The notes under the pieces: generated by a model
The model's input: the letters and a program-made list of their open reading frames with translations, nothing else
The model's database searches: none
What the model was told of the DNA's origin: nothing
Translations under genes and position numbers: made by a program
Virus record (IMG/VR): IMGVR_UViG_3300035088_000004
Coordinates: 1 to 64,000 of that record
Direction: 5' to 3' (one strand)
DNA length: 64,000 nucleotides
Origin: a virus
Part shown: piece after piece, positions 1 through 64,000 of the stretch
Position numbering within the stretch: the first letter of the stretch is position 1
Layout of the letters: each line of letters starts with the position of its first letter

Positions 1-1157
1 GCAAGGGGTTTATGGCCGGTGTCGGAGCACCATTCGCGATAAGTCTCATACAACTTTTGCGCTTGTATTCGCTCGGTAGAATCGGCCTCGCAACGCTCCT
101 CAACAAACATCCTCGGAATATCATTGTTGATCCGATAGTGCTCAGTGGCGGCCTGAACCACGTCCGGGATCTCAAAGCGTCCACGTTCGAGAAGCCGTTG
201 CAGACCAACGCGCGCCCAGTTCAAGATCGCCATGCCGGATAGTTGGATTTCTTCTTTGATGCGCGGGTCGCGCTTGGCTTCTTCAATCGCCGGAAAGTGG
301 ACTAACTTCACGCGCCGGAATATCCCGGCCCCTTTGTCATCTACACGCGGTAATTCATTCATTGCCCATAGAATTTTGCACTGCGAGGCGAAGGTTACAG
401 GGTCACGGAACTTACGATCTATCGTGACGCGCTCGCCGGAGATAAGCGCATTGACTACATGAGCGGATTTAATGAAGTGGGCGGGTTGTTCGGTAGAGAT
501 GACAAGGGTTTTGCCGGGTAGGTTAGTTAAACCGAAGTTGCTAGTTTCAATATCGCTCAGCCCTAACACCCCGCATTGCGTGCCCAGCATCGACTCCAGA
601 CCGCTGATGAAGGTTGATTTGCCACCGCCAGGTGGACCGTAGAGCCAGACAGCGATCTCGTATTTTGTCAGTCCAGTGATTGCGTATCCGGCGAACTCTT
701 GTAAAAAGACGGCCACCTGCTCGCCTACAACATCCAGTAAGAACTTTAACCAGCAATCGGAAGTTGCGTCGGGATCATAAGCGAAGGGTAGCTTCACCGT
801 GCGATAATTCTCCGGCAAGTGCCCGCGACGTTCGCCAGTGAGAAAATCTAAGGTGCAGTCGTCGAATACCAGCAATCCCTTGTCCCGATCGAATTGATCG
901 TCACGGATGAATCGATGCGCTTTAATGAGATTGAAAAGTGAGTTGATAAGCCCGTTGTCAACTTTGACCGCGACCTTCCGCTGCGTCATCACTGACTCCT
1001 GGATCTCACGTCGAATCAGTAGCTCGGGAATAGTCGGCCAAACACCGTTATCGTACCTGCGCCACTCGCCCAGCCCGTAGATCGTGTTTGGGTAATCGGA
1101 CAGATACCGATCACGTAGACGGATCTGGCGCAAGTCCAGCTTTAGGGGTACAGGCAT
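1..1157 (-). CDS. Phage D5/P4-type helicase-primase (C-terminal part cut by window edge)
   Basis: Open frame on the minus strand from an ATG at 1157 that runs off the left edge, about 385 residues visible. It has a Walker A motif GPPGGGKST near residue 180, followed by segments typical of superfamily 3 helicases: a VISTEQ strand, an ILWAMNELPRVDD stretch and an arginine-containing IFRRVKLVHFP strand. The family unwinds DNA at the origin as a hexameric ring. The N-terminal portion looks like the D5_N helical region. No separate primase (Prim-Pol) domain is visible, so priming may be done by another protein. It lies directly behind a small HTH gene on the same strand and shares its promoter region. 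Several short plus-strand frames here are antisense shadows. Confidence 0.88.
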   Translation of the reverse strand, partial: MPVPLKLDLRQIRLRDRYLSDYPNTIYGLGEWRRYDNGVWPTIPELLIRREIQESVMTQRKVAVKVDNGLINSLFNLIKAHRFIRDDQFDRDKGLLVFDDCTLDFLTGERRGHLPENYRTVKLPFAYDPDATSDCWLKFLLDVVGEQVAVFLQEFAGYAITGLTKYEIAVWLYGPPGGGKSTFISGLESMLGTQCGVLGLSDIETSNFGLTNLPGKTLVISTEQPAHFIKSAHVVNALISGERVTIDRKFRDPVTFASQCKILWAMNELPRVDDKGAGIFRRVKLVHFPAIEEAKRDPRIKEEIQLSGMAILNWARVGLQRLLERGRFEIPDVVQAATEHYRINNDIPRMFVEERCEADSTERIQAQKLYETYREWCSDTGHKPL

Positions 1158-1166
1158 TGATTGCCG

Positions 1167-1361
1167 TTAGCTTTTCTTAAAGATTTTGGTTTCGATACCG
1201 TTGGTGCGCTTCTTGAACTTGCGCAGTTCTGTCTTTGGGATGCCGAGTCTGCCAAGGATCTTGGTGTACTGCACACGGTTCTGCTTAATAGCAATGTAAA
1301 CCGTCGCGTCCTGCACGCCCAGTCGCCGCGCAAACTCTTGTACTGTCAGGAAGTCTCCCAT
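1167..1361 (-). CDS. Excisionase/MerR-like HTH DNA-binding protein
   Basis: A 64-residue protein opening MGDFLTVQEFARRLGVQDAT, the pattern of helix-turn-helix proteins of the excisionase (HTH_17) type. A basic tail (KKRTNGIETKIFKK) follows. The ATG at 1361 is preferred over an in-frame GTG at 1379 because a good minus-strand promoter has its -10 at 1370-1375, only 8 nt before this ATG, and no Shine-Dalgarno sequence is present. The transcript would therefore be leaderless. It lies 9 nt upstream of the helicase-primase gene and probably forms an operon with it. A role as regulator or replication accessory protein is inferred. Confidence 0.7.
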   Translation of the reverse strand: MGDFLTVQEFARRLGVQDATVYIAIKQNRVQYTKILGRLGIPKTELRKFKKRTNGIETKIFKKS

Positions 1362-1369
1362 ACTCGCGG

Positions 1370-1441
1370 ATAGTAGCACTGGAAATAATTCTCAGTCAAG
1401 TTAAAATAAATGTTGACTTGAGTCAAAGTTGCTGCTAGACT
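1370..1441. promoter_or_regulatory. Divergent promoter region between HTH/primase and the plus-strand early operon
   Basis: Minus strand: TTGACT (complement of 1394-1399), 18-nt spacer, TACTAT (complement of 1370-1375). Plus strand: TTGACT (1413-1418), 17-nt spacer, TAGACT (1436-1441). The plus -35 box is one arm of an inverted repeat TTGACT-TG-AGTCAA (1413-1426), and a further AGTCAA is the minus -35 box, so one operator-binding protein could cover both promoters. CTGGAAATAATT at 1379-1390 nearly matches an element shared by the control regions at 34.27 and 61.77 kb. Confidence 0.65.
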
Positions 1442-1450
1442 GCGCTCACC

Positions 1451-1555
1451 TTGAAACGCGACGCAACATTAAGATTGACTGCCAAGGATAAGCAGGCTGC
1501 AAAAGCCGCGACGCTCGGTATCCACGGGACAGTTCAAGCGGATGGAACGCTTTGA
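1451..1555 (+). CDS. Small protein, first frame of the rightward transcript
   Basis: A 34-codon frame from a TTG at 1451, with a basic amphipathic product rich in Lys, Ala and Thr (KRDATLRLTAKDKQAAKAAT). The predicted plus promoter ends 9 nt before the TTG, so this would be a nearly leaderless message. The next frame (1562-1744) is in the same phase, separated only by one TGA and two codons. Function unknown; existence is moderately supported by position and composition. Confidence 0.35.
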   Translation: MKRDATLRLTAKDKQAAKAATLGIHGTVQADGTL

Positions 1556-1561
1556 ATCATC

Positions 1562-1744
1562 TTGACGGTAGTGCGGTCGCACTACGGGGATAGCTCAAAG
1601 CACCTGACGGATCGTGAGAAGATCTACCGTGCTGGGAACGCCATTGCGGATTGGGTTGGTCTAAGTAGCTGGATTGACATTCCGCTGATGCAGTACCCGG
1701 AACGGGTCGCGGAGTTTCATCGAATGACTCAAGAGGCGAGTTAG
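1562..1744 (+). CDS. Small hypothetical protein
   Basis: A 60-residue frame starting at TTG 1562, with a protein-like C-terminal half (REKIYRAGNAIADWVG, then WIDIPLMQYPERVAEFHRM). No recognised domain. It lacks a clear Shine-Dalgarno sequence and is in phase with the preceding 34-codon frame, so it may depend on re-initiation after, or read-through of, the TGA at 1553-1555. Confidence 0.45.
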   Translation: MTVVRSHYGDSSKHLTDREKIYRAGNAIADWVGLSSWIDIPLMQYPERVAEFHRMTQEAS

Positions 1745-1783
1745 CGCCAACGCTCACTATGAAACAGGATGGAGGATGTAGTA

Positions 1784-1963
1784 ATGGCAATCGATGATGC
1801 GCTTGATGTAGGTATCGACTGCGACGAATGTGGCGAGCACGAGAACGTCGATGTCAGTGGCTACGTACATGAGCAGTTGCGCAAGCGAGGCTGGAAGTTG
1901 AACACGTCAGAGGGCGACTTGTGTATGGGATGCGCCATGAAGCAGAAAGACGAGGACGACTAA
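1784..1963 (+). CDS. Small CxxC zinc-ribbon protein
   Basis: A 59-residue protein. The ATG at 1784 is chosen because GGAGG lies 8 nt upstream. It contains CDEC near the N-terminus and CMGC near the C-terminus, a likely four-cysteine zinc site, separated by a stretch resembling YVHEQLRKRGWK that recurs in other small proteins of this phage (for example 19777-20010). The C-terminus is acidic. Function unknown. Confidence 0.7.
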   Translation: MAIDDALDVGIDCDECGEHENVDVSGYVHEQLRKRGWKLNTSEGDLCMGCAMKQKDEDD

Positions 1964-2002
1964 CCAGCCGCTCACTCTAAACCCGATGGGAGGGATTGAA
2001 CG

Positions 2003-2842
2003 ATGAAACCGACAGAGAAATCACCGGCAATTGATCAGGCGCTTACTGACATCTTTGGCGTCGATCGCAAGGGAAGCATCGAGGCGGGGCAGTGTGTGTT
2101 CTGTCAAGCACCGCTAACCAACTTCCGCAACGCGATCTCAAAATGTGAGGCGGCAATCAGCGGGCAGTGTCAGAAGTGTCAGGATGAAGTGTTCGGATAC
2201 GATGAGCCTGATACGCCGCTGCTACCGCCACAGCCGACACGCCAGTTCTACACGCCAACCGACAACGACTTCGTAATCCAGCGACAGCAGATGATCTCCG
2301 GTCGTGGCTCCGCTGAATCCAGACGCTACCACAAATACCTTGGCAGGTCCGGTAAAACGTGGCTTGTAGCTGACCAGCCTAATGCGGCAGCGAATATTTA
2401 CGTCGAAGGTGGACCGAACAGTGACGGATTCGGTGGCTCGACGCTGACCTTCTCGCTGGTTGACGGTGGTGAAGTCAAGCTGAAAGGTCCGTGGCACGCG
2501 AACTCAGACAGCCTGTTTGCCGACACTGATATTGACGTGCGCGATCGACATTATACCTATGTCGTCATCGGTCGCCGCCGTGAGTCAGGCGAGCACTACG
2601 AGTCGATTATCGCCGATGTGTTGTATCGAGATGACGAGCCGCAGCTAGGGTCGTTCCATCGTGGAGATGAGTTGGCACGACAGTGGGCGCGAGAGATCGG
2701 CGCGCAAGTGTTCCTTTACTCCGAGAGCGAAGGCGGTTCATCACATGGTCCAGTACAACCTGACGCCGTGTTCTACTGGGAGCGGGATGAGAAAGCGACA
2801 ACCGACCTATCAGCCGCGCAGGATTCGATAGTGAGACGATGA
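2003..2842 (+). CDS. Hypothetical protein with N-terminal four-cysteine motif
   Basis: A 279-residue protein with GGGAGG 12 nt upstream of the ATG. CVFC and CQKC (about residues 33 and 55) form a probable zinc knuckle. The remainder is mixed alpha/beta, rich in acidic and aromatic residues, with no family I recognise. The spacer in front of the gene (AAACCCGATGGGAGG) resembles the spacers before 1784, 2870 and 3275, so this block may have grown by copying of a start-site module. Confidence 0.75.
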   Translation: MKPTEKSPAIDQALTDIFGVDRKGSIEAGQCVFCQAPLTNFRNAISKCEAAISGQCQKCQDEVFGYDEPDTPLLPPQPTRQFYTPTDNDFVIQRQQMISGRGSAESRRYHKYLGRSGKTWLVADQPNAAANIYVEGGPNSDGFGGSTLTFSLVDGGEVKLKGPWHANSDSLFADTDIDVRDRHYTYVVIGRRRESGEHYESIIADVLYRDDEPQLGSFHRGDELARQWAREIGAQVFLYSESEGGSSHGPVQPDAVFYWERDEKATTDLSAAQDSIVRR

Positions 2843-2869
2843 AACCGATGGAGGGATGGTGGTGATGGA

Positions 2870-3037
2870 ATGACCTATGAAGTAACGATAACGATAACCG
2901 TGCCGGATGTCGAAAGCGGCTCGGAAGATGATGCGATCAACTTCGTCACCGAGGCTATAGAAGACAGCTTCCTTCAGCAGGTTCAGTTTCGCAATGGACG
3001 GGCAACAGGCGGGAGTGTTGACGATGAAACTGTTTGA
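2870..3037 (+). CDS. Small acidic hypothetical protein
   Basis: A 55-codon frame starting at ATG 2870: MTYEVTITITVPDVESGSED, then an amphipathic helix (INFVTEAIEDSFLQQVQF). GGAGGG lies upstream (about 2850) with a second G-rich patch closer in. The 3' end overlaps the next gene by 14 nt. The beta-strand plus helix layout is typical of small phage early proteins. No function assigned. Confidence 0.6.
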   Translation: MTYEVTITITVPDVESGSEDDAINFVTEAIEDSFLQQVQFRNGRATGGSVDDETV

Positions 3038-3254
3038 GGTTCTGTACGACGGTGCTTCACGGCCTATCATCCAGACGCCGACCGGGCGCTGGTTAAGTCT
3101 AAGTCAGTTTGAGCATGGCCGCTGGCAACCATACGAGCGGGAAGATAGCGACTGCTGCACAATTGTTGAATCACTCAACTGGCTACTGGTCCACGCGCCG
3201 GAGATTATACGCGAGTGGGAAGTTGATGACGACGCACCAACGCCCACCAGTTGA
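3024..3254 (+). CDS. Hypothetical protein
   Basis: A 76-residue protein beginning MKLFEVLYDG at ATG 3024; an earlier in-frame ATG (2994) lies inside the preceding gene and is less likely. It is tryptophan-rich (GRWLSLSQFEHGRWQPYERE) and ends in an acidic stretch. It overlaps the end of the 55-residue gene upstream, which suggests coupled translation. No recognised domain. Confidence 0.65.
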   Translation: MKLFEVLYDGASRPIIQTPTGRWLSLSQFEHGRWQPYEREDSDCCTIVESLNWLLVHAPEIIREWEVDDDAPTPTS

Positions 3255-3274
3255 AACCGGGGGAGTGAAGGGGG

Positions 3275-3670
3275 ATGGACCAAATGGATGACGACGGGCT
3301 GACATTGAGCGATATGGCCGCTGACGACTCGTTAGCTTGGCACTCAGACCATCCCGTCTTCTGGCGCTGGTTTGGTTACTACTGGTTACAGATCCGGTAT
3401 TTCATCTGGCGTCGCGGCGGTTCGAAACTCTTTTGGTCCATTGGTAAACAACCACCTGCAAAGAAGTGGTGGATCAGGTGGTGCTATCCGGGTCACAGCG
3501 ATCCGTGTCAATCGTGTGGTTACAGTTGGGACTGGGGCGACAACGACGGATGGTTCAAGTGCGAGGGCGGCGGCGGCTATTCAGGCGGGGATTACACGGT
3601 CCACTGGTTCGAGGGCACACAAACCTGTCCACGCTGCCGGATGTCATGGTACTACTCGGATAGTGACTGA
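3275..3670 (+). CDS. Trp/Cys-rich zinc-binding-like protein
   Basis: A 131-residue protein with unusual composition: about a dozen tryptophans. It carries CQSCGYSWDW and, near the end, CPRCRMSWYY, so two CxxC knuckles are each followed by an aromatic cluster. A Gly-rich acidic loop lies between them. This looks like a zinc-ribbon fold, but I cannot name the family. GGGGG sits just upstream of the ATG. Confidence 0.7.
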   Translation: MDQMDDDGLTLSDMAADDSLAWHSDHPVFWRWFGYYWLQIRYFIWRRGGSKLFWSIGKQPPAKKWWIRWCYPGHSDPCQSCGYSWDWGDNDGWFKCEGGGGYSGGDYTVHWFEGTQTCPRCRMSWYYSDSD

Positions 3671-3707
3671 CCACCACCCACCACCAACGACTGAGGAGTG
3701 AAGAGAG

Positions 3708-3920
3708 ATGGCTGTCGTTACTGAACAGGGTAAGCATCTTGTGTTACTGGCTCTACGACTCAACTGGAAGCGTCAGACAGGATTGGAATTACGGCTTGAT
3801 CAGAACATTGGCGGCGTGATTATGTCGCTGGCCCACGTGGACGAACTGATAGCCGAGCTGATTAGTTGTCGTGACGTAATAGAGCGCGAGAATAAACGAC
3901 GGGAGGACTCAGACCGATGA
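3708..3920 (+). CDS. Hypothetical protein
   Basis: A 70-residue protein with GAGTGAAGAGAG in front of the ATG. The predicted fold is a short beta hairpin (KHLVLLALRLNWKRQT) followed by a C-terminal helix (HVDELIAELISCRDVIERENKRR). Its stop codon overlaps the next start (ATGA). Function unknown. Confidence 0.65.
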   Translation: MAVVTEQGKHLVLLALRLNWKRQTGLELRLDQNIGGVIMSLAHVDELIAELISCRDVIERENKRREDSDR

Positions 3921-4303
3921 CGACCTACGAGCTTGACGAGGTGGAACGGCGGGTGTTGGCCGGGGTGCGGGATGTTGGACGGGCGGTGTCAATCGCAACT
4001 CTCCGAGCCGCCATCCTCGACACCATCGACGCTGGTTGTCATCATCCCGATGGCATGTCGCATGAGTGGCGGTTTAACTCGGCGAATGAGGAGTTTGCCA
4101 ACCAGCAACGATGTGACTTTGTGGACCGAGTAGCTGAACGAGTGATCCAGTTGCAAGCGGAGCCGCTGTTGTACGACGCGGTGCTGCTGAGTAAGCTGAG
4201 CGACGCACAAGCTGAATACAACCGTGGCTACCGCGACGGGTGGGAGGATCGCGTGTTGGATGACGGGGAGATGCGACGGAAGGTGGAGGAGGGGGTGAGA
4301 TGA
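3917..4303 (+). CDS. Hypothetical protein
   Basis: A 128-residue, mostly helical, charged protein starting at an ATG that overlaps the previous stop and ending in an ATGA overlap with the next gene. A central motif YNRGYRDGWEDRV resembles short motifs in other phage early proteins. Operon position is the only functional clue. Confidence 0.65.
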   Translation: MTTYELDEVERRVLAGVRDVGRAVSIATLRAAILDTIDAGCHHPDGMSHEWRFNSANEEFANQQRCDFVDRVAERVIQLQAEPLLYDAVLLSKLSDAQAEYNRGYRDGWEDRVLDDGEMRRKVEEGVR

Positions 4304-4644
4304 ACAAACGAGTGAAGAAACTGTGGTTGAAGGCGCTGCGGAGTGGGAAGTATAAGCAAGGCCGACTGCAACTATGCCGATTAAACAATGATGGTAGTAA
4401 ACGTCATTGCTGTCTTGGTGTATTGGAAGAGGTGGCCGTCGAGCAAGGTATTATCGAATCTTACGAGTGCAGAAGGGCTACGTTGGACGACGATGTTGCA
4501 CGTTGGGCAGAACTGGTTGACGGTGACACAGTACGCGACGATCCAATACTCGGTAAAACAGATAGAGCAATGAAGGCCAGCCGTATGAACGATAGCGGTT
4601 ATTCGTTCCGTGCTATTGCAAGACGAATTGAGAAGTATCTATGA
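4300..4644 (+). CDS. Phage protein of the VKKLW-ALRSGKY family (paralogue of 34674-35000)
   Basis: A 114-residue protein opening MNKRVKKLWLKALRSGKYKQ, with a CCLGVLEE motif, a WAEL segment and a C-terminal LNDSG-like region (MNDSGYSFRAIARRIEKYL). This family is widespread in phages of unrelated hosts but has no assigned function. A diverged second copy is present at 34674-35000 with the same N-terminal signature, the same CCLGVLEE and the same end. The linker around position 40 differs in length. Confidence 0.8.
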   Translation: MNKRVKKLWLKALRSGKYKQGRLQLCRLNNDGSKRHCCLGVLEEVAVEQGIIESYECRRATLDDDVARWAELVDGDTVRDDPILGKTDRAMKASRMNDSGYSFRAIARRIEKYL

Positions 4645-4832
4645 CCACAACAACCGATAAACCTAACGACATGGTATCCAATCTCTTAGGATCATCCATG
4701 CTGGTTGCTTGTGTCCGTTGTGGATCGTCGGCGACTTACCGAGGGTCACCGGAGAAGATCAACGAAGCTGCCAAGGTATTCTACGAACTGCATGAACGGT
4801 GCTGGCAACGGCATAAATCAGATAAGGAATAA
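4641..4832 (+). CDS. Small zinc-binding-like protein
   Basis: A 63-residue protein starting in an ATGA overlap. It has CVRC followed by a GSSATYRGSPEKI turn and an HERCWQRH motif near the end, so Cys-Cys-Cys-His ligands are plausible. The Thr-rich MTTTTDK start resembles several other starts in the window. Function unknown. Confidence 0.65.
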   Translation: MTTTTDKPNDMVSNLLGSSMLVACVRCGSSATYRGSPEKINEAAKVFYELHERCWQRHKSDKE

Positions 4833-4837
4833 GTAAG

Positions 4838-5203
4838 ATGACCACTACACCACCACCCACCACCCCGCCGACGGTAGCGCATGATAGCGACGTTCCGACT
4901 CCGATAGTCCAGCGGTGGGAACTGAGTCAGAGCTACATGATGGAGTACGCGTCTAGCGGTGAATTCGTGCAGTACTCAGACTACCTTACGCTACATAGAA
5001 CTTACTGGAACTTGCTGATCGCTACGGGCAATGTAGCTATTGCTGCGGTAGGCAGTCAGTTCGTTGTTCCCGAGAGTGGGGTAAAAATGGACTGTATGAA
5101 TAAGGAGAGGCGGTCTGCGGCTATGACTCCGATGACGCATAATTCATCAACCTGTAGTTGCGAGATGTGCCGCTGGGCCGATGAGCCGATGAGAAGGCAA
5201 TAG
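4838..5203 (+). CDS. Hypothetical protein with Pro/Thr-rich N-terminus
   Basis: A 121-residue protein beginning MTTTPPPTTPPTV, with a start region close to that of 18994-19224. The middle (WELSQSYMMEYASSGEFVQY) is helical and the C-terminus has a CSCEMC cluster. No family recognised. The Pro/Thr tract may be a flexible leader, or a by-product of a duplicated translation start region. Confidence 0.6.
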   Translation: MTTTPPPTTPPTVAHDSDVPTPIVQRWELSQSYMMEYASSGEFVQYSDYLTLHRTYWNLLIATGNVAIAAVGSQFVVPESGVKMDCMNKERRSAAMTPMTHNSSTCSCEMCRWADEPMRRQ

Positions 5204-5214
5204 GAGCGGGGTTA

Positions 5215-5568
5215 ATGACGACTGATCAATTACGTGATGCGCTTAAAGCCGATGACTGGCGTATTGAAACCGAGGGCTACTCATGGAAACGGACAGGTGT
5301 TGGCTGGTGGGCGTGGAAGGTATTCGAAGGCTTTCCCGATTGTACCAGCAATGAGAAGCCGCCCCACGTTGCGATCCTACCGTGGGTTGTTACGAGTTCA
5401 GATCATACGTTTCGTTCAGTTCAATTCACCGTCACCGGAGAAGTGCGTGATCGCTGGGTAGAGTTTCAAGTTTACAGCGTGCAGTTGGATGAAACACTGG
5501 AAGTGCTCCCGTGTGCGGTAGCGATACTGAAAGCGGCTTGGAATGCCGCTGCGAAAGTTGAGGTTTAG
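5215..5568 (+). CDS. Hypothetical protein
   Basis: A 117-residue protein after GGAGCGGGG. It is rich in Trp and beta-strand-forming residues (SWKRTGVGWWAWKVFEGF) and ends in a short helix. It looks like a compact globular alpha/beta domain. No recognised family; the context is the early operon of small proteins. Confidence 0.65.
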   Translation: MTTDQLRDALKADDWRIETEGYSWKRTGVGWWAWKVFEGFPDCTSNEKPPHVAILPWVVTSSDHTFRSVQFTVTGEVRDRWVEFQVYSVQLDETLEVLPCAVAILKAAWNAAAKVEV

Positions 5569-5570
5569 TT

Positions 5571-6092
5571 GTGGCTGAAGAAGTGAAGGTGACTAGGATT
5601 TGGGGAGTTGGCGGCACTCAGCAGAGCCAAGGTCGCGAGCGTATTCGCCGTGCGTTACAGAAACTCCTTCCCGCTTATGACTTCACCGCCTTTCCTGTCC
5701 AGTCACTGCGGCCTTATCAACGAGACGGAGAATTACCTGCGTGGTCTATCGGAGCAAAGCGCAAAACAGACAATAAGTATTTTGATGTGTACTGTCACGA
5801 CACTATGAGCGACTGCTTCCTGTTTGGGTTGCAAGTGGCAACTGAGGCATGGGACTCAATTCAGATAACGGCAGCATGGCCGGAGCGGACTGCTATTGCC
5901 ATACGGGAGGATCACAACCCCAATGACGAAAGACAAGGCAACAGCAAATCGTCAGCGTTAGCGCCGATCAAGGTGTCTGCCGAAGAATGGTATGGCGGTG
6001 CGCCCAATCAACACTGTGATGAATGTCGGCGGCTTGGTATTTGTGCTTACCATCGTGATTATCCGCACAACATGGGATCGCGTAAGGACTGA
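5571..6092 (+). CDS. Hypothetical protein with C-terminal CxxC/His cluster
   Basis: A 173-residue protein from a GTG at 5571, two bases after the preceding stop. The C-terminal part contains HCDECRRLGICAYHRDYPH, a dense Cys/His group suited to zinc binding. The N-terminal half includes an IRRALQKLLPAYDFTAFPVQ segment of unknown fold. No function assigned. Confidence 0.65.
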   Translation: MAEEVKVTRIWGVGGTQQSQGRERIRRALQKLLPAYDFTAFPVQSLRPYQRDGELPAWSIGAKRKTDNKYFDVYCHDTMSDCFLFGLQVATEAWDSIQITAAWPERTAIAIREDHNPNDERQGNSKSSALAPIKVSAEEWYGGAPNQHCDECRRLGICAYHRDYPHNMGSRKD

Positions 6093-6102
6093 AGGTTAGA
6101 CC

Positions 6103-6375
6103 ATGAGTAAAGGAACCAGAGGGACGAATCGCTGCAAACAGATCGTTCGTGCTGGACATCGTTGTCCGCGCGCCGCCAAGCGTGATGGGTTCTGTGATGC
6201 CCACTGGCTAATGCGGTTTGGTCATCAATGGGAGACATCCGCGCTCATCTGCGCACGTTGCAATGAACACTGGCAACCGAGCACTCGAAGCACGTGCTTG
6301 CTCAGCCCCTACTTGGACCAGCCTCCCAGCGTCTACCCTGAGCGGATCAGAAACGGAGTAGCTGATGCTAAATGA
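6103..6375 (+). CDS. Zinc-finger-like protein
   Basis: A 90-residue basic protein. Its N-terminal CKQIVRAGHRCPRAAKRDGF followed by CDAHW matches the Cys/His spacing of short zinc modules often found on phage and mobile-element proteins. A second CARC...H lies downstream. Its end overlaps the next gene by 11 nt. Confidence 0.65.
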   Translation: MSKGTRGTNRCKQIVRAGHRCPRAAKRDGFCDAHWLMRFGHQWETSALICARCNEHWQPSTRSTCLLSPYLDQPPSVYPERIRNGVADAK

Positions 6376-6724
6376 ACAGGAAGTACAGGAGCGGTGGAGG
6401 CTGAAACGCACGCGACAGTGCGCAAAGTGTCCGTGGCGAAAGGATGTAAATCCGCGCGATATTCCGAACGGCTATTCGGAAACGAAACATCGCGGACTGC
6501 AATCCACCATCGCGCGCGATCCGCTGTTATCAATCATGGAGCCAACGCACGCAATGGCTTGCCATGAGACTCACGATGCGCATTGCGTAGGATGGATCGT
6601 TAACCAAATGGGACCGGGGAATAACATTGGCCTACGTATCCGGCTTGCCTCGTGTGCAAACGTTGGCGAAATCAAGTTAACAGGCGAGCAGCACATAACT
6701 TTCGCGGAGACGCTACCGAGATGA
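6365..6724 (+). CDS. DUF6283-like phage protein
   Basis: A 119-residue protein with CAKCPWRKD, IPNGY, a KHRGLQSTIA segment, MACHETHDAHCVGW and NQMGPGNNIGLR. This order of conserved Cys, His and Asn motifs matches the DUF6283 family as I know it, common in actinophages and other environmental phages and of unknown function. The conserved Cys and His residues suggest a metal site. It ends in an ATGA overlap with the next gene. Confidence 0.75.
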   Translation: MLNEQEVQERWRLKRTRQCAKCPWRKDVNPRDIPNGYSETKHRGLQSTIARDPLLSIMEPTHAMACHETHDAHCVGWIVNQMGPGNNIGLRIRLASCANVGEIKLTGEQHITFAETLPR

Positions 6725-7074
6725 AGACCACCGAACAACTAAACGAATTGTTGAGTGTGGCTGAGGGTGCCGCAAAGTTACGACCGGGGCCGTGGTCCGT
6801 ATGGGATAGCTGCTCGTGGCGGCGAATCGGAACCACCGCGCCGTATGCAGACGGCGACGTGATTTGTCCGGTTACGCAAAGAGACGGACACCCCGACCTG
6901 TTAGCAGAGCGCGAAGTATTGGACCACGTTGCCGCCTTTGATCCAACTACATGTGCAGAGCTGGTACGGGAGGTAATGCGGCTAAGTCGCGAACTAAATA
7001 TAGCAAAGGACTTCATTCTTGAGCATCACGGTGCGGAACCGCCACTTGAGCGCGACGCGGAGGAGCAACCATGA
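6721..7074 (+). CDS. Hypothetical protein
   Basis: A 117-residue protein starting at ATG 6721, which overlaps the previous stop (ATGA); longer in-frame extensions lie inside the upstream gene. Motifs include LRPGPWSVWDS and a helical HVAAFDPTTCAELVREVMRL. The segment A-FDP-T-LV-EV is shared with phage proteins annotated as ead/Ea22-like, but the match is too weak to name it. Confidence 0.6.
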   Translation: MKTTEQLNELLSVAEGAAKLRPGPWSVWDSCSWRRIGTTAPYADGDVICPVTQRDGHPDLLAEREVLDHVAAFDPTTCAELVREVMRLSRELNIAKDFILEHHGAEPPLERDAEEQP

Positions 7075-7268
7075 CAACTTCATTAGAGCGACAAGGATTC
7101 GCTGTGACGCCGCCGGTACTGCGCGGCAGCGGACCGCAAATGGAAGACTACCGCAATTGGGATGACTGGTATTTCGCCCGTCAGGTATGGGTCATGGAGC
7201 GTATGACGGGACAGGCTGATCTGCGCATGAAAGAAGCAACGGAGAAGGTGAGAATCAAGCGTGACTAA
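7071..7268 (+). CDS. Hypothetical protein
   Basis: A 65-residue protein starting at an ATG that overlaps the previous stop. Aromatic N-terminal half (MEDYRNWDDWYFARQVWVME), charged helical C-terminus. Its 3' end overlaps the GTG start of the next gene. No family recognised. Confidence 0.6.
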   Translation: MTTSLERQGFAVTPPVLRGSGPQMEDYRNWDDWYFARQVWVMERMTGQADLRMKEATEKVRIKRD

Positions 7269-7491
7269 CGAATCAGAAACGGAAGCAACGGGCAAGATGA
7301 TCCAGATTGAAGCGTTGGTTCTAAGTTGGGTTGACAACAGCATCGGAGAGGAAGAAGCAATTAAACAGATTGCCGAGGTTATCAATGCGCTGACTGCCGA
7401 AGAAGGCGATCTGATAGTTGGAGCGATTCCATTGCAGGCGTTACCAAACCCGCAACCCCGGCAGCAGGATGGCGAGGGAGAGAAATCGTGA
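7261..7491 (+). CDS. Acidic hypothetical protein
   Basis: A 76-residue protein from GTG 7261, strongly acidic and helical (VDNSIGEEEAIKQIAEVINA). Its stop overlaps the GTG start of the (GA)n-containing gene downstream. No recognised function. Confidence 0.55.
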   Translation: MTNESETEATGKMIQIEALVLSWVDNSIGEEEAIKQIAEVINALTAEEGDLIVGAIPLQALPNPQPRQQDGEGEKS

Positions 7492-7865
7492 GAGAGAGAG
7501 AGAGAGAGAGAGAGAGGCACTGTGAAACTTGTACCTGTGGCCTGACTTATATTGAGTGGTCCGATAGAGATGGATGGGTTGATTTGAACAACTCTGAGTC
7601 TGTCGCTGAAGCTATTATAAATTGCTCGCTAGACCATTCATATGACCGGACTGGAGACGGAATTCCTTACGGCATTCCCGATTCAATACGTAGTGCGTTA
7701 GCGCCGGTTGTTGCGAAGCATCTGTCTGCCGTAGAGCCGAAGTGGGAAGATAAGACCGTTTATATGGACCTTGAAGAAGATAGCGAACGCAGGAGAGAAG
7801 CATTCAAGCGGGAATTAATTGAGGCATGCGAGCGCGAAGTGAAAGGTGGTGCAGGTGATAGGTGA
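7488..7865 (+). CDS. Hypothetical protein starting in a (GA)n microsatellite
   Basis: A 125-residue protein from GTG 7488. Codons 2-10 are made entirely of a (GA)13 tract and read as alternating Arg-Glu, after which a normal protein begins (HCETCTCGLTYIEWSDRDGW, then CxxC-like cysteines and an acidic C-terminus). The tract is 27 nt, and slippage by one GA unit would shift the frame between the start codon and the body. Alternatively the true start lies downstream and the tract is leader. Function unknown. Confidence 0.6.
   Translation: MRERERERERHCETCTCGLTYIEWSDRDGWVDLNNSESVAEAIINCSLDHSYDRTGDGIPYGIPDSIRSALAPVVAKHLSAVEPKWEDKTVYMDLEEDSERRREAFKRELIEACEREVKGGAGDR
7490..7516 (+). repeat. (GA)13 dinucleotide microsatellite
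   Basis: Uninterrupted GA alternation from 7490 to 7516, immediately after a GTG start codon that itself overlaps the upstream stop. Dinucleotide tracts of this length are prone to polymerase slippage. The GAG/AGAG units also resemble a Shine-Dalgarno sequence, so length changes could alter translation initiation as well as frame. Confidence 0.9.
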
Positions 7866-7944
7866 TCTAAAGGGGGCGCTAATCGTCTTTTGTATGGCAG
7901 TGATCATCCGTGCACTGACTGATCGAATCAAACGCAACCAATAA
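7855..7944 (+). CDS. Single-pass membrane micropeptide
   Basis: A 29-residue frame from GTG 7855, overlapping the end of the upstream gene. The middle (GALIVFCMAVIIRAL) is a likely transmembrane helix, followed by a basic end (RIKRNQ), which predicts an N-out/C-in membrane peptide. Phages often encode such microproteins for lysis control or host interference, but nothing here shows which. Confidence 0.45.
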   Translation: MIGDLKGALIVFCMAVIIRALTDRIKRNQ

Positions 7945-7972
7945 GCGTTTACACAGTGAAAGGCAAATCACA

Positions 7973-8941
7973 ATGAGCGGGATTGATGACATTCGAGAGC
8001 GATGGTCGCGCAGGGATATACCCGAGCAGTTATTTAGCGCGCACGTCAAACAAGATATCGACTACCTTCTCTCCTGTATAGAAGGCAGTGGTCGGCAATG
8101 CCGGAACTGTGGGCGCGAGCTACAGTTCTCCATTGAAAGCGATAGCTATTGCTGCGGCGTTAGATACCTTGCGTCGGATTTCGTTTCTGCGCCCTCCGGC
8201 GTGAAATACGATCCATTCAGACGCGCCACCACCCCAACCGCAGGCAGCGAGCGGTGTGCTGAGTCGAATCCGCAATGTGTGCATTGCGGACACTCTAAAC
8301 CAACAAAAAACGGTTTCTGCAATGAGCAAGTACCCGGCGGTTATTGTTGGTGTAAGTGTGTCTTCCCTGCGCCACCTGAAGCTGAGGTGCTGGTCCGTCG
8401 CTCTGACGCGGCGCGATGCGCAGAACTGGTTAACGATTCGATTAAGGCCAAGGGAAAGTTTGCTGCCGCGATACTAATGATGCCGCCGTATCCCGCGCCT
8501 GACTGTCCAATCTGCGGCTACGCGATAGACAATCAAGGCTTATGCGTGTTGGACAGTACACATACCTCAACGTCACCACTCGCTTCCACTCCAGTACCAG
8601 CCGAGGCTGCGGCGCGGGAACCACATCCGATTGAGAAGCTGATTCAGCAATGGCGTAACACGCTGTCGCCCGATTCGGTTGTTACCGATGAAGATGCCGA
8701 AGATTTGGTGCTCAGACTGATTGCAAAACGAGGCCAGCCGAGCACCGCTACTAACAGCGCAGTAGTGGAAGCAAACGATCTCGTCACCCAAGCCCGAGCA
8801 TTCAATACTGAGATTGCTAACTGTGGCATCAATCCGCAGCGAGCGCATGAACTGATTGATGAGTTGGCAGGGGAAGTTGAGCGGCTGACTGCGGTGCTTG
8901 ATGGGTTGAAACGGAAGGATGATGATAGTCGGTCAGGTTGA
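7973..8941 (+). CDS. Large cysteine-rich protein with several zinc knuckles
   Basis: A 322-residue protein. The first 180 residues contain at least four Cys pairs: CRNCGREL, CVHCGHSK, CWCKC and CPICGYAI. The C-terminal third is helical (HELIDELAGEVERLTAVLDG) and probably a coiled coil. It looks like a multi-knuckle zinc protein with a dimerisation helix. No known family. It is the last gene before the promoter of the 8993 regulator. Confidence 0.7.
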   Translation: MSGIDDIRERWSRRDIPEQLFSAHVKQDIDYLLSCIEGSGRQCRNCGRELQFSIESDSYCCGVRYLASDFVSAPSGVKYDPFRRATTPTAGSERCAESNPQCVHCGHSKPTKNGFCNEQVPGGYCWCKCVFPAPPEAEVLVRRSDAARCAELVNDSIKAKGKFAAAILMMPPYPAPDCPICGYAIDNQGLCVLDSTHTSTSPLASTPVPAEAAAREPHPIEKLIQQWRNTLSPDSVVTDEDAEDLVLRLIAKRGQPSTATNSAVVEANDLVTQARAFNTEIANCGINPQRAHELIDELAGEVERLTAVLDGLKRKDDDSRSG

Positions 8942-8955
8942 TGGATAAATAGGTG

Positions 8956-8984
8956 TTGACAACTTGGAAAGTGTCCGCTAACAT
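8956..8984 (+). promoter_or_regulatory. Sigma70-like promoter for a leaderless regulator gene
   Basis: TTGACA at 8956-8961, a 17-nt spacer and TAACAT at 8979-8984. The ATG of the XRE gene is at 8993, 8 nt past the -10 box, where transcription should start. The geometry matches the promoters at 1.36, 32.68, 34.2 and 61.73 kb. Confidence 0.65.
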
Positions 8985-8992
8985 GCTGACTC

Positions 8993-9229
8993 ATGCGAAC
9001 ACGGAATGGTTTTAGGCCTTGTCCTAAGTGTAATGGTAGCGGAGAGATCGTTGATCCAGTGGAACAGGGGCGAAAGATGAGAGCTTTACGAACTGCGTCA
9101 GGTAAGACATTACGGGAAGTAGCAAGGGTTGTTAGACATTCTCCCGCTTATATCAGCGATCTGGAACTTGGAAGACGCGGCTGGAATCAATCCTTAATCG
9201 AAAAGTACAAGGCTGCTGTTCGCGCTTAG
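8993..9229 (+). CDS. XRE-family HTH regulator with N-terminal zinc knuckle
   Basis: A 78-residue protein. The N-terminus has CPKCNGSG, a DnaJ-like Cys turn with only one CxxC pair visible. Residues 25-75 form a Cro/C1-type helix-turn-helix (GRKMRALRTASGKTLREVAR, then SPAYISDLELGRRGWNQSLI). No Shine-Dalgarno sequence precedes it; its promoter places the transcript start almost at the ATG. It stands in front of the recombination/replication block and may control it. Confidence 0.8.
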   Translation: MRTRNGFRPCPKCNGSGEIVDPVEQGRKMRALRTASGKTLREVARVVRHSPAYISDLELGRRGWNQSLIEKYKAAVRA

Positions 9230-9300
9230 TCAGCAAGCAGTAGCAAAGGGTAACTAGAATACAGGCCGCACAATTGCCGCCTGAGAGAGAACACCCGAAC

Positions 9301-10461
9301 ATGTCAGATCACGTCCTAATAACTAAAGAAACATGTCCTTGCGATAAGCGATTAGATGACCAATGTAATGTTTGCGATGGCGGGTTAGCTATTTGTTCAA
9401 TTTGCGGGAAGGCTGAAATTGAACTCGCGCAACCATGTACTCCACGCCATCGTTATTCATATTCCCAAATCTCTACTTACACTTCCTGTCCTACTCTATA
9501 TAAGCTTAGATATGAAGATTCATTGGTCCATATTAGTGAGAGCGAGCACGACTTGCGCTTTGGCAAGGCCTGGGATGCGGCGCTAAATGCGCTGTACTCA
9601 GGTAGTGGTATTGTACTGGCTAAGTCTGCCTTTATTGAAACCTATCCTCAAGCTGAATATCCCAACGCGCTGCCCTACTGGTCCCCAGGAAAGACATTCA
9701 CCGGAGGTCTAGTGGCAATCCAAGAGTATGTAGACAAATGGCGGGACGAAGATCAGTGGTGGGAGATAGTTAGTGTTCAATCGCGTGACCAGCATGAAAC
9801 GGATGACGGAGATTCGCGCACGGTAGTATTGGATCTGGTGGTGAGGGATAGGCGGGATGGACTAGTCTATGGGGTGGACAACAAATCAACCGGGAAATAT
9901 CTCAATGGCGACTTCTGGCTACAGTTCGATCCACATAGTCAGATTCGTCAGTATGTAGATCACCTCCAGCGCAAGTATGGCGAGTGTGGCGGGTTCTATA
10001 TTAACGCTACTAGCTTTCGTACTCGTACAAAAGCCTACACACCGCGCACTGGACCGGACAAAGGTATCCAACTCCCGGCGGGAGACTGGCGTGACTTCAA
10101 GCGCATGTCGTTTAATCCCAACTCAGACGCGGTTCAAGCCGAGCGCGATAACTTCACTTCTTGGGTGCGGAAGATTGAACATGATAGAGAGGCTGGACTA
10201 TGGGGCTACAACACTAACTACTGCAAGCGTGGTCCAATTATCTGCCCTTATCATGCTATTTGCTCCGCTGGCTATCAGTGGCCACGGGATGCGGAGTTGA
10301 TTGAAGCGCAATATAGACAAAGATGTATGAGGATAGCAGCGAATGGGGAGCGATGCTGGTTGGAACCAGAGCATAAAGGTGAGCATGATGCGACGCGACC
10401 TGTGCGGGCGGATTTTCAAATAGACCTGAGTGAGGAGATTGAGGAGGCGGTGAGCGACTAA
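9301..10461 (+). CDS. PD-(D/E)XK nuclease, Cas4/RecB-like, with Cys cluster
   Basis: A 386-residue protein; ATG 9301 is chosen over a TTG at 9274. The first 45 residues are Cys-rich (CPCD, CNVC, CSIC). The nuclease core follows: an S-Y-SQISTYTSCP entry motif, VLDLVV (about 177), VDNKS (about 192) and a QIRQY motif. The C-terminal CKRGPIICPYHAIC cluster resembles the Fe-S site of Cas4 and AddB-type exonucleases. In phages such enzymes resect DNA ends for recombination. The downstream ATPase starts at the last base of its stop. Confidence 0.8.
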   Translation: MSDHVLITKETCPCDKRLDDQCNVCDGGLAICSICGKAEIELAQPCTPRHRYSYSQISTYTSCPTLYKLRYEDSLVHISESEHDLRFGKAWDAALNALYSGSGIVLAKSAFIETYPQAEYPNALPYWSPGKTFTGGLVAIQEYVDKWRDEDQWWEIVSVQSRDQHETDDGDSRTVVLDLVVRDRRDGLVYGVDNKSTGKYLNGDFWLQFDPHSQIRQYVDHLQRKYGECGGFYINATSFRTRTKAYTPRTGPDKGIQLPAGDWRDFKRMSFNPNSDAVQAERDNFTSWVRKIEHDREAGLWGYNTNYCKRGPIICPYHAICSAGYQWPRDAELIEAQYRQRCMRIAANGERCWLEPEHKGEHDATRPVRADFQIDLSEEIEEAVSD

Positions 10462-11495
10462 TGCCCTATATAAACAAAGCTGAGTTTCTAAAGCCTAACG
10501 GTCTATCCATCTGGCTCAACGGGGGAGCGGGGAGTGGAAAGACACTCCAGGGTATGACTTTTCCAAAGGTAATGATTGTCACGTTTGATCCAACTGGGAC
10601 AGACGTACTACGCCAACCGGAGAACCAGAAGTACATCGACAACCTCGTTATCCATGTACCCTTGAACGGTATCCCGCTTAACGAAGTATTCCAGTTTACC
10701 GAAACACCCAGCGAGCAGAGTATCTATGGCGCACTCGCGCTGGCGCGTAAACTTGGGCCAATGGGAGAGAGGCGGATTGAGACAGTATTTCTGGATGGGT
10801 TTAACTATCTTGCCACCTTGAAGTGGACGCAGATATGCGAGTCGAAGGGGGTAGTGTGGACTGAGAAGCAGACGATGGATCGGAGGGAAGCTGATCAGCG
10901 TGGCTGGTATGATGCACTAGGGTCATACTTAGACCATCTGGTCCTGCAAAACCTACTCCCACTAGCGACACGCGACAGGCTCAATGTGATAGTTAGCTCC
11001 CATGTTCAAAGAGAGTCCAAGAACACGATTGAGGGCATTCAGGGAACTAGCACTAAGACAACCGAACTGGCTAATGCGAGCAAGCGGCAAGTCAACCTGG
11101 ATTCGGATTTGAGTCCACAGGTCTTAGGCTCATTCCGACAACGCATTGCCGGACTACCGAGTGCAATGATCTATTTAGAGGATCGGTTGGAACAAGACAA
11201 GGATGGCAAAGAGGTGGTCCAATACTACGCTTATTGTCGTCGCACGAGAAGTGAATCACTGGATACCGTGATACTGGCTAAGAACAGGTTTGGACTGGGA
11301 ACACTGAGGCTGACGAATGGAAATTTGTACAAGACAATTCTAGCTAAGATTACCAATAACTCTCCTACTAGTTCTGTTACCGACTCTCCTGCTGGTTCTC
11401 TTACAAATAATCCAACGACTACGAATAACGCTGCTCAGTCTCAAGCTGAGAGCACGCCACCAATAACACCAACAACTAAAACTAAAGGAGCATAA
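10461..11495 (+). CDS. Sak4-like AAA/RecA-fold ATPase
   Basis: A 344-residue protein with Walker A GGAGSGKT (about residues 21-28), an FDPTGTD strand, and a Walker B-like TVFLDGFNYL (about 107-116). A polar strand LNVIVSSHVQRE follows. This matches phage AAA_24/Sak4 proteins, which promote single-strand annealing with a phage SSB. The last 45 residues are Thr/Ser/Asn/Pro-rich and disordered. Context between a RecB-like nuclease and a probable SSB supports a recombination role. Confidence 0.8.
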   Translation: MPYINKAEFLKPNGLSIWLNGGAGSGKTLQGMTFPKVMIVTFDPTGTDVLRQPENQKYIDNLVIHVPLNGIPLNEVFQFTETPSEQSIYGALALARKLGPMGERRIETVFLDGFNYLATLKWTQICESKGVVWTEKQTMDRREADQRGWYDALGSYLDHLVLQNLLPLATRDRLNVIVSSHVQRESKNTIEGIQGTSTKTTELANASKRQVNLDSDLSPQVLGSFRQRIAGLPSAMIYLEDRLEQDKDGKEVVQYYAYCRRTRSESLDTVILAKNRFGLGTLRLTNGNLYKTILAKITNNSPTSSVTDSPAGSLTNNPTTTNNAAQSQAESTPPITPTTKTKGA

Positions 11496-11498
11496 GCA

Positions 11499-12149
11499 AT
11501 GAGTTACGAGAACGATGAAGTCGCAGAGGAAATCGACGATACCCCAAACTGGGTCAAGGAGGGAACTGAGGACGATGAGTTTGCTGTAGCGGGTGAAGAC
11601 ATTCACGCGGCCGAGCAGATGGAGCGGTCAGACGTAATTGAACCGGCGAAGGGTGTAGAGGTCTACATTAAGTCGGTTAAGGTTGATGTCTACACACCGG
11701 AGGGTGAGACGGATTGGAAGCTTGCTAACCTGGAACCGATGATTGTGGTAGGAGAGAAGGGGGTGGATGGCAAGGGTAAGTATAAGAACAAACACTTCTT
11801 CCCTCGCATTCTTAGCGCGGTGAACCGTGACAAGTACAACTTCAAGGTCAACGCTGCCGGGAAGGATACAAAGTACTACGAGCCGGATGGTAATGGATTC
11901 GGTGACTACAATGCCTTCCTGACTGCGTTGGGATTTCCGACTAATCCAGCGCCATACAACGATGCGAAGTTTCGCAAGTCACTGGTAGGCCGTAGGCTGA
12001 TTGTTGACATCACAAAGGACCGCCGACAGGTCAAGGATAACGTGACAGGTAAGTATGTCTACGTTGACGAATACGAGAACAAACTTATCTATCGTGGTCA
12101 ACCCAAAGCAGCGGCCAAGCCAGATGTAGCGGAGGCGGCGCAAGCTTAG
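11499..12149 (+). CDS. Probable single-stranded DNA-binding protein (DUF669-like)
   Basis: A 216-residue protein with an acidic N-terminus (YENDEVAEEIDDTPNW), a beta-rich core (GVEVYIKSVKVDVYTPEGET, then NKHFFPRILSAVNRDKYNFK) and a Lys-rich, Ala-rich tail. AAAGGAG precedes the ATG. In phages the gene next to a Sak4-like ATPase commonly encodes an ssDNA-binding protein of this size. Assignment is mainly from context plus a weak resemblance to DUF669-type proteins; no OB-fold motif can be proved by eye. Confidence 0.55.
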   Translation: MSYENDEVAEEIDDTPNWVKEGTEDDEFAVAGEDIHAAEQMERSDVIEPAKGVEVYIKSVKVDVYTPEGETDWKLANLEPMIVVGEKGVDGKGKYKNKHFFPRILSAVNRDKYNFKVNAAGKDTKYYEPDGNGFGDYNAFLTALGFPTNPAPYNDAKFRKSLVGRRLIVDITKDRRQVKDNVTGKYVYVDEYENKLIYRGQPKAAAKPDVAEAAQA

Positions 12150-12625
12150 TGGACCAGCGCGAGGGTCAATGTGTGCATTGCGGCAATCCGGCATTGGGGG
12201 GCAGTGCCGGTAAAGGGGAGGAGGGTGAGCTAATCTGGTTCACTCTTCCCACCTTTCCCCCGAGCATGAATCGCTTGCACGATACGAACTACATGATACG
12301 TACTGGGGCGGTGAGATTGAATGATCAGGCTGCACTATGGAAGACCAGAACAATACCTTACATTGCTCCCTGTCGCTGGCCAGTGAGTTGGATGCTGAAG
12401 CTGACGCTGGTCTATGAGTCTCCCACGTGGTTGACAAAGGCGGGTAAGTTGAGGCGGATTGACGTACAGAACCTGGAGAAGCTGGTTATCGATACTTGTT
12501 TTGCTAAGTGGGGCACGGATGATTCAAGACTGGTGGAAGTGACAAGCAAGAAAGCGTGGGGTAGGCAGGAACAGATACAAGTATTGCTGGAGAGATCAAT
12601 GGTTGTGCTGGGTAAGTCTGAATGA
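12149..12625 (+). CDS. RusA-like Holliday junction resolvase with zinc knuckle
   Basis: A 158-residue protein from GTG 12149, sharing a base with the preceding stop. The N-terminus carries CVHCGNPA. The RusA signature is clear: LPTFPPSMNRLH near the start of the domain and RRIDVQNLEKLVIDTCFA with DDSRL and a following VTSKK, giving the conserved acidic residues that bind magnesium. RusA cleaves Holliday junctions symmetrically. A second, different RusA-like gene follows directly. Confidence 0.8.
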   Translation: MDQREGQCVHCGNPALGGSAGKGEEGELIWFTLPTFPPSMNRLHDTNYMIRTGAVRLNDQAALWKTRTIPYIAPCRWPVSWMLKLTLVYESPTWLTKAGKLRRIDVQNLEKLVIDTCFAKWGTDDSRLVEVTSKKAWGRQEQIQVLLERSMVVLGKSE

Positions 12626-13191
12626 GTGGTCTATTTGACAACTGGGATGATGAACAGCCTGTCAGGCTGGTTGAGCAACCACCAGCACCCGCGGCGTGGC
12701 TCGGTTCAGCCTGCGTGTGGGGACCGGCGCAGACACAGGGTAGCAAGCGCGGGTTTGTGCATCCACAGCTTAAGAGAGTCGTGATAGTTGACGACAACGA
12801 CAGAGCCTTGAAAGGCTGGCGGCAGGAACTAATCGACGCGATGCAGCGGACTAAGCCGGTTGCGGCGGTGGATACCAGCGTGGCGGTTAGTATCGTCGTC
12901 TATGTCCTAAGGCCCAGAACCCACTACCGGACGAATGGCGAGTTGAAGCCCAACGCCCCGCGCGTTCCACCAGCAGGCCGCGACATCGACAAGATTGCTC
13001 GCGCCATCTTTGACGCTATGCAGATTGCCCAGTGGGTGACGAACGACGCGCGGGTGAGTGACTTGCATATGCGGCGGCGCTACGATGACGGGATCGGTGA
13101 ACGGACCTGGATCTGGGCATGGGCCGTGAGTGAGCCTGATCAGCCGATGCCCACGCTGGATGAGACGATTGACGTGGGTGAGGATAGATGA
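12622..13191 (+). CDS. Second RusA-like resolvase
   Basis: A 189-residue protein starting in an ATGA overlap. The core has WRQELIDAMQ, a strand region SVAVSIVVYVLRPRTHY, then GRDIDKIARAIFDAMQIAQW and VTNDARVSDLHMRRRY, the D..K..R...D......D.R pattern of RusA enzymes. It differs from its neighbour in length and N-terminus, so it is not a recent tandem copy. The two may act as partners, or one may have a changed role. Confidence 0.75.
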   Translation: MSGLFDNWDDEQPVRLVEQPPAPAAWLGSACVWGPAQTQGSKRGFVHPQLKRVVIVDDNDRALKGWRQELIDAMQRTKPVAAVDTSVAVSIVVYVLRPRTHYRTNGELKPNAPRVPPAGRDIDKIARAIFDAMQIAQWVTNDARVSDLHMRRRYDDGIGERTWIWAWAVSEPDQPMPTLDETIDVGEDR

Positions 13192-13210
13192 TAACGAGAA
13201 GGAGTGAACT

Positions 13211-13405
13211 ATGGCGCTGGAACTAACAATCGATTGCTCTTACCATCAGAAAGACGATGACGCACGTCAGGAAACTATTAGCCTCAATACTATTGACGAA
13301 CATACGGCGATGCGAATTAAGCAGCAACTTGAACGCAACGGCTGGATAGTGCAGTTCAACGGCGAACACATGGACACGTACTGCTCAAAGAGATGTGCAC
13401 GATGA
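13211..13405 (+). CDS. Hypothetical small protein
   Basis: A 64-residue protein after an AGAAGGAG ribosome site. The alpha/beta pattern (ELTIDCSYHQKDDDARQETI, then HTAMRIKQQLERNGWIVQF) ends in CSKRCAR, a possible half zinc site. It overlaps the next start by ATGA. Confidence 0.6.
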   Translation: MALELTIDCSYHQKDDDARQETISLNTIDEHTAMRIKQQLERNGWIVQFNGEHMDTYCSKRCAR

Positions 13406-13623
13406 GCGAAGGAGCAAGCGCATACGCGTATAACGATGCTGTTAGGCGGGTTAGAGAACTTGAGAACCTTAACTCGCTACTAGCCGAACAAATCGACAGG
13501 ATGCGAGCTGTTACTACCGTCGCCGAGGTTATTGCCGATTATGGGTTTAGCGTCGCTCGCTACAACGATCTGCAAACGGTAGTCGATCGGTACCGCAATC
13601 AGATGGCCGAGGAGATGAAGTGA
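13402..13623 (+). CDS. Small coiled-coil protein
   Basis: A 73-residue protein starting at ATG 13402 (overlap with the previous stop); an earlier ATG inside the upstream gene is less likely. It is almost entirely helical with heptad-like leucines (VRELENLNSLLAEQIDRMR). Probably a dimerising accessory protein. Function unknown. Confidence 0.6.
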   Translation: MSEGASAYAYNDAVRRVRELENLNSLLAEQIDRMRAVTTVAEVIADYGFSVARYNDLQTVVDRYRNQMAEEMK

Positions 13624-13877
13624 CATCACCACGCAACCACTTCAATCCCATCATCCCCGGTGATCGTATCCCCGGCTCGCGTCTGACGGTGGTGCGACGG
13701 AGTGCCCACCCCCGCCTCCCCGGCAAACTCTACTGGGACTGTGTATGCGATTGTGGTAACACCCACACGGTGTATGACTACTCGCTGAAGTCCGGTGACG
13801 TGCGGTCGTGTGGGTGTTTACGCCGCGAGTCGATGGCAAGGGTGGGGCGGGGTGAGGGGCGGGAGGTGGTGAGATGA
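13620..13877 (+). CDS. Zinc-ribbon protein (WxCxCxCG...SCGCL type)
   Basis: An 85-residue protein from GTG 13620 overlapping the previous stop. It has the conserved pattern WDCVCDCGNTH then LKSGDVRSCGCLRRES, a small zinc-ribbon module found in many phage and plasmid proteins, sometimes next to HNH nucleases. No nuclease domain is attached here. The C-terminus is Gly/Arg-rich. Confidence 0.7.
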   Translation: MTSPRNHFNPIIPGDRIPGSRLTVVRRSAHPRLPGKLYWDCVCDCGNTHTVYDYSLKSGDVRSCGCLRRESMARVGRGEGREVVR

Positions 13878-14041
13878 CGATGTGCGAGGGTTGCACTGCT
13901 GACGAACACTGGCGTTGCGGTTTGCAGACTTGGTGTCAATGTCCATGTGATGGTTCAACGGACTGCTATGAAGTTGACCCGGATTCAGGACTTGAGATGA
14001 TCGAAGGCGACGATGATGACTGCTGCCACTTTCAAGATTGA
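13874..14041 (+). CDS. Cysteine-rich acidic small protein
   Basis: A 55-residue frame from ATG 13874, overlapping the preceding stop. It has ten cysteines, including CEGC, CQCPC and a terminal CCHFQD, with an acidic run (EGDDDDCC). It is too short for many gene finders, but its start overlap and composition fit the operon. Probably metal-binding. Confidence 0.55.
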   Translation: MTMCEGCTADEHWRCGLQTWCQCPCDGSTDCYEVDPDSGLEMIEGDDDDCCHFQD

Positions 14042-14059
14042 GCAGAACGGAGACTAACT

Positions 14060-14326
14060 ATGACCAACCTACACGAACTAGCCACCAACGCTGAACTCAA
14101 CCACTGGCCGCCGCATCTGGGCGTGACCACCGACGCGGAGAAGATTGCCTATCTGGCTGAAGCGTTACGGCAATCAGAAGAACAACAAGTAAACGATGGA
14201 GAGATACGTGCTGAAATGCAAAATGAAATCGATAAATTGCGCGACGTGGCGCAAGATTTAGAGGAGCGGCTTGATTCTCTGAGAGACGATCTGGATGCGT
14301 TGAAAGAGAAGCTGGACGTTGAATGA
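14060..14326 (+). CDS. Coiled-coil protein
   Basis: An 88-residue protein with a globular N-terminal 35 residues (HELATNAELNHWPPHLGVTT) and a long charged coiled coil (DKLRDVAQDLEERLDSLRDD). Its stop overlaps the start of the sliding-clamp gene (ATGA), so the two are translationally coupled. Possible clamp- or replisome-associated protein, inferred only from position. Confidence 0.6.
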   Translation: MTNLHELATNAELNHWPPHLGVTTDAEKIAYLAEALRQSEEQQVNDGEIRAEMQNEIDKLRDVAQDLEERLDSLRDDLDALKEKLDVE

Positions 14327-15450
14327 TCACCATCCCCCGCAAATCGCTACTCGCTGAACTGCACCTATTGCAATCGGTGCTGGAAGTTAAACTAACCATG
14401 CCGGTGTTGGCGTATGTCAGATTCGAACTGGTTGCCACCACTCTGACTCTAACTGCCACCAACCTCGACGTTAGCATCACCACGCAGATCGAGGCTGCCG
14501 GTGAGCCGTGGAGTGGATGTTTGCCGTTGGCGCAACTATACGCGTTGGTGAAGCTGCTCTACGATGAGACGATTACCGTCACGCCGAAGGATGGAATTGT
14601 CGAGATCAAAGCTGGACGTGCGCGACATAAGTTACCAACAATGTCGGTCAGTGAATTCCCTGAGATTTCTCAAGCTAATGAGTCAGGCGTAACCCTACCA
14701 GCCGCTACGTTCAACTCCATGCTTTCTAGTATCGCATTTGCTGTTCTTACACCTTCCGATGGTCTGAGTCAAAGCCAACATCGGTTTACCGGCATCAGCA
14801 TGATTGTCAGAGATAACCAGCTTTTACTAACCGCTACGAACATCATGCGACTGGCAACTACATCCTGCGCAGTTGAGTCGGATGCTAGCTTCGACGTAAT
14901 CATTCCACGACAGGCGATTGGCGGGTTGATGAAGGTTGACGGCGGGGAAGTATCGATCGGTGTGACGGACAGCTTCCTTCACTTCACCAACGGGCTACGA
15001 CGGATGCATGTCCGACGGCTGATTGACGATAAGTTCCCTGACTGGCGCTCCATGTTTCCGAAGTCCTACGAACACACAGCGGAGCTTGCAACAGGTGAAC
15101 TAAGCGCAGCCATTAAGCGAGCTATGTTAACTCAGAACGAGCGGCGCAACATGGTGATTGACGGACTGCGTTGGACCTGGGCCGGTGGCGAGTTGCTGAT
15201 TGAGACTCGGGGCGGGGATCTCGGCAAGTCGGATGAAGTGGTTGCTGTTACCTGCGCCTCTCTCAACGGATCATCTGTGGCGCTAGGGATGAACGGGCAA
15301 CAGGTGATTGACGCGTTGTCACTGCTGGGCGAGAGAGTGGTGTGTGGTTTCTCGGCTGGTACCTTTGTCGTTAAGATGAAGCCGCAACAACCATCCCCGG
15401 TCAACTTTACCTATTACATCAACACGGTGAGCCTAAAGAACTGGCAATGA
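14323..15450 (+). CDS. dnaN: DNA polymerase sliding clamp (beta subunit)
   Basis: A 375-residue protein matching bacterial DnaN in length and pattern: N-terminal MITIPRKSLLAELHLLQSVL, an MPVLAYVRFELV strand, LTATNLDVSI, a middle domain with FTGISMIVRDNQLLLTATNI, and DDKFPDWRSMFP in the last third. Three clamp domains are expected, forming a ring dimer that tethers a polymerase. No DNA polymerase gene is in this window, so the clamp serves either the host polymerase or one encoded outside. Confidence 0.88.
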   Translation: MITIPRKSLLAELHLLQSVLEVKLTMPVLAYVRFELVATTLTLTATNLDVSITTQIEAAGEPWSGCLPLAQLYALVKLLYDETITVTPKDGIVEIKAGRARHKLPTMSVSEFPEISQANESGVTLPAATFNSMLSSIAFAVLTPSDGLSQSQHRFTGISMIVRDNQLLLTATNIMRLATTSCAVESDASFDVIIPRQAIGGLMKVDGGEVSIGVTDSFLHFTNGLRRMHVRRLIDDKFPDWRSMFPKSYEHTAELATGELSAAIKRAMLTQNERRNMVIDGLRWTWAGGELLIETRGGDLGKSDEVVAVTCASLNGSSVALGMNGQQVIDALSLLGERVVCGFSAGTFVVKMKPQQPSPVNFTYYINTVSLKNWQ

Positions 15451-15611
15451 AACGTAAACGCTACTACATCATCGCGCAACGTTACCCCTGCTATGACGGC
15501 TCACGGCCTCTTAGCTTTGCGATCTATCGCGGCAGCACCTTCCTTGCTTACTCATGGTCGCTAGCCCGCGCCTGGGTTGCTCTGCAATGGATTAAGCGAG
15601 GGTGTCAATGA
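15447..15611 (+). CDS. Small basic aromatic protein
   Basis: A 54-residue frame linked by start-stop overlaps (ATGA) to the clamp gene before it and the helicase-methylase after it. It is rich in Arg, Tyr and Trp (MKRKRYYIIAQRYPCYDGSR, later RAWVALQWIKRGCQ). The double coupling makes it convincing as a gene despite its size. Function unknown. Confidence 0.6.
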   Translation: MKRKRYYIIAQRYPCYDGSRPLSFAIYRGSTFLAYSWSLARAWVALQWIKRGCQ

Positions 15612-17932
15612 GCTACACTGACTTTCTTGAATCCAAGCGCATCACGGTTGTGCCAAGTGGGTTCACTCCAGCCGCACTCAACCCGATGCTGTTTGATTTC
15701 CAGCGAGACGTAGACTGCTGGGCGCTGGAACGAGGGAAGGCGGCGCTGTTTGAAGATTGCGGTTTGGGTAAGAGTCCGCAGCAGTTGGTGTGGGCCGAGC
15801 AGGTGGTCCATCGCTACAACAAGCCAGTGCTGATCCTTGCTCCACTAGCAGTCAGTAAACAGACTATTCGTGAAGGTGAGAAGTTCGGTATTGAAGCGCG
15901 GCTGGCAAAGGAACAGTCGGATGTCACGACACCCGCGATCTACGTGACTAACTACGAGAAGCTAAATCACTTTAATCCATCAGTATTCGCCGGGGTTGTG
16001 CTCGATGAATCGTCAATCCTCAAGTCGTTCACCGGAGCCACGCGCAACCAGTTGATTGAGTGTTTTGCCAACACGCCGATGAAGCTATGCTGCACCGCTA
16101 CCCCTGCGCCAAATGACTTCATGGAGTTGGGCAATCACTCTGAGTTCTTAGGCGTGCTTACCCGAACCGAAATGCTCTCCACGTTCTTTGTCCATGACGG
16201 TGGCGACACTAGCAAGTGGCGGCTTAAGGGTCATGCGGAGGAAGAATATTGGAAGTGGATCTGTCAGTGGGCGGTCATGCTGCGTCAGCCGTCGGATCTT
16301 GGTTACGACAACAATGGATTTGTACTGCCGCAGTTAAATTACCATCATCACGTAGTGAAGAGCGAGAAGGCGATTGACGGGTTTCTCTTTCCGGTTGAAG
16401 CGCAGACATTGACCGAGCGCCGAGGGGCCCGTCGCGCGTCATTAAATGAACGTGTTGAACTATGTGCGGCGCTGGTCAATGAGTCCGTCGAACCGTGGCT
16501 GATCTGGTGTGACCTTAACGATGAAGGCGACGCGCTGGCGAAGTTAATTCCCGACGCGGTTCAAGTGGCTGGCAGGGATAAGGACAGTGACAAAGAGTCA
16601 CGGATGTTCGGGTTTAGCGACGGGCATCATCGCGTGCTGATCAGTAAGCCGTCCATCTGCGGCTGGGGCATGAATTGGCAGCACTGCGCCAACGTTGCCT
16701 TCGTCGGTTTGTCCGACTCATGGGAGCAGTGGTATCAAGCCATCAGGCGAGTCTGGCGGTTCGGTCAAACGCGTGAAGTCAACTGTCACGTTATCACGTC
16801 TGAGGCCGAAGGTGCGGTGGTGCGCAACATCCAGCGCAAGGAGGCCGACGCCGCACGCATGGCAAAGGAGATGGTCAAGCATATGAGTGTTTATAATACC
16901 GAGGCGGTTAAAGGGACGGTGAGGACGGCAGACAGTTACAAGACGAAAGTTGAAACAGGCGATGGATGGGAGATGCATCTTGGCGATTGCGTGGAACAAA
17001 TCGCTGACGTGAAAGATGAGAGCGTTCACTATTCGATATTTTCTCCACCGTTCATCTCGTTGTATGTTTACAGTGCGCTAGAGAGAGACATGGGAAATGC
17101 CCGGAGCGATGATGAATTTTACACCCACTTTCAGTTTCTTATAAAGGAACTTCATCGCGTACTACTACCGGGACGATTGTTATCTTTTCACTGCATGGAT
17201 ATTCCCGCGATGAAAGAACGTGATGGCTATATCGGGCTGAAAGATTTCCCCGGCGATCTAATCCGCATGTTTCAAGCGCAAGGATTCATCTATCACTCAC
17301 GAGCGGCTATATGGAAAGATCCGTTAGTTGAGGCAACACGAACAAAAGCACTTGGGCTAATGCATAAACAAGTTGTTAAGGATAGCGCAATGAGCAGACA
17401 AGGATTGCCTGACTATCTTATCACTATGCGCAAACCAGGTGATAACAGTGAGCCAATTTCACGGCCTAAGGGATTCATTGAGTTCATTGGTGATGATGAA
17501 CCAAAGGCGCGTAAGGGTGATCCCGTAATAAGATCCCGCGACATAGAAAAGTATCAGGGAATGACTAGCGATGATCCTGTTTACTCACATCAAGTTTGGC
17601 GGCGTTATGCGTCTCCTGTGTGGATGGATATAAATCAATCTAACACGTTACAGCGTGAATCCGCACGAGAGGATGCTGACGAGAGGCACGTATGTCCTCT
17701 ACAGTTGCAAGTAATTGAACGCGCACTGGAGCTATGGACCAACGCAAATGACGTAGTCCTTGATCCCTTTGCCGGCATTGGCTCAACTGGCTATGTCAGC
17801 CTGCAACATGGGCGGCGATTCATCGGGTTTGAGTTGAAAGAGAGCTATTTTAAACAGGCAGTTGCTAATCTGCGGGCTGCTGAGACGGTTACGCAAACAG
17901 GATTGTTCGCGGTGGCGGGTGAGAAAAGATGA
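15608..17932 (+). CDS. SNF2-type helicase fused to a DNA methyltransferase
   Basis: A 774-residue fusion; ATG 15608 (GAGG upstream) is preferred to GTG 15602. Residues 1-430 form an SF2 ATPase: GLGKS (52-56), DESS (133-136), TATP (163-166) and an arginine-finger motif RRVWRFGQ (about 380). From about 455 a beta-class amino-methyltransferase follows: SPPF catalytic motif IV (about 477) and SAM-binding FAGIGSTG (about 720), then an FELKESYF strand. Such enzymes move on DNA and methylate adenine N6 or cytosine N4. No matching restriction enzyme is seen, so protection of phage DNA is the likely role. Confidence 0.85.
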   Translation: MSYTDFLESKRITVVPSGFTPAALNPMLFDFQRDVDCWALERGKAALFEDCGLGKSPQQLVWAEQVVHRYNKPVLILAPLAVSKQTIREGEKFGIEARLAKEQSDVTTPAIYVTNYEKLNHFNPSVFAGVVLDESSILKSFTGATRNQLIECFANTPMKLCCTATPAPNDFMELGNHSEFLGVLTRTEMLSTFFVHDGGDTSKWRLKGHAEEEYWKWICQWAVMLRQPSDLGYDNNGFVLPQLNYHHHVVKSEKAIDGFLFPVEAQTLTERRGARRASLNERVELCAALVNESVEPWLIWCDLNDEGDALAKLIPDAVQVAGRDKDSDKESRMFGFSDGHHRVLISKPSICGWGMNWQHCANVAFVGLSDSWEQWYQAIRRVWRFGQTREVNCHVITSEAEGAVVRNIQRKEADAARMAKEMVKHMSVYNTEAVKGTVRTADSYKTKVETGDGWEMHLGDCVEQIADVKDESVHYSIFSPPFISLYVYSALERDMGNARSDDEFYTHFQFLIKELHRVLLPGRLLSFHCMDIPAMKERDGYIGLKDFPGDLIRMFQAQGFIYHSRAAIWKDPLVEATRTKALGLMHKQVVKDSAMSRQGLPDYLITMRKPGDNSEPISRPKGFIEFIGDDEPKARKGDPVIRSRDIEKYQGMTSDDPVYSHQVWRRYASPVWMDINQSNTLQRESAREDADERHVCPLQLQVIERALELWTNANDVVLDPFAGIGSTGYVSLQHGRRFIGFELKESYFKQAVANLRAAETVTQTGLFAVAGEKR

Positions 17933-18110
17933 CCGCCTTTCCACCACCACCACTCGCGACGAATTCAACGCGGTGGTTGAGGAGGTGAAGCGGGTCGGGT
18001 GCGTGACGCGAGACGACGGCAGAAAGAACCACGTCTTTCTAGACCATAGCAATATCTGCCAGTGTAGGGATGTTGATTTGAATGCTTATCGAAGGATGGA
18101 GTTGAGATGA
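17919..18110 (+). CDS. Hypothetical small protein
   Basis: A 63-residue frame, start uncertain (GTG 17919, inside the end of the methylase gene). The body RDEFNAVVEEVKRVGCVTRD then HVFLDHSNICQCRDVDLNAY is protein-like with three Cys/His positions. The apparent ATG frame starting at 17929 stops after 18 codons and is rejected. It ends in an ATGA overlap with the next frame. Confidence 0.5.
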   Translation: MRKDDRLSTTTTRDEFNAVVEEVKRVGCVTRDDGRKNHVFLDHSNICQCRDVDLNAYRRMELR

Positions 18111-18235
18111 CGACAACAACCGAAGCCAAACAATTGCCGCTATCATTTGCGGATTACATGCTCAGTCACATCGCGCAGGAGGTGCGCGGAGATCATTGTG
18201 CGGATTACGAAGGCGCAACACTTTGGTCTCAATGA
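18107..18235 (+). CDS. Small hypothetical protein
   Basis: A 42-residue frame starting in an ATGA overlap: MTTTTEAKQLPLSFADYMLS then HIAQEVRGDHCADYEG. It overlaps the next gene by 38 nt in another frame. The Thr-rich start matches others in this phage. Possible but weakly supported. Confidence 0.45.
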   Translation: MTTTTEAKQLPLSFADYMLSHIAQEVRGDHCADYEGATLWSQ

Positions 18236-18419
18236 AAAAGAACCGGGCCAGGATCTTACTAACCAGGAGCGCGTCCTGTATGAGTTTTGCGATCTCTTGG
18301 CTCTGTGTGAAGTTGCACGTGACGCTGGAATACTGCCAGATGTTGCGGGCGGCGTAACTGATGGACGTGTCGAATCGAAGAAGCTTAAGGCTGAAAAGTT
18401 CCGTGAGGTATTCAATTGA
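18198..18419 (+). CDS. Hypothetical helical protein
   Basis: A 73-residue frame from GTG 18198 with GGAG 6 nt upstream. The upstream in-frame extension overlaps the previous gene and looks out of frame. The body is helical (LTNQERVLYEFCDLLALCEV) with a Gly-rich turn and a basic end. No recognised family. Confidence 0.55.
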   Translation: MRITKAQHFGLNEKEPGQDLTNQERVLYEFCDLLALCEVARDAGILPDVAGGVTDGRVESKKLKAEKFREVFN

Positions 18420-18463
18420 GCTAGGACGATTGAGCGCAAACAGTTGAGTGAGCGGAGGATGAA

Positions 18464-18997
18464 GTGATAGCGGCGGTGATAAAACAGGTTGTCTACCACG
18501 TTGGCGACAAGGTTCGCGTTGTTGAGCCGTTGCAAGTTATCCGTGTAGGTTATCCTCTAACTAAGGAAGATGCACTGAGGGCAGTCGAAGAAGAATACGC
18601 GCAGAAAGTCGCTGATTTTATCGTCAGTGTAACAGGACAACCAATCGGGCTAACCAACACCGATCCGCGACTCTGCGCCGATCTGATGGACGCGCTAGCA
18701 TCGTACTGGATTCGCTCCAAAGGATTTGGCGGCAAGGAGCGGAAGATTTACACAGAAGTCAACGAGCGACTACGCAACACCTCCGGTTGGACCGTGATAA
18801 GTAAGCGCCATGTCAAGACTGGAACCTATTGCGCTGGTGGTTACTCGGGCGGCTATGACGGAGAGCCGGATTACGATCCACCGCATCTCAGCGGAGAGCA
18901 GACGCACACGCTACTGACCATTGAGCCGCGCGATTGGAAGTTGAGTCTAACTGCGATTGAAATCGAGGCGGTGAACGTGGAGAAGGAAGCGCAATGA
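18464..18997 (+). CDS. Hypothetical protein
   Basis: A 177-residue protein from GTG 18464 with GGAGG upstream. Mixed alpha/beta, with a Gly/Tyr-rich loop (GTYCAGGYSGGYDGEPDYDP) in the second half. A 58-nt gap, short for this genome, separates it from the preceding gene. The end overlaps the next ATG. Confidence 0.65.
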   Translation: MIAAVIKQVVYHVGDKVRVVEPLQVIRVGYPLTKEDALRAVEEEYAQKVADFIVSVTGQPIGLTNTDPRLCADLMDALASYWIRSKGFGGKERKIYTEVNERLRNTSGWTVISKRHVKTGTYCAGGYSGGYDGEPDYDPPHLSGEQTHTLLTIEPRDWKLSLTAIEIEAVNVEKEAQ

Positions 18998-19224
18998 CCA
19001 CCACCCCTCCTCCACCCACCACTAGACTCGGCATTGCGATTGACTTGGACCAGTTGCGTGGGTTGATGCGGGAGTTCATCGATGAACAGAAGCGTGACTA
19101 TCCTGAGCAGCACGAAACAGAATTAGCTTTTGAGGTGTTCCTCCAGTGGCTACGACAGCGGCAGCGTGAATCACCCGACAACAACATCCTGACGTTTAGA
19201 GTTGAGAAGGGAACAGGTAAATGA
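18994..19224 (+). CDS. Small hypothetical protein with MTTTPPPP leader
   Basis: A 76-residue protein beginning MTTTPPPPTTRLG, then a helical region (DQLRGLMREFIDEQKRDY and FEVFLQWLRQRQRES). Its start region is close in sequence to that of 4838-5203, though the proteins otherwise differ. Overlaps both neighbours by 4 nt. Confidence 0.6.
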   Translation: MTTTPPPPTTRLGIAIDLDQLRGLMREFIDEQKRDYPEQHETELAFEVFLQWLRQRQRESPDNNILTFRVEKGTGK

Positions 19225-19775
19225 GAAGTGATATTTTAACCAAAGACCTACTGGAGCTAAGGGATAAGATCAATAAGCTGACCAACGAGCAGCGTGACAT
19301 TCTTTTAGATCTCGTTGACCCACTGCCTGAGCCACAGGCTGAGCAGAAGACAGCGACGAAGAAAGCAGCTAAGAAACCAGCTACAACCCGCGAGTACGAC
19401 CACTGCCTGCGTTGCGGTACGACTAAGCGGGATTCAAGCCACAAGGACCAGGCGTTGCCTGATTATCACGACTTCCAATCGTCCAAGGGCAAGTCGGCGC
19501 GGGCTGCGGGCATGGCTGAGACGTTGAACAAGAGCCTCCGGTCCCAGCGACGAGTCACGGAGAGCAACTGCGCTGACTGTGAAATGGCTGAAGATATGCC
19601 GATCCACAGTCCTAAAGGCGGGTATCAAACCTATCACCCTTTTCAACCTGCGACGCCTGCTCCCACTGCTCGCAACCAATCATCAGTGAGTAACGGGGCA
19701 GGGTCTACTACAGCGAATTCCGTGGGCGAGACGGTGAGTGCTGGCGATGCTCAAGTCGCTTCAGGGGGTGATTGA
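19221..19775 (+). CDS. Hypothetical protein with linker and zinc-like motif
   Basis: A 184-residue protein: an N-terminal helix (LELRDKINKLTNEQRDILLD), a Lys/Ala/Thr-rich linker (KKAAKKPATT), a CLRCGTTKRDSSHK cluster, CADC, and a disordered Ser/Thr/Pro-rich C-terminus. It resembles a DNA- or RNA-binding adaptor with a zinc centre. No named family. Confidence 0.6.
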   Translation: MRSDILTKDLLELRDKINKLTNEQRDILLDLVDPLPEPQAEQKTATKKAAKKPATTREYDHCLRCGTTKRDSSHKDQALPDYHDFQSSKGKSARAAGMAETLNKSLRSQRRVTESNCADCEMAEDMPIHSPKGGYQTYHPFQPATPAPTARNQSSVSNGAGSTTANSVGETVSAGDAQVASGGD

Positions 19776-19776
19776 G

Positions 19777-20010
19777 ATGATGAATACTCCGCATGATCTC
19801 GCAAGACATATCAAGACTGTAAATATAGCAATGTGTGATCGTTGCAGTAATACCGCAGAGATAGAAGGAGAACGATCTCGCTACTCTGTGGCAGAGTATC
19901 TAATCAAAAAGGGATGGTCTGCATCAGACGATGAGATTGTTTGCGATAAGCACGCACAGTCCGCGCTAACGATCAGTGCACAAAGTGCAGTAGGAGGTTC
20001 AAGTGAGTGA
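19777..20010 (+). CDS. Small zinc-binding-like protein
   Basis: A 77-residue protein from ATG 19777. It has CDRCSNTAEI, a YLIKKGWSASDDEI segment and C-K-H, so a Cys3-His site is possible. The layout (CxxC, helix ending KKGW, second ligand pair) parallels 1784-1963, which suggests a paralogous family of mini zinc proteins. Confidence 0.6.
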   Translation: MMNTPHDLARHIKTVNIAMCDRCSNTAEIEGERSRYSVAEYLIKKGWSASDDEIVCDKHAQSALTISAQSAVGGSSE

Positions 20011-20266
20011 ATTAGCTAACGAGTTCAAAGGTGAGGCCGGAACGATCTATATCGAACAAGCTCGACCCGGTGATAATCATCGCTACGAGGTCTGGTTTGA
20101 AACCTTCTGTATTCTAGGCGAAGGTGACTCGGAGCTGGAAGCATTAAATGATGCATGGCGTCACACGGGAAATATCATGGCGCTGATTGCAGAAGCACGA
20201 CTTAAAGTTGCCGCAACTGCTGAGGCCGGAAAGCAGCCCGACACCGGAACCAACGACATCAGCTAA
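20003..20266 (+). CDS. Hypothetical protein (possible HicB-like fold)
   Basis: An 87-residue protein from GTG 20003, overlapping its neighbour by 8 nt. The pattern YEVWFETFCILGEGDSELEA then LNDAWRHTGNIMALIAEARL, a beta sheet followed by an SELEAL-type helix, is similar to the partly degraded HicB antitoxin fold. No HicA toxin gene is adjacent. The assignment is tentative. Confidence 0.5.
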   Translation: MSELANEFKGEAGTIYIEQARPGDNHRYEVWFETFCILGEGDSELEALNDAWRHTGNIMALIAEARLKVAATAEAGKQPDTGTNDIS

Positions 20267-20285
20267 GGGAAAGGGTGGGTGGATA

Positions 20286-20513
20286 ATGGATGATGATGAC
20301 ACTCCTTATCTCGGTCAGGATCTAATCGATCCCGTCTGCCTGATGCACGGCCAACCGTGGAGCGCCAACCCGCCGCACTGGGCTGGAAAGTGTTTAATCT
20401 GCCAGTTGTGTTTCAAGGTGTTGGATTCAACCGCTGATTGCAATTCGCTACCGGATGGAAGTTACGAAGACGTTTGTATCGAGTGCGCGAGAAAGGAGCG
20501 GGAACAACAATGA
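20286..20513 (+). CDS. Four-cysteine small protein
   Basis: A 75-residue protein from ATG 20286. CLMH, CLICQLC, C and CIECARKE give enough ligands for one or two zinc sites. Acidic N-terminus, basic C-terminus. It ends in an overlap with the next ATG. No named family. Confidence 0.6.
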   Translation: MDDDDTPYLGQDLIDPVCLMHGQPWSANPPHWAGKCLICQLCFKVLDSTADCNSLPDGSYEDVCIECARKEREQQ

Positions 20514-20671
20514 GAACTGAGGCCGATATTCAGGCGCTTGCTGATCAAGCGGCACTTACTTATGGGAAGGCTACGCGGTATCGCAATATGACCTACGAAG
20601 ATGGAGTTAGAGAAGCGTTGGAGTGGGTACTGGACGAGTCGATTCCTGATGCAGAAGCGCCGCTGGCATAG
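20510..20671 (+). CDS. Small hypothetical protein
   Basis: A 53-residue frame starting at ATG 20510 within the previous stop. One helix-rich domain (DIQALADQAALTYGKATRYR, MTYEDGVREALEWVLDE). It resembles a short helical regulator, without a recognised family. Confidence 0.55.
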   Translation: MRTEADIQALADQAALTYGKATRYRNMTYEDGVREALEWVLDESIPDAEAPLA

Positions 20672-20680
20672 GAGACTACG

Positions 20681-20881
20681 ATGGCTATCTGCAATGAATG
20701 CCTCGACCACTTCACCCCCGACAACTACCTCGAACTTTGCAACTCGTGCGGTGGGCAGATGGTGGAGCAGTACGAGTCGATGCAGCAGTTCAAATCGCCG
20801 GTGCTGACGATTGCTGAGCTGTCGAGTCGGGTGGTGTTTGGCGAAGCGTCTACACCGCAACCAGTCTGGAGGATAGAATGA
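20681..20881 (+). CDS. Zinc-ribbon mini-protein
   Basis: A 66-residue protein with CNECLDHFTPDNY and CNSCGGQM near the N-terminus, a classic two-knuckle ribbon, followed by a helical tail. GGAG lies upstream. Its end overlaps the RNA ligase start by 4 nt. Confidence 0.65.
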   Translation: MAICNECLDHFTPDNYLELCNSCGGQMVEQYESMQQFKSPVLTIAELSSRVVFGEASTPQPVWRIE

Positions 20882-21492
20882 GTGAATATCACAAAATAGA
20901 AACACTGTTTGAGCGTGATGCGAACACCTTTAAGGTTGACCCGTCAAAACTTAAGAACCGTACCTACTCGCTGATTAAGACATGGCAGTTCACCGAGAAG
21001 ATTGACGGTACGAATATCCGCTGCATTTGGAAAGATGGCGTGCTGCAATTTGGCGGCAAGACCGACAATGCACAGGTCCATACCGATCTAATCCGCTGGC
21101 TATACGAACATATTCCAGCCGCAAGGATGGCAGAGATCTTTCCTGATAGCGAAGCGGTTATTTACGGTGAGGGCTACGGCGCAGGTATCCAGAAAGGCGG
21201 CTTGTACTCACTGACTAAAAAGTTCATCGTCTTTGACGTGCTTGTCGGCGGCAAGTGGTGGTTAAGTTGGGAGAATACTTGCGACGTTGCTGCGAAGCTC
21301 GATCTTGAAGTGGTACCATTCATTGGCGAAATGACACTTGAAGAAGCAACGGAGATGGTTCGCGCGGGATTCAAGTCGCGTCTAAATAACGGTCAGATGC
21401 AAGCGGAAGGACTAGTGGGTCGCACCGCTGAGCCGCTATTCGACAAGAAAGGTGCGCGGCTAATCGTAAAACTTAAGACGAAGGACTTTTAG
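20878..21492 (+). CDS. RNA ligase (Rnl2-like)
   Basis: A 204-residue protein with the nucleotidyltransferase motifs in order: KIDGTN (lysine about 41, the AMP acceptor), YGEGYG (motif IIIa), EGLVGR (motif IV) and LIVKLKTKDF (motif V). It lacks the C-terminal domain of T4 Rnl2, so it is a minimal catalytic core. The family reseals nicked RNA, often tRNA cut by host defence nucleases. A cloverleaf-like element lies 0.65 kb downstream. No polynucleotide kinase is seen. Confidence 0.85.
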   Translation: MSEYHKIETLFERDANTFKVDPSKLKNRTYSLIKTWQFTEKIDGTNIRCIWKDGVLQFGGKTDNAQVHTDLIRWLYEHIPAARMAEIFPDSEAVIYGEGYGAGIQKGGLYSLTKKFIVFDVLVGGKWWLSWENTCDVAAKLDLEVVPFIGEMTLEEATEMVRAGFKSRLNNGQMQAEGLVGRTAEPLFDKKGARLIVKLKTKDF

Positions 21493-21494
21493 CA

Positions 21495-21686
21495 ATGACG
21501 GCCAACAAGCCCCAACTCAAAGCCGTGCCGGTTGCTGATGGGCCAGTGCGACCGCCGTTTATCAGTGATGCGGAGCGGGAAGGGCTGCCGGTGACTAATC
21601 AACGAGATACAGGCGCTCCGGTGCTGGACGTAGATGCGGTGTTGAGAGGCGCTTCACCGGATTACGTCAAGAGCAACCAGCAATGA
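21495..21686 (+). CDS. Hypothetical small protein
   Basis: A 63-residue Pro- and Ala-rich protein, probably unstructured (KAVPVADGPVRPPFIS, then LDVDAVLRGASPDY). It sits between the RNA ligase and the NrdR-like gene and overlaps the latter by 4 nt. No recognised domain. Confidence 0.55.
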   Translation: MTANKPQLKAVPVADGPVRPPFISDAEREGLPVTNQRDTGAPVLDVDAVLRGASPDYVKSNQQ

Positions 21687-21931
21687 CTTGCCCTACCTGT
21701 TCCAGTCCGACCCGCGTGATTGATTCCCGTGAAGATGAAGGTGTTAGCAACGTGCGCCGTCGCCGACATGCCTGTCGATCCTGTGGTACTCGGTTTTCAA
21801 CCTATGAAGTCACTGCTGATGAGTATAACAAGATGCGAGCAATGCGAATCAACACTACGCAGATTGATTCGACGATAGCTACTCTACGATCGATCAAGGC
21901 GCAGTTTGGAGCAACTAATGGAAAAGACTGA
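21683..21931 (+). CDS. NrdR-like zinc-ribbon protein lacking the ATP-cone
   Basis: An 82-residue protein. Residues 1-45 closely follow the N-terminal zinc ribbon of the ribonucleotide reductase repressor NrdR: CPTCSSPTRVIDSRE, VRRRRHACRSCGTRFSTYE. The ATP-cone that normally follows is missing, replaced by a short helical tail. A DNA-binding regulator or a decoy of host NrdR is plausible. No reductase genes are in the window. Confidence 0.75.
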   Translation: MTCPTCSSPTRVIDSREDEGVSNVRRRRHACRSCGTRFSTYEVTADEYNKMRAMRINTTQIDSTIATLRSIKAQFGATNGKD

Positions 21932-22130
21932 ATATAACTACCTGTTGGAGTTCTGCGTGCAGGTTTCAACCTTCGTGACAATGATTGGCAAGTTTACCCA
22001 CGTTGATGAAGCTGAGCGGAAGGAGTTGGAGTTGACGCTATCGGTGTTGCAACGGAAACTTAGCGAGATCATGCCCCGCGTGCAGGATCGGGAGGCGGCG
22101 GCTGCGACGGAACAGTTTACAGGTTTCTAG
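21918..22130 (+). CDS. Helical hypothetical protein
   Basis: A 70-residue frame from ATG 21918 that overlaps the end of the NrdR-like gene by 14 nt. Mostly helical (YLLEFCVQVSTFVTMIGKFT, then ERKELELTLSVLQRKLSEIM). Last gene of the long plus-strand early operon. No known family. Confidence 0.55.
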   Translation: MEKTEYNYLLEFCVQVSTFVTMIGKFTHVDEAERKELELTLSVLQRKLSEIMPRVQDREAAAATEQFTGF

Positions 22131-22136
22131 GCTTAT

Positions 22137-22207
22137 GCCGTGACGCGTAAGCGTATGCCGGGTCTAATCGCTTCCCAGCGTCGCTCGGTGAAAGTCTGAG
22201 ACACGGC
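22137..22207 (+). other. Cloverleaf-like (tRNA-like) RNA element
   Basis: A 71-nt element. The ends pair as a 6-bp acceptor-like stem (GCCGTG 22137-22142 with CACGGC 22202-22207, followed by A). A T-arm of exact geometry (CTCGG 22184-22188, 7-nt loop TGAAAGT, CTGAG 22196-22200) lies one base before the 3' strand. The D side has a 3-bp hairpin (CGC-GTAA-GCG). The anticodon side forms an interrupted stem (GCCGGG with CCCAGC) with an oversized loop. The T-loop lacks TTC. It is not a standard tRNA; it may be a decayed tRNA or a tRNA mimic. Confidence 0.4.
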
Positions 22208-22267
22208 AACCAGTTGGAACAAGTGGGTTATATCAACAACTTTAGATAGAAAGCGAGAATCCTTACA

Positions 22268-22564
22268 ATGAAACACCATCGACGAAACCGCATCAGGTAC
22301 TTGCTGATGACCACAACCATGCTACTGGCAATCCTCGCACTAGCCCTACCTAGCCAACCAGTAGACGCCTTCGTGCAGGCCGACTGTTACCAATGCATCC
22401 GCGACTGCGCTGATGATGCCTGGTGGGAAATGCGGCAGTGCTTGAACAAAGGTGGGACGACTACCGATTGCAAGGCTGTATACGACAACGCCTACAACGC
22501 CTGTCGCGCGTTTATCTGTAACTACGGGTTAGGGTGCGATCTGCCGAGGGTTGATGATTACTGA
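22268..22564 (+). CDS. Secreted cysteine-rich small protein
   Basis: A 98-residue protein with a basic N-terminus, a hydrophobic core (LLMTTTMLLAILALAL) and a likely signal cleavage near PSQPVDAF. The mature part of about 65 residues has eight cysteines in a CYQCIRDC, C, C, C, CNYGLGC spacing, suggesting disulfide bonds in the periplasm or outside the cell. Acidic end. No family recognised. It is alone on the plus strand just before the convergent minus-strand block. Confidence 0.65.
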   Translation: MKHHRRNRIRYLLMTTTMLLAILALALPSQPVDAFVQADCYQCIRDCADDAWWEMRQCLNKGGTTTDCKAVYDNAYNACRAFICNYGLGCDLPRVDDY

Positions 22565-22574
22565 AAGGTGGGAA

Positions 22575-22970
22575 ATTGACTGGCCCTGACGCGGGGCGCT
22601 CCTAAGAAGGTCTACGGGCCGGAGGAGGTCGTACTCGGCAGGGAATTCTTGGGTCGTTGTAAGGACCGAGGGAATCCGTAGGCAGAAGGTCAAGTGAAAG
22701 AGTTGACCGCTCAGAAACGTGGGCCGTAAGGCTGATAAGGAGTACGAGTAACGGCAACTTCCTAACGGGTAGCAATGGCCCAAGGGTTATTCAGGTGGTC
22801 GTAACCGACTGTCAGCGGCATGACTTAATTGGTCGGGGCGCGAGAAGCAGGTGGAAGGCTAACTCGCATGTTCGATTAGCAACTTAGACATGGAAAGGAG
22901 TATCTCGGACCGAAACTACAGCAACAGGTAGAAAGGGAGAGGCGCTTGCTGGAGACGGTGGGCGTCTCTT
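22575..22970 (+). ncRNA. Structured non-coding segment, candidate RNA
   Basis: About 400 nt without a credible reading frame, between convergent genes. Complementary segments: 22580-22586 with 22616-22622 (7 bp, one G-U), 22629-22636 with 22740-22747 (8 bp), hairpin 22688-22693/22703-22708 (6 bp), a GNRA-loop hairpin 22722-22733 (loop GTAA), 22805-22811 with 22830-22836 (7 bp, two G-U) and 22938-22945 with 22962-22969 (8 bp, one G-U). G-U pairs occur on the plus strand, which favours that as the RNA strand. The last hairpin may end transcription. Function unknown. Confidence 0.45.
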
Positions 22971-22971
22971 G

Positions 22972-23436
22972 CTATTGGGTGGGATGGTCCAACTCAGCGT
23001 AGGAAATGTTATGATACTTCAGCAGTCCGATCAGCTTCTCTTCCTGCTTCTCGTGATGCTTCAGGCGAATGTCCAACAGCCCATTAGCCTCACGCGAATC
23101 AATCAACTCGCCATCCAACTCTTCAGCCTTGTTACGCCAGAATAATATCTGCCCACGCATCTGATCTTCCTTCGCTTCCCATTCCTGTCGGCGCTCTTCA
23201 GCTTTTCTAATAACAGATTGAATTTCACGGAGGGTTTCCAACGTAATGCCCACCGGAGAGATCTCAGTTGCGATATGAATGCTGCGAGCCTCTGCGTCAA
23301 TCTTCCTGATCTCGGCAGGCTCGCGTTTCTTCTTAAACCACAGGGTAGATAAAGTTCCAGCGACAGCAAGGACTGCTGTAATCACGTTTGAGAGCAGCAA
23401 CCATGCGTGAGGAATGGGTGTGGTTTCCTGTTGCAT
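22972..23436 (-). CDS. Membrane-anchored coiled-coil protein
   Basis: A 154-residue protein: an N-terminal transmembrane helix (AWLLLSNVITAVLAVAGTL) followed by a basic KKKREP stop and a long charged coiled coil (RKAEERRQEWEAKEDQMRGQ). The layout is that of an inner-membrane spanin or Rz-like protein, or of a structural tether. It is the last gene of the minus-strand block, where lysis functions are common. Confidence 0.6.
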   Translation of the reverse strand: MQQETTPIPHAWLLLSNVITAVLAVAGTLSTLWFKKKREPAEIRKIDAEARSIHIATEISPVGITLETLREIQSVIRKAEERRQEWEAKEDQMRGQILFWRNKAEELDGELIDSREANGLLDIRLKHHEKQEEKLIGLLKYHNISYAELDHPTQ

Positions 23437-23439
23437 CTC

Positions 23440-23904
23440 TCATTGGTCTAGGATCTTATGTAGCCGTGCTATCTCCGATCTAATCGCCTCTTGTTCCCTA
23501 CGGTTGGTGACGGATAGATCGAACGTTGGTTTCAGGTAGCGATCAGGTTTGTTAGCACGCGGGTAGCGATGCCCGTTACGTTGGGCTGTCTCCGGTGGGT
23601 AGACGCGGTTGAAGTCCATCCGCTTGACTCTCCAGAATTCACCGAGACAGGCAGCTTCAGCAGCGTCCGCGTCTTCAAACACCCCTTCGTCTTCATACCA
23701 GCAGAAGGTCAGTTTCTTGCCGTTGATCTCAACTTCATCCAGCGCCGGGATACCGAGCCGGGTGAATGCAAAGCGATTGAAAGGGAGGTAGACGAAGCGG
23801 AAGAAAGCCCGTTTCCACCACGGGCTGCGCGAGTCGATATTGTACTTGCGCTGGCTGACGTGGTGGACTTCGGTGAGCGCGGTCTGTTGCATTTGAGCAA
23901 CCAC
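23440..23904 (-). CDS. Hypothetical protein
   Basis: A 154-residue protein. GTG 23904 is preferred because GGAGG is 5 nt upstream and the longer in-frame extension overlaps the proline-rich gene in another frame. The body is basic and aromatic (WWKRAFFRFVYLPFNRFAFT), followed by an acidic middle (WYEDEGVFEDADAAEAACLG) and a helical C-terminus. No recognised fold. Confidence 0.6.
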   Translation of the reverse strand: MVAQMQQTALTEVHHVSQRKYNIDSRSPWWKRAFFRFVYLPFNRFAFTRLGIPALDEVEINGKKLTFCWYEDEGVFEDADAAEAACLGEFWRVKRMDFNRVYPPETAQRNGHRYPRANKPDRYLKPTFDLSVTNRREQEAIRSEIARLHKILDQ

Positions 23905-23905
23905 A

Positions 23906-24085
23906 TTATCCTCCGGGGCCGCGACCGGGACTATTGGGATCTCCGGGTGGAGGAGGCACGGGAGGCTCGTCAGGATCGCTTGTCGGGCTGGTTCCCGGCC
24001 TGTTGGGAGTAGTCGGCGGCGGGCCCGGTGGCACGATTGGCTTTTCTGGATCTTGCTTAGTCGATTGTCGATCATTGTATTTCAT
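23906..24085 (-). CDS. Small proline-rich protein
   Basis: A 59-residue frame from ATG 24085. After a polar start (MKYNDRQSTKQDPEKP) it is almost entirely Pro, Gly, Thr and Asp, with PPGPPPTTP and PPVPPPPGDP runs, so it is disordered. Its stop overlaps the start region of the following gene (GGAGGATAATGTG carries stop, Shine-Dalgarno and GTG together), a sign of coupled translation. Possibly a linker or spacer protein. Confidence 0.55.
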   Translation of the reverse strand: MKYNDRQSTKQDPEKPIVPPGPPPTTPNRPGTSPTSDPDEPPVPPPPGDPNSPGRGPGG

Positions 24086-24130
24086 CTTGGGCGATTTCCT
24101 TCCTTGTTCGATTGGTGGTCTAACTACCTT

Positions 24131-24724
24131 CTAACGTGGCCTTATTGCAAATGCAATTCCTACTACGACTGAGCCGATGGTTATCAGCGATACGAGCAGG
24201 CCAACGGCGATGATTGCATAAGTGACAGTGTTCTTAGCTCCTGTGCCTTTGCCCGCGCCTTCATAACTTGACTTCTCCAACGCTGAAATCCGGTTGTTGT
24301 ATTCCAAGTCGCGAGCCGCATTAGCCTGTGCAAGCGTTGTCGCTGTCGTGTTCAACACCGCCCGAATGTCATTAGCGGTTGTCTCCGCTGCTCGTGCTAC
24401 CAGTTGGACTGCTGCAAGTGTTCGCTCTGCTTCCGTCAGCCTTGCCGTCTCGTCGCTCTTGCGAAACGCTTCCAGCTTCTGCTGCTCCATCAAATGGATT
24501 TCTCTGTCGTGCTTTTGATGAGCATCCGACAGTTTCTCCATCCATCTGATTGTCTCTTCCAGCCGCCGGATCTCCGCGCCAAGATAGCGATTGTGCATCT
24601 CGCGCAGATCGTCCTGACGCTTGTTGGCTGCGCTGGTTAGATCGAGAACGTTCTTTGTCGGATCGATCACGGCCCCGCCGTAGGCGTCTACCCCTATTCC
24701 TGTTGCTGGTAGTTTTCGCGCCAA
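24131..24724 (-). CDS. Coiled-coil protein with C-terminal membrane anchor
   Basis: A 197-residue protein from TTG 24724. It has a short N-terminal region, a long coiled coil (about residues 35-150) and a C-terminal transmembrane helix (YAIIAVGLLVSLITIGSVVV). This is a tail-anchored topology. It lies directly after a small multi-pass membrane gene; together they could form a lysis or envelope-interaction set. Confidence 0.6.
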   Translation of the reverse strand: MARKLPATGIGVDAYGGAVIDPTKNVLDLTSAANKRQDDLREMHNRYLGAEIRRLEETIRWMEKLSDAHQKHDREIHLMEQQKLEAFRKSDETARLTEAERTLAAVQLVARAAETTANDIRAVLNTTATTLAQANAARDLEYNNRISALEKSSYEGAGKGTGAKNTVTYAIIAVGLLVSLITIGSVVVGIAFAIRPR

Positions 24725-24739
24725 TCACTTGATCTCCCT

Positions 24740-24955
24740 TCACAACCGCGTCGGCACAACTCCAAACAACAAGCTAAGCAGGATTAGAATCATCACGATG
24801 ACAAGTATCACCACCGCAACCTTACGAACAGGCTCCGGCGGGTTGATATACCCGATCAGCCAGTAGATTAACCACGCAATCAGGCAGATGACCACGACGT
24901 AGATTAGCAACGTGATCAATCCACCTGCCGCGAGGGGTGCGAGTAGGGCTAGCAC
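24740..24955 (-). CDS. Small multi-pass membrane protein, holin-like
   Basis: A 71-residue protein from GTG 24955 with AAGGGGAG 7 nt upstream; the longer frame overlaps the previous gene. Two hydrophobic segments (LITLLIYVVVICLIAWLIYW and VAVVILVIVMILILLSLLFG) are separated by a short loop YINPPEPVRK. The two-helix hairpin resembles phage holins and the small Thivi_2564-type membrane proteins. Holin function is a guess. Confidence 0.6.
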   Translation of the reverse strand: MLALLAPLAAGGLITLLIYVVVICLIAWLIYWLIGYINPPEPVRKVAVVILVIVMILILLSLLFGVVPTRL

Positions 24956-24968
24956 TGGATTGCTCCCC

Positions 24969-25226
24969 TTAGACGATCGGTTCAGCGGGCGGCGGCGTTG
25001 GCTCACCTGATGCCGGAGTACCTGCCGTGATAGCGGTGGTAATGTCGTTCGCATCCGCTTCCAACTTGTCAGCCAGCGCGTTGATATTGGTCGCATCCGC
25101 CATGTCATCAGCCGCGATTGCGTCTCTGATTAGCTGTGGAACCGAACTGACGAACGCCAGCACCGAGCCTTTGACTGTAGACATCCGCTCCACTGAAGCG
25201 GTGATTTTTGAAAGGTCAACTGCCAT
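24969..25226 (-). CDS. Small helical phage protein
   Basis: An 85-residue acidic protein: helical core (VPQLIRDAIAADDMADATNI, then ALADKLEADANDITTAITAG) and a Pro/Thr-rich tail. Proteins of this pattern are common as small accessory structural proteins in phages. Function unknown. Confidence 0.6.
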   Translation of the reverse strand: MAVDLSKITASVERMSTVKGSVLAFVSSVPQLIRDAIAADDMADATNINALADKLEADANDITTAITAGTPASGEPTPPPAEPIV

Positions 25227-25227
25227 G

Positions 25228-25566
25228 TTATTTCTCCTCTGATTGTTTAGGTTGATTGATTGCCTGATTCATTTCCCCGGCGTCCTGATCTAGTTCCGAC
25301 GCAAGTTGGTCCACCTTGGACTGATCGTCATTGTCGATGATACCGAGAATCAAATCCAGCTTAGCGTTGATAAATCCCAGGTCGGGGAAATGCACGCCTG
25401 TCTCTAGTAGCTCGATGAGATGGTCTACTTTCTGCTCAAGTCGAGCTTCTTTCAGGTTGACGATCGCCTCAGCAATACGCGCCAGCGCGTTCCTCTGCGC
25501 CGTTGCCTGAGTCAGCCATTCCTGAAACTGTGCGGAGGTAAGTTCGATACGCTCAAAGTCGCTCAT
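25228..25566 (-). CDS. Helical hypothetical protein
   Basis: A 112-residue acidic, nearly all-helical protein with a coiled-coil tendency (LARIAEAIVNLKEARLEQKV, HLIELLETG). One base from the next gene. No family recognised. Confidence 0.6.
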   Translation of the reverse strand: MSDFERIELTSAQFQEWLTQATAQRNALARIAEAIVNLKEARLEQKVDHLIELLETGVHFPDLGFINAKLDLILGIIDNDDQSKVDQLASELDQDAGEMNQAINQPKQSEEK

Positions 25567-25576
25567 TGATTAACCT

Positions 25577-25870
25577 CTACGGCCACTGCGTTCCGACCCC
25601 TATTACCGGCAACGGCTTCGGATTCCTTTGGCAAACACTTGCATCGCCGTTCATAACCAGCTGCGGATAATTCGGCAGTGGGTTGAGTGCTGCGGCTAAT
25701 GCACGCAAGGTACGATCATCACTCCCATCAGCACACAGTTGCTTGAACTTAGCCTGCGCCTCACCCCGCGACATGATAACAGCAGGTTGATTGGCGTCAA
25801 TGGTTACGGCGACAGTTGGGCCTTGGGCCAGTGCCGCCGCAATGACGATGCCGATTAGTCCGTTGGTCAT
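25577..25870 (-). CDS. Secreted small protein
   Basis: A 97-residue protein with an N-terminal hydrophobic segment (MTNGLIGIVIAAALAQGPTV) that looks like a signal peptide. The rest holds two cysteines and a Pro-rich end. No Shine-Dalgarno sequence is visible; the stretch just upstream is the structured segment 25886-26640, so translation may depend on that RNA. Confidence 0.5.
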   Translation of the reverse strand: MTNGLIGIVIAAALAQGPTVAVTIDANQPAVIMSRGEAQAKFKQLCADGSDDRTLRALAAALNPLPNYPQLVMNGDASVCQRNPKPLPVIGVGTQWP

Positions 25871-25885
25871 AAGTGTTTAGTTCAA

Positions 25886-26640
25886 CCCAACGCGCCCCGT
25901 GCCTGTTCCGGTATAGCCGTTCCGCAGTTATCCCGTTGCTGGCTGCCGGGGGCGCGTCAGAGTCGGGGCTGCGAGTGGGAAGCGGCAAAACCATAGATCC
26001 GAAGATCCACGTCTAAGCGCGTCTTACGAAATCGCGCTCCATCCCACTCGCATTGTCAAAGGTTGCGCGGCGCGTGGGTCACATTGAAGTGTTCATCTAT
26101 CACGCCTTCTCATCGCCTCCATGACAGAAGACCGCGCATCAAGTTGAGGCGTCAGTAGCTATCTGACCTTACCACGTAGCAAGCTCGCTAATCTGCATTG
26201 CGTACGGCCTCAGTGTCAATCCCCGCAACACCGCATGTCTCCCAACAAGAGGCTGCTCAACTCCTATCCAGCCATGAATCAAGCGTCCCGGTTACGGTGT
26301 TGCGGGAAAGGGGTTGGGCTGAAGCACCGGGCTTATCCCTCGATTAATCGTTGTACCGCGTTGTTATCGACACAGCCAACAATCACCAGCGCCCCAGCCC
26401 ACAATCAATGAACCGGAGGTCAGGTAGGGCTACAGGGAGGGCTCCGTGCGCCGTTCCTTACTTATGCTGGGCATCGCTCCGGTTCAAATTAGATTACATA
26501 GCCTAGCGCCTCAGTCGTAGCCATCTTTACCCTTCTGGGTTGGCGACTTTAACCGCGATGGCGTGCTGTTTCGGACTTCGCTACGACGCGAGCTTACTAA
26601 GCATCTCCACGGAAAGGCTATGTAATGTTAATTCAGAGTT
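25886..26640 (-). ncRNA. Large structured non-coding RNA candidate
   Basis: About 750 nt with no credible gene and eight long-range helices in series: 26616-26626/26493-26503 (12 bp plus 5 more past a small loop), 26580-26587/26514-26521 (8), 26477-26486/26409-26418 (10), 26386-26401/26315-26330 (16), 26293-26308/26220-26235 (16), 26132-26138/26064-26070 (7-8), 26042-26052/25970-25980 (11) and 25949-25961/25886-25898 (13). On the minus strand the terminal or internal mismatches become G-U pairs (4, 2 and 3 in three helices); on the plus strand they would be A-C. The RNA is thus minus-strand. Its size and phage setting recall GOLLD and ROOL RNAs, but no sequence match is claimed. Confidence 0.7.
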
Positions 26641-26753
26641 CAAAGATCAGTGTGTCACTGCGATTATAATCAACAGCACCATCATCATCCCAACACTCAC
26701 CAACCCCGGCGTCGGAGGCGTGCAGGCGTGGTGGATGAAGCGGGTGAAGGTGG

Positions 26754-26981
26754 TCATTGGCTGCTGGCTCCTATTAACTTGCCGACTATCCCCAACGGCA
26801 ACACAACAGCTACAAACAACACCAACCCAGCAACTCTCCCAACTACCCCGATCAACTTATCTCCAACCTCTACGTCAAGCCGATCCGGCGTGATGATGGT
26901 GGTGAGCAGGTGGAGTGGGTGACGCAGATAGACAGCATCATCATCCAACTCAGCCATACAACCAGCAACCAACTCACTCAT
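26754..26981 (-). CDS. Hypothetical protein with C-terminal hydrophobic segment
   Basis: A 75-residue frame whose ATG lies inside the last codons of the upstream gene (ATGAGTGA). N-terminal acidic domain (CMAELDDDAVYLRHPLHLLT), C-terminal hydrophobic stretch (VVGRVAGLVLFVAVVLPLGI) likely to enter the membrane. Start-stop coupling supports it. Its end abuts the structured RNA segment. Confidence 0.5.
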   Translation of the reverse strand: MSELVAGCMAELDDDAVYLRHPLHLLTTIITPDRLDVEVGDKLIGVVGRVAGLVLFVAVVLPLGIVGKLIGASSQ

Positions 26982-27213
26982 GGCCCGCTCGCTTCAATGC
27001 GTCATTCTCAGCCCTAAACTGCGCGTATGTCGCCGCTGCATCAGCCAGCACTTCAGCACGCGTCTTACCTGTCGCCTGCTGCCGTCTGGCAATCTCAGCT
27101 TCAGCGATGCCTATCAGTTTCTGGCCCAACACGCCGAGTTCGGGATGACCACTAAGTCCGGCGAGGATGGGCAGTGCCTGTTGCAGACCGGCAATAATGT
27201 CGGAGAAGTTCAT
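26974..27213 (-). CDS. Small helical protein
   Basis: A 79-residue protein: amphipathic N-terminus (IIAGLQQALPILAGLSGHPE) and a charged helix (EAEIARRQQATGKTRAEVLA). Possibly membrane-associated. Overlaps both neighbours by a few bases, in line with an operon. Function unknown. Confidence 0.6.
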   Translation of the reverse strand: MNFSDIIAGLQQALPILAGLSGHPELGVLGQKLIGIAEAEIARRQQATGKTRAEVLADAAATYAQFRAENDALKRAGHE

Positions 27214-27662
27214 TTGACTACTCCCTCTATCGTATCAAGATGCTTGTCGAGTGAGCTGACCGCCTTCTGCGCCTTGAACGGCAACAGGTCAGCTAACACG
27301 CTGGAGTACAACTGTCGCAACTCGGCGAGATTGTCTCTGACGAATTGCAAGTCCTGTGGCGGCAGCGTGCCTTGCGGGTACTTCTTGTCGAGTGCGATTA
27401 GCGAGTCATTGAACTTCTCACCCTTGTCGCCGATGGTTCCGAGCTTGTTGGCGATGCGATCCTTGGCGTCAAGCGGCATTTTGCCTGCTGTGTAGAATTC
27501 AGCAACCACGCGATTAGCCAACAACACATCATGGGCCAGTTCATTCGACGCATTGGCCATGCGGTCTAAGTCGCTGGATGACGGGCAAGCGGTGGCAAGT
27601 AGGGCGACTGTGACAATCGCTGCGCAGAGTGCAGGTGATCGATACCGTTGGATTCTCTTCAT
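27210..27662 (-). CDS. Lipoprotein
   Basis: A 150-residue protein with a basic N-terminus (MKRIQRYRS), a hydrophobic segment and a lipobox LLATAC (cysteine about 26), the mark of signal peptidase II processing. The mature part is helical. Phage lipoproteins act as outer-membrane spanins, superinfection-exclusion factors or receptor blockers. The neighbouring membrane protein upstream (27659) and the Rz-like gene at 22972 make a lysis/envelope role plausible. Confidence 0.7.
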   Translation of the reverse strand: MKRIQRYRSPALCAAIVTVALLATACPSSSDLDRMANASNELAHDVLLANRVVAEFYTAGKMPLDAKDRIANKLGTIGDKGEKFNDSLIALDKKYPQGTLPPQDLQFVRDNLAELRQLYSSVLADLLPFKAQKAVSSLDKHLDTIEGVVK

Positions 27663-27940
27663 CGACTAGCCTCTTCCTGTTTAATCACTTCACTAACGGT
27701 AGCGGTAGATGGTCCGGCAATGGCCCGCTCAATCTGCGCGTTGGCTTTCTCAACTGGAACGACTTGCGAGCGGGTGAGCAGGATGTTGAAGAAGCCGACA
27801 ATCACGCTCACCAGCAACATCACCTGCGCCACCTGATCGCCAGTCCAGTGGATTAAGCCGAAGATGATTAACGTCGGGATAATTGCCCGGACCACTTCGG
27901 ATAACCCGCCGAGTATGGCCGCTGGTTCATGATTCAGCAT
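27659..27940 (-). CDS. Two-helix membrane protein, holin-like
   Basis: A 93-residue protein with two hydrophobic segments (VVRAIIPTLIIFGLIHW and VAQVMLLVSVIVGFFNILLT) and a charged C-terminal tail. Size and topology fit class II holins. Its stop overlaps the start of the lipoprotein gene. No endolysin is recognised next to it, so holin remains an inference. Confidence 0.6.
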   Translation of the reverse strand: MLNHEPAAILGGLSEVVRAIIPTLIIFGLIHWTGDQVAQVMLLVSVIVGFFNILLTRSQVVPVEKANAQIERAIAGPSTATVSEVIKQEEASR

Positions 27941-28019
27941 AGGCAGTCTCCAGTTTGATTGTAGCGAGGTTGGTCATTAACCACTGATGTTACACCGCGC
28001 CGGGGTGAATGTCACGGAT

Positions 28020-30212
28020 TTATTGCACGGTTATCGCTATGTTCTTAGTCCCACATGGCCCGCTGATCGTCACCACCGCCGACTTCTTCTTTGCCGCCAG
28101 CGAGAACTCAACAATCGCACTGCCAAGGTTGACTGGTTGCAGGGCGGGCGTCACCGTCACCTGACCCGAGGTTGATGTAGCTGAAACCGTGGAACTCTTT
28201 GGAATCCCGGTTAATGTGACAATCAGCTTGCCTGTTCCCCACGCTGGGATGACTGGACTATTCGTGGTCATCACGCAGAGGGGTGGTGTAGGCGTCGGTT
28301 GTGGCGTTGGTTGCGGCGTCGTTGTTGGCGTCGGACTACTACCCGGCGTTGGACTGGCAATCGGTGTAGCGGTCGGTGTCGGAGTAGCCACAGCACCCGG
28401 CTCCACGTCACCCGCTCCAGCCCACGCATCTCCGGTCCACCTGTACCACGGGCCGAGGACTCCCTGCACGTAGACTGCTCCGTCGAACCATTTGTACATC
28501 AGGCCAAAGCCGCCGCCGGTGTGGATACCGTTACGCAGGGTTTCCCTGTTCAGCCCCAACGTCCACGTCCCACCTGAACTATCGGTAATCGTCGCTCCTG
28601 TCGCTCCATCGGCAGATACGTTGCCCGATGGCGTTGATTGCAGGATGGGCGGGGTTGGGGTTGGCGTGGGAGTCGCTGTCACACTCGGCAGTGGGCTTGC
28701 TGTCGGCGATGGTAACGGCCCACCTGTCCCACCCAGCCGCCAAGCAAGATACCGCCCGCCTGAGCGATACGATTCGTCATACTCCTTGCCTCGGTAATGG
28801 GCCAACCCGCGATAGCCGTCCTTACCGCTGTACGTCGCGTCAAATATCTCATCCCCCCACTTGCGGAATTTGTCGTCCAAAGTGATTGAGTATGCATAGC
28901 CGAATTGACTAATTGCCGTCGCATTCAATTGTCGGGCATCAGAGACTAGATTGCCGTCAGCGGGAGGAAACGGATTTGACGCGCTACCACATCCTGTTTC
29001 ACATGAGAATCCGGTATTAAACTTCCCGTGAACAAAGTAATACATCGTGCGCCAACCATTCGGGTTGTAGCTGTGGAGGTACTCATGCTCGACTGACTTG
29101 AGGATTGCCGCTTTGACGATAGGATCACCTGTCAGACGATGGACTGCGATCATCCCCTCGTTGAGAATGCCAACTTGAAACGGTTGTTCAATGCCTGTCA
29201 TGCCGTCAAGTGCCCCGGGACTTGAATCCTCGATACTAAATCGATACGAACCGTCATCGCTCTGTAACGCGGCATAGTAACTAACCGCGCTTCTCAACAC
29301 CTTCGCAAGAAACTCTGCGCGAATAGCCGGGTCAGGATCAACTGCCGCTTCATTTGCGGCGTACAGAGTCATAAACCCGCCGTCTCGCACACCGTAGTAC
29401 AAGCCCGCCTTTGTTGGGTCTTTCTGAGTCCAGTTTGTGGGTGCTTCCACCCAGCTATTGAACTGGTATCGAACGTAATCCCTGATCCACGGCCACATCT
29501 CCGGTCTGCCGTCTAAGGCGCGGAGTATTAAGCCGTTAAGACTAATCGAGCGCGGCGCAAGGGACTCTCCGCTTAACGAAACAAGATTCTTGCCATAGTC
29601 GATGACAGGTTGACTCCACCACGAATCATTTACCTTCCGTGCACAATCCAAAAACCGTTGATCACCTGTTCGGTAGTAGGTTTCATAACTCACATAGCCG
29701 AAGTCGTAGTAGTTCATGAACCCCTGATAGTTATCCATCTCGCTTGCTGATGGAGAAGCAATCGACTGCCCGGTCAATGTCGTCCCCTGCCACGGGAGCG
29801 TCAACGTCAACTGCGTATCACTCTCAACCGACGCTTTGATCTTGACGATCCTGCCTGCCGCCCCATTGCCGATAATCGCGTAGTCCTTTACCTCGGTTAG
29901 AAAGTGGGTGTTGGAGCCGATGACGATCTTACTACCGTTGGTAACTGCAACTGTGCCGCTAATCACCACGTTCCCCGGCGTGTGGGCCACGTCAGGAAAG
30001 GCGGAGCACAAAGTCAACCCACGCTCGACGGCGGTTGAGTCAAACCAACTTGCGCCGGGGATTGTCGATGTGCCTGACTTGACCTGCGGCCCGATGATGA
30101 AGGCGACTTCAGCGGAGGGGAAGGTTACGGCATCGGTTTGTGCAGCAGAGTGGTGGACAGTGAATCCGGCAACTGTAACAGCCACCGTTACAAATATAGC
30201 AAGTAGTCTCAT
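28020..30212 (-). CDS. Secreted multidomain glycan-active enzyme (toroid fold) with PT linkers
   Basis: About 730 residues from ATG 30212 (AAGGAAAT upstream). Signal peptide (MRLLAIFVTVAVTVAGF, cut near HHSAAQ). Residues about 25-510 hold repeated aromatic-helical motifs such as MNYYDFGYVSYETYYRTGDQ and YYGVRDGGFMTLYAANEA, in the style of (alpha/alpha) toroid lyases or hydrolases. Two Pro/Thr linkers (PTPTPTPP and TPTPTATPIASPTPGSSPTP) flank a Trp/Gly-rich module (GPWYRWTGDAWAGAG) like a carbohydrate-binding domain, and a beta domain ends it. A secreted enzyme in a phage could degrade host or neighbour polysaccharide. The exact family is not identified. Confidence 0.65.
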   Translation of the reverse strand: MRLLAIFVTVAVTVAGFTVHHSAAQTDAVTFPSAEVAFIIGPQVKSGTSTIPGASWFDSTAVERGLTLCSAFPDVAHTPGNVVISGTVAVTNGSKIVIGSNTHFLTEVKDYAIIGNGAAGRIVKIKASVESDTQLTLTLPWQGTTLTGQSIASPSASEMDNYQGFMNYYDFGYVSYETYYRTGDQRFLDCARKVNDSWWSQPVIDYGKNLVSLSGESLAPRSISLNGLILRALDGRPEMWPWIRDYVRYQFNSWVEAPTNWTQKDPTKAGLYYGVRDGGFMTLYAANEAAVDPDPAIRAEFLAKVLRSAVSYYAALQSDDGSYRFSIEDSSPGALDGMTGIEQPFQVGILNEGMIAVHRLTGDPIVKAAILKSVEHEYLHSYNPNGWRTMYYFVHGKFNTGFSCETGCGSASNPFPPADGNLVSDARQLNATAISQFGYAYSITLDDKFRKWGDEIFDATYSGKDGYRGLAHYRGKEYDESYRSGGRYLAWRLGGTGGPLPSPTASPLPSVTATPTPTPTPPILQSTPSGNVSADGATGATITDSSGGTWTLGLNRETLRNGIHTGGGFGLMYKWFDGAVYVQGVLGPWYRWTGDAWAGAGDVEPGAVATPTPTATPIASPTPGSSPTPTTTPQPTPQPTPTPPLCVMTTNSPVIPAWGTGKLIVTLTGIPKSSTVSATSTSGQVTVTPALQPVNLGSAIVEFSLAAKKKSAVVTISGPCGTKNIAITVQ

Positions 30213-30229
30213 TTGACTATTTCCTTGGC

Positions 30230-30326
30230 TTTGCCTCAAAAAGGTCTAAACACCTTCGTTTGCCTCAAAAATCAAGTTGACCGATCTTCGCGCCGCGATT
30301 CGCGGCCAACCTGAGTTTGAGGCAAA
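30230..30326. repeat. Operator-like repeats upstream of the secreted enzyme
   Basis: TTTGCCTCAAAAA occurs twice, 29 bp apart (30230-30242 and 30259-30271), and its inverse TTTGAGGCAAA once (30316-30326). Between the second copy and the inverse lies a perfect GC-rich hairpin (GCCGCG-ATT-CGCGGC, 30292-30306). The first copy starts 18 bp before the start codon of the 28020 gene, so the set is well placed to regulate it. Confidence 0.65.
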
Positions 30327-30335
30327 GGATAGAAT

Positions 30336-30422
30336 TTAGATCTTAACTCCCATCGCGTTTAGCAACTGTTCCTCTTCAAACGTTAATTTACCCTCCGTGA
30401 ATCTGAGAAACAGGTCAAGCAT
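30336..30422 (-). CDS. 28-residue micropeptide
   Basis: ATG 30422 is preceded by AGAGGAA at a normal distance. The product is a short charged helix (MLDLFLRFTEGKLTFEEEQL followed by LNAMGVKI). It is followed on the same strand by the repeat-bearing leader of the secreted enzyme gene, so it could act as a leader peptide. No known homologue by eye. Confidence 0.5.
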   Translation of the reverse strand: MLDLFLRFTEGKLTFEEEQLLNAMGVKI

Positions 30423-30456
30423 GGTCGATTCCTCTTATACAGGTTTCGGTCGTGTA

Positions 30457-30491
30457 GGGGCTGGTGAGTGCTTCGAACACTTGCCAGTCCC
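30457..30491 (+). other. Long RNA hairpin
   Basis: A 14-bp stem: 30457-30470 pairs with 30478-30491 around a 7-nt loop CTTCGAA. Three pairs are G-U if read on the plus strand (30460-30488, 30465-30483, 30466-30482) and A-C on the minus strand, so it is a plus-strand RNA structure. No U-run follows, so it is unlikely to be a simple terminator. Confidence 0.6.
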
Positions 30492-30754
30492 GCTTCTAGC
30501 GAGGCCAACCACTATAGAGACATTGTTTCACACATGCAAGGGCCAATCCGAAATAATTCTTGATCAAAAATCCTGCGTGATTTACTCTTAGCGTGTCGTA
30601 AGCCCTACATTGTGGACGTTCTTCCGACAAGGTTGGAATGGACGTGACAAGAAACAAGGACGATGCGGGCGAGAACGATGTGTGCTGTTCTTTTACAACC
30701 AATCCCAGTTGAGTCTGATTTATATACCCTGGCCTAAGGCTAAGGGGGTTCTCA

Positions 30755-30865
30755 TCAGCCCAAGGCTGACAAAAACATATTAGGCAACCGTTCTTGTCTT
30801 GCCTAAGGTAAATCAAAGCTCGCTGTGCAAAAACTAGGAGACGCGGTACGTCTACCCTTTTTGCA
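30755..30865 (+). terminator. Hairpin cluster with terminator-like end
   Basis: Three consecutive hairpins: 30755-30760/30764-30769 (6 bp, loop CAA), 30780-30787/30799-30806 (8 bp, TTAGGCAA/TTGCCTAA) and a long imperfect one with 30826-30833/30858-30865 (TGCAAAAA/TTTTTGCA) outside and AGACG/CGTCT inside. It is followed by a T-run at 30874-30879. The rest of 30423-31080 shows no convincing gene; a minus-strand 106-codon frame there was rejected. Confidence 0.5.
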
Positions 30866-31080
30866 TGGCGGGCTTTTTTAGTTTGGACTTAGAACAGTTC
30901 GGCGTTCTTAACTTAAAGAAAGGGCTCACTTTATCGAGAGCTAAATCCTTAAATTGAAAAAGACTGGCGGCAACCAGTCTCTTTCAGAAAGCAAAATTGA
31001 CGATGAATCAAAAACCGCAAAGGCGGCACCCTCTTGGTGTCGGCATAGTAACTCGAAGCCCGATTACTGTGCAAGAGAAA

Positions 31081-31194
31081 ATGTCGGACCAAACTAAAAG
31101 CGTTAAGGCTACGATCCTGCGCCTCGCGTCGGCGACAATTCGCGTTAGAGAATTACCGACAGGCGAATTGATTATCGAGATCGAGCCGCCATAG
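31081..31194 (+). CDS. Small hypothetical protein
   Basis: A 37-codon frame from ATG 31081 (MSDQTKSVKATILRLASATI, then an RVRELPTGELIIEIEPP strand pair). AAGAG is close upstream. An earlier start at 30997 adds a basic stretch without a better ribosome site. It lies just beyond the 3' end of the transposase gene and might be part of the element or a phage gene next to its insertion point. Confidence 0.35.
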   Translation: MSDQTKSVKATILRLASATIRVRELPTGELIIEIEPP

Positions 31195-31230
31195 GATTCG
31201 TGCAAGCCCTGTGAGGCGGGCTACGCACAA

Positions 31231-32466
31231 TTACGCGGCGTGAGCTTCCGAAAAGTCTACGTCAATTCCTAACTCATGCTGTGACTGAATGACTACGCAG
31301 AGATTGTGGCAAAGCACCTTGCACAGTGCTTCGTTAATCTGCGCCGTGAGTGTCTTACTGCGAAGTCTCTGCCCAAACTTCGACTTGATCATGTGGAACG
31401 TCGTTTCAACGTTGGACCGCTTGTGATAGTGCGTCAAGAATTCTTCGCGGTGGTCTGTGTAGAATTCCAGCATTCGAGTCCACAGCGTTGACTTTGGACC
31501 ATAGTTGGTCTGTGCTTTGGAATTGGACTTGAACGGGATGTAAGGGATGGCCTTATGCCGCAAAGTCGTTAATAGATTCTCTCCGCTTAAATAGGCTTTG
31601 TCTGCGCTCACTTCTTTCAGCGTGAAACCGTTTCCGGCAGTCGCTTCGAGCAAAGGCTTGAAGTAACCGTGATCGTTTGAGTATCCATCGCTTATCTCAA
31701 CGGACGTAACCACGTTGGTTTTTACCCCACACATCAGATGCACCTTGATCCACATGCGCCGATCTTCTTCCTTGCCATACTTCACATCTAGCCAACGCGT
31801 GAATTGACCTGTGCTGAACCCCGAACTATCAACCGCGAAGTCTGATTCAATCGATTTGAGCGGCTGTGCACTCAACTTGATCAACTCATACAAGTACGGT
31901 GTCAATGCTTCGGCTTCGAGGTAACGAAAGACTGAATTATATGAAGGCATCTGAGACAGAAAGCCGCGTCTTCTCGCTTCCTGTAGATCACTCTGAAAGC
32001 GGCGACCTGAAACCGTAGAATAAACTTTGAACGTGCTGGCGAAGATAATGTCAGCCAACGATAGACGCGGCCTCCCGCGATGCTGCACAGGCTCAGGGAT
32101 GTTTCTGCATAGTTCGTAGAGCAATGCCTGTAGCTGTGACTTCTCTTGGGTCTGAGCGGCATTGTACGCGGGCCAATTCTGCGTGTAGGTCTTGCGCGTG
32201 ACCTTGACCGTTTCGGTTGTGATGGTCGCGCCGTCTGCGGTCTGCTCGCGTTGGATCGTGTATTCGACTGCAAAGATATGCTTGCATCTGGCGCTAGTGA
32301 ATTCGTGATCACGGCAAGTGCAACTCGGCTTTTCAGCGTCCAGCGCAACGGTGTACTTTTCCTGCTTATTGCTTTGTGAGGGAACAAGCCAAAGATTGCC
32401 TTTGCCTTGGCGCGTCAGTTTGGTTTTAGCGGCTATTTCAAGACCTTTGATCTCGCGTGGTTCCAT
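31231..32466 (-). CDS. DDE transposase with N-terminal SWIM zinc finger
   Basis: A 411-residue protein; ATG 32466 with AAGGAG at 9 nt is preferred over the longer frame from 32553. The SWIM finger is CTC-x9-CKH (C49, C51, C61, H63). The DDE core is seen in AVDSSGF, EVSADKAYL and SNVETTFHMIKSKFG. The fold is of the IS5/IS1182-like type; SWIM-DDE transposases form a group of insertion sequences common in environmental bacteria and archaea. The frame is intact. Terminal inverted repeats and a target duplication could not be identified with confidence. Confidence 0.85.
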   Translation of the reverse strand: MEPREIKGLEIAAKTKLTRQGKGNLWLVPSQSNKQEKYTVALDAEKPSCTCRDHEFTSARCKHIFAVEYTIQREQTADGATITTETVKVTRKTYTQNWPAYNAAQTQEKSQLQALLYELCRNIPEPVQHRGRPRLSLADIIFASTFKVYSTVSGRRFQSDLQEARRRGFLSQMPSYNSVFRYLEAEALTPYLYELIKLSAQPLKSIESDFAVDSSGFSTGQFTRWLDVKYGKEEDRRMWIKVHLMCGVKTNVVTSVEISDGYSNDHGYFKPLLEATAGNGFTLKEVSADKAYLSGENLLTTLRHKAIPYIPFKSNSKAQTNYGPKSTLWTRMLEFYTDHREEFLTHYHKRSNVETTFHMIKSKFGQRLRSKTLTAQINEALCKVLCHNLCVVIQSQHELGIDVDFSEAHAA

Positions 32467-32553
32467 TATGAGCATCTCCTTGCCTTTAAGAAGCGATTCG
32501 CTCACAATGTCTTTACCGGAGATCAAGTGCGAGCAATCGCGTTTGATTTTCAA

Positions 32554-32587
32554 AAGGGCCTTAGCGGTTACAGCCGTTAGGGCCTTT
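32554..32587 (+). terminator. Terminator-like hairpin in the transposase leader
   Basis: A 14-bp stem (32554-32567 with 32574-32587, loop TTACAG, three G-U pairs on the plus strand) followed by a T-rich CTTTGCTTTT. On the plus strand it would stop antisense transcription leaving the transposase gene. It also sits in the 5' leader of the transposase mRNA, where it could limit expression. Confidence 0.55.
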
Positions 32588-32603
32588 GCTTTTCGATGAG
32601 GGA

Positions 32604-32672
32604 ATTATACGTGCGCGGGTACGTATAAGTCAAGGCGAATGGTTGACTTCTACGAAGGCGGGCACGTATAAT
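32604..32672. promoter_or_regulatory. Twin divergent promoters with shared ACGTATAAT boxes
   Basis: Plus: TTGACT (32643-32648), 18-nt spacer, TATAAT (32667-32672), 7 nt before the ATG of 32680. Minus: TTGACT (complement of 32628-32633), 18-nt spacer, TATAAT (complement of 32604-32609), driving the transposase. Both -10 regions are embedded in GC(G)GGCACGTATAAT-like sequence, and ACGTATAA recurs at 32621-32628 and 32664-32671 with its inverse at 32605-32612. Identical spacing and boxes suggest common control. Confidence 0.7.
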
Positions 32673-32679
32673 TGCAGCC

Positions 32680-32877
32680 ATGCCAAGACAAAAGAAAAAG
32701 AATGCGGCAGCGGTCGCTCTAGGGCGTAGAGGCGCTAGGAAAGGCGGTCTGGCTCGCGCAGCAAGCTTAACAGCGGAAGAGCGTAGCGAGAGCGCCAAAA
32801 GGGCAGTAGCGGCCCGGTGGGAACGGTATAGAGAGAAGTTAGACCGCAAGCGTCCGGGTGATTCATCCGGCAGCTAA
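32680..32877 (+). CDS. Small basic protein of the GGLARAA...LTxEERSE family
   Basis: A 65-residue, very basic protein: PRQKKKNAAAVALGRRGARK, GGLARAASLTAEERSESAKR, then AVAARWERYREKL. Short proteins with this motif are widespread in bacteria and on mobile elements and look like nucleic-acid-binding or antitoxin-type regulators. Its promoter ends 7 nt before the ATG, so the message is leaderless. It faces the transposase gene and is convergent with the protease gene. Confidence 0.65.
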   Translation: MPRQKKKNAAAVALGRRGARKGGLARAASLTAEERSESAKRAVAARWERYREKLDRKRPGDSSGS

Positions 32878-32879
32878 AT

Positions 32880-33890
32880 CTAATGTCGCGGAAAAAACTT
32901 GTTCAAAGGATCACTATGCGCCGCAGATGGATTGGCCTTGCGTCTTATCTTTTCCAACTTAGATTGTTCTCGTTGGGCCTTTACGTCCGGTCGATGCAAT
33001 AGCTCTGTTATTTTCTTCGCCGGAATGACGAGAGCGATCCCCATATTTAGAGGCGAGAGCGTTGCGTCATGTCCATTGATTTTCACGTCCTGTTCCCCCG
33101 GATAAAACCCTTGAATAATTCCTATACAGTGACTTACCTCCCATGACGGACGGGAACTAGTTCGTTCCTCGTAAACTTTCGTCGGTCGCAGGAACACCGG
33201 GGAACCGCTTTGACCGCCCCATGACGCTATCTCTACCAAGAATGCTTCGATCTCTTGGTAGATGTCAGGTTCTATCTCTGCTGTGATCTTCTCACCTATT
33301 GCTGGAACTAGAGCGATGTGCCCAAAACGGGCCACTGGAGTCGCCGCGTGGTCACTACCTGAATGATGATCGAAAAGTCCGATGCTAAACACTTCATCTC
33401 CAGAGCCGTATCTGAGCGGACTAGGATGATCGGCTGGAAATTGATTCATGGGGTAGTAGTGATCCGCGTAAGAACGTAATTCTGTATGATCTATCAATTC
33501 GATATCGAACTTTTCAAACTCACCCTTCCACATAAACTCCAGCGGAACTACAGCCACATCGCTACTCGGATCACAGAACCAATCGCCTTTTAGTATAGGC
33601 TTATCTTCTTTACCGCCGCGCTTCAAGTTAAGTCGGATCTGGACATCCGAGTCAAAGATCGAATGCCTGGTGGTCACGGCATATACCGCCATATCCCATT
33701 TCATTAGAACAAAAAATACCGTGGAAACAGGTTCGTTATTCTCAATGAGAAAGGTAGCGGTCTTGGTAATATCTGGATTTATAAACACGCGTAGATGTCC
33801 CCACTTATCAAGTATGGGTTTCCATCGCCAACTATTCCATCTCGGATCTTGGTAGTAGAGTAGCGGCTCATGCCGCAGATTATGCGGCAT
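32880..33890 (-). CDS. Trypsin-like serine protease (S1 family)
   Basis: A 336-residue protein with the triad in order: TTRHSIF (H76), SSDVAVVPLEF (D111) and GGQSGSPVF (S228). AGGGGG precedes the ATG at 9 nt. There is no signal peptide, so it should act in the cytoplasm. A basic, helical C-terminus (KAQREQSKLEKIRRKANPSA) follows the protease core. It is 63 nt downstream of an XRE regulator on the same strand and probably in its operon. Self- or repressor-cleavage, or an anti-host or anti-phage role, is possible. Confidence 0.8.
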   Translation of the reverse strand: MPHNLRHEPLLYYQDPRWNSWRWKPILDKWGHLRVFINPDITKTATFLIENNEPVSTVFFVLMKWDMAVYAVTTRHSIFDSDVQIRLNLKRGGKEDKPILKGDWFCDPSSDVAVVPLEFMWKGEFEKFDIELIDHTELRSYADHYYPMNQFPADHPSPLRYGSGDEVFSIGLFDHHSGSDHAATPVARFGHIALVPAIGEKITAEIEPDIYQEIEAFLVEIASWGGQSGSPVFLRPTKVYEERTSSRPSWEVSHCIGIIQGFYPGEQDVKINGHDATLSPLNMGIALVIPAKKITELLHRPDVKAQREQSKLEKIRRKANPSAAHSDPLNKFFPRH

Positions 33891-33953
33891 TAGTTGCCCC
33901 CTTTAAATCGGTCAATCTGCTTTTTGGGGCAGACGCCGTTATTAAGGCAAAGC

Positions 33954-34205
33954 CTATTTCCTTCCATTATTATGACGACTGTTGATTTGTTTGATTGCGC
34001 CGGTCTTTACAACATCCTCGACACGCACCTTGTAAAAAATACACAGCTTAGCCAGCGTGTCGCCTGTCGGCGCAGCCCGTCCTGTCTCAATCTGCCAGAG
34101 TGTCTGTCGCGTGATATTCAGTGCTTCCGTAACACTCTGCACCGTGCGCTCACCCCGCGCCTGCCTGATACGCTTATAATCGATTACCGTGTCCGCTGGT
34201 TTCAT
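33954..34205 (-). CDS. XRE/Cro-C1-type transcriptional regulator
   Basis: An 83-residue protein beginning MKPADTVIDYKRIRQARGER, with a typical helix-turn-helix (VQSVTEALNITRQTLWQIET, GRAAPTGDTLAKLCIFYKVR). ATG 34205 is preferred: the promoter TTGACG-17-TAGACT ends 7 nt before it, giving a leaderless mRNA, whereas the longer frame runs through the promoter. It faces the plus-strand early-type operon at 34375 and may be the switch regulator. Confidence 0.8.
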   Translation of the reverse strand: MKPADTVIDYKRIRQARGERTVQSVTEALNITRQTLWQIETGRAAPTGDTLAKLCIFYKVRVEDVVKTGAIKQINSRHNNGRK

Positions 34206-34212
34206 TGCTCGC

Positions 34213-34332
34213 AGTCTAATCCTGTCATTCAGCCACGTCAATGCTAATTTACAGGCCGGAAACGGTCGGTTGAAAATAATTGCTGAATAGTTGTAACGAG
34301 CTATTGACATGAATAAGAGTCAGGTGTATAGT
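34213..34332. promoter_or_regulatory. Divergent promoter region of the XRE switch
   Basis: Minus: TTGACG (complement of 34236-34241), 17-nt spacer, TAGACT (complement of 34213-34218). Plus: TTGACA (34304-34309), 17-nt spacer, TATAGT (34327-34332), which would start transcription about 35 nt before the gene at 34375. GTTGAAAATAATT (34269-34281) lies between the two -35 boxes and is identical to 61769-61781 in the other major control region. Confidence 0.7.
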
Positions 34333-34374
34333 GGATTCCGTTGAGGGGTTAAAGGGGCTGGAACGGAGAATCAA

Positions 34375-34677
34375 ATGGCAAGTATCGGACGGGGAAATTT
34401 GAGATGCAAAGTTCAGGGGTGTAATCGAGTGCGTCCGTATTGGGCAGATGAGTGCAAGGGACACCGCAAGGCAAAGCCAAAGGTGGACACCAACAAACCA
34501 ACCTTCTGCGGCAACCGAGAGTCAGGCTGTGGCGCTGAACTGACGGAGGCCGATTTCGAGAATGGCGCATGTACGCAGTGCTCGTATCCGCTCGGAGTAT
34601 CCGGCCTCCCACTTGAGCATCAACTGCTCCTGTCACTACGGGAGATTCAAAGCCAGCGGGATGAGGAGGTTGCATGA
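34375..34677 (+). CDS. Zinc-finger-like protein
   Basis: A 100-residue protein with GGAACGGAG upstream. Cys/His pairs: CKVQGCNRVRPYWADECKGH near the start and CGNRESGCGAEL...CTQC in the middle, then a short helix. It is the first gene of the second plus-strand early-type block. Binding of nucleic acid is plausible but unproven. Confidence 0.65.
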   Translation: MASIGRGNLRCKVQGCNRVRPYWADECKGHRKAKPKVDTNKPTFCGNRESGCGAELTEADFENGACTQCSYPLGVSGLPLEHQLLLSLREIQSQRDEEVA

Positions 34678-35000
34678 TGAATGAACGAGTTAAAAAGCTA
34701 TGGGTTGACGCACTGCGGAGCGGCAAGTACAGGCAATGCAGGGCTAGATTAAAAGTTCACGGCAATCGGGACAATGGCCCATCTTATTGCTGTCTCGGAG
34801 TTCTGGAAGAAATCGCGAAAGATGAGGGTGTTATAAGCGGCTACGATGCGGCTGGACTGGTACTTGATAAAACAGTTATGGGTTGGGCCGAATTAGAAAC
34901 TGCCGATCCAAGAGTGGGTGACGGACAATCACTTACCGCGCTGAACGATAGCGGTAGCGGTTTTTGGTTTATCGCTGAACAAATTGAACAGCATCTTTAA
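34674..35000 (+). CDS. VKKLW-ALRSGKY family protein (paralogue of 4300-4644)
   Basis: A 108-residue protein from ATG 34674 (next ATG at 34677 also possible; GAGGAGG upstream). It opens MMNERVKKLWVDALRSGKYR, then YCCLGVLEEIAKDEGVI, a WAEL segment and LNDSGSGFWFIAEQIEQHL. It shares the family signature with 4300-4644 but is clearly diverged, so both copies are probably retained for function. Role unknown. Confidence 0.8.
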   Translation: MMNERVKKLWVDALRSGKYRQCRARLKVHGNRDNGPSYCCLGVLEEIAKDEGVISGYDAAGLVLDKTVMGWAELETADPRVGDGQSLTALNDSGSGFWFIAEQIEQHL

Positions 35001-35002
35001 CT

Positions 35003-35185
35003 ATGGACCACCTAACCCCCGATATAATCTATAGCTACCCGCTCATCCTCGTCATGGAAGATTGCTACGTCCCTGAATCAGCCTGCGCGGTGATAGGCGC
35101 GTTTATCGGAGTTGATGAAGAGTCGGCAGCGGTAACGATTAAGCTGATGGCCGTAGACGCAGAGCGGCAGTTGACTAACAACTAA
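35003..35185 (+). CDS. Small acidic protein
   Basis: A 60-residue protein directly after the previous stop. Compact alpha/beta pattern (YPLILVMEDCYVPESACAVI, EESAAVTIKLMAVDAERQLT). No family recognised. Operon member. Confidence 0.55.
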   Translation: MDHLTPDIIYSYPLILVMEDCYVPESACAVIGAFIGVDEESAAVTIKLMAVDAERQLTNN

Positions 35186-35197
35186 GGAGCAACCACC

Positions 35198-35452
35198 ATG
35201 TTCATCGACATCGAACGCGTAGATCCACCAGCACAGGGAATCCAGCTAATGAACCAAGCTGAACGGAACAAGTTGATTGAGGATGCTAATCACCTCGCCT
35301 ACAACTACATCCTGCATTCCGGCGCTTACAAGCGACTGTCCGGGGAACAGTGGGACGCGTTGGCTGGACTGATCGCCCTACGACTACTGGGCACGATGGA
35401 TCGGATGGTGGATGAGGCGGTTGGGCAGTTGGGTGAGAAGGGACGGAAATAG
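35198..35452 (+). CDS. Helical hypothetical protein
   Basis: An 84-residue protein preceded by AAGGAG. Helix-rich (AERNKLIEDANHLAYNYILH, LIALRLLGTMDRMVDEAVGQ). No recognised domain. Confidence 0.6.
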   Translation: MFIDIERVDPPAQGIQLMNQAERNKLIEDANHLAYNYILHSGAYKRLSGEQWDALAGLIALRLLGTMDRMVDEAVGQLGEKGRK

Positions 35453-35454
35453 CA

Positions 35455-35859
35455 ATGGGATTAGACACAACACACGGTTGCTGGAGTGGGCCATATTCGC
35501 AATTTGCGCGCTGGCGGCAATGGTTGAGTTTATTCGTAATGACGGATCGCGGTGAAGCAGGCGATGAGGCCGCCCGGAAGATTAGCCATATGGGCGCTAC
35601 AGCAGAGGCGATAGACCGAGCGTGGGCCGAAGGCCATTATGACGATCAGTTAATTCCGATTAACGTGCTTATGAACCATTCAGACTGCGACGGTGAAATT
35701 GCTGCCGAGGTTTGCGGACCGTTAGCTGACGCGCTCGAAGCACTCGTTAAGCACATGCCACAACGGGGTATCTACGATGAGAAGCGCCCCGCCACTGAAC
35801 GATTTATCAATGGACTACGCAAAGCAGCGGCAGCGGGCGAAAGCGTCAAATTTCACTAA
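35455..35859 (+). CDS. Conserved phage protein (MGLDTTHGCW family)
   Basis: A 134-residue protein opening MGLDTTHGCWSGPYSQFARW, a signature found in many phage proteins of unknown function. A later NHSDCDGEI motif is also conserved. Cys, His and Asp in these motifs suggest a metal site. The long C-terminal helix holds ERFINGLRKA. Confidence 0.7.
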   Translation: MGLDTTHGCWSGPYSQFARWRQWLSLFVMTDRGEAGDEAARKISHMGATAEAIDRAWAEGHYDDQLIPINVLMNHSDCDGEIAAEVCGPLADALEALVKHMPQRGIYDEKRPATERFINGLRKAAAAGESVKFH

Positions 35860-35953
35860 CAACCACTGCGGCAATTTGCCCCACTAGCAACTTCCATGTA
35901 CACTCCACACCACGCTCTAACAGAAACAGTGAACAAAGGGATACTCGCCTAAC

Positions 35954-36181
35954 ATGTTACGCACGCTCTTTATCGTCATCGCTCTCTCCTTCTCAATCGC
36001 ATCACAGGAACCAGTGGAAATACCGGGACCGGAACAGTGTCCGGTAGTAATCACCGCGACAGGTGAAATTGTCCATCAATGCGATCCGCTGCTTGATCCG
36101 GGAGCTGGACCAGCGCCAGTGGGGCCGGGTGGGTGTGTGGTTGGGCAAGCGCAACCCTGTCTGGTTGAAGGCGCGAACTAA
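35954..36181 (+). CDS. Secreted small protein
   Basis: A 75-residue protein with an N-terminal signal-like helix (MLRTLFIVIALSFSIASQEP) and a mature part rich in Pro, Gly and with four cysteines (CPVVITATGEIVHQC, CVVGQAQPC), likely disulfide-linked. Last plus-strand gene before the convergent tail genes. Function unknown. Confidence 0.55.
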   Translation: MLRTLFIVIALSFSIASQEPVEIPGPEQCPVVITATGEIVHQCDPLLDPGAGPAPVGPGGCVVGQAQPCLVEGAN

Positions 36182-36213
36182 CCGCCGACAATCAGCCTGA
36201 CTCAACTCAACCA

Positions 36214-37818
36214 CTACACCAGTATCCCGTAGATCCTCGCATCGGTGATCGTCCCCGACGAGCCGAGGATAACCGCGTGGACATACAGCGGATAGACGCT
36301 GGGCAGCAGGGCAGTTGAGGCTTTGCGCAGGATGGTGACAATGCCGGAGCGGATGCGCTCGTAGTAGACCCAGGTGCCGTCTGAGCGGAGTTGATAAACA
36401 TCCCCGGCGCTGTACGTCTGCCCGCCAGTTGAGTAGCCGCCACCATCCATCCACAGACGCGCTGTCCCGTCGCTAAACAGATTGAAGCCGTAGCGAATGT
36501 CTGTGAGATTAGTCCCCGTGTTTACGCTACTGACGCCAAACACTCGGATTTTATTCGTCTCCAGTACCCCGCAACGAACCTTCCAGATGCCGGGACCGGC
36601 GATCGCTTTTGTCGAACTGCCTCCAGCATCAGGAGACCCGTCTGTACCACCAGTCTTTTGAATTCCGCTAGGTACGGCGGGAGTGACATTCGCCGTGCCT
36701 GTCCAGCTAACCCCTTCCTCCACGCCGTAGTTTGCTTCATAGGCGTAAGGGAACGAGCCGTTGAGAACCTGTTCAACCGCCTGCGCCTGCATCGCATTAC
36801 CAGCATCGTTCGGGTGCAGGTAGGTGCTGCTCTCGCTCAACATTTCGCCTCGACTCAGCACCGCCGTACCTTCGACTAGAATTGCCCACGATGAGCGATT
36901 GCGAGCGATTGTACGAATCTGTTCGCGATAGGCTTCCAGTAGATCGCCGAAGGAATTCGCCACCTCACTCTCTTTGAAGAACGGTGTCTGACAGTAGATC
37001 TTGATGAGTGGCAACGCCGTGTGAATGTCGTCTAAAGTTGCCGCATAGGCCGTGCCGAAGTTCACCGCTGACCACAAGCTTGCGTTGTAGTCATTCACGC
37101 CGATCAGAAACCAGATAGCCGACGGTTTCATTGCTACCAGCTTCGCGACGAACGCAGCCCGCAAGCCCGACGTGTTCGTATCATCCCACAGCGTTCGACC
37201 CGACGCCGCTTCTATCGTGACGGATCTGGTTGTCATCTTCCGCAACATGTTCGGCCACGCGGTGTCTATGTTCTTTCCGGTGCTTCCCCCACCCCCACCT
37301 TGCGAGGTTGAATCACCGTAGACCAGCAGGCGAGATGGAGATTCAGGAGGCAGTTTCATCGCCGCCGTGTTGAACGTGCAGCCGACCAGGTAAATGCCAA
37401 CTATGACACCCGATGACATGGAGTTTGTGCCGCCTGTTATAAAAATCAGCTTCCGTCCTGACGGCAAAGACTGGGTAAGAGTTTCAGCGTGCGCGCCAGT
37501 TGTCGGAGTGAGTCCGGGGCTTGCGTAAACCGTACCGTTAACCCATACCTGCACGGCGGCAGATGAACTGGTCGAGTCGCTTGCGTATACGTCAATGTCA
37601 ACGCTGGTGGCGTCGGTGACGAACACTGCACGGGCTAGAGGGGAATGCTGGTTGTATCCGGTTTGAGCAACCCAATAACCGTTGTCCCACAGGTCGCCTG
37701 CGCCGAAGGTGAACGAGGTATCAATCCCACCTGTGCCGGAGTCGATTGCGTCGCACACGTCCCGCAACTGCGCGAGTATGAATCTATCAGGGCCGGGTAT
37801 CAGATCTTTAAGCGCCAT
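36214..37818 (-). CDS. Tail spike/fibre protein with SGNH esterase domain
   Basis: A 534-residue protein. The N-terminal 155 residues are beta-rich. An SGNH/GDSL hydrolase follows: VYGDSTS (S170), GVND (about 250) and YLHPNDAG with the catalytic Asp and His. The C-terminal 170 residues are beta-rich, with a concanavalin-like pattern. Such enzymes remove acyl groups from host surface glycans. It lies next to the tail tip gene and is probably part of the adsorption apparatus. Confidence 0.75.
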   Translation of the reverse strand: MALKDLIPGPDRFILAQLRDVCDAIDSGTGGIDTSFTFGAGDLWDNGYWVAQTGYNQHSPLARAVFVTDATSVDIDVYASDSTSSSAAVQVWVNGTVYASPGLTPTTGAHAETLTQSLPSGRKLIFITGGTNSMSSGVIVGIYLVGCTFNTAAMKLPPESPSRLLVYGDSTSQGGGGGSTGKNIDTAWPNMLRKMTTRSVTIEAASGRTLWDDTNTSGLRAAFVAKLVAMKPSAIWFLIGVNDYNASLWSAVNFGTAYAATLDDIHTALPLIKIYCQTPFFKESEVANSFGDLLEAYREQIRTIARNRSSWAILVEGTAVLSRGEMLSESSTYLHPNDAGNAMQAQAVEQVLNGSFPYAYEANYGVEEGVSWTGTANVTPAVPSGIQKTGGTDGSPDAGGSSTKAIAGPGIWKVRCGVLETNKIRVFGVSSVNTGTNLTDIRYGFNLFSDGTARLWMDGGGYSTGGQTYSAGDVYQLRSDGTWVYYERIRSGIVTILRKASTALLPSVYPLYVHAVILGSSGTITDARIYGILV

Positions 37819-37827
37819 TAGTTCTCT

Positions 37828-40800
37828 CTATGGTCTGGTAAACGTTGCGTACAGCCAATCGCTCGGAGGTCCAAGGGGATGCGACGATTTTTTACGCACA
37901 CCAACGAAGATGTCAGTTGGCAGTGAGCCGTAATCCTCCACTTGCATGTCTCCAGTGTAAGCATATTCCGGGATGTTACGTATCCAGCGAACATTGCGCA
38001 CTCCAACTGTTACCGTGGTCCCGGCGATATTAAAGGCTGGACTATTGGCTATTCGCACTTGATACAGCAAATCCATGTCCAACTTGAACGGCGACACCCA
38101 CCACGGATTTGAAGATGCGCCGTTGTAGTTGACGTAGAAGACAATCGTTCCATCGGCTTGCACGCTGACAGCTAATCGATCACCGGAAGTCAGTTGATAT
38201 TCAAGTGGACCGGACGGCGTACCTTCCGGTCTTGCAAGTATCGGAGAACCTATCTCGAAGTTCAGCCGCTCAAACTGCCAGCCAGCCATTGCCGCCCCCG
38301 TAGGATCTGTTATGCCAAAGTTGTCGTTGAGGCCGAAGAAGTTTGGAACTAACACGTTTGTCAACGGATCAAACCCAAGCGGTACCTGCATCTCGATAAA
38401 CACGCCGCCCGTCAGTTTTAGTGAAGGCGAGTTGACTGTGACAATCAATTCAGACGTGTTCCACTGGGCCTTCGTGTACAAAGCATCAAAGCCGCCGGGA
38501 TCAACGTAAGTGTAAGACGTTAGAGGCAAACTCAGCCCAAAGGGATCGTCGGCTATCAGCGGCGGCGTATTGCTGACTCGCGCGAGATCTAAAGGCTTAA
38601 TAGTAACCGGACCACGTAGAACAGTCCCGCCTCCGCTCGCTGCGCTTCTGATAACCAATTCAAAAGCGTCATCCGCTGTCGGCACTGCGGTCAGGTTGTC
38701 CAGCCAGTCCAGCGCCAGACTCCCGTTCGCCAGATCAAACGTGCCCGTGATCGAATCAATCGGCAACGCTTTCAATATCTGCCCGGTCCATGTAAAGGAA
38801 ATCGGCGTGGCATCGGCAACGTCCTGATTGGTAGTGACAACCTTGTAATTGAAAGGGAGATTCAACCTGTCAGTGCTGAGCGGGATTAGCTTCTCAGCCC
38901 CGTTGATCAACACGACTCGCTCACCTGCACTATGTGTGACGGCGCTTTTAGTATTGAAGCGGGCGCGGAAGAGATTGCTAACGGTGATATTCACCCCGGC
39001 GCGAGTGACAGTTTTCGCCTGCACGTACTCGTTGCCGACGAGGAGTAAGTTGCGATAGGGGTTGGCAACCAGATCGGCCTCAGTGCAAGTAACAAGCGAC
39101 GGGAACGGATCTTCGTACTTGAACGAGAAAGTGACGGTGTTGGCGGTGTCGATTGGGATAGTATTTGAGACGGAGCCAAGCGTGGTTGATGCCGTGCCGA
39201 TAGTCGCAGGCACGTCCCCACTGGTAATGAACGTATACCCATCACCAAAGTCGGCCCACAACGCCCAGCCGCGTGCATCTCCATCGATACCTAAATCGTG
39301 AGTGACCACAAGGTAGAAACCGGGAGTCAGCGCGTCCCTGTCGTGTAGCGGCGGCGAGTCGATGAACTGCGCGATAGAATCCTTCGTCTGAACGTATTTC
39401 AACGTTGATGCAAGGGGAATTCGATGCGCGCCAACGTCATCAGAGAACATCTCAGTTGAGTAGCGACGGGCGGTGTTGATCTCAACATCGTGATTCGGCT
39501 TGATGCGTAGGTCTTCGATTCGAGTGACCACGTTGATCAGCCCGCCTGAATCGTCTGACGCGCAGATCACGTCACCTTCTTCCAGTACCAACCCCTGTGG
39601 TCCTGTGGCGAGGGAGTTGAACCAGTCACCCTCACGATTCTTCGACAGCAACCAGCCGCCGATTCTTGCCACTTGGTCCACTGAATCCACGGCTGAGAGG
39701 TCTACGTCAAGCGGATAAACCTTCTTCACCTGGTCCTGATGAGTGCGATCGTTGAACTTGAACGGAGTGAGGGCGAAATCGTTCTTCGCATCGCGAAAGT
39801 TGCCCTTGATCTGGTTGACGGAGGATTGCTTTGAGCCGAGGGGCCATTTGTAGCTGTCCTTTTTGACATTTGCTCGGGTGAGCCCGGCTTGCTGGAGTAC
39901 GGTGGAGCCGAATTCGGTAAATACGGCTGATCCGCTGGCAACAGTCGCTCCGGCGGTTGTGGGCCAAGTTGGCTCGGTTGCGCCAGTCGTCCCATCCGTC
40001 GTCACCTTGTACTTGTGGCCGTTGAGCGTGGTGGGTAGGTAGATGTCATTGAGGACTACAGCCGATGACCCTTGCCACGCTGCGTAAACATCCTGCGAGT
40101 TGGTGGCAAAGGAGAAGGCGACGCGGATTAGCTCTTCGGCTGTCGTGTTGGAACTGGGTGGGATAGCTGCACCCGGTAACGGCAAACTGTTAATCGAGAA
40201 GTTGCTGTTGTTCGTCCGCGAGACAATAAACTTCAAGTTCGTCGAGTTCGCCTTCTCGCTGATGTAGAAGTCGCGTGACGTTCCAGTGAGTGCCGGGAGG
40301 GATGATAGGTTGATTTGCTGATTCGCAGTTAGGGTGATCGACGCGAGCGGGGTTAGCGCAGTTGAGCCACTTGCTGTCACGTCCGCATATGCAACCCTGT
40401 ACACCCCGGCAGCTAATGCACCAGCCGCAGCAGCCACAGTCGGTGCGGCAGATGGATCGCTGATGCCAATCGTATGAGGCAGCAACAACGCCGGAACAGT
40501 CAGCGCCCCGTGTAAACACTGGAGCGTGATGACCGTCGGCGTCGAGACGCTCCACACGGCTCGGATGAACTTGTTTAGCCGCTGATTCGCGTTGATGTAG
40601 TGGCTGAGCATCGCGGCGGTTGTTCCTGTCGTATCACCAGCATCCAGCGTGTAGGTGACTGCGATCCCGTTGATTGTTGCTGTAACCGTGTTTCCCGCCG
40701 CTGGAGTCCCGCCGATGGTGATCGTCCCACTGGCTTGAACGGTTGTAGACCCTCCGGTAAGCGTCGCTCCTGACGCAGCAATCGTCACTGTGCCGGTTTT

Positions 40801-42612
40801 CGACACCGCCAGCGTGACAGAGTTGCCGGAGGTGGAGAAAACGGCTGCTGTAGGAGTGCGCACCTCGCTGGTGGTCAACCCAAAGCCCAGCAGCACCCGC
40901 CCTTGTAAAAGATCCGGTCCGATTTTCCATGGGGTTACATCAAGCAGGGGGATAGCAGTGTCGCCAATTGCCGTAGCAGTTCTAAGTCGGGTTGAATCTG
41001 AAGGTTGTTCGGACCGGATTTCATACCTGCCAAACTTGTTCACGCGCATGAACAGCTTGGCAACGGGGAAGACGATTTTATAGAGCAGATCGACGGCGCG
41101 GATCTCCTCGGTTAAGGGAAAGTTAGCAGTGTAACGTTTGCGCAACGGCTTCTGAGCAATGAACGTCGGGTCAGTTGGATCGGACGGATCAGGCAACGGG
41201 TCGCCCGGGTCAAGTGGGATGTACGGGCCATCGTCAATAATCGGGTCAAGTGGATCGCCGAAGCTATCAAACTTTACACCCTGCGTGTTGATGTTGCCGG
41301 TTGGCAGAAAGCGTTTGAACTCGATCCCGGCCTGCGTGATGTCTGGACCAACAATCGGAATAACCTGCGTATTCGTGTTATCAACCAGCGGCGCATCACA
41401 ATGTAGCGCCGTTCGCCACAACACGGCATCTTCCATAAACGCAGGGTCGATATTCACCCACTTGGCTGAAGTAAGGATAAACCGGGCAATGTGCACCGGG
41501 TTGTCGGTCCACCCGGACAAGGAATACACACCCGACGAGTTAGGCAACGGCACCACCCGCCCGCGTATCACCCCCGTCACCGTCACTGGACCATCTTCTC
41601 GCGCCAGCGCCTCATCCGGGTCAGGGGCGAGACTGACGGCATCGATGTAGGCAAGGTGAGAGAACATCAGCCCGGCACCGAGGTCCGTTATCCATGTATT
41701 CCCTGTGTTCGTCCCGGTCCCACCTGCATCGCCAAGGTGGATACCCGGCGCACGTCCAAGGAAGTTGCTTTCCGGGTCTGACCACCCTTCATTCCTCGTC
41801 TTGAGATTATCTATCCCTGCAATCGGCCCCTTGCATACAGCCATGAGGAAATCAACGTGTGTACCTTTGTCGGCCCACTGGATGGGAATCAACTCCATCT
41901 GCACGCGCCCAAAGACTTCCGGGACGATTTGACCAAGCGGCGTGCTGTCAATTGAACTCCATTGCTGGGTGGTGTAGACAGTCTTGCGGCGTCCGAACAG
42001 GCGTCCGAAGAAGGAAGTGGAAGGGACCACCTGTGGAAAGGTGTTGGACCCGGTGATTGCATTGAATGGGATGCCCTCGAATAGCGGATCGCTCGGCAAC
42101 CGCCCATCAGGATCATCAGCTTGGAATTTGTCCGGTGGAACTGTTTGATTGATGTTGCCGAAGTCCTGATGGGCTTGGAGTGTGAATGACCCTTTGTCGA
42201 TGTCGCTGGGCTTGTCACAACGGCCCACAAATAGCACGAGACTGTCGGTTGTCACCGGTGGAGCTACACAGCGGATGACGAGAAACATCCCCTCAATGTT
42301 CTGCGTCTGCGCGAATGTGGCCATGTAGCGGCTGATGTTCGAGAAGTTGAGAGTGACGTTGTTGGTCTTCTCTCCCATGTTCCGCGTAATATCACCGCGA
42401 CCTTGGCCGTCACCTTTCAACTCCCGTCGATAGGCCAACCCGTTCCACGTAATCTCTTCAGCAGCAAACTTCTCCAATGCATCCGCAGGGGCAAAACCAC
42501 CAACTCCCGGCACATAGTTGTGCGAATAGAACTCGTACAAGTCCACGAGATCGCGTGGCTCAAACTGGCCTTTATCAAGTTCGGTTTGTAACGCGGAGTT
42601 TACCTGCTGCAT
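37828..42612 (-). CDS. Tail tip/central fibre protein (gpJ-like, 1594 aa)
   Basis: The largest gene in the window. The N-terminal 200 residues resemble minor tail proteins of the DUF2163 type (LYEFYSHNYVPGVGGFAPAD, ELKGDGQGRGDI). The middle matches the layout of tail-tip hub proteins, with a WADKGTHVDFLMAVCKGPI segment and later VFPVAKLFMRVNKFGRYEI. An inserted Thr/Ala/Gly-rich beta domain (about 600-850) resembles Ig-like or adhesion modules. The final 200 residues look like a receptor-binding lectin domain. Position after the tape measure supports the assignment. Confidence 0.78.
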   Translation of the reverse strand: MQQVNSALQTELDKGQFEPRDLVDLYEFYSHNYVPGVGGFAPADALEKFAAEEITWNGLAYRRELKGDGQGRGDITRNMGEKTNNVTLNFSNISRYMATFAQTQNIEGMFLVIRCVAPPVTTDSLVLFVGRCDKPSDIDKGSFTLQAHQDFGNINQTVPPDKFQADDPDGRLPSDPLFEGIPFNAITGSNTFPQVVPSTSFFGRLFGRRKTVYTTQQWSSIDSTPLGQIVPEVFGRVQMELIPIQWADKGTHVDFLMAVCKGPIAGIDNLKTRNEGWSDPESNFLGRAPGIHLGDAGGTGTNTGNTWITDLGAGLMFSHLAYIDAVSLAPDPDEALAREDGPVTVTGVIRGRVVPLPNSSGVYSLSGWTDNPVHIARFILTSAKWVNIDPAFMEDAVLWRTALHCDAPLVDNTNTQVIPIVGPDITQAGIEFKRFLPTGNINTQGVKFDSFGDPLDPIIDDGPYIPLDPGDPLPDPSDPTDPTFIAQKPLRKRYTANFPLTEEIRAVDLLYKIVFPVAKLFMRVNKFGRYEIRSEQPSDSTRLRTATAIGDTAIPLLDVTPWKIGPDLLQGRVLLGFGLTTSEVRTPTAAVFSTSGNSVTLAVSKTGTVTIAASGATLTGGSTTVQASGTITIGGTPAAGNTVTATINGIAVTYTLDAGDTTGTTAAMLSHYINANQRLNKFIRAVWSVSTPTVITLQCLHGALTVPALLLPHTIGISDPSAAPTVAAAAGALAAGVYRVAYADVTASGSTALTPLASITLTANQQINLSSLPALTGTSRDFYISEKANSTNLKFIVSRTNNSNFSINSLPLPGAAIPPSSNTTAEELIRVAFSFATNSQDVYAAWQGSSAVVLNDIYLPTTLNGHKYKVTTDGTTGATEPTWPTTAGATVASGSAVFTEFGSTVLQQAGLTRANVKKDSYKWPLGSKQSSVNQIKGNFRDAKNDFALTPFKFNDRTHQDQVKKVYPLDVDLSAVDSVDQVARIGGWLLSKNREGDWFNSLATGPQGLVLEEGDVICASDDSGGLINVVTRIEDLRIKPNHDVEINTARRYSTEMFSDDVGAHRIPLASTLKYVQTKDSIAQFIDSPPLHDRDALTPGFYLVVTHDLGIDGDARGWALWADFGDGYTFITSGDVPATIGTASTTLGSVSNTIPIDTANTVTFSFKYEDPFPSLVTCTEADLVANPYRNLLLVGNEYVQAKTVTRAGVNITVSNLFRARFNTKSAVTHSAGERVVLINGAEKLIPLSTDRLNLPFNYKVVTTNQDVADATPISFTWTGQILKALPIDSITGTFDLANGSLALDWLDNLTAVPTADDAFELVIRSAASGGGTVLRGPVTIKPLDLARVSNTPPLIADDPFGLSLPLTSYTYVDPGGFDALYTKAQWNTSELIVTVNSPSLKLTGGVFIEMQVPLGFDPLTNVLVPNFFGLNDNFGITDPTGAAMAGWQFERLNFEIGSPILARPEGTPSGPLEYQLTSGDRLAVSVQADGTIVFYVNYNGASSNPWWVSPFKLDMDLLYQVRIANSPAFNIAGTTVTVGVRNVRWIRNIPEYAYTGDMQVEDYGSLPTDIFVGVRKKSSHPLGPPSDWLYATFTRP

Positions 42613-42999
42613 TTAAGGGTATTTGACTAAGCCAACGACTCGCTGCTGGTTGTGTAATCCAACGTGCTGTGGGCGCTCGTACTTCTCATAACGGACTCCA
42701 GAGTAAAGCGTCCCGTCTCTATCACGATAGTTGAATGAGAAAGCCGACAGACCGTCTGGTCCAACTTTCGCGCTCAACGCATGCGCATCAAGTATCGCGA
42801 CCAGCGCCGCGCTCTTCCCGGTGTAGATCAGTGCCCAGCGTTTTATCCCGCTACCGCCATTTTGCAATTTGAAGTCTCTCCCGCCGTCATCATATTCGGT
42901 GAATCCCACTTGAAACACCTCCGGCTGGAGTTGATACCAGATGTTGGGAAAGGGATTGCTACTGGATACCGAGGGCAATGGAAATTCGGCTACAGGCAC
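42613..42999 (-). CDS. Minor tail protein
   Basis: A 128-residue protein between tape measure and tail tip: FPLPSVSSSNPFPNIWYQLQ, then VFQVGFTEYDDGGRDFKLQN. Position and size match distal tail proteins that connect the tip. A DUF2460-like fold is possible but not proved. Its stop directly abuts the tip gene start. Confidence 0.65.
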   Translation of the reverse strand: MPVAEFPLPSVSSSNPFPNIWYQLQPEVFQVGFTEYDDGGRDFKLQNGGSGIKRWALIYTGKSAALVAILDAHALSAKVGPDGLSAFSFNYRDRDGTLYSGVRYEKYERPQHVGLHNQQRVVGLVKYP

Positions 43000-43004
43000 A
43001 GTCT

Positions 43005-45716
43005 CTACCCCTTTATTTCCGACAGAATCATCTGTCTGATTGGTCCATTGTTACGATGATCGTCCAACGTCACCTGTACAATCGCGCCCGGCTCCTGTTT
43101 GACGTTAACGAGCAGGGTAATCGCCTGCTGGTTGCGCGACGTGCGGTCTAAGTCAACTGGTTTAGGCGAGCTTGAGCTTGTCGCAGGCACTCGACTACCG
43201 CCGCCCGACCCACCACCACTCGACGCCGTACTCCCGGGCCCTTTACCATTGAACGAGTTGCCTGCTATCGCTCGGCCTGCTAGTCCGGCAATCGCAGCCA
43301 CAGCGGCGAATTTAGCGGCGGCAATGCCATGTTGCGCAGCGGAGGCGAAGTTGCCGAAGGCGAGATCGCCGATCGCGTAGGCTGCGTGTAGGGCCGCTTG
43401 CACAAGGGCTTGAGCAGCGATGGAGGCGAGCGTCTCAGCCAGCGCGCGTTTGAGTGCCTTACCAATCGATTCACCGTACAACACCCAGGCGCGAGCGGCA
43501 TCGCCCAGCCCATCAGCAAGCGACTCCATTGCAAATTTGACGGTGGTGGTCGCAAAGGTCGAGAAATCCTCCAGCATCAGCCGGAGATGCGACAACCCAT
43601 CTTCCCACATGCTGAAGTCCGGTGGTGGCGGCAGGCCGATGGTCGCGTCCGGGTCAAACACTTTGCGTGGGTCCAACTCCGGCACTTTACCAGTCCCCGG
43701 CCCCGGCACAACTGCCGCCTGCTCGCGCATCAGGTCGAGCATCTCTTTCATGCGCTCAATGGAGTCGATGAGATGGGCGCGGTAGCGTAACCACTCCTCG
43801 TCAATCCTGTGGATCGCACCCGGCACAAGGGAGATCTTCGCGATGAACTCCTCCGTCTCCTGCACCGCGCTCTTTGGGCCGAATTGCAGTTCACGCAACG
43901 TCTCAGCCTGCTCCCGCATGAACTGAGTCACGCTCTCAGCAGCGGCCTCCGTCGCCTGCTTCTGCTTCTCTATCTCAGCCTTGATTAACTTGTCAGTCTC
44001 AATCCGCTGCTTAGCAAGATCGATTAGTTGAGCCGCGATGATGATTTGTTGGCGTAGCGAGGCGTTGGTGTCTTTGTACTGTGTGTCAAGGAGCTGCTGA
44101 GCTATCTCCTGCGCTTTGGTGACGGATGTCAGACCGCGCAACTCGCCTTGCAACTGACGTAACAGCGAGATGCCGGGATCGGCCTTTGCTTTCGTCTTCT
44201 TGGTGAGGTCATCCTCCGTCTCCTCTACCCGCTTCTTCTGTGCAATCCCGCCGCCAAAGCCAACGTCAACCCCAACCTTTTGCTGAGCATTGGCCAGCGC
44301 CTTGGCCCGCTCCTCAGCTTCCCGGTAGACATCGGCGATGGTCTTGACTATATTCGCCTGCGCGTCGAACGCTTTAGTGGCTGAAACTGCCGCTTCGCGT
44401 AGTTCATTCTGTGCAACTTTGTGAAACTCTGCGGCCTTGGCGGCGTCACCTTGCGCGGATTTAATCGCGGCCAACGCTTCGTTGAGGATTGCTGCTGACA
44501 GGTGTGAGCCTTCTCGTAGCAGTTCGACTACAAACGTCACTTCGCCGGAGATGGTTGCAGCAACGATCCTGATTGCGTCTCGTACCGAGTGAATCAACTC
44601 CACCAACCCGTCGAATATCGTGGCTGAGACTTGCCCGACAGTCTCGAGATTCTTTTTGAACTCAACGGAACTCTGTGACGCCTCGCTGAAGTGAACAGCA
44701 GTTTGAGTCAACTTTTCGAACAGTGGGGCGAATGCGGTTGCTGATGTCTGTAGCAGCGCGTCTTTGATGTTGGACATCGCGCCGGAGAAGGTCTTCGACT
44801 GCGCCTCCATCAGCCCGCCGAAGTTCTGTTGGGAAAACTTCTGAAACGCGTCGATAAAGACCTTGGATGAGATCTGCCCATCCTTAACCAGATCGTTTAT
44901 TTCAGATCGGGACTTGTGCAGTGTCTCTTGCAGGATCTTAAACGCCGGAATACCAGCCTCGGCAAGCTGGTTCAACTCCTGCGTCATTACCTTGCCCTTG
45001 GATTGGATCTGCGAGAGGGCAAGAGTGACCCGATCCAACCGCTCAGACCCACCACCAGCCGCAGCAACCGCATTGCCAACATCGGTCAGGATGGGTATCA
45101 CCTGTTCAGCGCGAAAACCCAACGCCTGCATCCGTTGCGACGCATCAATCAACTCAGCGAATTGAAACGGTGTTTTCAGCGCGAACTGTTGCAACTCCTT
45201 CAGATGGTCCTGCGCCAACTGCGCACTGCCCATCATCGTGGTGAAGGCGATCTGCGTGGTTTGTAGCTTGTTGGAATAGTCCAGCCACGCCTCACCGGCT
45301 TGGCGAATCTCGTTGATAGCAGACACGCCGACGAGGGCGGTTACGCCGCCGACGGCACCGCTGATGAATGCGGAACGACGTGCCTGAGACGCGGCCTGCG
45401 CAGCCTCCACCTGTCTTGCTGCTTCACGCGCTATTCTGACCTGCTCCCGCTCCTCAGCCCGCCATTGTGCAATCAACGCAGCACTCCGCTGGCGCTGGAG
45501 GGAAAGCGCCGCATTCATCCGTGCCCGCTCTTCCCGCTCCAGTGTCTTCGTCTGCTTCGTTGCTTCAGACGCAAGTTGTCGATTCGTATCCCGCGCAGAC
45601 GACACCTGCGACGTGCTGAACTTCGACAGATCAGCGCGTATCTCTGCTATCACGCCTTTTAACTGGCGCGGGTCGCCGTTGAACTTGAGTATTATTTCGG
45701 AGGTGCTAGTGGCCAT
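43005..45716 (-). CDS. Tail tape measure protein
   Basis: A 903-residue helical protein. The N-terminus has LKGVIAEIRADLSKFSTSQV and coiled coil, then the tape-measure N-terminal domain (FTTMMGSAQLAQDHLKELQQ, FAELIDASQRMQALGF, VGNAVAAAGGGSERLDRVTL). Hydrophobic Ala-rich segments near the end (LAETLASIAAQALVQAALHA) may insert into the host membrane. At about 1.5 angstrom per residue the tail would be near 135 nm. The chaperone genes upstream and the tip genes downstream are in the usual order. Confidence 0.9.
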   Translation of the reverse strand: MATSTSEIILKFNGDPRQLKGVIAEIRADLSKFSTSQVSSARDTNRQLASEATKQTKTLEREERARMNAALSLQRQRSAALIAQWRAEEREQVRIAREAARQVEAAQAASQARRSAFISGAVGGVTALVGVSAINEIRQAGEAWLDYSNKLQTTQIAFTTMMGSAQLAQDHLKELQQFALKTPFQFAELIDASQRMQALGFRAEQVIPILTDVGNAVAAAGGGSERLDRVTLALSQIQSKGKVMTQELNQLAEAGIPAFKILQETLHKSRSEINDLVKDGQISSKVFIDAFQKFSQQNFGGLMEAQSKTFSGAMSNIKDALLQTSATAFAPLFEKLTQTAVHFSEASQSSVEFKKNLETVGQVSATIFDGLVELIHSVRDAIRIVAATISGEVTFVVELLREGSHLSAAILNEALAAIKSAQGDAAKAAEFHKVAQNELREAAVSATKAFDAQANIVKTIADVYREAEERAKALANAQQKVGVDVGFGGGIAQKKRVEETEDDLTKKTKAKADPGISLLRQLQGELRGLTSVTKAQEIAQQLLDTQYKDTNASLRQQIIIAAQLIDLAKQRIETDKLIKAEIEKQKQATEAAAESVTQFMREQAETLRELQFGPKSAVQETEEFIAKISLVPGAIHRIDEEWLRYRAHLIDSIERMKEMLDLMREQAAVVPGPGTGKVPELDPRKVFDPDATIGLPPPPDFSMWEDGLSHLRLMLEDFSTFATTTVKFAMESLADGLGDAARAWVLYGESIGKALKRALAETLASIAAQALVQAALHAAYAIGDLAFGNFASAAQHGIAAAKFAAVAAIAGLAGRAIAGNSFNGKGPGSTASSGGGSGGGSRVPATSSSSPKPVDLDRTSRNQQAITLLVNVKQEPGAIVQVTLDDHRNNGPIRQMILSEIKG

Positions 45717-45766
45717 TGGTTTCTGTTACAATATCAGCCAGTTGGAACGTGTGACGAGTCCATGCT

Positions 45767-45907
45767 TTAGAAAGCGGTAGGAATGCTTAGCTGAACGCGT
45801 AGGCCCGACTGCGCCGCCTCGTCCATCTTGTTATTCAACTCAGCAACCAACACTTGGATCGTGTTCACAAGTAGCGACTGCTGCTCTTGAATCACTGCGT
45901 CAATCAT
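45767..45907 (-). CDS. Small helical protein between tail chaperones and tape measure
   Basis: A 46-residue frame from ATG 45907, with GGAG 8 nt upstream and located 4 nt past the preceding stop. The product is amphipathic helix (IDAVIQEQQSLLVNTIQVLV, AELNNKMDEAAQSGLRVQLS). It lies exactly where accessory tail chaperones occur and resembles the helical ends of tape-measure proteins. Confidence 0.55.
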   Translation of the reverse strand: MIDAVIQEQQSLLVNTIQVLVAELNNKMDEAAQSGLRVQLSIPTAF

Positions 45908-45910
45908 TGC

Positions 45911-46181
45911 CTATCTCCGCGCTAACATCGATCGCGCAATTAGCTCATCATCAGACGGCGGTAAAGTTGAGTGTTCAGACGCATCTAACGGAACCTGATC
46001 ATCCGACTCCACCACTTCCCCACCAAACATCACCATCCAGAACTCCCTGTCCCGCTTCTCCCGCTGCCCTTCACGGGTCGCCAACTCCGTCTGGATGTAC
46101 AGCGCCGCTTCCCGATCAAGCTCCTGCGCCGCTGACCAGTCCCTGATCTGCATCCTTTGACTCGGGCTCTGCGACGGGAAC
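45911..46181 (-). CDS. Tail assembly chaperone frameshift extension (GT-like)
   Basis: This frame is open from 46360 to 45911 but lacks protein character before about 46180. From there it reads SPSQRMQIRDWSAAQELDRE, then a helical acidic end with IARSMLARR. It overlaps the end of the chaperone frame 46116-46661 in the next phase, the classic G/GT layout upstream of the tape measure. Joining the two needs a +1 (or -2) shift, for example at GTT-CCC-G (46173-46181) or the following GAG-CCC-G. The upper limit given here is the proposed shift site. Confidence 0.55.
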
Positions 46182-46661
46182 GTGTACGCCGTCCACGCCA
46201 TCTCCTGAAACGCCGGACTCTTCAGGAAAGGTTTCGAGGTCCGCAACCTCCACCTCCCCGGTCCCAACACCGACTGCAACCTTGCGAGCGAAGTATTTAT
46301 GCATCCCGTAGTTGTAGAGGGGCCAGAAGTCCAGTCCGGTGTCATCCGGTCCCATCTCACCCAGCAATGGATCAGGGTTCAACACCAACTTCGGCGATTC
46401 GACCATCGCGACGAGTAGATCACGCGCAACGGCAACCAGATCGTCATCGGAGATATGCTCAGCCATTTCCTTGTGGAACTCTTCATCCGTCTGCCCCGGC
46501 TTGCGCTTGGGTAAGTCACCGTCACCACTAAACGTGCGAGGCGAGCGGCCCAGGCGCAGGGTAAACTCCGGCCCCGGCGGTCGCAGCAGCACCTCCTGAC
46601 CCGACGGGCAAGTCCACTTCTCCGACCGTCTCGGCTTCCAGCCATTTCCATTGTTTGACAT
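46116..46661 (-). CDS. Tail assembly chaperone (G-like)
   Basis: A 181-residue acidic protein upstream of the tape measure. The N-terminus is WKPRRSEKWTCPSGQEVLLR, followed by helices (EEFHKEMAEHISDDDLVAVA, RDLLVAMVESPKLVLNP). The final 25 residues (after GVDGVHVPVAEPESK) overlap the GT frame. Such proteins coat the tape measure during tail assembly and are not in the finished virion. AGGAG lies upstream of the ATG. Confidence 0.7.
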   Translation of the reverse strand: MSNNGNGWKPRRSEKWTCPSGQEVLLRPPGPEFTLRLGRSPRTFSGDGDLPKRKPGQTDEEFHKEMAEHISDDDLVAVARDLLVAMVESPKLVLNPDPLLGEMGPDDTGLDFWPLYNYGMHKYFARKVAVGVGTGEVEVADLETFPEESGVSGDGVDGVHVPVAEPESKDADQGLVSGAGA

Positions 46662-46806
46662 AAACGACTCCTATCAATTTGATGATGACCGTTGAGCAGG
46701 ACGCTCGATGAAGTTGGGCCAGCGGGTGGCGTAACAGAGTGAAGGATTAAACTATAAATCAGTTGCAGGGTGCGTGTCTATAGTGGGATGTGGGATAATC
46801 GGCGGC

Positions 46807-46911
46807 ATGGACAACCATCAGCACACCCCAATTGACGTTTACTCCGAGCGTTTTATCGATCCTATCATGGTACTGTGTTCATCATGCGGAACACTTCTCG
46901 GTGCGACCTGA
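46807..46911 (+). CDS. Small CxxC protein, plus-strand insertion among tail genes
   Basis: A 34-residue frame from ATG 46807: MDNHQHTPIDVYSERFIDPI then MVLCSSCGTLLGAT. A GATAAT box at 46794-46799 ends 7 nt before the ATG, like the leaderless promoters elsewhere, although no good -35 is seen. It runs against the tail operon and is a candidate moron. Confidence 0.4.
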   Translation: MDNHQHTPIDVYSERFIDPIMVLCSSCGTLLGAT

Positions 46912-46913
46912 CT

Positions 46914-47126
46914 ATGATCAATGAATCAATCAGCAAAGTGACAATTACCTCATGGCTGTTCTACGGCGCGACTATTCGCATGACGCAGGTATTGAACGGA
47001 CATGACGAGGTGATAAGGGGATACTTGCGATTATGTTTGCCGTTTGGATTGCGAATCCCGCCTCTCTACTTAGCCGCAATCTGCTACCGAATACGACAAT
47101 GCATTTATGGACCTGTGATGTTCTGA
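46914..47126 (+). CDS. Small hydrophobic protein, possible moron
   Basis: A 70-residue frame from ATG 46914, two bases after the preceding stop. A hydrophobic C-terminal half (LRLCLPFGLRIPPLYLAAIC) could be membrane-associated. It is in the plus orientation between the major tail protein and chaperone genes, which are minus. Existence is uncertain. Confidence 0.35.
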   Translation: MINESISKVTITSWLFYGATIRMTQVLNGHDEVIRGYLRLCLPFGLRIPPLYLAAICYRIRQCIYGPVMF

Positions 47127-47175
47127 CCAGCAGCGAGAGAGACCGAAGTGAGGCTCCAGCGTAAAAGTTAAATCA

Positions 47176-47775
47176 TCAGATCTGTTTCCAGGCGTTCCCA
47201 AGTTGATCGACGGCTGCGCGGGTAGTGATACCATACCCTTTAAATGCAACCGGGTTATTGCCCAGCCCTTTACGCTTCACCTGATTTGCAATCCCGGCGT
47301 CATTCACCGCCTTGTACAGATTGTAAATCATAAACTTGGTTGCGTCGGCTTTCGTCGGGAAGATCAACGCCACGCCAAGATAAGTGATAGTTGTAATGCC
47401 AAGCGTGATCTGCTCATAGCCTGCCGCCGTGCTGTAAGTGCCAAAACCGGATACAAGATGCTGCAAGACGCCAGTAACATCCTGTGTCTGAGCGAGGTTT
47501 GCAGCGAGTCCCACGTCGAGGTCTGTGACGATCGTTTCAACGGGCACCAGCACTTCATCAAGTTTCTGATCTTCCGTAGTCTTCTTTGCCGTCCACTCCC
47601 AGCCATCAGTAGTGTGACCGAGATGCTTGGCCGATGGATTGGCGGTAGCATCCGGCGTGCCGTCAGTAAAGAGGGAGATACGCGACCCTGCGCCGGGAGT
47701 AGCCAAACCAACCCAAAACCAGCCGTAACCGGAAGAGATTTTAGTTGCGTCAAAGTTCAGTGCTGTGCCTGCCAT
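47176..47775 (-). CDS. Major tail tube protein
   Basis: A 199-residue beta-rich protein in the position of the major tail protein, between the tail terminator region and the chaperones. Opening MAGTALNFDATKISSGYGWF, with beta-strand segments such as DGWEWTAKKTTEDQKLDEVL and EQITLGITTITYLGVALIF. Size and fold pattern fit siphovirus tube proteins that polymerise around the tape measure. No close family name recognised. Confidence 0.7.
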   Translation of the reverse strand: MAGTALNFDATKISSGYGWFWVGLATPGAGSRISLFTDGTPDATANPSAKHLGHTTDGWEWTAKKTTEDQKLDEVLVPVETIVTDLDVGLAANLAQTQDVTGVLQHLVSGFGTYSTAAGYEQITLGITTITYLGVALIFPTKADATKFMIYNLYKAVNDAGIANQVKRKGLGNNPVAFKGYGITTRAAVDQLGNAWKQI

Positions 47776-47781
47776 AGTAGG

Positions 47782-48201
47782 TTAGCCTTTCTTGAGCCGC
47801 TCCAGCGCCTCACCGACTGCGTTGATTAAGTTGTCCTGATGTTGAGCCGCTTGCTGATGGTGGTGCTTGCCGTAGGGATCAAGCTCGCTGCCGTCCGTGA
47901 AGTCAATCCCGCTCTCTGCCGACTTCTTATGCGCCTTGGCTGAATGCTCGAGACTGCGAATGTCGAGCGTTTGATTAAGATCGACATTGCCAAAGCCTCC
48001 AGCTCGTGCCACATCCTCGAAAATCTTCTTGGCCACCTGCTCATCGCCCGTTTCATTGAACAACTGGCGATAGGTGACTGCCGCACGTTCACCCGTCACC
48101 GGATCAATCCCCGGTGCAGTGCCTTTCTCTTTAGCCAGCCGCTTACTGGCTGCAAACTGTGAATTGACTTCCGGGTCTGTTAGGTCTTTAGCATCTGCCA
48201 T
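47782..48201 (-). CDS. Hypothetical structural-region protein
   Basis: A 139-residue acidic helical protein between the tail terminator and the tube gene. It includes a His/Gln-rich tract (GKHHHQQAAQHQDNLINAV). No recognised family; perhaps a tail accessory or chaperone protein. Confidence 0.55.
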   Translation of the reverse strand: MADAKDLTDPEVNSQFAASKRLAKEKGTAPGIDPVTGERAAVTYRQLFNETGDEQVAKKIFEDVARAGGFGNVDLNQTLDIRSLEHSAKAHKKSAESGIDFTDGSELDPYGKHHHQQAAQHQDNLINAVGEALERLKKG

Positions 48202-48713
48202 TACGTTTCTCCAAACCTTACTTTGATTTCAAACTGCACTGGCGCTGTAAACCCACCATCCTTTTTAACCCCGTGGCCGAAGTGCTGATCGTTGATGGTT
48301 AGTGCGTGCTCCAGTCGATCGGCAACTGGTGGGAGGCATTCGAGAATCCCGCGCCTGACCACCGCTCGAAATGCCCGCGTGTACTTCTCAGCTTTTCTTA
48401 ACACGGCGGCTATGGTCGTGTCATCAACTACAATCGCCGCCGCCACTGTCAACTCCTGCTCCAGCCACTCGCCCGAGTCGGAGTCAGCTGATGACATTCG
48501 CTCAAGGGATAAACTCAGCAGCGGGTAGCGAAACTCTCCCGGTTTGCCTCGCACCATCGCGGCGAAGTCGGGTAGATTGTCCGTCAGCACCCCGCCGTGG
48601 TCCAACTGGTCGAAGAAGTCCAACGCTGGTTTCATGTCGCGATGGACGACGATCATCAACTTATCAATGAACTGCGATTGCCCTGATTCGACGTACTCGG
48701 GTGTCCATGTCAC
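48201..48713 (-). CDS. Tail terminator-like protein
   Basis: A 170-residue protein: an N-terminal helix (FIDKLMIVVHRDMKPALDFF), then alpha/beta (YPLLSLSLERMSSADSDSGE), and a beta end (GGFTAPVQFEIKVRFGET). Position after the head-tail connector set and this alpha/beta pattern fit tail terminators such as gpU. Its stop touches the next ATG. Confidence 0.55.
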   Translation of the reverse strand: MTWTPEYVESGQSQFIDKLMIVVHRDMKPALDFFDQLDHGGVLTDNLPDFAAMVRGKPGEFRYPLLSLSLERMSSADSDSGEWLEQELTVAAAIVVDDTTIAAVLRKAEKYTRAFRAVVRRGILECLPPVADRLEHALTINDQHFGHGVKKDGGFTAPVQFEIKVRFGET

Positions 48714-49166
48714 TTAGCTGAACGCTCCTGTAACTACCTGCATCAGGTAATCCCCAGCGATGGACTCGTACCTGCCAATATCCGGCGGGGCAAATGGATC
48801 ACGCGCTGGCATACGGGAGGTTCCTGTCCGGTGCAGTCCCGCCTTGAAATCGCTGGTTCCAAACTCAGCGGCGAGGTCGCTCACATGATGAATGTTGCCT
48901 GCTGCACCCTGTTCCGTCAGCGACTTGAACAGCGCGTCTGTCGCTCGTAGCAGCGGCTTGCTACCAAATTGCTGTTGCTTTCTTACTGCATACGCCGGAG
49001 TCAACCCAACCCACGGTTCACTGGCAAACCACGCGACTTCCTGCGAGTAGAACTCTTTGCCCAGCAATTCAAACAACGGGCGCAGGCTGGATAGCGCGTT
49101 GTCAATTCGCGCCAGCCCGCCGAGCGCCTGATCCAATCCAACAACCTGATGAGTCTGTTCGATCAT
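48714..49166 (-). CDS. Phage virion morphogenesis protein (Mu gpG/HK97 gp10-like)
   Basis: A 150-residue protein from ATG 49166. It has LGGLARIDNALSSLRPLFEL, then WVGLTPAYAVRKQQQFGSKP with LLRATDALFKSLTEQGAA, the pattern of the phage tail completion/morphogenesis family (a helix followed by W-x-L-x-P and L-x-x-T-G-x-L-x-x-S). Located among head-tail connection genes, as expected. Confidence 0.7.
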   Translation of the reverse strand: MIEQTHQVVGLDQALGGLARIDNALSSLRPLFELLGKEFYSQEVAWFASEPWVGLTPAYAVRKQQQFGSKPLLRATDALFKSLTEQGAAGNIHHVSDLAAEFGTSDFKAGLHRTGTSRMPARDPFAPPDIGRYESIAGDYLMQVVTGAFS

Positions 49167-49273
49167 CACGATTCAGGCGGGGCATCAGCAGGAGCTTGAA
49201 ACCTGCCCCTACGGAGGTCCAACCTGTCTCGCAACAGATCCGCTCCGCATGTGCCTCTACACCATTGCCCCAT
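49166..49273 (-). CDS. Small basic Cys-containing protein
   Basis: A 35-residue frame from ATG 49273: MGQWCRGTCGADLLRDRLDL, then RRGRFQAPADAPPES. Its TGA overlaps the start of the next gene, and it fills the only gap in this part of the operon. No clear Shine-Dalgarno sequence. An alternative 61-codon frame covering the same stretch runs deep into the next gene and is less likely. Confidence 0.45.
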   Translation of the reverse strand: MGQWCRGTCGADLLRDRLDLRRGRFQAPADAPPES

Positions 49274-49287
49274 AGAATAATAATCAA

Positions 49288-49701
49288 TCATTGATAGCCT
49301 TGTATCACTAACACAGCATTCAACTCCAGCAACGGACTAACGCTATCTTCATCGATCACCGGCCTCTCAAACACCAGCACCGGCGTCCGACCACGCGCCT
49401 TGACTCGTAGTTGGTGACGCGGGGTGATTGCTACGTTGACCGCCGTTCGTGCCATCCGCAGGCGATGTGATGCAATGTACGACTCACCACCAACCGTCAT
49501 CTCTTTCCCTTTACCCAGCCCTTTGTACGTGATGCCAACGTTAGTAGCCACCGGCGTTGGATTCAGCGTCACCGAATCACCCGCTGCACCACCATCAACA
49601 AACAACGGCGCGTAGATGTCGCATTCGTCAAAGAGGATCTCATTGCCTTCTATCGCAAGTTCGTTCCTGACTTCCTCAATCGCTTCAGCAAGGTCGTTCA
49701 T
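49288..49701 (-). CDS. Head-tail connector-region protein
   Basis: About 137 residues from ATG 49701. Helical start (DLAEAIEEVRNELAIEGNEI), then beta strands (VGITYKGLGKGKEMTVGGES) and VAITPRHQLRVKARGRTPVL. Gene order suggests a head closure or stopper protein. No family identified. Confidence 0.55.
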   Translation of the reverse strand: MNDLAEAIEEVRNELAIEGNEILFDECDIYAPLFVDGGAAGDSVTLNPTPVATNVGITYKGLGKGKEMTVGGESYIASHRLRMARTAVNVAITPRHQLRVKARGRTPVLVFERPVIDEDSVSPLLELNAVLVIQGYQ

Positions 49702-49706
49702 ACCCG

Positions 49707-50027
49707 TCAATCGCAAACGCTGTTATCAAACCCGATGCCAACCGGAATGTAGAAAATACCACCTGATCCGGCATCGGAAACTGGTAGATCCAGCCGTCGT
49801 CTGACCCGGCGAATCAGTGCTCGTCGATCTCGCTTCTTATTGAGATCAACTCCCCCGCCGGTGTAAATCAGGTGCTTGTTCTTCACCACGTCCCACAGGT
49901 CGATGTCATCCACCATCGCCGCTTCCTGTGCCGCATTCATCTCCGCGCAGAGGGATTCGACGGTAGCGAACGTCTTGTCTCCTACCATCTCCCGAACGGA
50001 TTCGATCTGTGCGGGTGAAAGGGCCAT
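49707..50027 (-). CDS. Head-tail adaptor-like protein
   Basis: A 106-residue helical protein starting MALSPAQIESVREMVGDKTF, with a helix pair (ATVESLCAEMNAAQEAAMV) and a conserved basic stretch (KKRDRRALIRRVRRRLDLPV). Size, fold and position after the capsid fit the gp6/gp15-type adaptor that binds the portal ring. Confidence 0.65.
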   Translation of the reverse strand: MALSPAQIESVREMVGDKTFATVESLCAEMNAAQEAAMVDDIDLWDVVKNKHLIYTGGGVDLNKKRDRRALIRRVRRRLDLPVSDAGSGGIFYIPVGIGFDNSVCD

Positions 50028-50207
50028 CTACTTTTTATCAACCTTCGTTTCCGGCGTCGGCTTGTCTTTCAGCACACCACCAACAGTGTAATTCTGATTC
50101 GGCGTTGGATCAGGCACGCTGCCCGCAAATCCCTGATCAGTCTCCTTGTCAACCTGTTTCTGCACTTCCTGTGCACCGAGATCGTCATCAGCCTTCTTAG
50201 TCGTCAT
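50028..50207 (-). CDS. Small charged protein
   Basis: A 59-residue frame from ATG 50207: TTKKADDDLGAQEVQKQVDK, then a loop with PDPTPNQNYTVGG and a Lys-rich end. Overlaps the gene upstream and ends at the start of the adaptor gene. It has the look of a small disordered virion or assembly protein. Confidence 0.6.
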   Translation of the reverse strand: MTTKKADDDLGAQEVQKQVDKETDQGFAGSVPDPTPNQNYTVGGVLKDKPTPETKVDKK

Positions 50208-50373
50208 AGCTTGTGTCTCCCTTTGGTCCCTTGATTGCCGGTTTAGTCTTCAGGCAAAGCTGCCGCCGCGCGTAGTCATCGCCTTTCAACTTCCGCGCAA
50301 GAGTTTGTTGGAACTCCTGCCGCCGCTCGCACTGCCTGCGATATTCAGCCGCTCGCTGGTCTTCGTCGGTCAC
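50197..50373 (-). CDS. Small basic helical protein
   Basis: A 58-residue frame from GTG 50373, rich in Arg and Gln (EDQRAAEYRRQCERRQEFQQ, TLARKLKGDDYARRQLC). It overlaps the following gene by 11 nt and fills the space between capsid decoration and adaptor genes. No known family. Confidence 0.55.
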   Translation of the reverse strand: MTDEDQRAAEYRRQCERRQEFQQTLARKLKGDDYARRQLCLKTKPAIKGPKGDTSYDD

Positions 50374-50375
50374 TG

Positions 50376-50792
50376 TTACGACCCTGCTGTACGGCTGATG
50401 TCAATCTGCACCGTGCCGCCGGGATCAACAACTCCAGTGCCGGTTGCGGTGGAGACGAATGCGAGCACGTCACCGGCTGCGATGGTCGTCGCACCTGAAA
50501 CAACTGATAAGGTGAACGCCTTCTCGTCGAACGCAACGAGATTGACGCCGGTGGTTAGAGCCAGTGTGCCAATCACCGTCGTTCCAGCACCGGATTGACC
50601 CTTGTTGACGACGGTAAAAGTCCGCGCGTTGGTGTTGTCACCCGTAGCCGCCGCGTCGGGTGTGTAGCTAATACCCGTCACCGTGCCCGCAACCGGAGCC
50701 TTGCCGAGTGAAAAGGAGTCGGTGGCAGCGATTGTTGCGCCAGGAACGGTGTTTCGTAGCGATGTGACTAAAGGTGCGCCTTCGTTGGCCAT
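50376..50792 (-). CDS. Capsid accessory/decoration-like protein
   Basis: A 138-residue Thr/Ala/Gly-rich beta protein directly downstream of the major capsid gene (APVAGTVTGISYTPDAAATG, TVVNKGQSGAGTTVIGTLAL). Proteins of this composition and place often decorate the capsid. Inference from position and composition. Confidence 0.6.
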   Translation of the reverse strand: MANEGAPLVTSLRNTVPGATIAATDSFSLGKAPVAGTVTGISYTPDAAATGDNTNARTFTVVNKGQSGAGTTVIGTLALTTGVNLVAFDEKAFTLSVVSGATTIAAGDVLAFVSTATGTGVVDPGGTVQIDISRTAGS

Positions 50793-50825
50793 AGTTTTAT
50801 CCTTCCGTTAGTTTAGCTCGCTAGC

Positions 50826-51764
50826 TTAAGCAGGCGAACGAAGTACGCCAACCGGATAGCGGTTAGCCTCAACCTGGTTGTCATAGCTGATCGGATTGGC
50901 AACCTGCCACGCCGCGCGGAACGTCAGGCGCATCGCAACCATGTCCTGCTGGGCCAGGTTGTAGACAATCGCTCCGGTGTTGTCCTGAATGACTGCCTGA
51001 TCGAGTAGCTTGTAGGTCATGTCACGTCGGACGGCTAAGACGAACTGCGACCAGTCACCCGCGAATAGCTCGGCAGCACTCGCGCCTGTCGGCCACAACC
51101 CGTTCATAGCATAAACAATCGGCTCACCCTCAAGCGTGTTGGTGGCGATGTCGAGGAGCTTCTGACCATCCGTCGCGCGGGCGTTACGCAGAAAGCGGCG
51201 ATAGGAGCGCGTGGTGACGAAGCCGTTGACATCGAACCCGTCAAGCTCCACCGTGCCCATCACGTCGGAAATGTCGGTGGCAATCCCACCAGCAGCGGCG
51301 TTGTTGGTTCCACGAGCGACCACGTTACCGGCTGAGACGGCGTTGGCCGTGATGTCAGTGGGCCATGAACTGGGCTTGTTCACGCCGAAGAAGACTGCCG
51401 CGTCGAGTGTTCGCCCGACTGCTTCCTCCAGCTTGGGTCGAATCTCACCCCATACGTCGAAACTGGCATCCTCCAGCACCGCTTCAGGGATGGGAACGAT
51501 GCAGGCGATTTCCTCGGCGTTGAGAAACTTGTTGCCCCACGCGACCTCCGTGGTCTGCTTCAGGCCCGTATCGCCGTTGACGAAGTAGGCAATCGGGAGC
51601 GCAGACAGCACCGGCATGCGTTGCTGGTTGGTGGCCATAGTCGCCCGTCGCATCAACGTCAGTGCAGCGGATTCTTTGGTCGTGTTTTGAATTATCTCCG
51701 ACGCTACATCTTCAGGGATGAGAGCCTGTGCGTCGGTACGGGAAATGATGTTGTCGTAAGCCAT
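50826..51764 (-). CDS. Major capsid protein (HK97 fold)
   Basis: A 312-residue protein: MAYDNIISRTDAQALIPEDV, an N-arm, MRRATMATNQQRMPVLSALP, then EEIACIVPIPEAVLEDASFD with DVWGEIRPKLEEAVGRTLDA (spine helix), FVTTRSYRRFLRNARATDGQ and RDMTYKLLDQAVIQDN. This pattern is that of HK97-type capsid proteins (phage_capsid family). The scaffold gene sits upstream and decoration and adaptor genes downstream. Confidence 0.88.
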   Translation of the reverse strand: MAYDNIISRTDAQALIPEDVASEIIQNTTKESAALTLMRRATMATNQQRMPVLSALPIAYFVNGDTGLKQTTEVAWGNKFLNAEEIACIVPIPEAVLEDASFDVWGEIRPKLEEAVGRTLDAAVFFGVNKPSSWPTDITANAVSAGNVVARGTNNAAAGGIATDISDVMGTVELDGFDVNGFVTTRSYRRFLRNARATDGQKLLDIATNTLEGEPIVYAMNGLWPTGASAAELFAGDWSQFVLAVRRDMTYKLLDQAVIQDNTGAIVYNLAQQDMVAMRLTFRAAWQVANPISYDNQVEANRYPVGVLRSPA

Positions 51765-51778
51765 CGCGGCTAGCTCCT

Positions 51779-52429
51779 TTAGGAGTTATAGCCAGCCTGT
51801 TGACGGATCATCGTGTTCATGTCGAACTTTGCGGGCTGTCCATTGCCCTCTCCGCCATTAGCTGAGCCTGTGCGTTTGGCCTGCTCTGCCTTGAGAGATG
51901 GCATGTAGTCCGCCCAATTCTTTTCGGCGTACTGCTCCAGCGGAGTTTCCTTGTCTCCGTCCTTCACGTAAGCGACTTTGCGCTTGTCGCGACCCTCTTC
52001 TTTGACGATGAACTGGAGATTGCCCCCAGCGGCCTTAACCCGATCTTCGAGGATCTTGAACTTCAGCTTACTACCGCCAATTCCAACATCTGCGACCTCG
52101 CGCAGTGTGTCTCGAAGCTTCAATCCCTTGTTTTCGTCTTCGAGGGTTGGGTAGGCGTCGATACGATCCTTTAGCTCCTTCGGTGTGCCCAACGCTTTGT
52201 AGGCTTCATAGGCTTTAGCATCGTCTCCGGTGAGAATGACCGCACCTTCAGCAGGTAGCTTCCCCTGCAAGGTGGTCAACTGCTCACCCAACTGGCGCTT
52301 CGCCTCTCGTAGTTGAAAGTTTTCATCAAACAACTGGGTAGCGAAGGCCATTGCGTCACCATTCATCTTAGTCAGGCGACTTTGGAATGCTTGAGTTGGG
52401 TCCACTTGGCCGGGATCGTCTGCTGCCAT
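51779..52429 (-). CDS. Capsid scaffolding protein
   Basis: A 216-residue charged, mostly helical protein immediately before the major capsid gene: QLFDENFQLREAKRQLGEQL coiled coil, a middle globular part, and a C-terminal tail (MNTMIRQQAGYNS) that may bind the capsid. Gene order and coiled-coil character are those of phage scaffolds (DUF4355-like). No protease domain visible. Confidence 0.7.
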   Translation of the reverse strand: MAADDPGQVDPTQAFQSRLTKMNGDAMAFATQLFDENFQLREAKRQLGEQLTTLQGKLPAEGAVILTGDDAKAYEAYKALGTPKELKDRIDAYPTLEDENKGLKLRDTLREVADVGIGGSKLKFKILEDRVKAAGGNLQFIVKEEGRDKRKVAYVKDGDKETPLEQYAEKNWADYMPSLKAEQAKRTGSANGGEGNGQPAKFDMNTMIRQQAGYNS

Positions 52430-52473
52430 TCATCAACCTCCGTGAGAATAAAATCACATTTTCCGCTAACTGT

Positions 52474-52971
52474 CTACATGTTTTCACTGGTGGCCGACTG
52501 CTCATACGACTGCTTACCCTTCCCCGCCACGCCACGAAACGACTGCCCGTCCATGATCAGCCGGGTCAAATCCTGTGTCACCGACTCGCATCTTTCCCTC
52601 ACTTGTTCGCGAGTTGACTTGCTGAACTTCTCCGCTTCACTCTCAGGAATGAGTAACTTGAGAATATCGCGGGTGTAATCCGACAGCGGGGCAACGTACA
52701 GGTGCATTAACTCATGGACCAGTGACTCACGTTTGAAATCATCCGTCTGGTCCAACCACGATGCGTAAACATTCATTCGTGCCCAACGATAGTCGTAGTA
52801 GGCGGTGATATCAGCAACGGTTGAGTCATTGCCCGTGTCACCCGCACACCATGCAACCCAGACGTGCGAGCACCAGTCGGGGACAAGATAAGTGAGGGGA
52901 TCGAGATAGCGATGGAGTTCAGGGAGGACAAGCGCCGGAGTCTCTTCGTAAAAGCGAATCTTGCTGCTCAT
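52474..52971 (-). CDS. HExxH metalloprotease-like protein
   Basis: A 165-residue protein with ESLVHELMHLYVAP: HELMH at 86-90 is a zinc metalloprotease motif within a helix. Acidic and aromatic residues surround it (ITAYYDYRWARMNVYASWLD). A third ligand is not obvious. It is encoded between portal and scaffold, where a capsid maturation protease would be expected, yet prohead proteases are normally serine enzymes. It could be inactive or act on host proteins. Confidence 0.65.
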   Translation of the reverse strand: MSSKIRFYEETPALVLPELHRYLDPLTYLVPDWCSHVWVAWCAGDTGNDSTVADITAYYDYRWARMNVYASWLDQTDDFKRESLVHELMHLYVAPLSDYTRDILKLLIPESEAEKFSKSTREQVRERCESVTQDLTRLIMDGQSFRGVAGKGKQSYEQSATSENM

Positions 52972-53255
52972 TGGGCCGTGTCCGTGTCCGCTCGTGCAAA
53001 CAGTCTCACCAACTCACGTACCTTGCCCCGATCACCTTCAGCAACTTCAAACACCACGCCGCGTTTCATCTCACGAAAGAAGGCGATGGGCTCAGTTGTG
53101 TCACGCAACTTCCACAGCAGCCGCTGGATGATGAAGTCGCATTCGGCATCGGTGAGGGTTGATTGGTCCATCGCTTCCTTATCCGGCTCACAATCAGGAC
53201 AGGAACCGTTGGGACCAAATGAAGTATGTGGTGCTGTTCGCGTCTTAGTTTTCAT
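52968..53255 (-). CDS. Hypothetical protein
   Basis: A 95-residue protein overlapping both neighbours. CPDCEPD near the N-terminus, then a helical region (DAECDFIIQRLLWKLRDTTE, GKVRELVRLFARADTDTA). Head-region accessory protein of unknown function. Confidence 0.55.
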   Translation of the reverse strand: MKTKTRTAPHTSFGPNGSCPDCEPDKEAMDQSTLTDAECDFIIQRLLWKLRDTTEPIAFFREMKRGVVFEVAEGDRGKVRELVRLFARADTDTAQ

Positions 53256-54583
53256 TACGTGTTAGCACCCATCGGCGGCTGAATCGGCGGCTTGGCAGCA
53301 ACCACCTTCGCACGCTCCTCGGTAAACTTCGCCACTTCACTATCAGAATAACCCAACTCCTTCTGCACTGTCTCCAGATCTATCCCCAGCCCATCAACCT
53401 TCTTCACCGCGTTGTCGATCTCGTTAGCCTCGTTGCGTGGCGTAGTATCAATCCACACCGGTTCAGGTTCAGTTTCTTTGATACCGACAATCTCCAACGC
53501 AAACCGCATCACATCCGACCAGACCATACCCCAAGCGTCTTGACGATCTTCTACCTTAGCCAGCATTGGACCATCAGCGGTCTTCATCGACTCGCCTGAT
53601 GGTGGTGTGCCCTCCAGTGTAAAGTAGTGCAGCGGCGTACGTGACACTCGTGCAATCTCTTTCCGAAAGTCGTTAATGACGGTGACGAACTGGTTAAGGT
53701 CGCCGGTTGGGAATGCGCCGAACGATGCTTTGTCACTAGTCGTGCCCCACACCCCGCCAGCCATTAGCTTGTACTTCTTCGCCGCCGTCTCTTCGTCCAT
53801 CTCCTCCAGCCCTATGGCCCACCGTTGCGGGATACCGTAGAATTCCGAGCCCACCAACATATCGGCAATGGACTTGTTCAGCGCGTTCTGCAACGGAATA
53901 GGCTCAGCTAACTCGCTCTTGCCTAACTGGCCCACGCTGGTGCGATTGCCAAAGTGGAAGACGGGAACTTTGTCATAGGGATTGTCCAACGGCCAGCCGG
54001 GATCGCCGTCATCCTGATGCTGGATGAATAGTTTCTGATTAGTGGACAGTCCGGCTTGAGTGCGACTACGCGTGACGTACTTTTCAATCCGATCGCGATA
54101 GTAGAGATTGACACGAGCGAACTTGTCGGAGGTGATCCACGCCTTAGCCGCTTTGACGATGTAGCCCGGTTGCTCGTCATCGTACTGGATGACGATACGT
54201 GATGCCCGGTTCGGGTAGAGCACCGGAAAGCCGTCCCCATCGGGCCAGACGACCACATAAGCATCCCCTTCGATAAACGAGTCGAGGTGCACCTCGCCGG
54301 ATCGCTTCTTCATTCGATTGCGACGCCAGATCTCCGTGGCTTGTTCGGTTGCCTGATCGTTAGCGAGACTGAACGAACCCAGCTTGAGTCGATCACGCGG
54401 CGTCTCGACGATTACCGGCATGAGGTTGTCGGCAAAGGCTGAGAAGAGCGAACCAAAGGTACTTTTAAACTTCTCAGTTGCGAATGACAGTTGATGATCG
54501 CCGTCGTAGTAGTCACGCGCAATCTTGTAGCGATTGGCAAGGCGGGCGAATTCGGATAAGGCCCATTTGAGGTCTTCGGTCAT
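53255..54583 (-). CDS. Portal protein (SPP1 gp6-like)
   Basis: A 442-residue protein: YKIARDYYDGDHQLSFATEK, FADNLMPVIVETPRDRLKLG, a central domain with VPVFHFGNRTSVGQLGKSEL and PLQNALNKSIADMLVGSEFY, then QFVTVINDFRKEIARVSRTP with a C-terminal acidic helix. These motifs and the length match the SPP1-type portal family, the dodecameric gate for DNA packaging. It follows the terminase and precedes capsid genes. Confidence 0.88.
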   Translation of the reverse strand: MTEDLKWALSEFARLANRYKIARDYYDGDHQLSFATEKFKSTFGSLFSAFADNLMPVIVETPRDRLKLGSFSLANDQATEQATEIWRRNRMKKRSGEVHLDSFIEGDAYVVVWPDGDGFPVLYPNRASRIVIQYDDEQPGYIVKAAKAWITSDKFARVNLYYRDRIEKYVTRSRTQAGLSTNQKLFIQHQDDGDPGWPLDNPYDKVPVFHFGNRTSVGQLGKSELAEPIPLQNALNKSIADMLVGSEFYGIPQRWAIGLEEMDEETAAKKYKLMAGGVWGTTSDKASFGAFPTGDLNQFVTVINDFRKEIARVSRTPLHYFTLEGTPPSGESMKTADGPMLAKVEDRQDAWGMVWSDVMRFALEIVGIKETEPEPVWIDTTPRNEANEIDNAVKKVDGLGIDLETVQKELGYSDSEVAKFTEERAKVVAAKPPIQPPMGANT

Positions 54584-54586
54584 TGA

Positions 54587-56014
54587 TTACCAGGAGATTA
54601 ACTTAGGCTTCGGATCGGTCAACTCGTTGAATGCCCCGCTCGCTGCATCCATTTCATCATCATGCGGTAGTTCCGGCTGACCGTGCATATGATTCAACCA
54701 GCGAGTATTCCAATCGCCGCGCAGGAGCTTGACATTGCCAACGAGAGCTTGTGCCGCCAATCCTTTCGCTCGGACAATCTTATCACCTTCCGGCCTGACT
54801 CCGGCACAATCGTAGCCAGCGAGTAACTGCACGAGATGAAGATTATCACGTACACCCGACGCACCACCTTCAATCTCCCAACGAGCCTTGCAAGTCTTCC
54901 CGTCCTGACTGGCAGTGTTCTTAATCAGGTTGTCGGCATCAGTTGGACCAATCTGCGCTGCTTGTGCGTCGAGTACGTAGTAAATCCCATGCACCTTCTT
55001 CATCTTACACCCGGCAGTGTAATCAGGATCGATGGTCTTGTTGGTCTTGGCAAGCATCTTCTTCTCAGTTGCCGCCAAGTCCCAAAACCTGACTTCTTCA
55101 CCACCCGCCGGAACCGCATCAACAATCTCAAACCATGCGCGATTGAATATCTTCCCCGCCGTGGCAACAATCTTCCAGTTACCGCCAAGCAAGCGTTCGC
55201 GATCGACAAACGACAGCGCACGCAGGTTAGCCAGATACCCCGGATCTTTCTGCATGAGGATCTGATTGTCGGATAGTTTGGCCGGGATGAAGGTTAGAGA
55301 CTTCGGCTCCTCATCAGGCGAGTCACGGGTTAGCTCCTCTTTCGTATCAGCCCAAACAAGTTCATTGTCACGCCGAATGAACCAACGCACGACACCTGAT
55401 CGCTCTTCAATTGGAAACCCGGTGTCCTGATCGATCCACCAGGCGATTAACTCAGCAACCCAGCTATCAGCATCGGGGTTGACAGTCGCGCGGATGTATG
55501 GATGTACACCACAAGTCGAGCGATTACGCGAGAACATGTACCAAAACTGCGAGGCGCTGAAGTGTTCGAGTTGATCGAAGCCGATAAAGGGAACCTGCGC
55601 GCCTTGCCAGTCGTGAACGTCGAGATCGTATTGCAAGTGGGCAAACTTGAGCTTGGCTCCAGCGGGAAACTTCCATTCCAACACCGATTGACGGGGTTCA
55701 GCGTTGAGCAGTGGATAGATCTGCGCCGACTCATCCCATAGACCACCTTGATTGCGAATCTGTGGTGAAGTACGCCGGAAGATCACGCCGCCAAACTGCG
55801 GGTTAGACATGTGCTTCAGCGGCTGCATGAGCAAGGCCCACGTTTTACCACCACCGGCAGCACCGCCGAAGATAACTATATCTGCATCACTGGCGAGGAA
55901 GGTTTGTTGTGGGCCGGGTTGGGGGCGGGGGAGCAGGTCTTCAATGGACTGATTCACCGCTGCTGCTTGCGTCGCTCGATCGATTCGATCCGCTATCGGC
56001 CACAGATGGACCAT
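54587..56014 (-). CDS. Terminase large subunit
   Basis: About 475 residues from ATG 56014; in-frame starts further up (to 56077) would overlap the small subunit more deeply. Walker A GGAAGGGKTW (about 50-59), FRRTSPQIRNQGG, IGFDQLEHFS as Walker B region, RATVNPDADSW coupling motif, then the nuclease domain with RFWDLAAT, and C-terminal HDDEMDAASGAFNEL. It cuts and pumps DNA into the prohead. Confidence 0.88.
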   Translation of the reverse strand: MVHLWPIADRIDRATQAAAVNQSIEDLLPRPQPGPQQTFLASDADIVIFGGAAGGGKTWALLMQPLKHMSNPQFGGVIFRRTSPQIRNQGGLWDESAQIYPLLNAEPRQSVLEWKFPAGAKLKFAHLQYDLDVHDWQGAQVPFIGFDQLEHFSASQFWYMFSRNRSTCGVHPYIRATVNPDADSWVAELIAWWIDQDTGFPIEERSGVVRWFIRRDNELVWADTKEELTRDSPDEEPKSLTFIPAKLSDNQILMQKDPGYLANLRALSFVDRERLLGGNWKIVATAGKIFNRAWFEIVDAVPAGGEEVRFWDLAATEKKMLAKTNKTIDPDYTAGCKMKKVHGIYYVLDAQAAQIGPTDADNLIKNTASQDGKTCKARWEIEGGASGVRDNLHLVQLLAGYDCAGVRPEGDKIVRAKGLAAQALVGNVKLLRGDWNTRWLNHMHGQPELPHDDEMDAASGAFNELTDPKPKLISW

Positions 56015-56360
56015 CTTCAGCGACGGCGGCAAGTTTTGTGAGATCGAGCTTGATTCCATCTGTTTCACTCTGCGCAAACTTCAACCACTCAAGTAGATCT
56101 TTCTCAGTTTCCGGTATTCCATCCTTGATCCTTGCCCTGACAACGCGGTTGGTGATACGTAACCGTTCCGCTCGACTGGCAGTTGCTATCATCAGCGATA
56201 GTCGATCAACTTCAGCAGCAAAGGTTTCATCAGCCAACCAGTTGCGGATAGTACGATCAGTAACACCGATGTCTTTGGCCGTGTCCTGCTGCGTGTAGCC
56301 CTCAGCCAGCGCAAGAGCCGCCTTAGTTCGTTCTTCAGTCCATTCAAAAGCGGAAACCAT
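55941..56360 (-). CDS. Terminase small subunit
   Basis: A 139-residue protein with an N-terminal helix-turn-helix: WTEERTKAALALAEGYTQQD, TAKDIGVTDRTIRNWLADET. A helical oligomerisation region (FAAEVDRLSLMIATASRAER) and an acidic, Ser-rich tail follow. This is the layout of small terminases that recognise the packaging site. Its 3' end overlaps the large-subunit gene. Confidence 0.8.
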   Translation of the reverse strand: MVSAFEWTEERTKAALALAEGYTQQDTAKDIGVTDRTIRNWLADETFAAEVDRLSLMIATASRAERLRITNRVVRARIKDGIPETEKDLLEWLKFAQSETDGIKLDLTKLAAVAEDGPSVADSGSNRSSDASSSGESVH

Positions 56361-56416
56361 TCGGAAATTATTTTATCCTCCACCTGTCCATCACTTCTCT
56401 TTGATCTTCACGTTGG

Positions 56417-56770
56417 TTACGCGACAGCTTGCTCCTTGGGCGGCAGAAACTTCTCACTGTTCCAACTCTCAACAGCGAGTTGTGGAGTGAATCCCTGCGC
56501 ACGACGGTCGGGACAAACGAGACAGCCAACTTCGTAGATGGTCATCGCCTGACCTTTGATTGCCACCTGCTGCTCCATGCCGTGGGGAGGGTTATCGCAT
56601 GTCTTACATGCTTCAGCACCGGCTGAGATTGTCGCCACAAGTTCGGCTTGCAGTTGCTTGATCTTCTGCGACAGTGGGTATAACTCAGCAGCAGCCACTG
56701 AGTTGACTTTGTCCTGATACTCCGCGCGGGCTGATTCGATTTCAGTTTTAATCTGCTTGATGTCTCGCAT
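56417..56770 (-). CDS. Coiled-coil protein with zinc knuckle
   Basis: A 117-residue protein from ATG 56770 (GGGAG at 6 nt). N-terminal coiled coil (DIKQIKTEIESARAEYQDKV, YPLSQKIKQLQAELVAT), then CKTCDNPPHG and CLVCPDRRAQG, a two-knuckle zinc site. Located just upstream of the terminase genes; perhaps a packaging or nuclease accessory protein. Confidence 0.6.
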   Translation of the reverse strand: MRDIKQIKTEIESARAEYQDKVNSVAAAELYPLSQKIKQLQAELVATISAGAEACKTCDNPPHGMEQQVAIKGQAMTIYEVGCLVCPDRRAQGFTPQLAVESWNSEKFLPPKEQAVA

Positions 56771-56779
56771 ATTCACTCC

Positions 56780-57193
56780 CTACTGATGCGTAATTGCTCC
56801 ACCGCTGCCGTCGAAGTCAACAGTAAAGGTCTCGCCGTTTGCTAAGCTGATTGATGAGCCGTAATCATAGAATCCAACCAGCGGATCAAGTGGCGATGTT
56901 GGTGTGTTATTGAATAGCACCGCATAACGAAATGGACCAACGGCACCGGTTGCGGTGAGCACAAGATCAGCGAGAATGAGCTTGTAGATGCCGGAGGTTT
57001 GAACCGATGATGACGTTGTAACGTTACGACTCGACAGGTTGGTGTAGGAGATCTCGGTAATGTCGGCGATGACTGAGTTCGCAGCAACGGGGGCCGTGTT
57101 CGTCAGTGCGATCGTGAATTGATCCGCGCCCATGTTATGGACCTTTTCATAAACGTCTTCTGCGAACTGATTAAACTTTTGGAAACTCGCCAT
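56780..57193 (-). CDS. Beta-rich putative virion protein
   Basis: A 137-residue protein: FAEDVYEKVHNMGADQFTIA, LTNTAPVAANSVIADITEIS, VQTSGIYKLILADLVLTATG, and FRYAVLFNNTPTSPLDPLVG ending in DFDGSGGAITHQ. Proteins with this pattern occur in several phages near the head genes and are probably capsid or tail surface components. Name not certain. Confidence 0.6.
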   Translation of the reverse strand: MASFQKFNQFAEDVYEKVHNMGADQFTIALTNTAPVAANSVIADITEISYTNLSSRNVTTSSSVQTSGIYKLILADLVLTATGAVGPFRYAVLFNNTPTSPLDPLVGFYDYGSSISLANGETFTVDFDGSGGAITHQ

Positions 57194-57202
57194 GTGATTC
57201 TC

Positions 57203-57559
57203 CTATCCCGCCTGCCTGACTTCCGGGATGATAGTCAGTTTACCCCGAGCCAGTGTGTGATCTGCGCCGTCGGTCAGATCGTAAAACAACACCACTGGAG
57301 GGCTGAGTTTGTTAGGCAACGCCTGCGTGTCGGCTTTATTGATCTCAATCTGTGCCTGTGCTGGCGTGTTGGCATCGCCTGCTACTGTCACTGCAATCCC
57401 TGCTCCGAGTGCTTTGGAAATGATTGCGTTGTCATCGGTGTCGTTAAGCTTCTTCTTAGCCGTGAAATGCAATTCAGCAGCAGCGGTAAACGGCGTGATG
57501 ACGGCGAGCAGCCGCTCGTTATCACCACGCTGGATTTCAAGATCCTGTTCTACGGCCAT
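57203..57559 (-). CDS. Beta-sandwich virion accessory protein
   Basis: A 118-residue protein starting MAVEQDLEIQRGDNERLLAV, with LHFTAKKKLNDTDDNAIISK and GKLTIIPEVRQAG. The sheet pattern resembles the BppU-type N-terminal domain used to attach fibres to the virion. Adjacent to the large repeat protein, which it may anchor. Inferred from pattern. Confidence 0.55.
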   Translation of the reverse strand: MAVEQDLEIQRGDNERLLAVITPFTAAAELHFTAKKKLNDTDDNAIISKALGAGIAVTVAGDANTPAQAQIEINKADTQALPNKLSPPVVLFYDLTDGADHTLARGKLTIIPEVRQAG

Positions 57560-59625
57560 TTGGTAATAATCGCACTCGGTTTGTCGATAACTACGATAGT
57601 TGCAGCAGCCCGCGTGACTAAAGATAGCACGGCTGTAGGTTTTTCGACCACAGAAATGATTGCGAAGGGCTGGAGAGTAAGATCGATACCGCTGAAGTTA
57701 AGGGTGACGGACCCGCCGGAGAAGGTGAATAGTCCGGTTGCAACAGGGAGAGTGCGAGACGCTAACAGGTTGACTGACTGACCGCCGAGAGCGAACAACC
57801 CCGACGCGGCAGTCAGCGTGCGGCTGGTTGTCAGTTGTGCGGGTTGTCCGGTGAACTGGTAGCTGCCGGATGTGGCAGTGAACACACGCGATGCTCTAAG
57901 TCCTGCAACGTTCCCGGTGGTGGTAAATGATCCTGCGTTGAGATGGAAAGATCTGGCAGCTAATAGCCCAACACTCTGCCCGCTGGACGTGAACGCTCCG
58001 GTGCTTGCTACGAGCGTTAGAGCGGCGGCTTGCGTGAGCGTTGCACCGTTACCTGCCAGGTTAAACGATCCAGTTATCGTGCTAAGTGATCGGGACGCTC
58101 TAAGGTTTGTAGTGGTTCCGGCTAAATTGAATGTGCCCACCACCCCCGACAAACGTCTGGACGCAATTAGATTCGTTGTGTTGCCTGCCAATGAGAAAGA
58201 TGCCACGGATGCAGCTAGTCTTCGTTGGTCCACCAGACCAGTAGTATTGCCTATGTAAGTGAAAGAGCCGGATGTTACTGGCAGTCTTCTACCGAAGAGA
58301 AGGGATGCAGCATTACCGGCAAGGATAAAACCGCCCGAACTTGCGGCAAGCACATGATTGATTCGGAAAGAAACAGCATTGCCAGTGAGGTTGAATGCGC
58401 CTGTTGCAGCGGAGAGGGTTAGCGATGAAATCTTAGTAAGTGTCGCGGCATTCCCGGTGAGATTAAATGGACCAGTTGTCGTTGCAAGAGCGCGCGATGC
58501 TCGCAACCCGGCGCTCTGACCTGTTTGTGTGAAGCTGCCGGATGTAACGGATAGTAACACAGTCCTTCGCAAACCCGCTGCATTGCCAGATAGAATGAAA
58601 GCCCCTGTAACCACGGACGCACGAAAGCCGTGTGATAGAGATGCTGCTACACCGCTTTCAGTAAACGGTGCGGTTGTTGCCGTGAGTTTGCGTGCAGCTA
58701 GCAATCCCGCCACATTACCTGTCTCAGTAAATGGACCAGCTACAGCAGCCAGCTTATGCCCAACAGTCAACCCCGCGCTGTTCCCTGTCTCATTAAACAC
58801 GCCTGTCGTAACAGATAGTTTATGGCCGAGCTTGAGATTCGCTGTATTCCCTGTTGCTGAGAACGTGCCGGTTGACGTAGTGAGACGATGATCGACTCTG
58901 AGTGCGGCCGCGTTACCAGTTGACGTGAACGCTCCGGTGGACGCGACAAGGTAGTATGCTGCCGTTGCCGCATCAATCAACTCCCTGTCAAACCAGCCGA
59001 TTGCCACAAGGTCGCCGTCAAACCAAACATCCCCGCGTAGTTCAGCGTCGAACACAGCAATGTTCACGGGGACCGGGGTTGCTGTAACTACCTCTTCGAC
59101 TGAGACGTGCGCGAGGGTCGAGAAGCCTGACTGTACGCCGGGTGAGCCGATGACGACGAAGAGGGTAGTGGAGGCGAAGACGGCTTCAAGATAGGTGTTA
59201 CTAGCGGGCCATGCGGCTGCTGACCAGTCAGTCCCGTTAGCGTCGTCGTAGTGCCCTGCTGCTGTGCCGCCGGTATCGTCAATCGTCGCGATGACAGTTG
59301 TGTTGTCGAGGATCTGCGCGTACTGGTAAGCCTGCGATCCGGTGTCACCTAAGCCGAGACGGACACGACAGGTGGCAGTGTTGGGTAAGTCGATTCGCAG
59401 GGTGGATTGGGCACTGTTGTTGCTTTTGTAGTTGATGCCTGCGATGCGACGATCAGCACCGGAGTCGCGATCGGCAGCCCCGGTGAGTAGGCCAGCCGAC
59501 CAGCCGAAGGTTGCGCCGCCGCGTGTTGTCGGGTAGTTGTCACCTGCCAGGATGTAAGTCTCGTTCGTCCCATCGGTAACGAAGGTCGAGGTGGAACGAC
59601 AGTTTATTCCGATTGCAAAAGGCAT
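57550..59625 (-). CDS. Large repeat protein, fibre-like (19 tandem repeats)
   Basis: A 691-residue protein. The N-terminal 190 residues are a globular beta domain (FATNETYILAG-type opening and RIDLPNTATCRVRLGLGDTG). Residues about 228-665 contain 19 copies of a roughly 23-residue unit with consensus STGxFxxTGNxAxLxxxR. The period, Gly turns and alternating small residues predict a beta-solenoid or stacked fibre. The tail ends with IDLTLQPFAIISVVEKPTAV-like strands. A virion fibre or surface spike is most likely. Confidence 0.7.
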   Translation of the reverse strand: MPFAIGINCRSTSTFVTDGTNETYILAGDNYPTTRGGATFGWSAGLLTGAADRDSGADRRIAGINYKSNNSAQSTLRIDLPNTATCRVRLGLGDTGSQAYQYAQILDNTTVIATIDDTGGTAAGHYDDANGTDWSAAAWPASNTYLEAVFASTTLFVVIGSPGVQSGFSTLAHVSVEEVVTATPVPVNIAVFDAELRGDVWFDGDLVAIGWFDRELIDAATAAYYLVASTGAFTSTGNAAALRVDHRLTTSTGTFSATGNTANLKLGHKLSVTTGVFNETGNSAGLTVGHKLAAVAGPFTETGNVAGLLAARKLTATTAPFTESGVAASLSHGFRASVVTGAFILSGNAAGLRRTVLLSVTSGSFTQTGQSAGLRASRALATTTGPFNLTGNAATLTKISSLTLSAATGAFNLTGNAVSFRINHVLAASSGGFILAGNAASLLFGRRLPVTSGSFTYIGNTTGLVDQRRLAASVASFSLAGNTTNLIASRRLSGVVGTFNLAGTTTNLRASRSLSTITGSFNLAGNGATLTQAAALTLVASTGAFTSSGQSVGLLAARSFHLNAGSFTTTGNVAGLRASRVFTATSGSYQFTGQPAQLTTSRTLTAASGLFALGGQSVNLLASRTLPVATGLFTFSGGSVTLNFSGIDLTLQPFAIISVVEKPTAVLSLVTRAAATIVVIDKPSAIITKWP

Positions 59626-60021
59626 CTAGAACACTCGATCGTGTGCGGCAACCATACTGAGAATTGAGTTGCCCATTGAAGTGATGTCCGCTGCTGAAGT
59701 GATTACCGCCGCTTGTTGAAAGTTGGCTGCCGCTTTTAATTCGCTGTAGATGTCTTGAGCCTCAGTTGCCGAGAGTGAGAGAGCGGCTAAGCCCGCCTGC
59801 GCACTGGCCCATAGCGCCGGGGTGGTGCGGATTCGCAAAGCCCAGCCTAAGCGGATCTGATACTGCGCAGCATCGGCGGTAATCACCGTTGCAATCTGCT
59901 GCACCGTGCGATTGGCCGTCGCGGCGATATACGCCGACGCGTTCGCCCGCATATCAGCCCGCAGATTCTCAAAGTTCATGTGAGTTTGAAAGACCAGCAA
60001 GATGTCTGCGAAAGTTGCCAT
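59626..60021 (-). CDS. Helical phage protein
   Basis: A 131-residue Ala-rich helical protein (FADILLVFQTHMNFENLRAD, ANASAYIAATANRTVQQIAT), starting one base after the repeat protein on the downstream side. A terminator-like hairpin lies just upstream of it. Role unknown; maybe a structural connector. Confidence 0.55.
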   Translation of the reverse strand: MATFADILLVFQTHMNFENLRADMRANASAYIAATANRTVQQIATVITADAAQYQIRLGWALRIRTTPALWASAQAGLAALSLSATEAQDIYSELKAAANFQQAAVITSAADITSMGNSILSMVAAHDRVF

Positions 60022-60054
60022 TGGTAGTCACTCCCTTGCCTGAAAACTAAAAGA

Positions 60055-60077
60055 GCCGGGCCGTTGAGTAGCCCGAC
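60055..60077 (-). terminator. Rho-independent terminator
   Basis: Minus-strand hairpin GTCGGGC (60071-60077) / GCCCGGC (60055-60061) with a 9-nt loop, one U-G pair, followed by TCTTTTAGTTTT. It lies between the genes at 60113-60955 and 59626-60021, so it may separate the upstream regulator/membrane genes from the late genes or attenuate them. Confidence 0.7.
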
Positions 60078-60112
60078 CCGTTGGGTAGTCGATTCGTCTA
60101 TCAGCCTACAAC

Positions 60113-60955
60113 CTAATTATCAACTTCCCAGATTCTCAGCCATGAACCCGCCTTAACAGTTAGGCCGGACGCCACGGCAACCTCCGATGCGCAGCGAATT
60201 GCAAACGTACCGTCAGCAGAGGGTTGAATGAATCCAGACAGGATTGCCAGCATATTCACCGCACCTGGGCCAGTTGTTTCAACTACCGCCGCCGTATCTC
60301 GCGCTGTTACCATCGCACTGCTACCGTAAGCGGCGGCTGTGACGCTGGAGGTTATCTGCTGAATCGCGCAGAGATCCAAAACGGTTGGAGCCGCGCCGAT
60401 ATTGACGCCAAACTGCGCGCCGGTAGTAGTCGCGTTAGTCTGGTGGTAGAGATGACACTCAAAAGCGTACTTCTTGCCGCTGAGCAAGTTCTGCGTTAGC
60501 CCGGTAACATCAGCGAATGAAGTCGTCGCGTTGACCACATCGCTGACCACTCGCAACTTAGCGTCGAGCTTCGGCGTCGTGACTCGCTCCACACCGTTGA
60601 CATCGAACACTCGAAAACCAACACCTTCGACAAACGATGACCGTTCACCTGCGAGTAACGTCACCTCGTGCAGCTTGATTACGTTCGTCCCGTCAGTATG
60701 ATTAACCGTCACCAGCACCGAGCTTGAGGCGTGGACGTTAGCGATGTGCAGTTGTTTGACGTTGCGGATGGTGCTGGCTGCCGGTGAGGCAACGATGTCG
60801 GTTGTCGTGGCGGTGACGATCTTCGAGTTGGTACGGCCCGGAGTCGCTACTGCCGGGGAACCAGTGATGTCAACCCAACTGGCATGGACATCGACATCGA
60901 CGGCTGCGTTGGTTACGAGACGAATCTTGTCGGAGGTTGATGTAAGTAATAGCAC
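60113..60955 (-). CDS. Beta-rich putative virion surface protein
   Basis: A 280-residue protein from GTG 60955: DVHASWVDITGSPAVATPGR, TNSKIVTATTTDIVASPAAS, LHEVTLLAGERSSFVEGVGF, then RVVSDVVNATTSFADVTGLT and a C-terminal jelly-roll-like stretch (KYAFECHLYHQTNATTTGAQ, GTFAIRCASEVAVASGLTVK). Similar two-domain proteins occur as fibre or head-decoration proteins. The exact role is open. Confidence 0.65.
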   Translation of the reverse strand: MLLLTSTSDKIRLVTNAAVDVDVHASWVDITGSPAVATPGRTNSKIVTATTTDIVASPAASTIRNVKQLHIANVHASSSVLVTVNHTDGTNVIKLHEVTLLAGERSSFVEGVGFRVFDVNGVERVTTPKLDAKLRVVSDVVNATTSFADVTGLTQNLLSGKKYAFECHLYHQTNATTTGAQFGVNIGAAPTVLDLCAIQQITSSVTAAAYGSSAMVTARDTAAVVETTGPGAVNMLAILSGFIQPSADGTFAIRCASEVAVASGLTVKAGSWLRIWEVDN

Positions 60956-60974
60956 CGCGATAGAAGCTAAGCTA

Positions 60975-61064
60975 TTACCAGCGGTTTAGGCAAGGGGATT
61001 GTTTGGTGATTGCGATGGTTGCCCGTGCTTCACGAATGTTTTCGTATTCGTAATCGTGTTTCAT
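60975..61064 (-). CDS. Small peptide
   Basis: A 29-residue frame (MKHDYEYENIREARATIAIT, KQSPCLNRW) whose ATG overlaps the stop of the membrane protein gene (ATGA). Coupling supports it. No function known. Confidence 0.5.
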   Translation of the reverse strand: MKHDYEYENIREARATIAITKQSPCLNRW

Positions 61065-61312
61065 CGTAACCACCCCTGCACTACAACCGTCACGATCAGC
61101 AATAGGAAGTAGATTGCAACTACACTCCAACGTGATAATAAACGCAGAATGTAAACAATGAACCATGCGGCGATTGCCGGAATAACGCTGACGAACGCCG
61201 CGTAGCCGAGACGTGGGAAGGGGCTGCGACCAGAGAGGAGCGCGTAGATGAGCAGTGTCAAGGTGAAAGTGATCACCGTTGCTGCTGTTAGTATTCGTCC
61301 GCGTTGACTCAT
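61061..61312 (-). CDS. Three-helix membrane protein, holin-like
   Basis: An 83-residue protein with three predicted membrane helices (ILTAATVITFTLTLLIYALL, YAAFVSVIPAIAAWFIVYIL, SVVAIYFLLLIVTVVVQGWL). Size and topology fit class I holins. No lysin gene is recognised nearby. It follows a strong hairpin (61336-61352) within the regulator operon. Confidence 0.6.
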   Translation of the reverse strand: MSQRGRILTAATVITFTLTLLIYALLSGRSPFPRLGYAAFVSVIPAIAAWFIVYILRLLSRWSVVAIYFLLLIVTVVVQGWLR

Positions 61313-61335
61313 CGCTTCTGTCGCCCTATTCCCTC

Positions 61336-61352
61336 ACCCGCCAGTGGCGGGT
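61336..61352. other. GC-rich hairpin in the regulator operon
   Basis: Perfect 7-bp palindromic stem ACCCGCC (61336-61342) / GGCGGGT (61346-61352), 3-nt loop. It lies between the zinc-ribbon gene and the membrane protein gene on the minus strand. No T-run on either side, so a processing or pausing site is more likely than a terminator. Confidence 0.5.
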
Positions 61353-61366
61353 CGGGTTGTTGCTAG

Positions 61367-61525
61367 TTAGCTGTCATCCTCATCGTCGAATTCGTTGAAG
61401 TCTTCCAAGGTTGCGCCGGAACAATCCAGACATAGAAAACCATTCGCGCTGCCAGCGTCTGAAAGGACCGCAACTATCGCCGCGCCGCAACTCTCGCATT
61501 TCGGTTCTCTTTTACGTCTATCCAT
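61367..61525 (-). CDS. Zinc-ribbon mini-protein
   Basis: A 52-residue protein from ATG 61525 with GAGG upstream: RKREPKCESCGAAI, then LCLDCSGATLEDF and an acidic end. The four cysteines (CxxC, CxxC) form a clear zinc ribbon. It starts 5 nt after the HTH gene and is in its operon. It may modify the regulator. Confidence 0.6.
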   Translation of the reverse strand: MDRRKREPKCESCGAAIVAVLSDAGSANGFLCLDCSGATLEDFNEFDDEDDS

Positions 61526-61530
61526 CTCTC

Positions 61531-61725
61531 TCACCTCTGCGACGGGCGCGCGGTTGCGTTGCGTGGGTAATCCTTCGGTTCGTAAGTTTCCAGTGCCCGC
61601 TCCTCAATCAAATACCATCCCGGCGCGATGATCTTCGCCTTGAGCCGCTTATCCTTAATCGCTTTGTGGACAGCTTGGCGGCTGATTCCAAGTCGTTCCG
61701 CTGCCTGTGATGGTGTTAGTGCCAT
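61531..61725 (-). CDS. Excisionase-type HTH regulator
   Basis: A 64-residue protein: MALTPSQAAERLGISRQAVH, KAIKDKRLKAKIIAPGWYLI, then EERALETYEPKDYPRN, the typical excisionase/HTH_17 DNA-binding fold with a wing. Consensus promoter TTGACA-17-TAATAT ends 7 nt before the ATG and no Shine-Dalgarno sequence is present, so the mRNA is leaderless. It stands at the head of the minus strand, next to a symmetric operator, and is a good candidate for the control protein here. Confidence 0.8.
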   Translation of the reverse strand: MALTPSQAAERLGISRQAVHKAIKDKRLKAKIIAPGWYLIEERALETYEPKDYPRNATARPSQR

Positions 61726-61732
61726 GAACGGG

Positions 61733-61832
61733 ATATTACTCGTCTTTGTTTACCGTGTCAAGATACCAGTTGAAAATAATTTACATAGATGACAAGATTT
61801 ATGTTGACAACGTAAACTAACAGGAGTACCAT
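61733..61832. promoter_or_regulatory. Divergent promoters with 14-bp symmetric operators
   Basis: Minus: TTGACA (complement of 61756-61761), 17-nt spacer, TAATAT (complement of 61733-61738). Plus: TTGACA (61804-61809), 17-nt spacer, TACCAT (61827-61832). GTTTACCGTGTCAA (61748-61761) and TTGACAACGTAAAC (61804-61817) are inverted repeats matching at 12 of 14 positions and cover both -35 boxes. GTTGAAAATAATT (61769-61781) lies between them. Confidence 0.75.
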
Positions 61833-61868
61833 GCAGATTGTTTGATTGCCGAGTGAGAGGAGATTGAG

Positions 61869-62078
61869 ATGATGGCAACACGAATTGACGAAGTTGTACG
61901 AATTCCTTTTTCAGACCTAATTAGCCATGACGTTGAGTGGCTTAACGACTACGTATCCGAGCAGATCACAGGCAGTCGGGTAGCCCTTGAAGACATTGGC
62001 TATAAGGCCGAATCCGTGGACGGTGATCAGATTGTGCTACGTGTAAACGGCGAAGTTAACGAAGCCGGAGAGGAGTAG
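61869..62078 (+). CDS. Small acidic protein
   Basis: A 69-residue protein with GGAG upstream, starting at ATG 61869 (or 61872). Strand-helix pattern (IPFSDLISHDVEWLNDYVSE, ALEDIGYKAESVDGDQIVLR). First gene of the rightward operon under the plus promoter. No family recognised. Confidence 0.6.
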   Translation: MMATRIDEVVRIPFSDLISHDVEWLNDYVSEQITGSRVALEDIGYKAESVDGDQIVLRVNGEVNEAGEE

Positions 62079-62125
62079 GACCACCTTCACGATGAACGAG
62101 ATGGAGGGAAGGGGAAGAGGAGACG

Positions 62126-62383
62126 ATGATGGACACGCAATGCTGTGACATTTGTGCGCTGAATCACACAACCGACGATCACTACAGTATCAGGCCGATT
62201 AAGGTCAAGGCGTTTCGACGTGCGGATCTAACAGATACCGAAAAGTCTTACATCAACGAACTGTGGCACTTGAGCCGAGTTGAAAGTCGTGAACGCCATG
62301 CGCGTATGTCTTATGTCGCTAAGTGGTTTCGACGTAAGTTTACAACTACCGACTACAGTGACAAAGCACTTTTAGTTCACTGA
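62126..62383 (+). CDS. Zinc-binding-like small protein
   Basis: An 85-residue protein after GGGGAAGAGGAG. CCDICALNHTTDDHYS gives a Cys/His cluster, followed by a basic helical stretch (RVESRERHARMSYVAKWFRR). Possibly nucleic-acid-binding. Confidence 0.6.
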   Translation: MMDTQCCDICALNHTTDDHYSIRPIKVKAFRRADLTDTEKSYINELWHLSRVESRERHARMSYVAKWFRRKFTTTDYSDKALLVH

Positions 62384-62426
62384 ATCCAGCTAACCATCCC
62401 TTCACCTTGGGAGACGAAAGGAATTG

Positions 62427-62624
62427 ATGATGATGGAGACGATGACGGTTACTAATCCATACTCCGAATGGCAGCGAGTGTCGGACATAAACCGCTGGCG
62501 CTGCTACGTGTCGCTCTGGCGCAAAGAGCAGGTTGAGCGACATCTGTGTGATGAGTGTCACGCGGCAGGGTTTGTGGCTGATGACGGGATTTCCAGCGCC
62601 GATCCATATCCAACATCAGACTGA
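62427..62624 (+). CDS. Small protein with CDEC motif
   Basis: A 65-residue protein from ATG 62427 (AAAGGA upstream): MMMETMTVTNPYSEWQRVSD, then WRCYVSLWRKEQVERHLCDE with CDECHAAGF and an acidic tail. One Cys pair is complete; a second ligand pair is unclear. Function unknown. Confidence 0.55.
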   Translation: MMMETMTVTNPYSEWQRVSDINRWRCYVSLWRKEQVERHLCDECHAAGFVADDGISSADPYPTSD

Positions 62625-62692
62625 CAGGTAAAAACGTCCTGACGGGGCAAGAAACGCTGAAAACAAGCTACCAGACTGAGAGGAGACAACCA

Positions 62693-63163
62693 ATGTTCAA
62701 CGATGAGAGTTATCGAAATGCGGTGCTGGCGAGAGGGGGGAGGAAACAGGAAGTTTGCGGAGTGGCAAATCCCGGCGGCGTTCCGTGTACAAAGCCGAAA
62801 GGCCACGAGGTCGGGCACGACATGGCAAGCTACGGACCTGAGACGCCAACTCAACCCGCGCCGGCTGGTGGCGAGTGGCGCGTTGAAGCTGAGCCTGTAC
62901 ACGGTTGGCGGGTGATTGAAAGCGCAACCGGACGGAAAGTCGCGGGGAATATCTACTACGAGGAAGACGCGCGGCAGATCGTCGCCGAGCACAACGCGAT
63001 GCCGAAGCTGGTGGAGGCGTTGCAAGAGCTTGTAGATCTCATGGAAGAAGTCAGGCAGGGAGAATATGTGCCGGATTCGTTTACTACACAGCCTGCGCGT
63101 ATCGCCCTCGCAGCACTAGCAACCACCACCCAGCCGGACGCGGGGGAGGGGCAGGAGCAATGA
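62693..63163 (+). CDS. Hypothetical protein with C-terminal helix
   Basis: A 156-residue protein. The segment CTKPKGHEVGHDMAS with the preceding CGVANPGG gives a C..C..H..H knuckle of a type seen in several phage early proteins. The second half has WRVIESATGRKVAGNIYYEE and the helical HNAMPKLVEALQELVDLMEE, a common phage motif. Overlaps the next ATG by 4 nt. Confidence 0.6.
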   Translation: MFNDESYRNAVLARGGRKQEVCGVANPGGVPCTKPKGHEVGHDMASYGPETPTQPAPAGGEWRVEAEPVHGWRVIESATGRKVAGNIYYEEDARQIVAEHNAMPKLVEALQELVDLMEEVRQGEYVPDSFTTQPARIALAALATTTQPDAGEGQEQ

Positions 63164-63396
63164 TTACCTACGAAGAATTTACTACGCCGCGCGGCAAGTG
63201 GGAAATACGGGTCAAATTGAACAAGAAACCTGTCGGGGCAATCCGCCTAGCCGAAGGAGGCTTTCGCTACTTTCCACGCGGAGCTAAGCGAGGATTTGCA
63301 GGCGAGTTGTTCAAGACCGTCCGTGAAGTCCAACACAGCCTGGAGAATGACAGTGATGATGACACAACCACCAGCAGACAGGAGCGGGAGGGATAA
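63160..63396 (+). CDS. Small hypothetical protein
   Basis: A 78-residue protein from an ATG that overlaps the previous stop. Beta-rich (YEEFTTPRGKWEIRVKLNKK, IRLAEGGFRYFPRGAKRGFA) with an acidic tail. It resembles a small ligand- or nucleic-acid-binding domain. No family recognised. Confidence 0.55.
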   Translation: MITYEEFTTPRGKWEIRVKLNKKPVGAIRLAEGGFRYFPRGAKRGFAGELFKTVREVQHSLENDSDDDTTTSRQEREG

Positions 63397-63674
63397 TGAA
63401 GACGATTTGGAAGTTTCCACTTGCGATGGTAAGTCCGCAGCGAGTTGATATGCCGGAGGGCGCGCAGATCCTGACGGTACAAGCTCAAGGTGATTTCGGT
63501 TGCATATGGGCGCTGGTTGATCCCGACGTGGAGAAACAATCTCACTACTTCGAGATCTATGGCACGGGTCAAGTCGTGACAGACGATGGAGTAACTGAGC
63601 GCCCCTATGTAGGTACGTTTCAGACAGACCAATTCGTCTGGCATGTGTTTGAGAGAGTCGATGAACAACAGTGA
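63396..63674 (+). CDS. DUF7352-like protein
   Basis: A 92-residue protein opening MKTIWKFPLAMVSPQRVDMP, with GAQILTVQAQGDFGCIWALV, DPDVEKQSHYFEIYGTGQVV and VGTFQTDQFVWHVFERV. These motifs are those of the DUF7352 family (phage and bacterial small beta proteins, function unknown). It starts at the last base of the preceding stop. Confidence 0.75.
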   Translation: MKTIWKFPLAMVSPQRVDMPEGAQILTVQAQGDFGCIWALVDPDVEKQSHYFEIYGTGQVVTDDGVTERPYVGTFQTDQFVWHVFERVDEQQ

Positions 63675-63714
63675 TCGCTGCCGGGAGCTGTACGAATTGT
63701 GGGGTGGAGTTGCA

Positions 63715-64000
63715 ATGAGTGTCACTGTCACCTGTCCCTACTGCAACTCTGCCGCACGGCTTGTCACTGGCGCTGTGATCTACCCACATCGATCCGATCT
63801 GCACAAGAAGAGGTTTTACCTCTGCGCGCCGTGTCAGGCTTGGGTCGGCTGTCATCCCGGCACTGAGCGACCGCTGGGCAGGCTGGCTGATGAACAACTA
63901 CGGGCAGCCAGAGTCCGTGCCCACGCCTACTTCGACCAACTCTGGCAGTCGGGACAGATGAAGCGGAAAGATGCCTACGCCTGGTTAGCCGAGCAACTGG
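63715..64000 (+). CDS. Zinc-finger-containing phage protein (DUF3268-like), cut by window edge
   Basis: At least 95 residues from ATG 63715 (GGTGGAG upstream); an in-frame ATG at 63661 is possible. TCPYCNSAARLVTGAVIYPH, RSDLHKKRFYLCAPCQAWVG, CHPGTERPLGRLADEQLRAA match the DUF3268 zinc-finger family found in many phages and bacteria. The C-terminal motif FDQLWQSGQ...AYAWLAEQL continues past the edge. Confidence 0.78.
   Translation, partial: MSVTVTCPYCNSAARLVTGAVIYPHRSDLHKKRFYLCAPCQAWVGCHPGTERPLGRLADEQLRAARVRAHAYFDQLWQSGQMKRKDAYAWLAEQL

Follow-up and report, generated by a model that had tools for sequence, protein, structure and literature searches.

To our knowledge, few large structured RNAs are known from phages, and no function has been found for GOLLD and ROOL. 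ROOL makes kissing loops both within and between its molecules. GOLLD is a phage-borne RNA of about 800 nt with many helices and no protein, often located near tRNA islands, and its level rises during lysis; ROOL is a large RNA of phages and prophages that has multiple pseudoknots and no known protein partner, and both form cages that consist of RNA only, which in GOLLD is a homo-oligomer (PMC12286853). OLE is a large ornate RNA of bacteria (PMC12286853).

The locus described here lies in a window, i.e. the whole stretch of DNA that was analysed, of 64,000 of the 64,472 bases of the IMG/VR virus record IMGVR_UViG_3300035088_000004. A preliminary description, made from the letters of this DNA, had placed a candidate for a large structured non-coding RNA on the minus strand of positions 25886 to 26640. 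The folding statistics, the lack of a coding signal and a relative of one of its domains in a second phage bear this out.

The locus and its coding potential

The early genes of the phage are found on the plus strand, up to approximately 22.5 kb of the window, and the structural and late genes mostly occupy the minus strand between about 61 kb and 23 kb. The RNA segment sits on this late strand between two short open frames, and a holin-like gene belongs to the same late cluster a few genes upstream. The features of the region are the following:

24131-24724, minus strand: late gene that served as the anchor in a gene-anchored search for relatives of the locus
25577-25870, minus strand: predicted gene, a 97-aa open frame with a weakly positive codon score, starting 16 nt past the RNA
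25886-26640, minus strand: large structured RNA candidate (folding and helix statistics, no Rfam match, no coding signal); its 5' end is presumed near 26640 and its 3' end near 25886
26754-26981, minus strand: 75-aa open frame upstream of the RNA, no family match in Pfam or PHROGs
26974-27213, minus strand: 79-aa late gene upstream of the RNA; the phage L002 has a gene of similar place and size
27659-27940, minus strand: holin-like gene of the late cluster (PHROG 9752, E 9e-5)

None of the proteins neighbouring the RNA segment has a match in Pfam, and no promoter or terminator consensus was found adjoining it. The 97-aa frame has no clear ribosome site, no Pfam or PHROGs match and no relative among viral contigs. 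Inside 25886-26640 no frame has a positive codon score when judged by the codon use of the phage (the best value is 0.0), and nearly all of the flanking genes do, which agrees with the earlier statement that the segment holds no credible gene. Since the segment is on the late-gene strand, a few genes past the holin-like gene, the RNA is probably made late in infection.

Elsewhere in the window, a DDE transposase with a SWIM zinc finger (31231-32553, minus strand) has the nearest match found, at 87% identity, in a Blastocatellia genome (L99/L099) and is also related to transposases in archaeal genomes. Judged by this nearest match, the host of the phage is probably a soil acidobacterium. Within the 400-nt non-coding region where the early and the late genes meet, a 71-nt stretch (22794-22864, plus strand) is 79% identical to positions 9068-9138 (plus strand) of L002, and the changes look compensatory (GUCA-GCGGCA-UGAC versus GGUA-GCGGCA-UACC). 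This stretch has no Rfam match, and a pattern scan of viral contigs returned only the contig of L002 and one unrelated match.

Helices and domains of the RNA

Six helices with at least ten Watson-Crick pairs follow each other in series on the minus strand between 25887 and 26626. In 300 dinucleotide shuffles the mean number of such helices is 0.51 and the maximum is 3; for helices of at least 12 such pairs, 3 are observed versus a shuffle mean of 0.05. Helices in series had been reported in the preliminary description, and our check, which covered these six long ones, confirms them. The domains are as follows:

D1, 26493-26626, minus strand: 134 nt; helix 26626-26615/26504-26493, 12 pairs, no G-U; z -2.6
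D2, 26409-26486, minus strand: 78 nt; helix 26486-26477/26418-26409, 10 pairs, no G-U; z -3.5
D3, 26315-26401, minus strand: 87 nt; helix 26401-26386/26330-26315, 16 pairs, four of them G-U
D4, 26220-26308, minus strand: 89 nt; helix 26308-26293/26235-26220, 16 pairs, two of them G-U; z -3.6
D5 segment, 26053-26219, minus strand: 167 nt, weakly structured; z -0.1
D6, 25970-26052, minus strand: 83 nt, three-way junction; helix 26052-26042/25980-25970, 11 pairs, no G-U
D7, 25886-25961, minus strand: 76 nt; helix 25960-25949/25898-25887, 12 pairs, two of them G-U; z -2.9

The domains are not equally well defined. The closing pairs of D1 have probabilities mostly of 0.9-1.0, and the domain folds only moderately better than its shuffles. 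The closing helix of D3 runs on into a second long helix. The closing helix of D7 has a model probability of about 0.4 in the whole RNA and competes with other pairings. D5 folds at the level of its shuffles and, as modelled, is not convincing as a structured domain; its 3' end belongs to the 102-nt match with the phage L157 that is described below.

The linkers between the domains are mostly 6-9 nt, and D2, D3, D4, D6 and D7 measure 76-89 nt. These dimensions would also suit a precursor that is cut into several small RNAs of 75-90 nt, one per domain, and in the related array of L157 some domains measure 61-88 nt and others are longer. We consider such a precursor quite unlikely, since no tRNA and no Rfam small RNA was found and the domains are mutually dissimilar in a self-comparison. 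We favour the explanation that the minus strand of 25886-26640 encodes an untranslated phage RNA of approximately 750 nt, which would consist of hairpin and junction domains set in a row, each largely independent of the others and mostly separated from the next by a very short linker.

The folding energies point in the same direction. With pairs spanning up to 150 positions, the minus strand folds at -291.9 versus -248.8 ± 9.3 for its shuffles (z -4.6, 0 of 100 shuffles), and the plus strand of the segment has a z of -3.2 (1 of 100 shuffles). The strongest minus-strand bias is seen in D3 (minus-strand z -6.9, plus-strand z -1.3). Among windows sampled from the genome only the region at 30.5 kb folds comparably, and only 30201-31000 exceeds the RNA segment in helix density.

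The imperfect pairs of the six long helices comprise 8 G-U and 0 A-C pairs on the minus strand, whereas those of 30201-31000 are mixed (9 versus 9). The G-U pairs had been noticed before: the four in 26386-26401/26315-26330 and the two in 26293-26308/26220-26235 were found again, and of the three assigned to 25949-25961/25886-25898 two lie in the 12-pair helix and the third is the possible pair 25961/25886. The count stands; as the helices were chosen for stability, the bias alone is suggestive.

The fact that the plus strand also beats its shuffles is what one would expect of palindrome-rich DNA, and the segment might then represent DNA features (an origin, packaging or recombination palindromes) or chance. 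This reading is very improbable in our view: the imperfect pairs are all G-U on one strand, D3 folds far better on that strand than on the other, and the pairing of D6 is kept by compensatory and G-U changes (see below), which are unnecessary for DNA palindromes. The segment is long, non-coding and, on one strand, more stably structured than its shuffles, and we regard 25886-26640 with high confidence as a genuine structured RNA.

The stretch at 30240-31000 is also non-coding and strongly structured, with a z of -6.8 on the plus and -6.5 on the minus strand. It contains a 29-nt inverted repeat (30241-30269/30316-30344) and terminator-like hairpins, and an Acidobacteria genome (L100, 7146-7641) has 82-86% identity to its parts 30267-30309 and 30419-30540. 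A putative 28-aa frame with an upstream GAGG, MLDLFLRFTEGKLTFEEEQLLNAMGVKI, was read by eye inside this stretch (around 30340-30430, minus strand).

Conservation of D6 in a second phage

At the gathering score, Rfam gave no family for the whole window, and at E values up to 10 the region 25500-27000 returned chance-level entries only, with no GOLLD, ROOL, OLE or introns among them. Membership in GOLLD or ROOL, which the preliminary description had left open, is thus not what Rfam indicates. The window contains no tRNA genes; the ideas of a tRNA array and of a recombination site were dropped as there was no match at all. The size and the phage setting would be compatible with a self-splicing intron or its remnant, but no group I or II match appeared at permissive thresholds, no interrupted gene was recognised and L002 has no uninterrupted version, so that we hold an intron to be extremely improbable.

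Relatives of the RNA were sought in several ways. BLASTN against phages and plasmids found none, translated-pattern searches of viral and genome contigs were empty or at chance level, and DNA searches of 49 phages with a related terminase and of 162 genomes from the class of the nearest transposase host gave nothing. The neighbouring proteins, used as queries, had few relatives until the anchor gene 24131-24724 was used, which led to 55 loci. Ordinary BLASTN of the RNA against these 55 loci gave no match, and a D3-D4 model was empty or at chance level in the 49 phages, the 162 genomes and the 55 loci. The relative, L157 (phage record IMGVR_UViG_3300035691_000003), was found by a screen for runs of helices followed by reading of its non-coding stretch. 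A D6 model, run on 99 phage records and on 396 genomes from the phylum of the host, gave L157 as its sole match. A weak match of this model in G228 was rejected, with many broken pairs. No comparable helix array was found in L002/G001 and G003/L095; L002 and L095 are relatives of the window phage, and L002 even has neighbouring genes in common with it. Note that absence from phage records is weak evidence because many of them are fragments. In L095 a non-coding gap near the late end (1950-2330) shows modest structure only.

In the D6 region, i.e. D6 and a short stretch before it, the window and L157 are 67% identical over 102 nt. With sensitive scoring on sequence alone, this match has an E value of 1.8e-4 versus all the loci compared (the next best has 0.49), which is the fair figure, given that a screen preceded the choice of L157. 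The local alignment of the window with L157 scores 158 versus 88 ± 8 in shuffles, and none of the 100 shuffles reaches 158.

The D6 alignment (81 columns) has in both phages a ten-pair closing helix around two hairpins, whose caps, GUAA and UUCG, are kept in both. Sixteen of the 27 pairs are invariant, six show two-sided changes, four show one-sided changes via G-U and one is broken in L157. Altogether 98.1% of the cells are paired, as opposed to 33-43% if the partners are slid by 1-3 columns; shuffles of the 3' letters reach the observed value in 10 of 500 cases, a weak control with two sequences only. Six G-U cells would be A-C on the opposite strand, which indicates that the minus strand is the structured one. 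Structure kept by compensatory changes, the check suggested in the preliminary description, is seen for D6 only, in two sequences, and the other domains are supported by single-sequence folding only. They show no significant sequence similarity to L157, and on this comparison homology is demonstrated just for D6 together with the short sequence that precedes it.

The RNA of L157 (13673-12722, minus strand) has eight domains in series with a z of -4.3 on the same strand, and D6 is followed by a 76-nt domain as in the window. It has no Rfam match, ROOL included, and there is no tRNA in L157. The two phages share several early genes and a few of the late accessory ones; no terminase match was seen between them. 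Directly after the RNA of L157 there is an 83-aa cysteine-containing protein, predicted to be secreted, with a good ribosome site (12683-12432, minus strand). It starts about 40 nt past the last domain and is not similar to the 97-aa protein of the window.

A short frame directly after the RNA, on the same strand, in both phages is what a leader would show likewise, and it counts against our explanation. The RNA could belong to the late messenger, as a long structured leader or a segment between cistrons, and govern how the gene at 25870-25577 is processed or translated: the RNA is on the late-gene strand, has no promoter or terminator of its own that we could find, and ends just ahead of where the 97-aa frame starts, and the short gene of L157 is similarly placed. 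Nevertheless, we consider a leader unlikely. The proteins following the RNA are dissimilar, the two phages differ in where the RNA lies and how it is oriented with respect to the late cluster, and 750-950 nt in seven or eight domains exceeds the leaders known to us. In L157 the RNA lies on the early-gene strand, opposite to that of the late genes, which points to a separate gene. That the window RNA is an independent gene, as opposed to a piece of one messenger, is in our judgement fairly likely.

Wider links and comparison with described RNAs

In L157 the domain that immediately precedes D6 on its 5' side has GCCGG-UAUCAAGC-CCGGC and a closing helix at its end. A 26-nt motif consisting of this hairpin and its flank is also present in the Komagataeibacter phages phiKX1 and phiKX2, in an intergenic place just after tRNA-Met. 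The same motif occurs, moreover, in a plasmid region of Roseomonas mucosa, intergenic and just after a GH108 family gene, and in the Caulobacter phage DMCA between a transposase and an integrase. The BLASTN E values of these links are modest (7e-3 for L157 versus phiKX). The loci of this structured intergenic RNA are:

L214, 2770-3090; L221, 1894-2026; L215, 2391-2526: structured intergenic RNA of Komagataeibacter and Caulobacter phages and a Roseomonas plasmid

phiKX2 and DMCA are clearly homologous (about 300 nt aligned, score 421 versus 191 ± 18). In the three-way comparison of phiKX2, DMCA and Roseomonas 17 pairs are kept with two two-sided changes, a weak result by the shuffle control (55 of 500). 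In phiKX2 Rfam finds tRNA only, and the intergenic RNA of phiKX1/2, DMCA and the Roseomonas plasmid looks like an undescribed RNA family. It resembles the L157 RNA in the 26-nt motif and the intergenic place and differs in being shorter and in its neighbours (tRNA-Met, the GH108 gene, transposase and integrase). The hairpin was not found in the window RNA, so the link of the window to these elements is indirect, via L157. The exact stretches that the window RNA has in common with the Komagataeibacter RNA (TCAGATAGCT, GGTTGAACT) are short and at about chance level, and they were discarded.

The patchy distribution, i.e. the presence in L157 and absence from L002 and L095, and the changed orientation suggest a module of its own, which would move between phages with a changing number of domains. 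Two members only, and one of seven domains supported by comparison, count against this explanation. Leaving its role aside, we lean towards the RNA being real, having its own gene and representing a new class. More tentatively, the class may be a large modular RNA of Acidobacteria phages with a variable number of domains that acts as a free RNA scaffold during infection and is related, via the hairpin module next to D6, to the alphaproteobacterial intergenic RNAs. Compact domains with exposed loops could assemble as in GOLLD and ROOL or gather proteins. By this analogy the likeliest role would be that of an RNA scaffold, assembling while virus is being produced, its loops contacting the RNA itself or proteins of the host or the phage. 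Even so, a scaffold function is a possible but rather doubtful idea.

In comparison with the described systems, the window RNA is like GOLLD phage-borne, similar in size, rich in helices and without a protein. Unlike GOLLD, it has no Rfam match even at permissive E values, and the tRNA neighbours frequent in GOLLD are missing from both the window and L157. It shares with ROOL that it is a large phage RNA, but it has no Rfam match and no tRNA island, and a row of domains takes the place of the ROOL pseudoknots. OLE is a large RNA as well; the window RNA differs in having no Rfam match and in belonging to a phage genome. What is supported is a real large RNA outside Rfam and of an already known kind, the large structured phage RNA, and as compensating changes preserve one domain in another phage, it seems to be a genuine new class of these. 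One more class, with a different, modular plan and a phage lineage of its own, would suggest that RNAs of this kind have repeatedly arisen or spread among phages. With domains compact enough for making and probing singly, this RNA offers, next to GOLLD and ROOL, another system for asking what large phage RNAs do.
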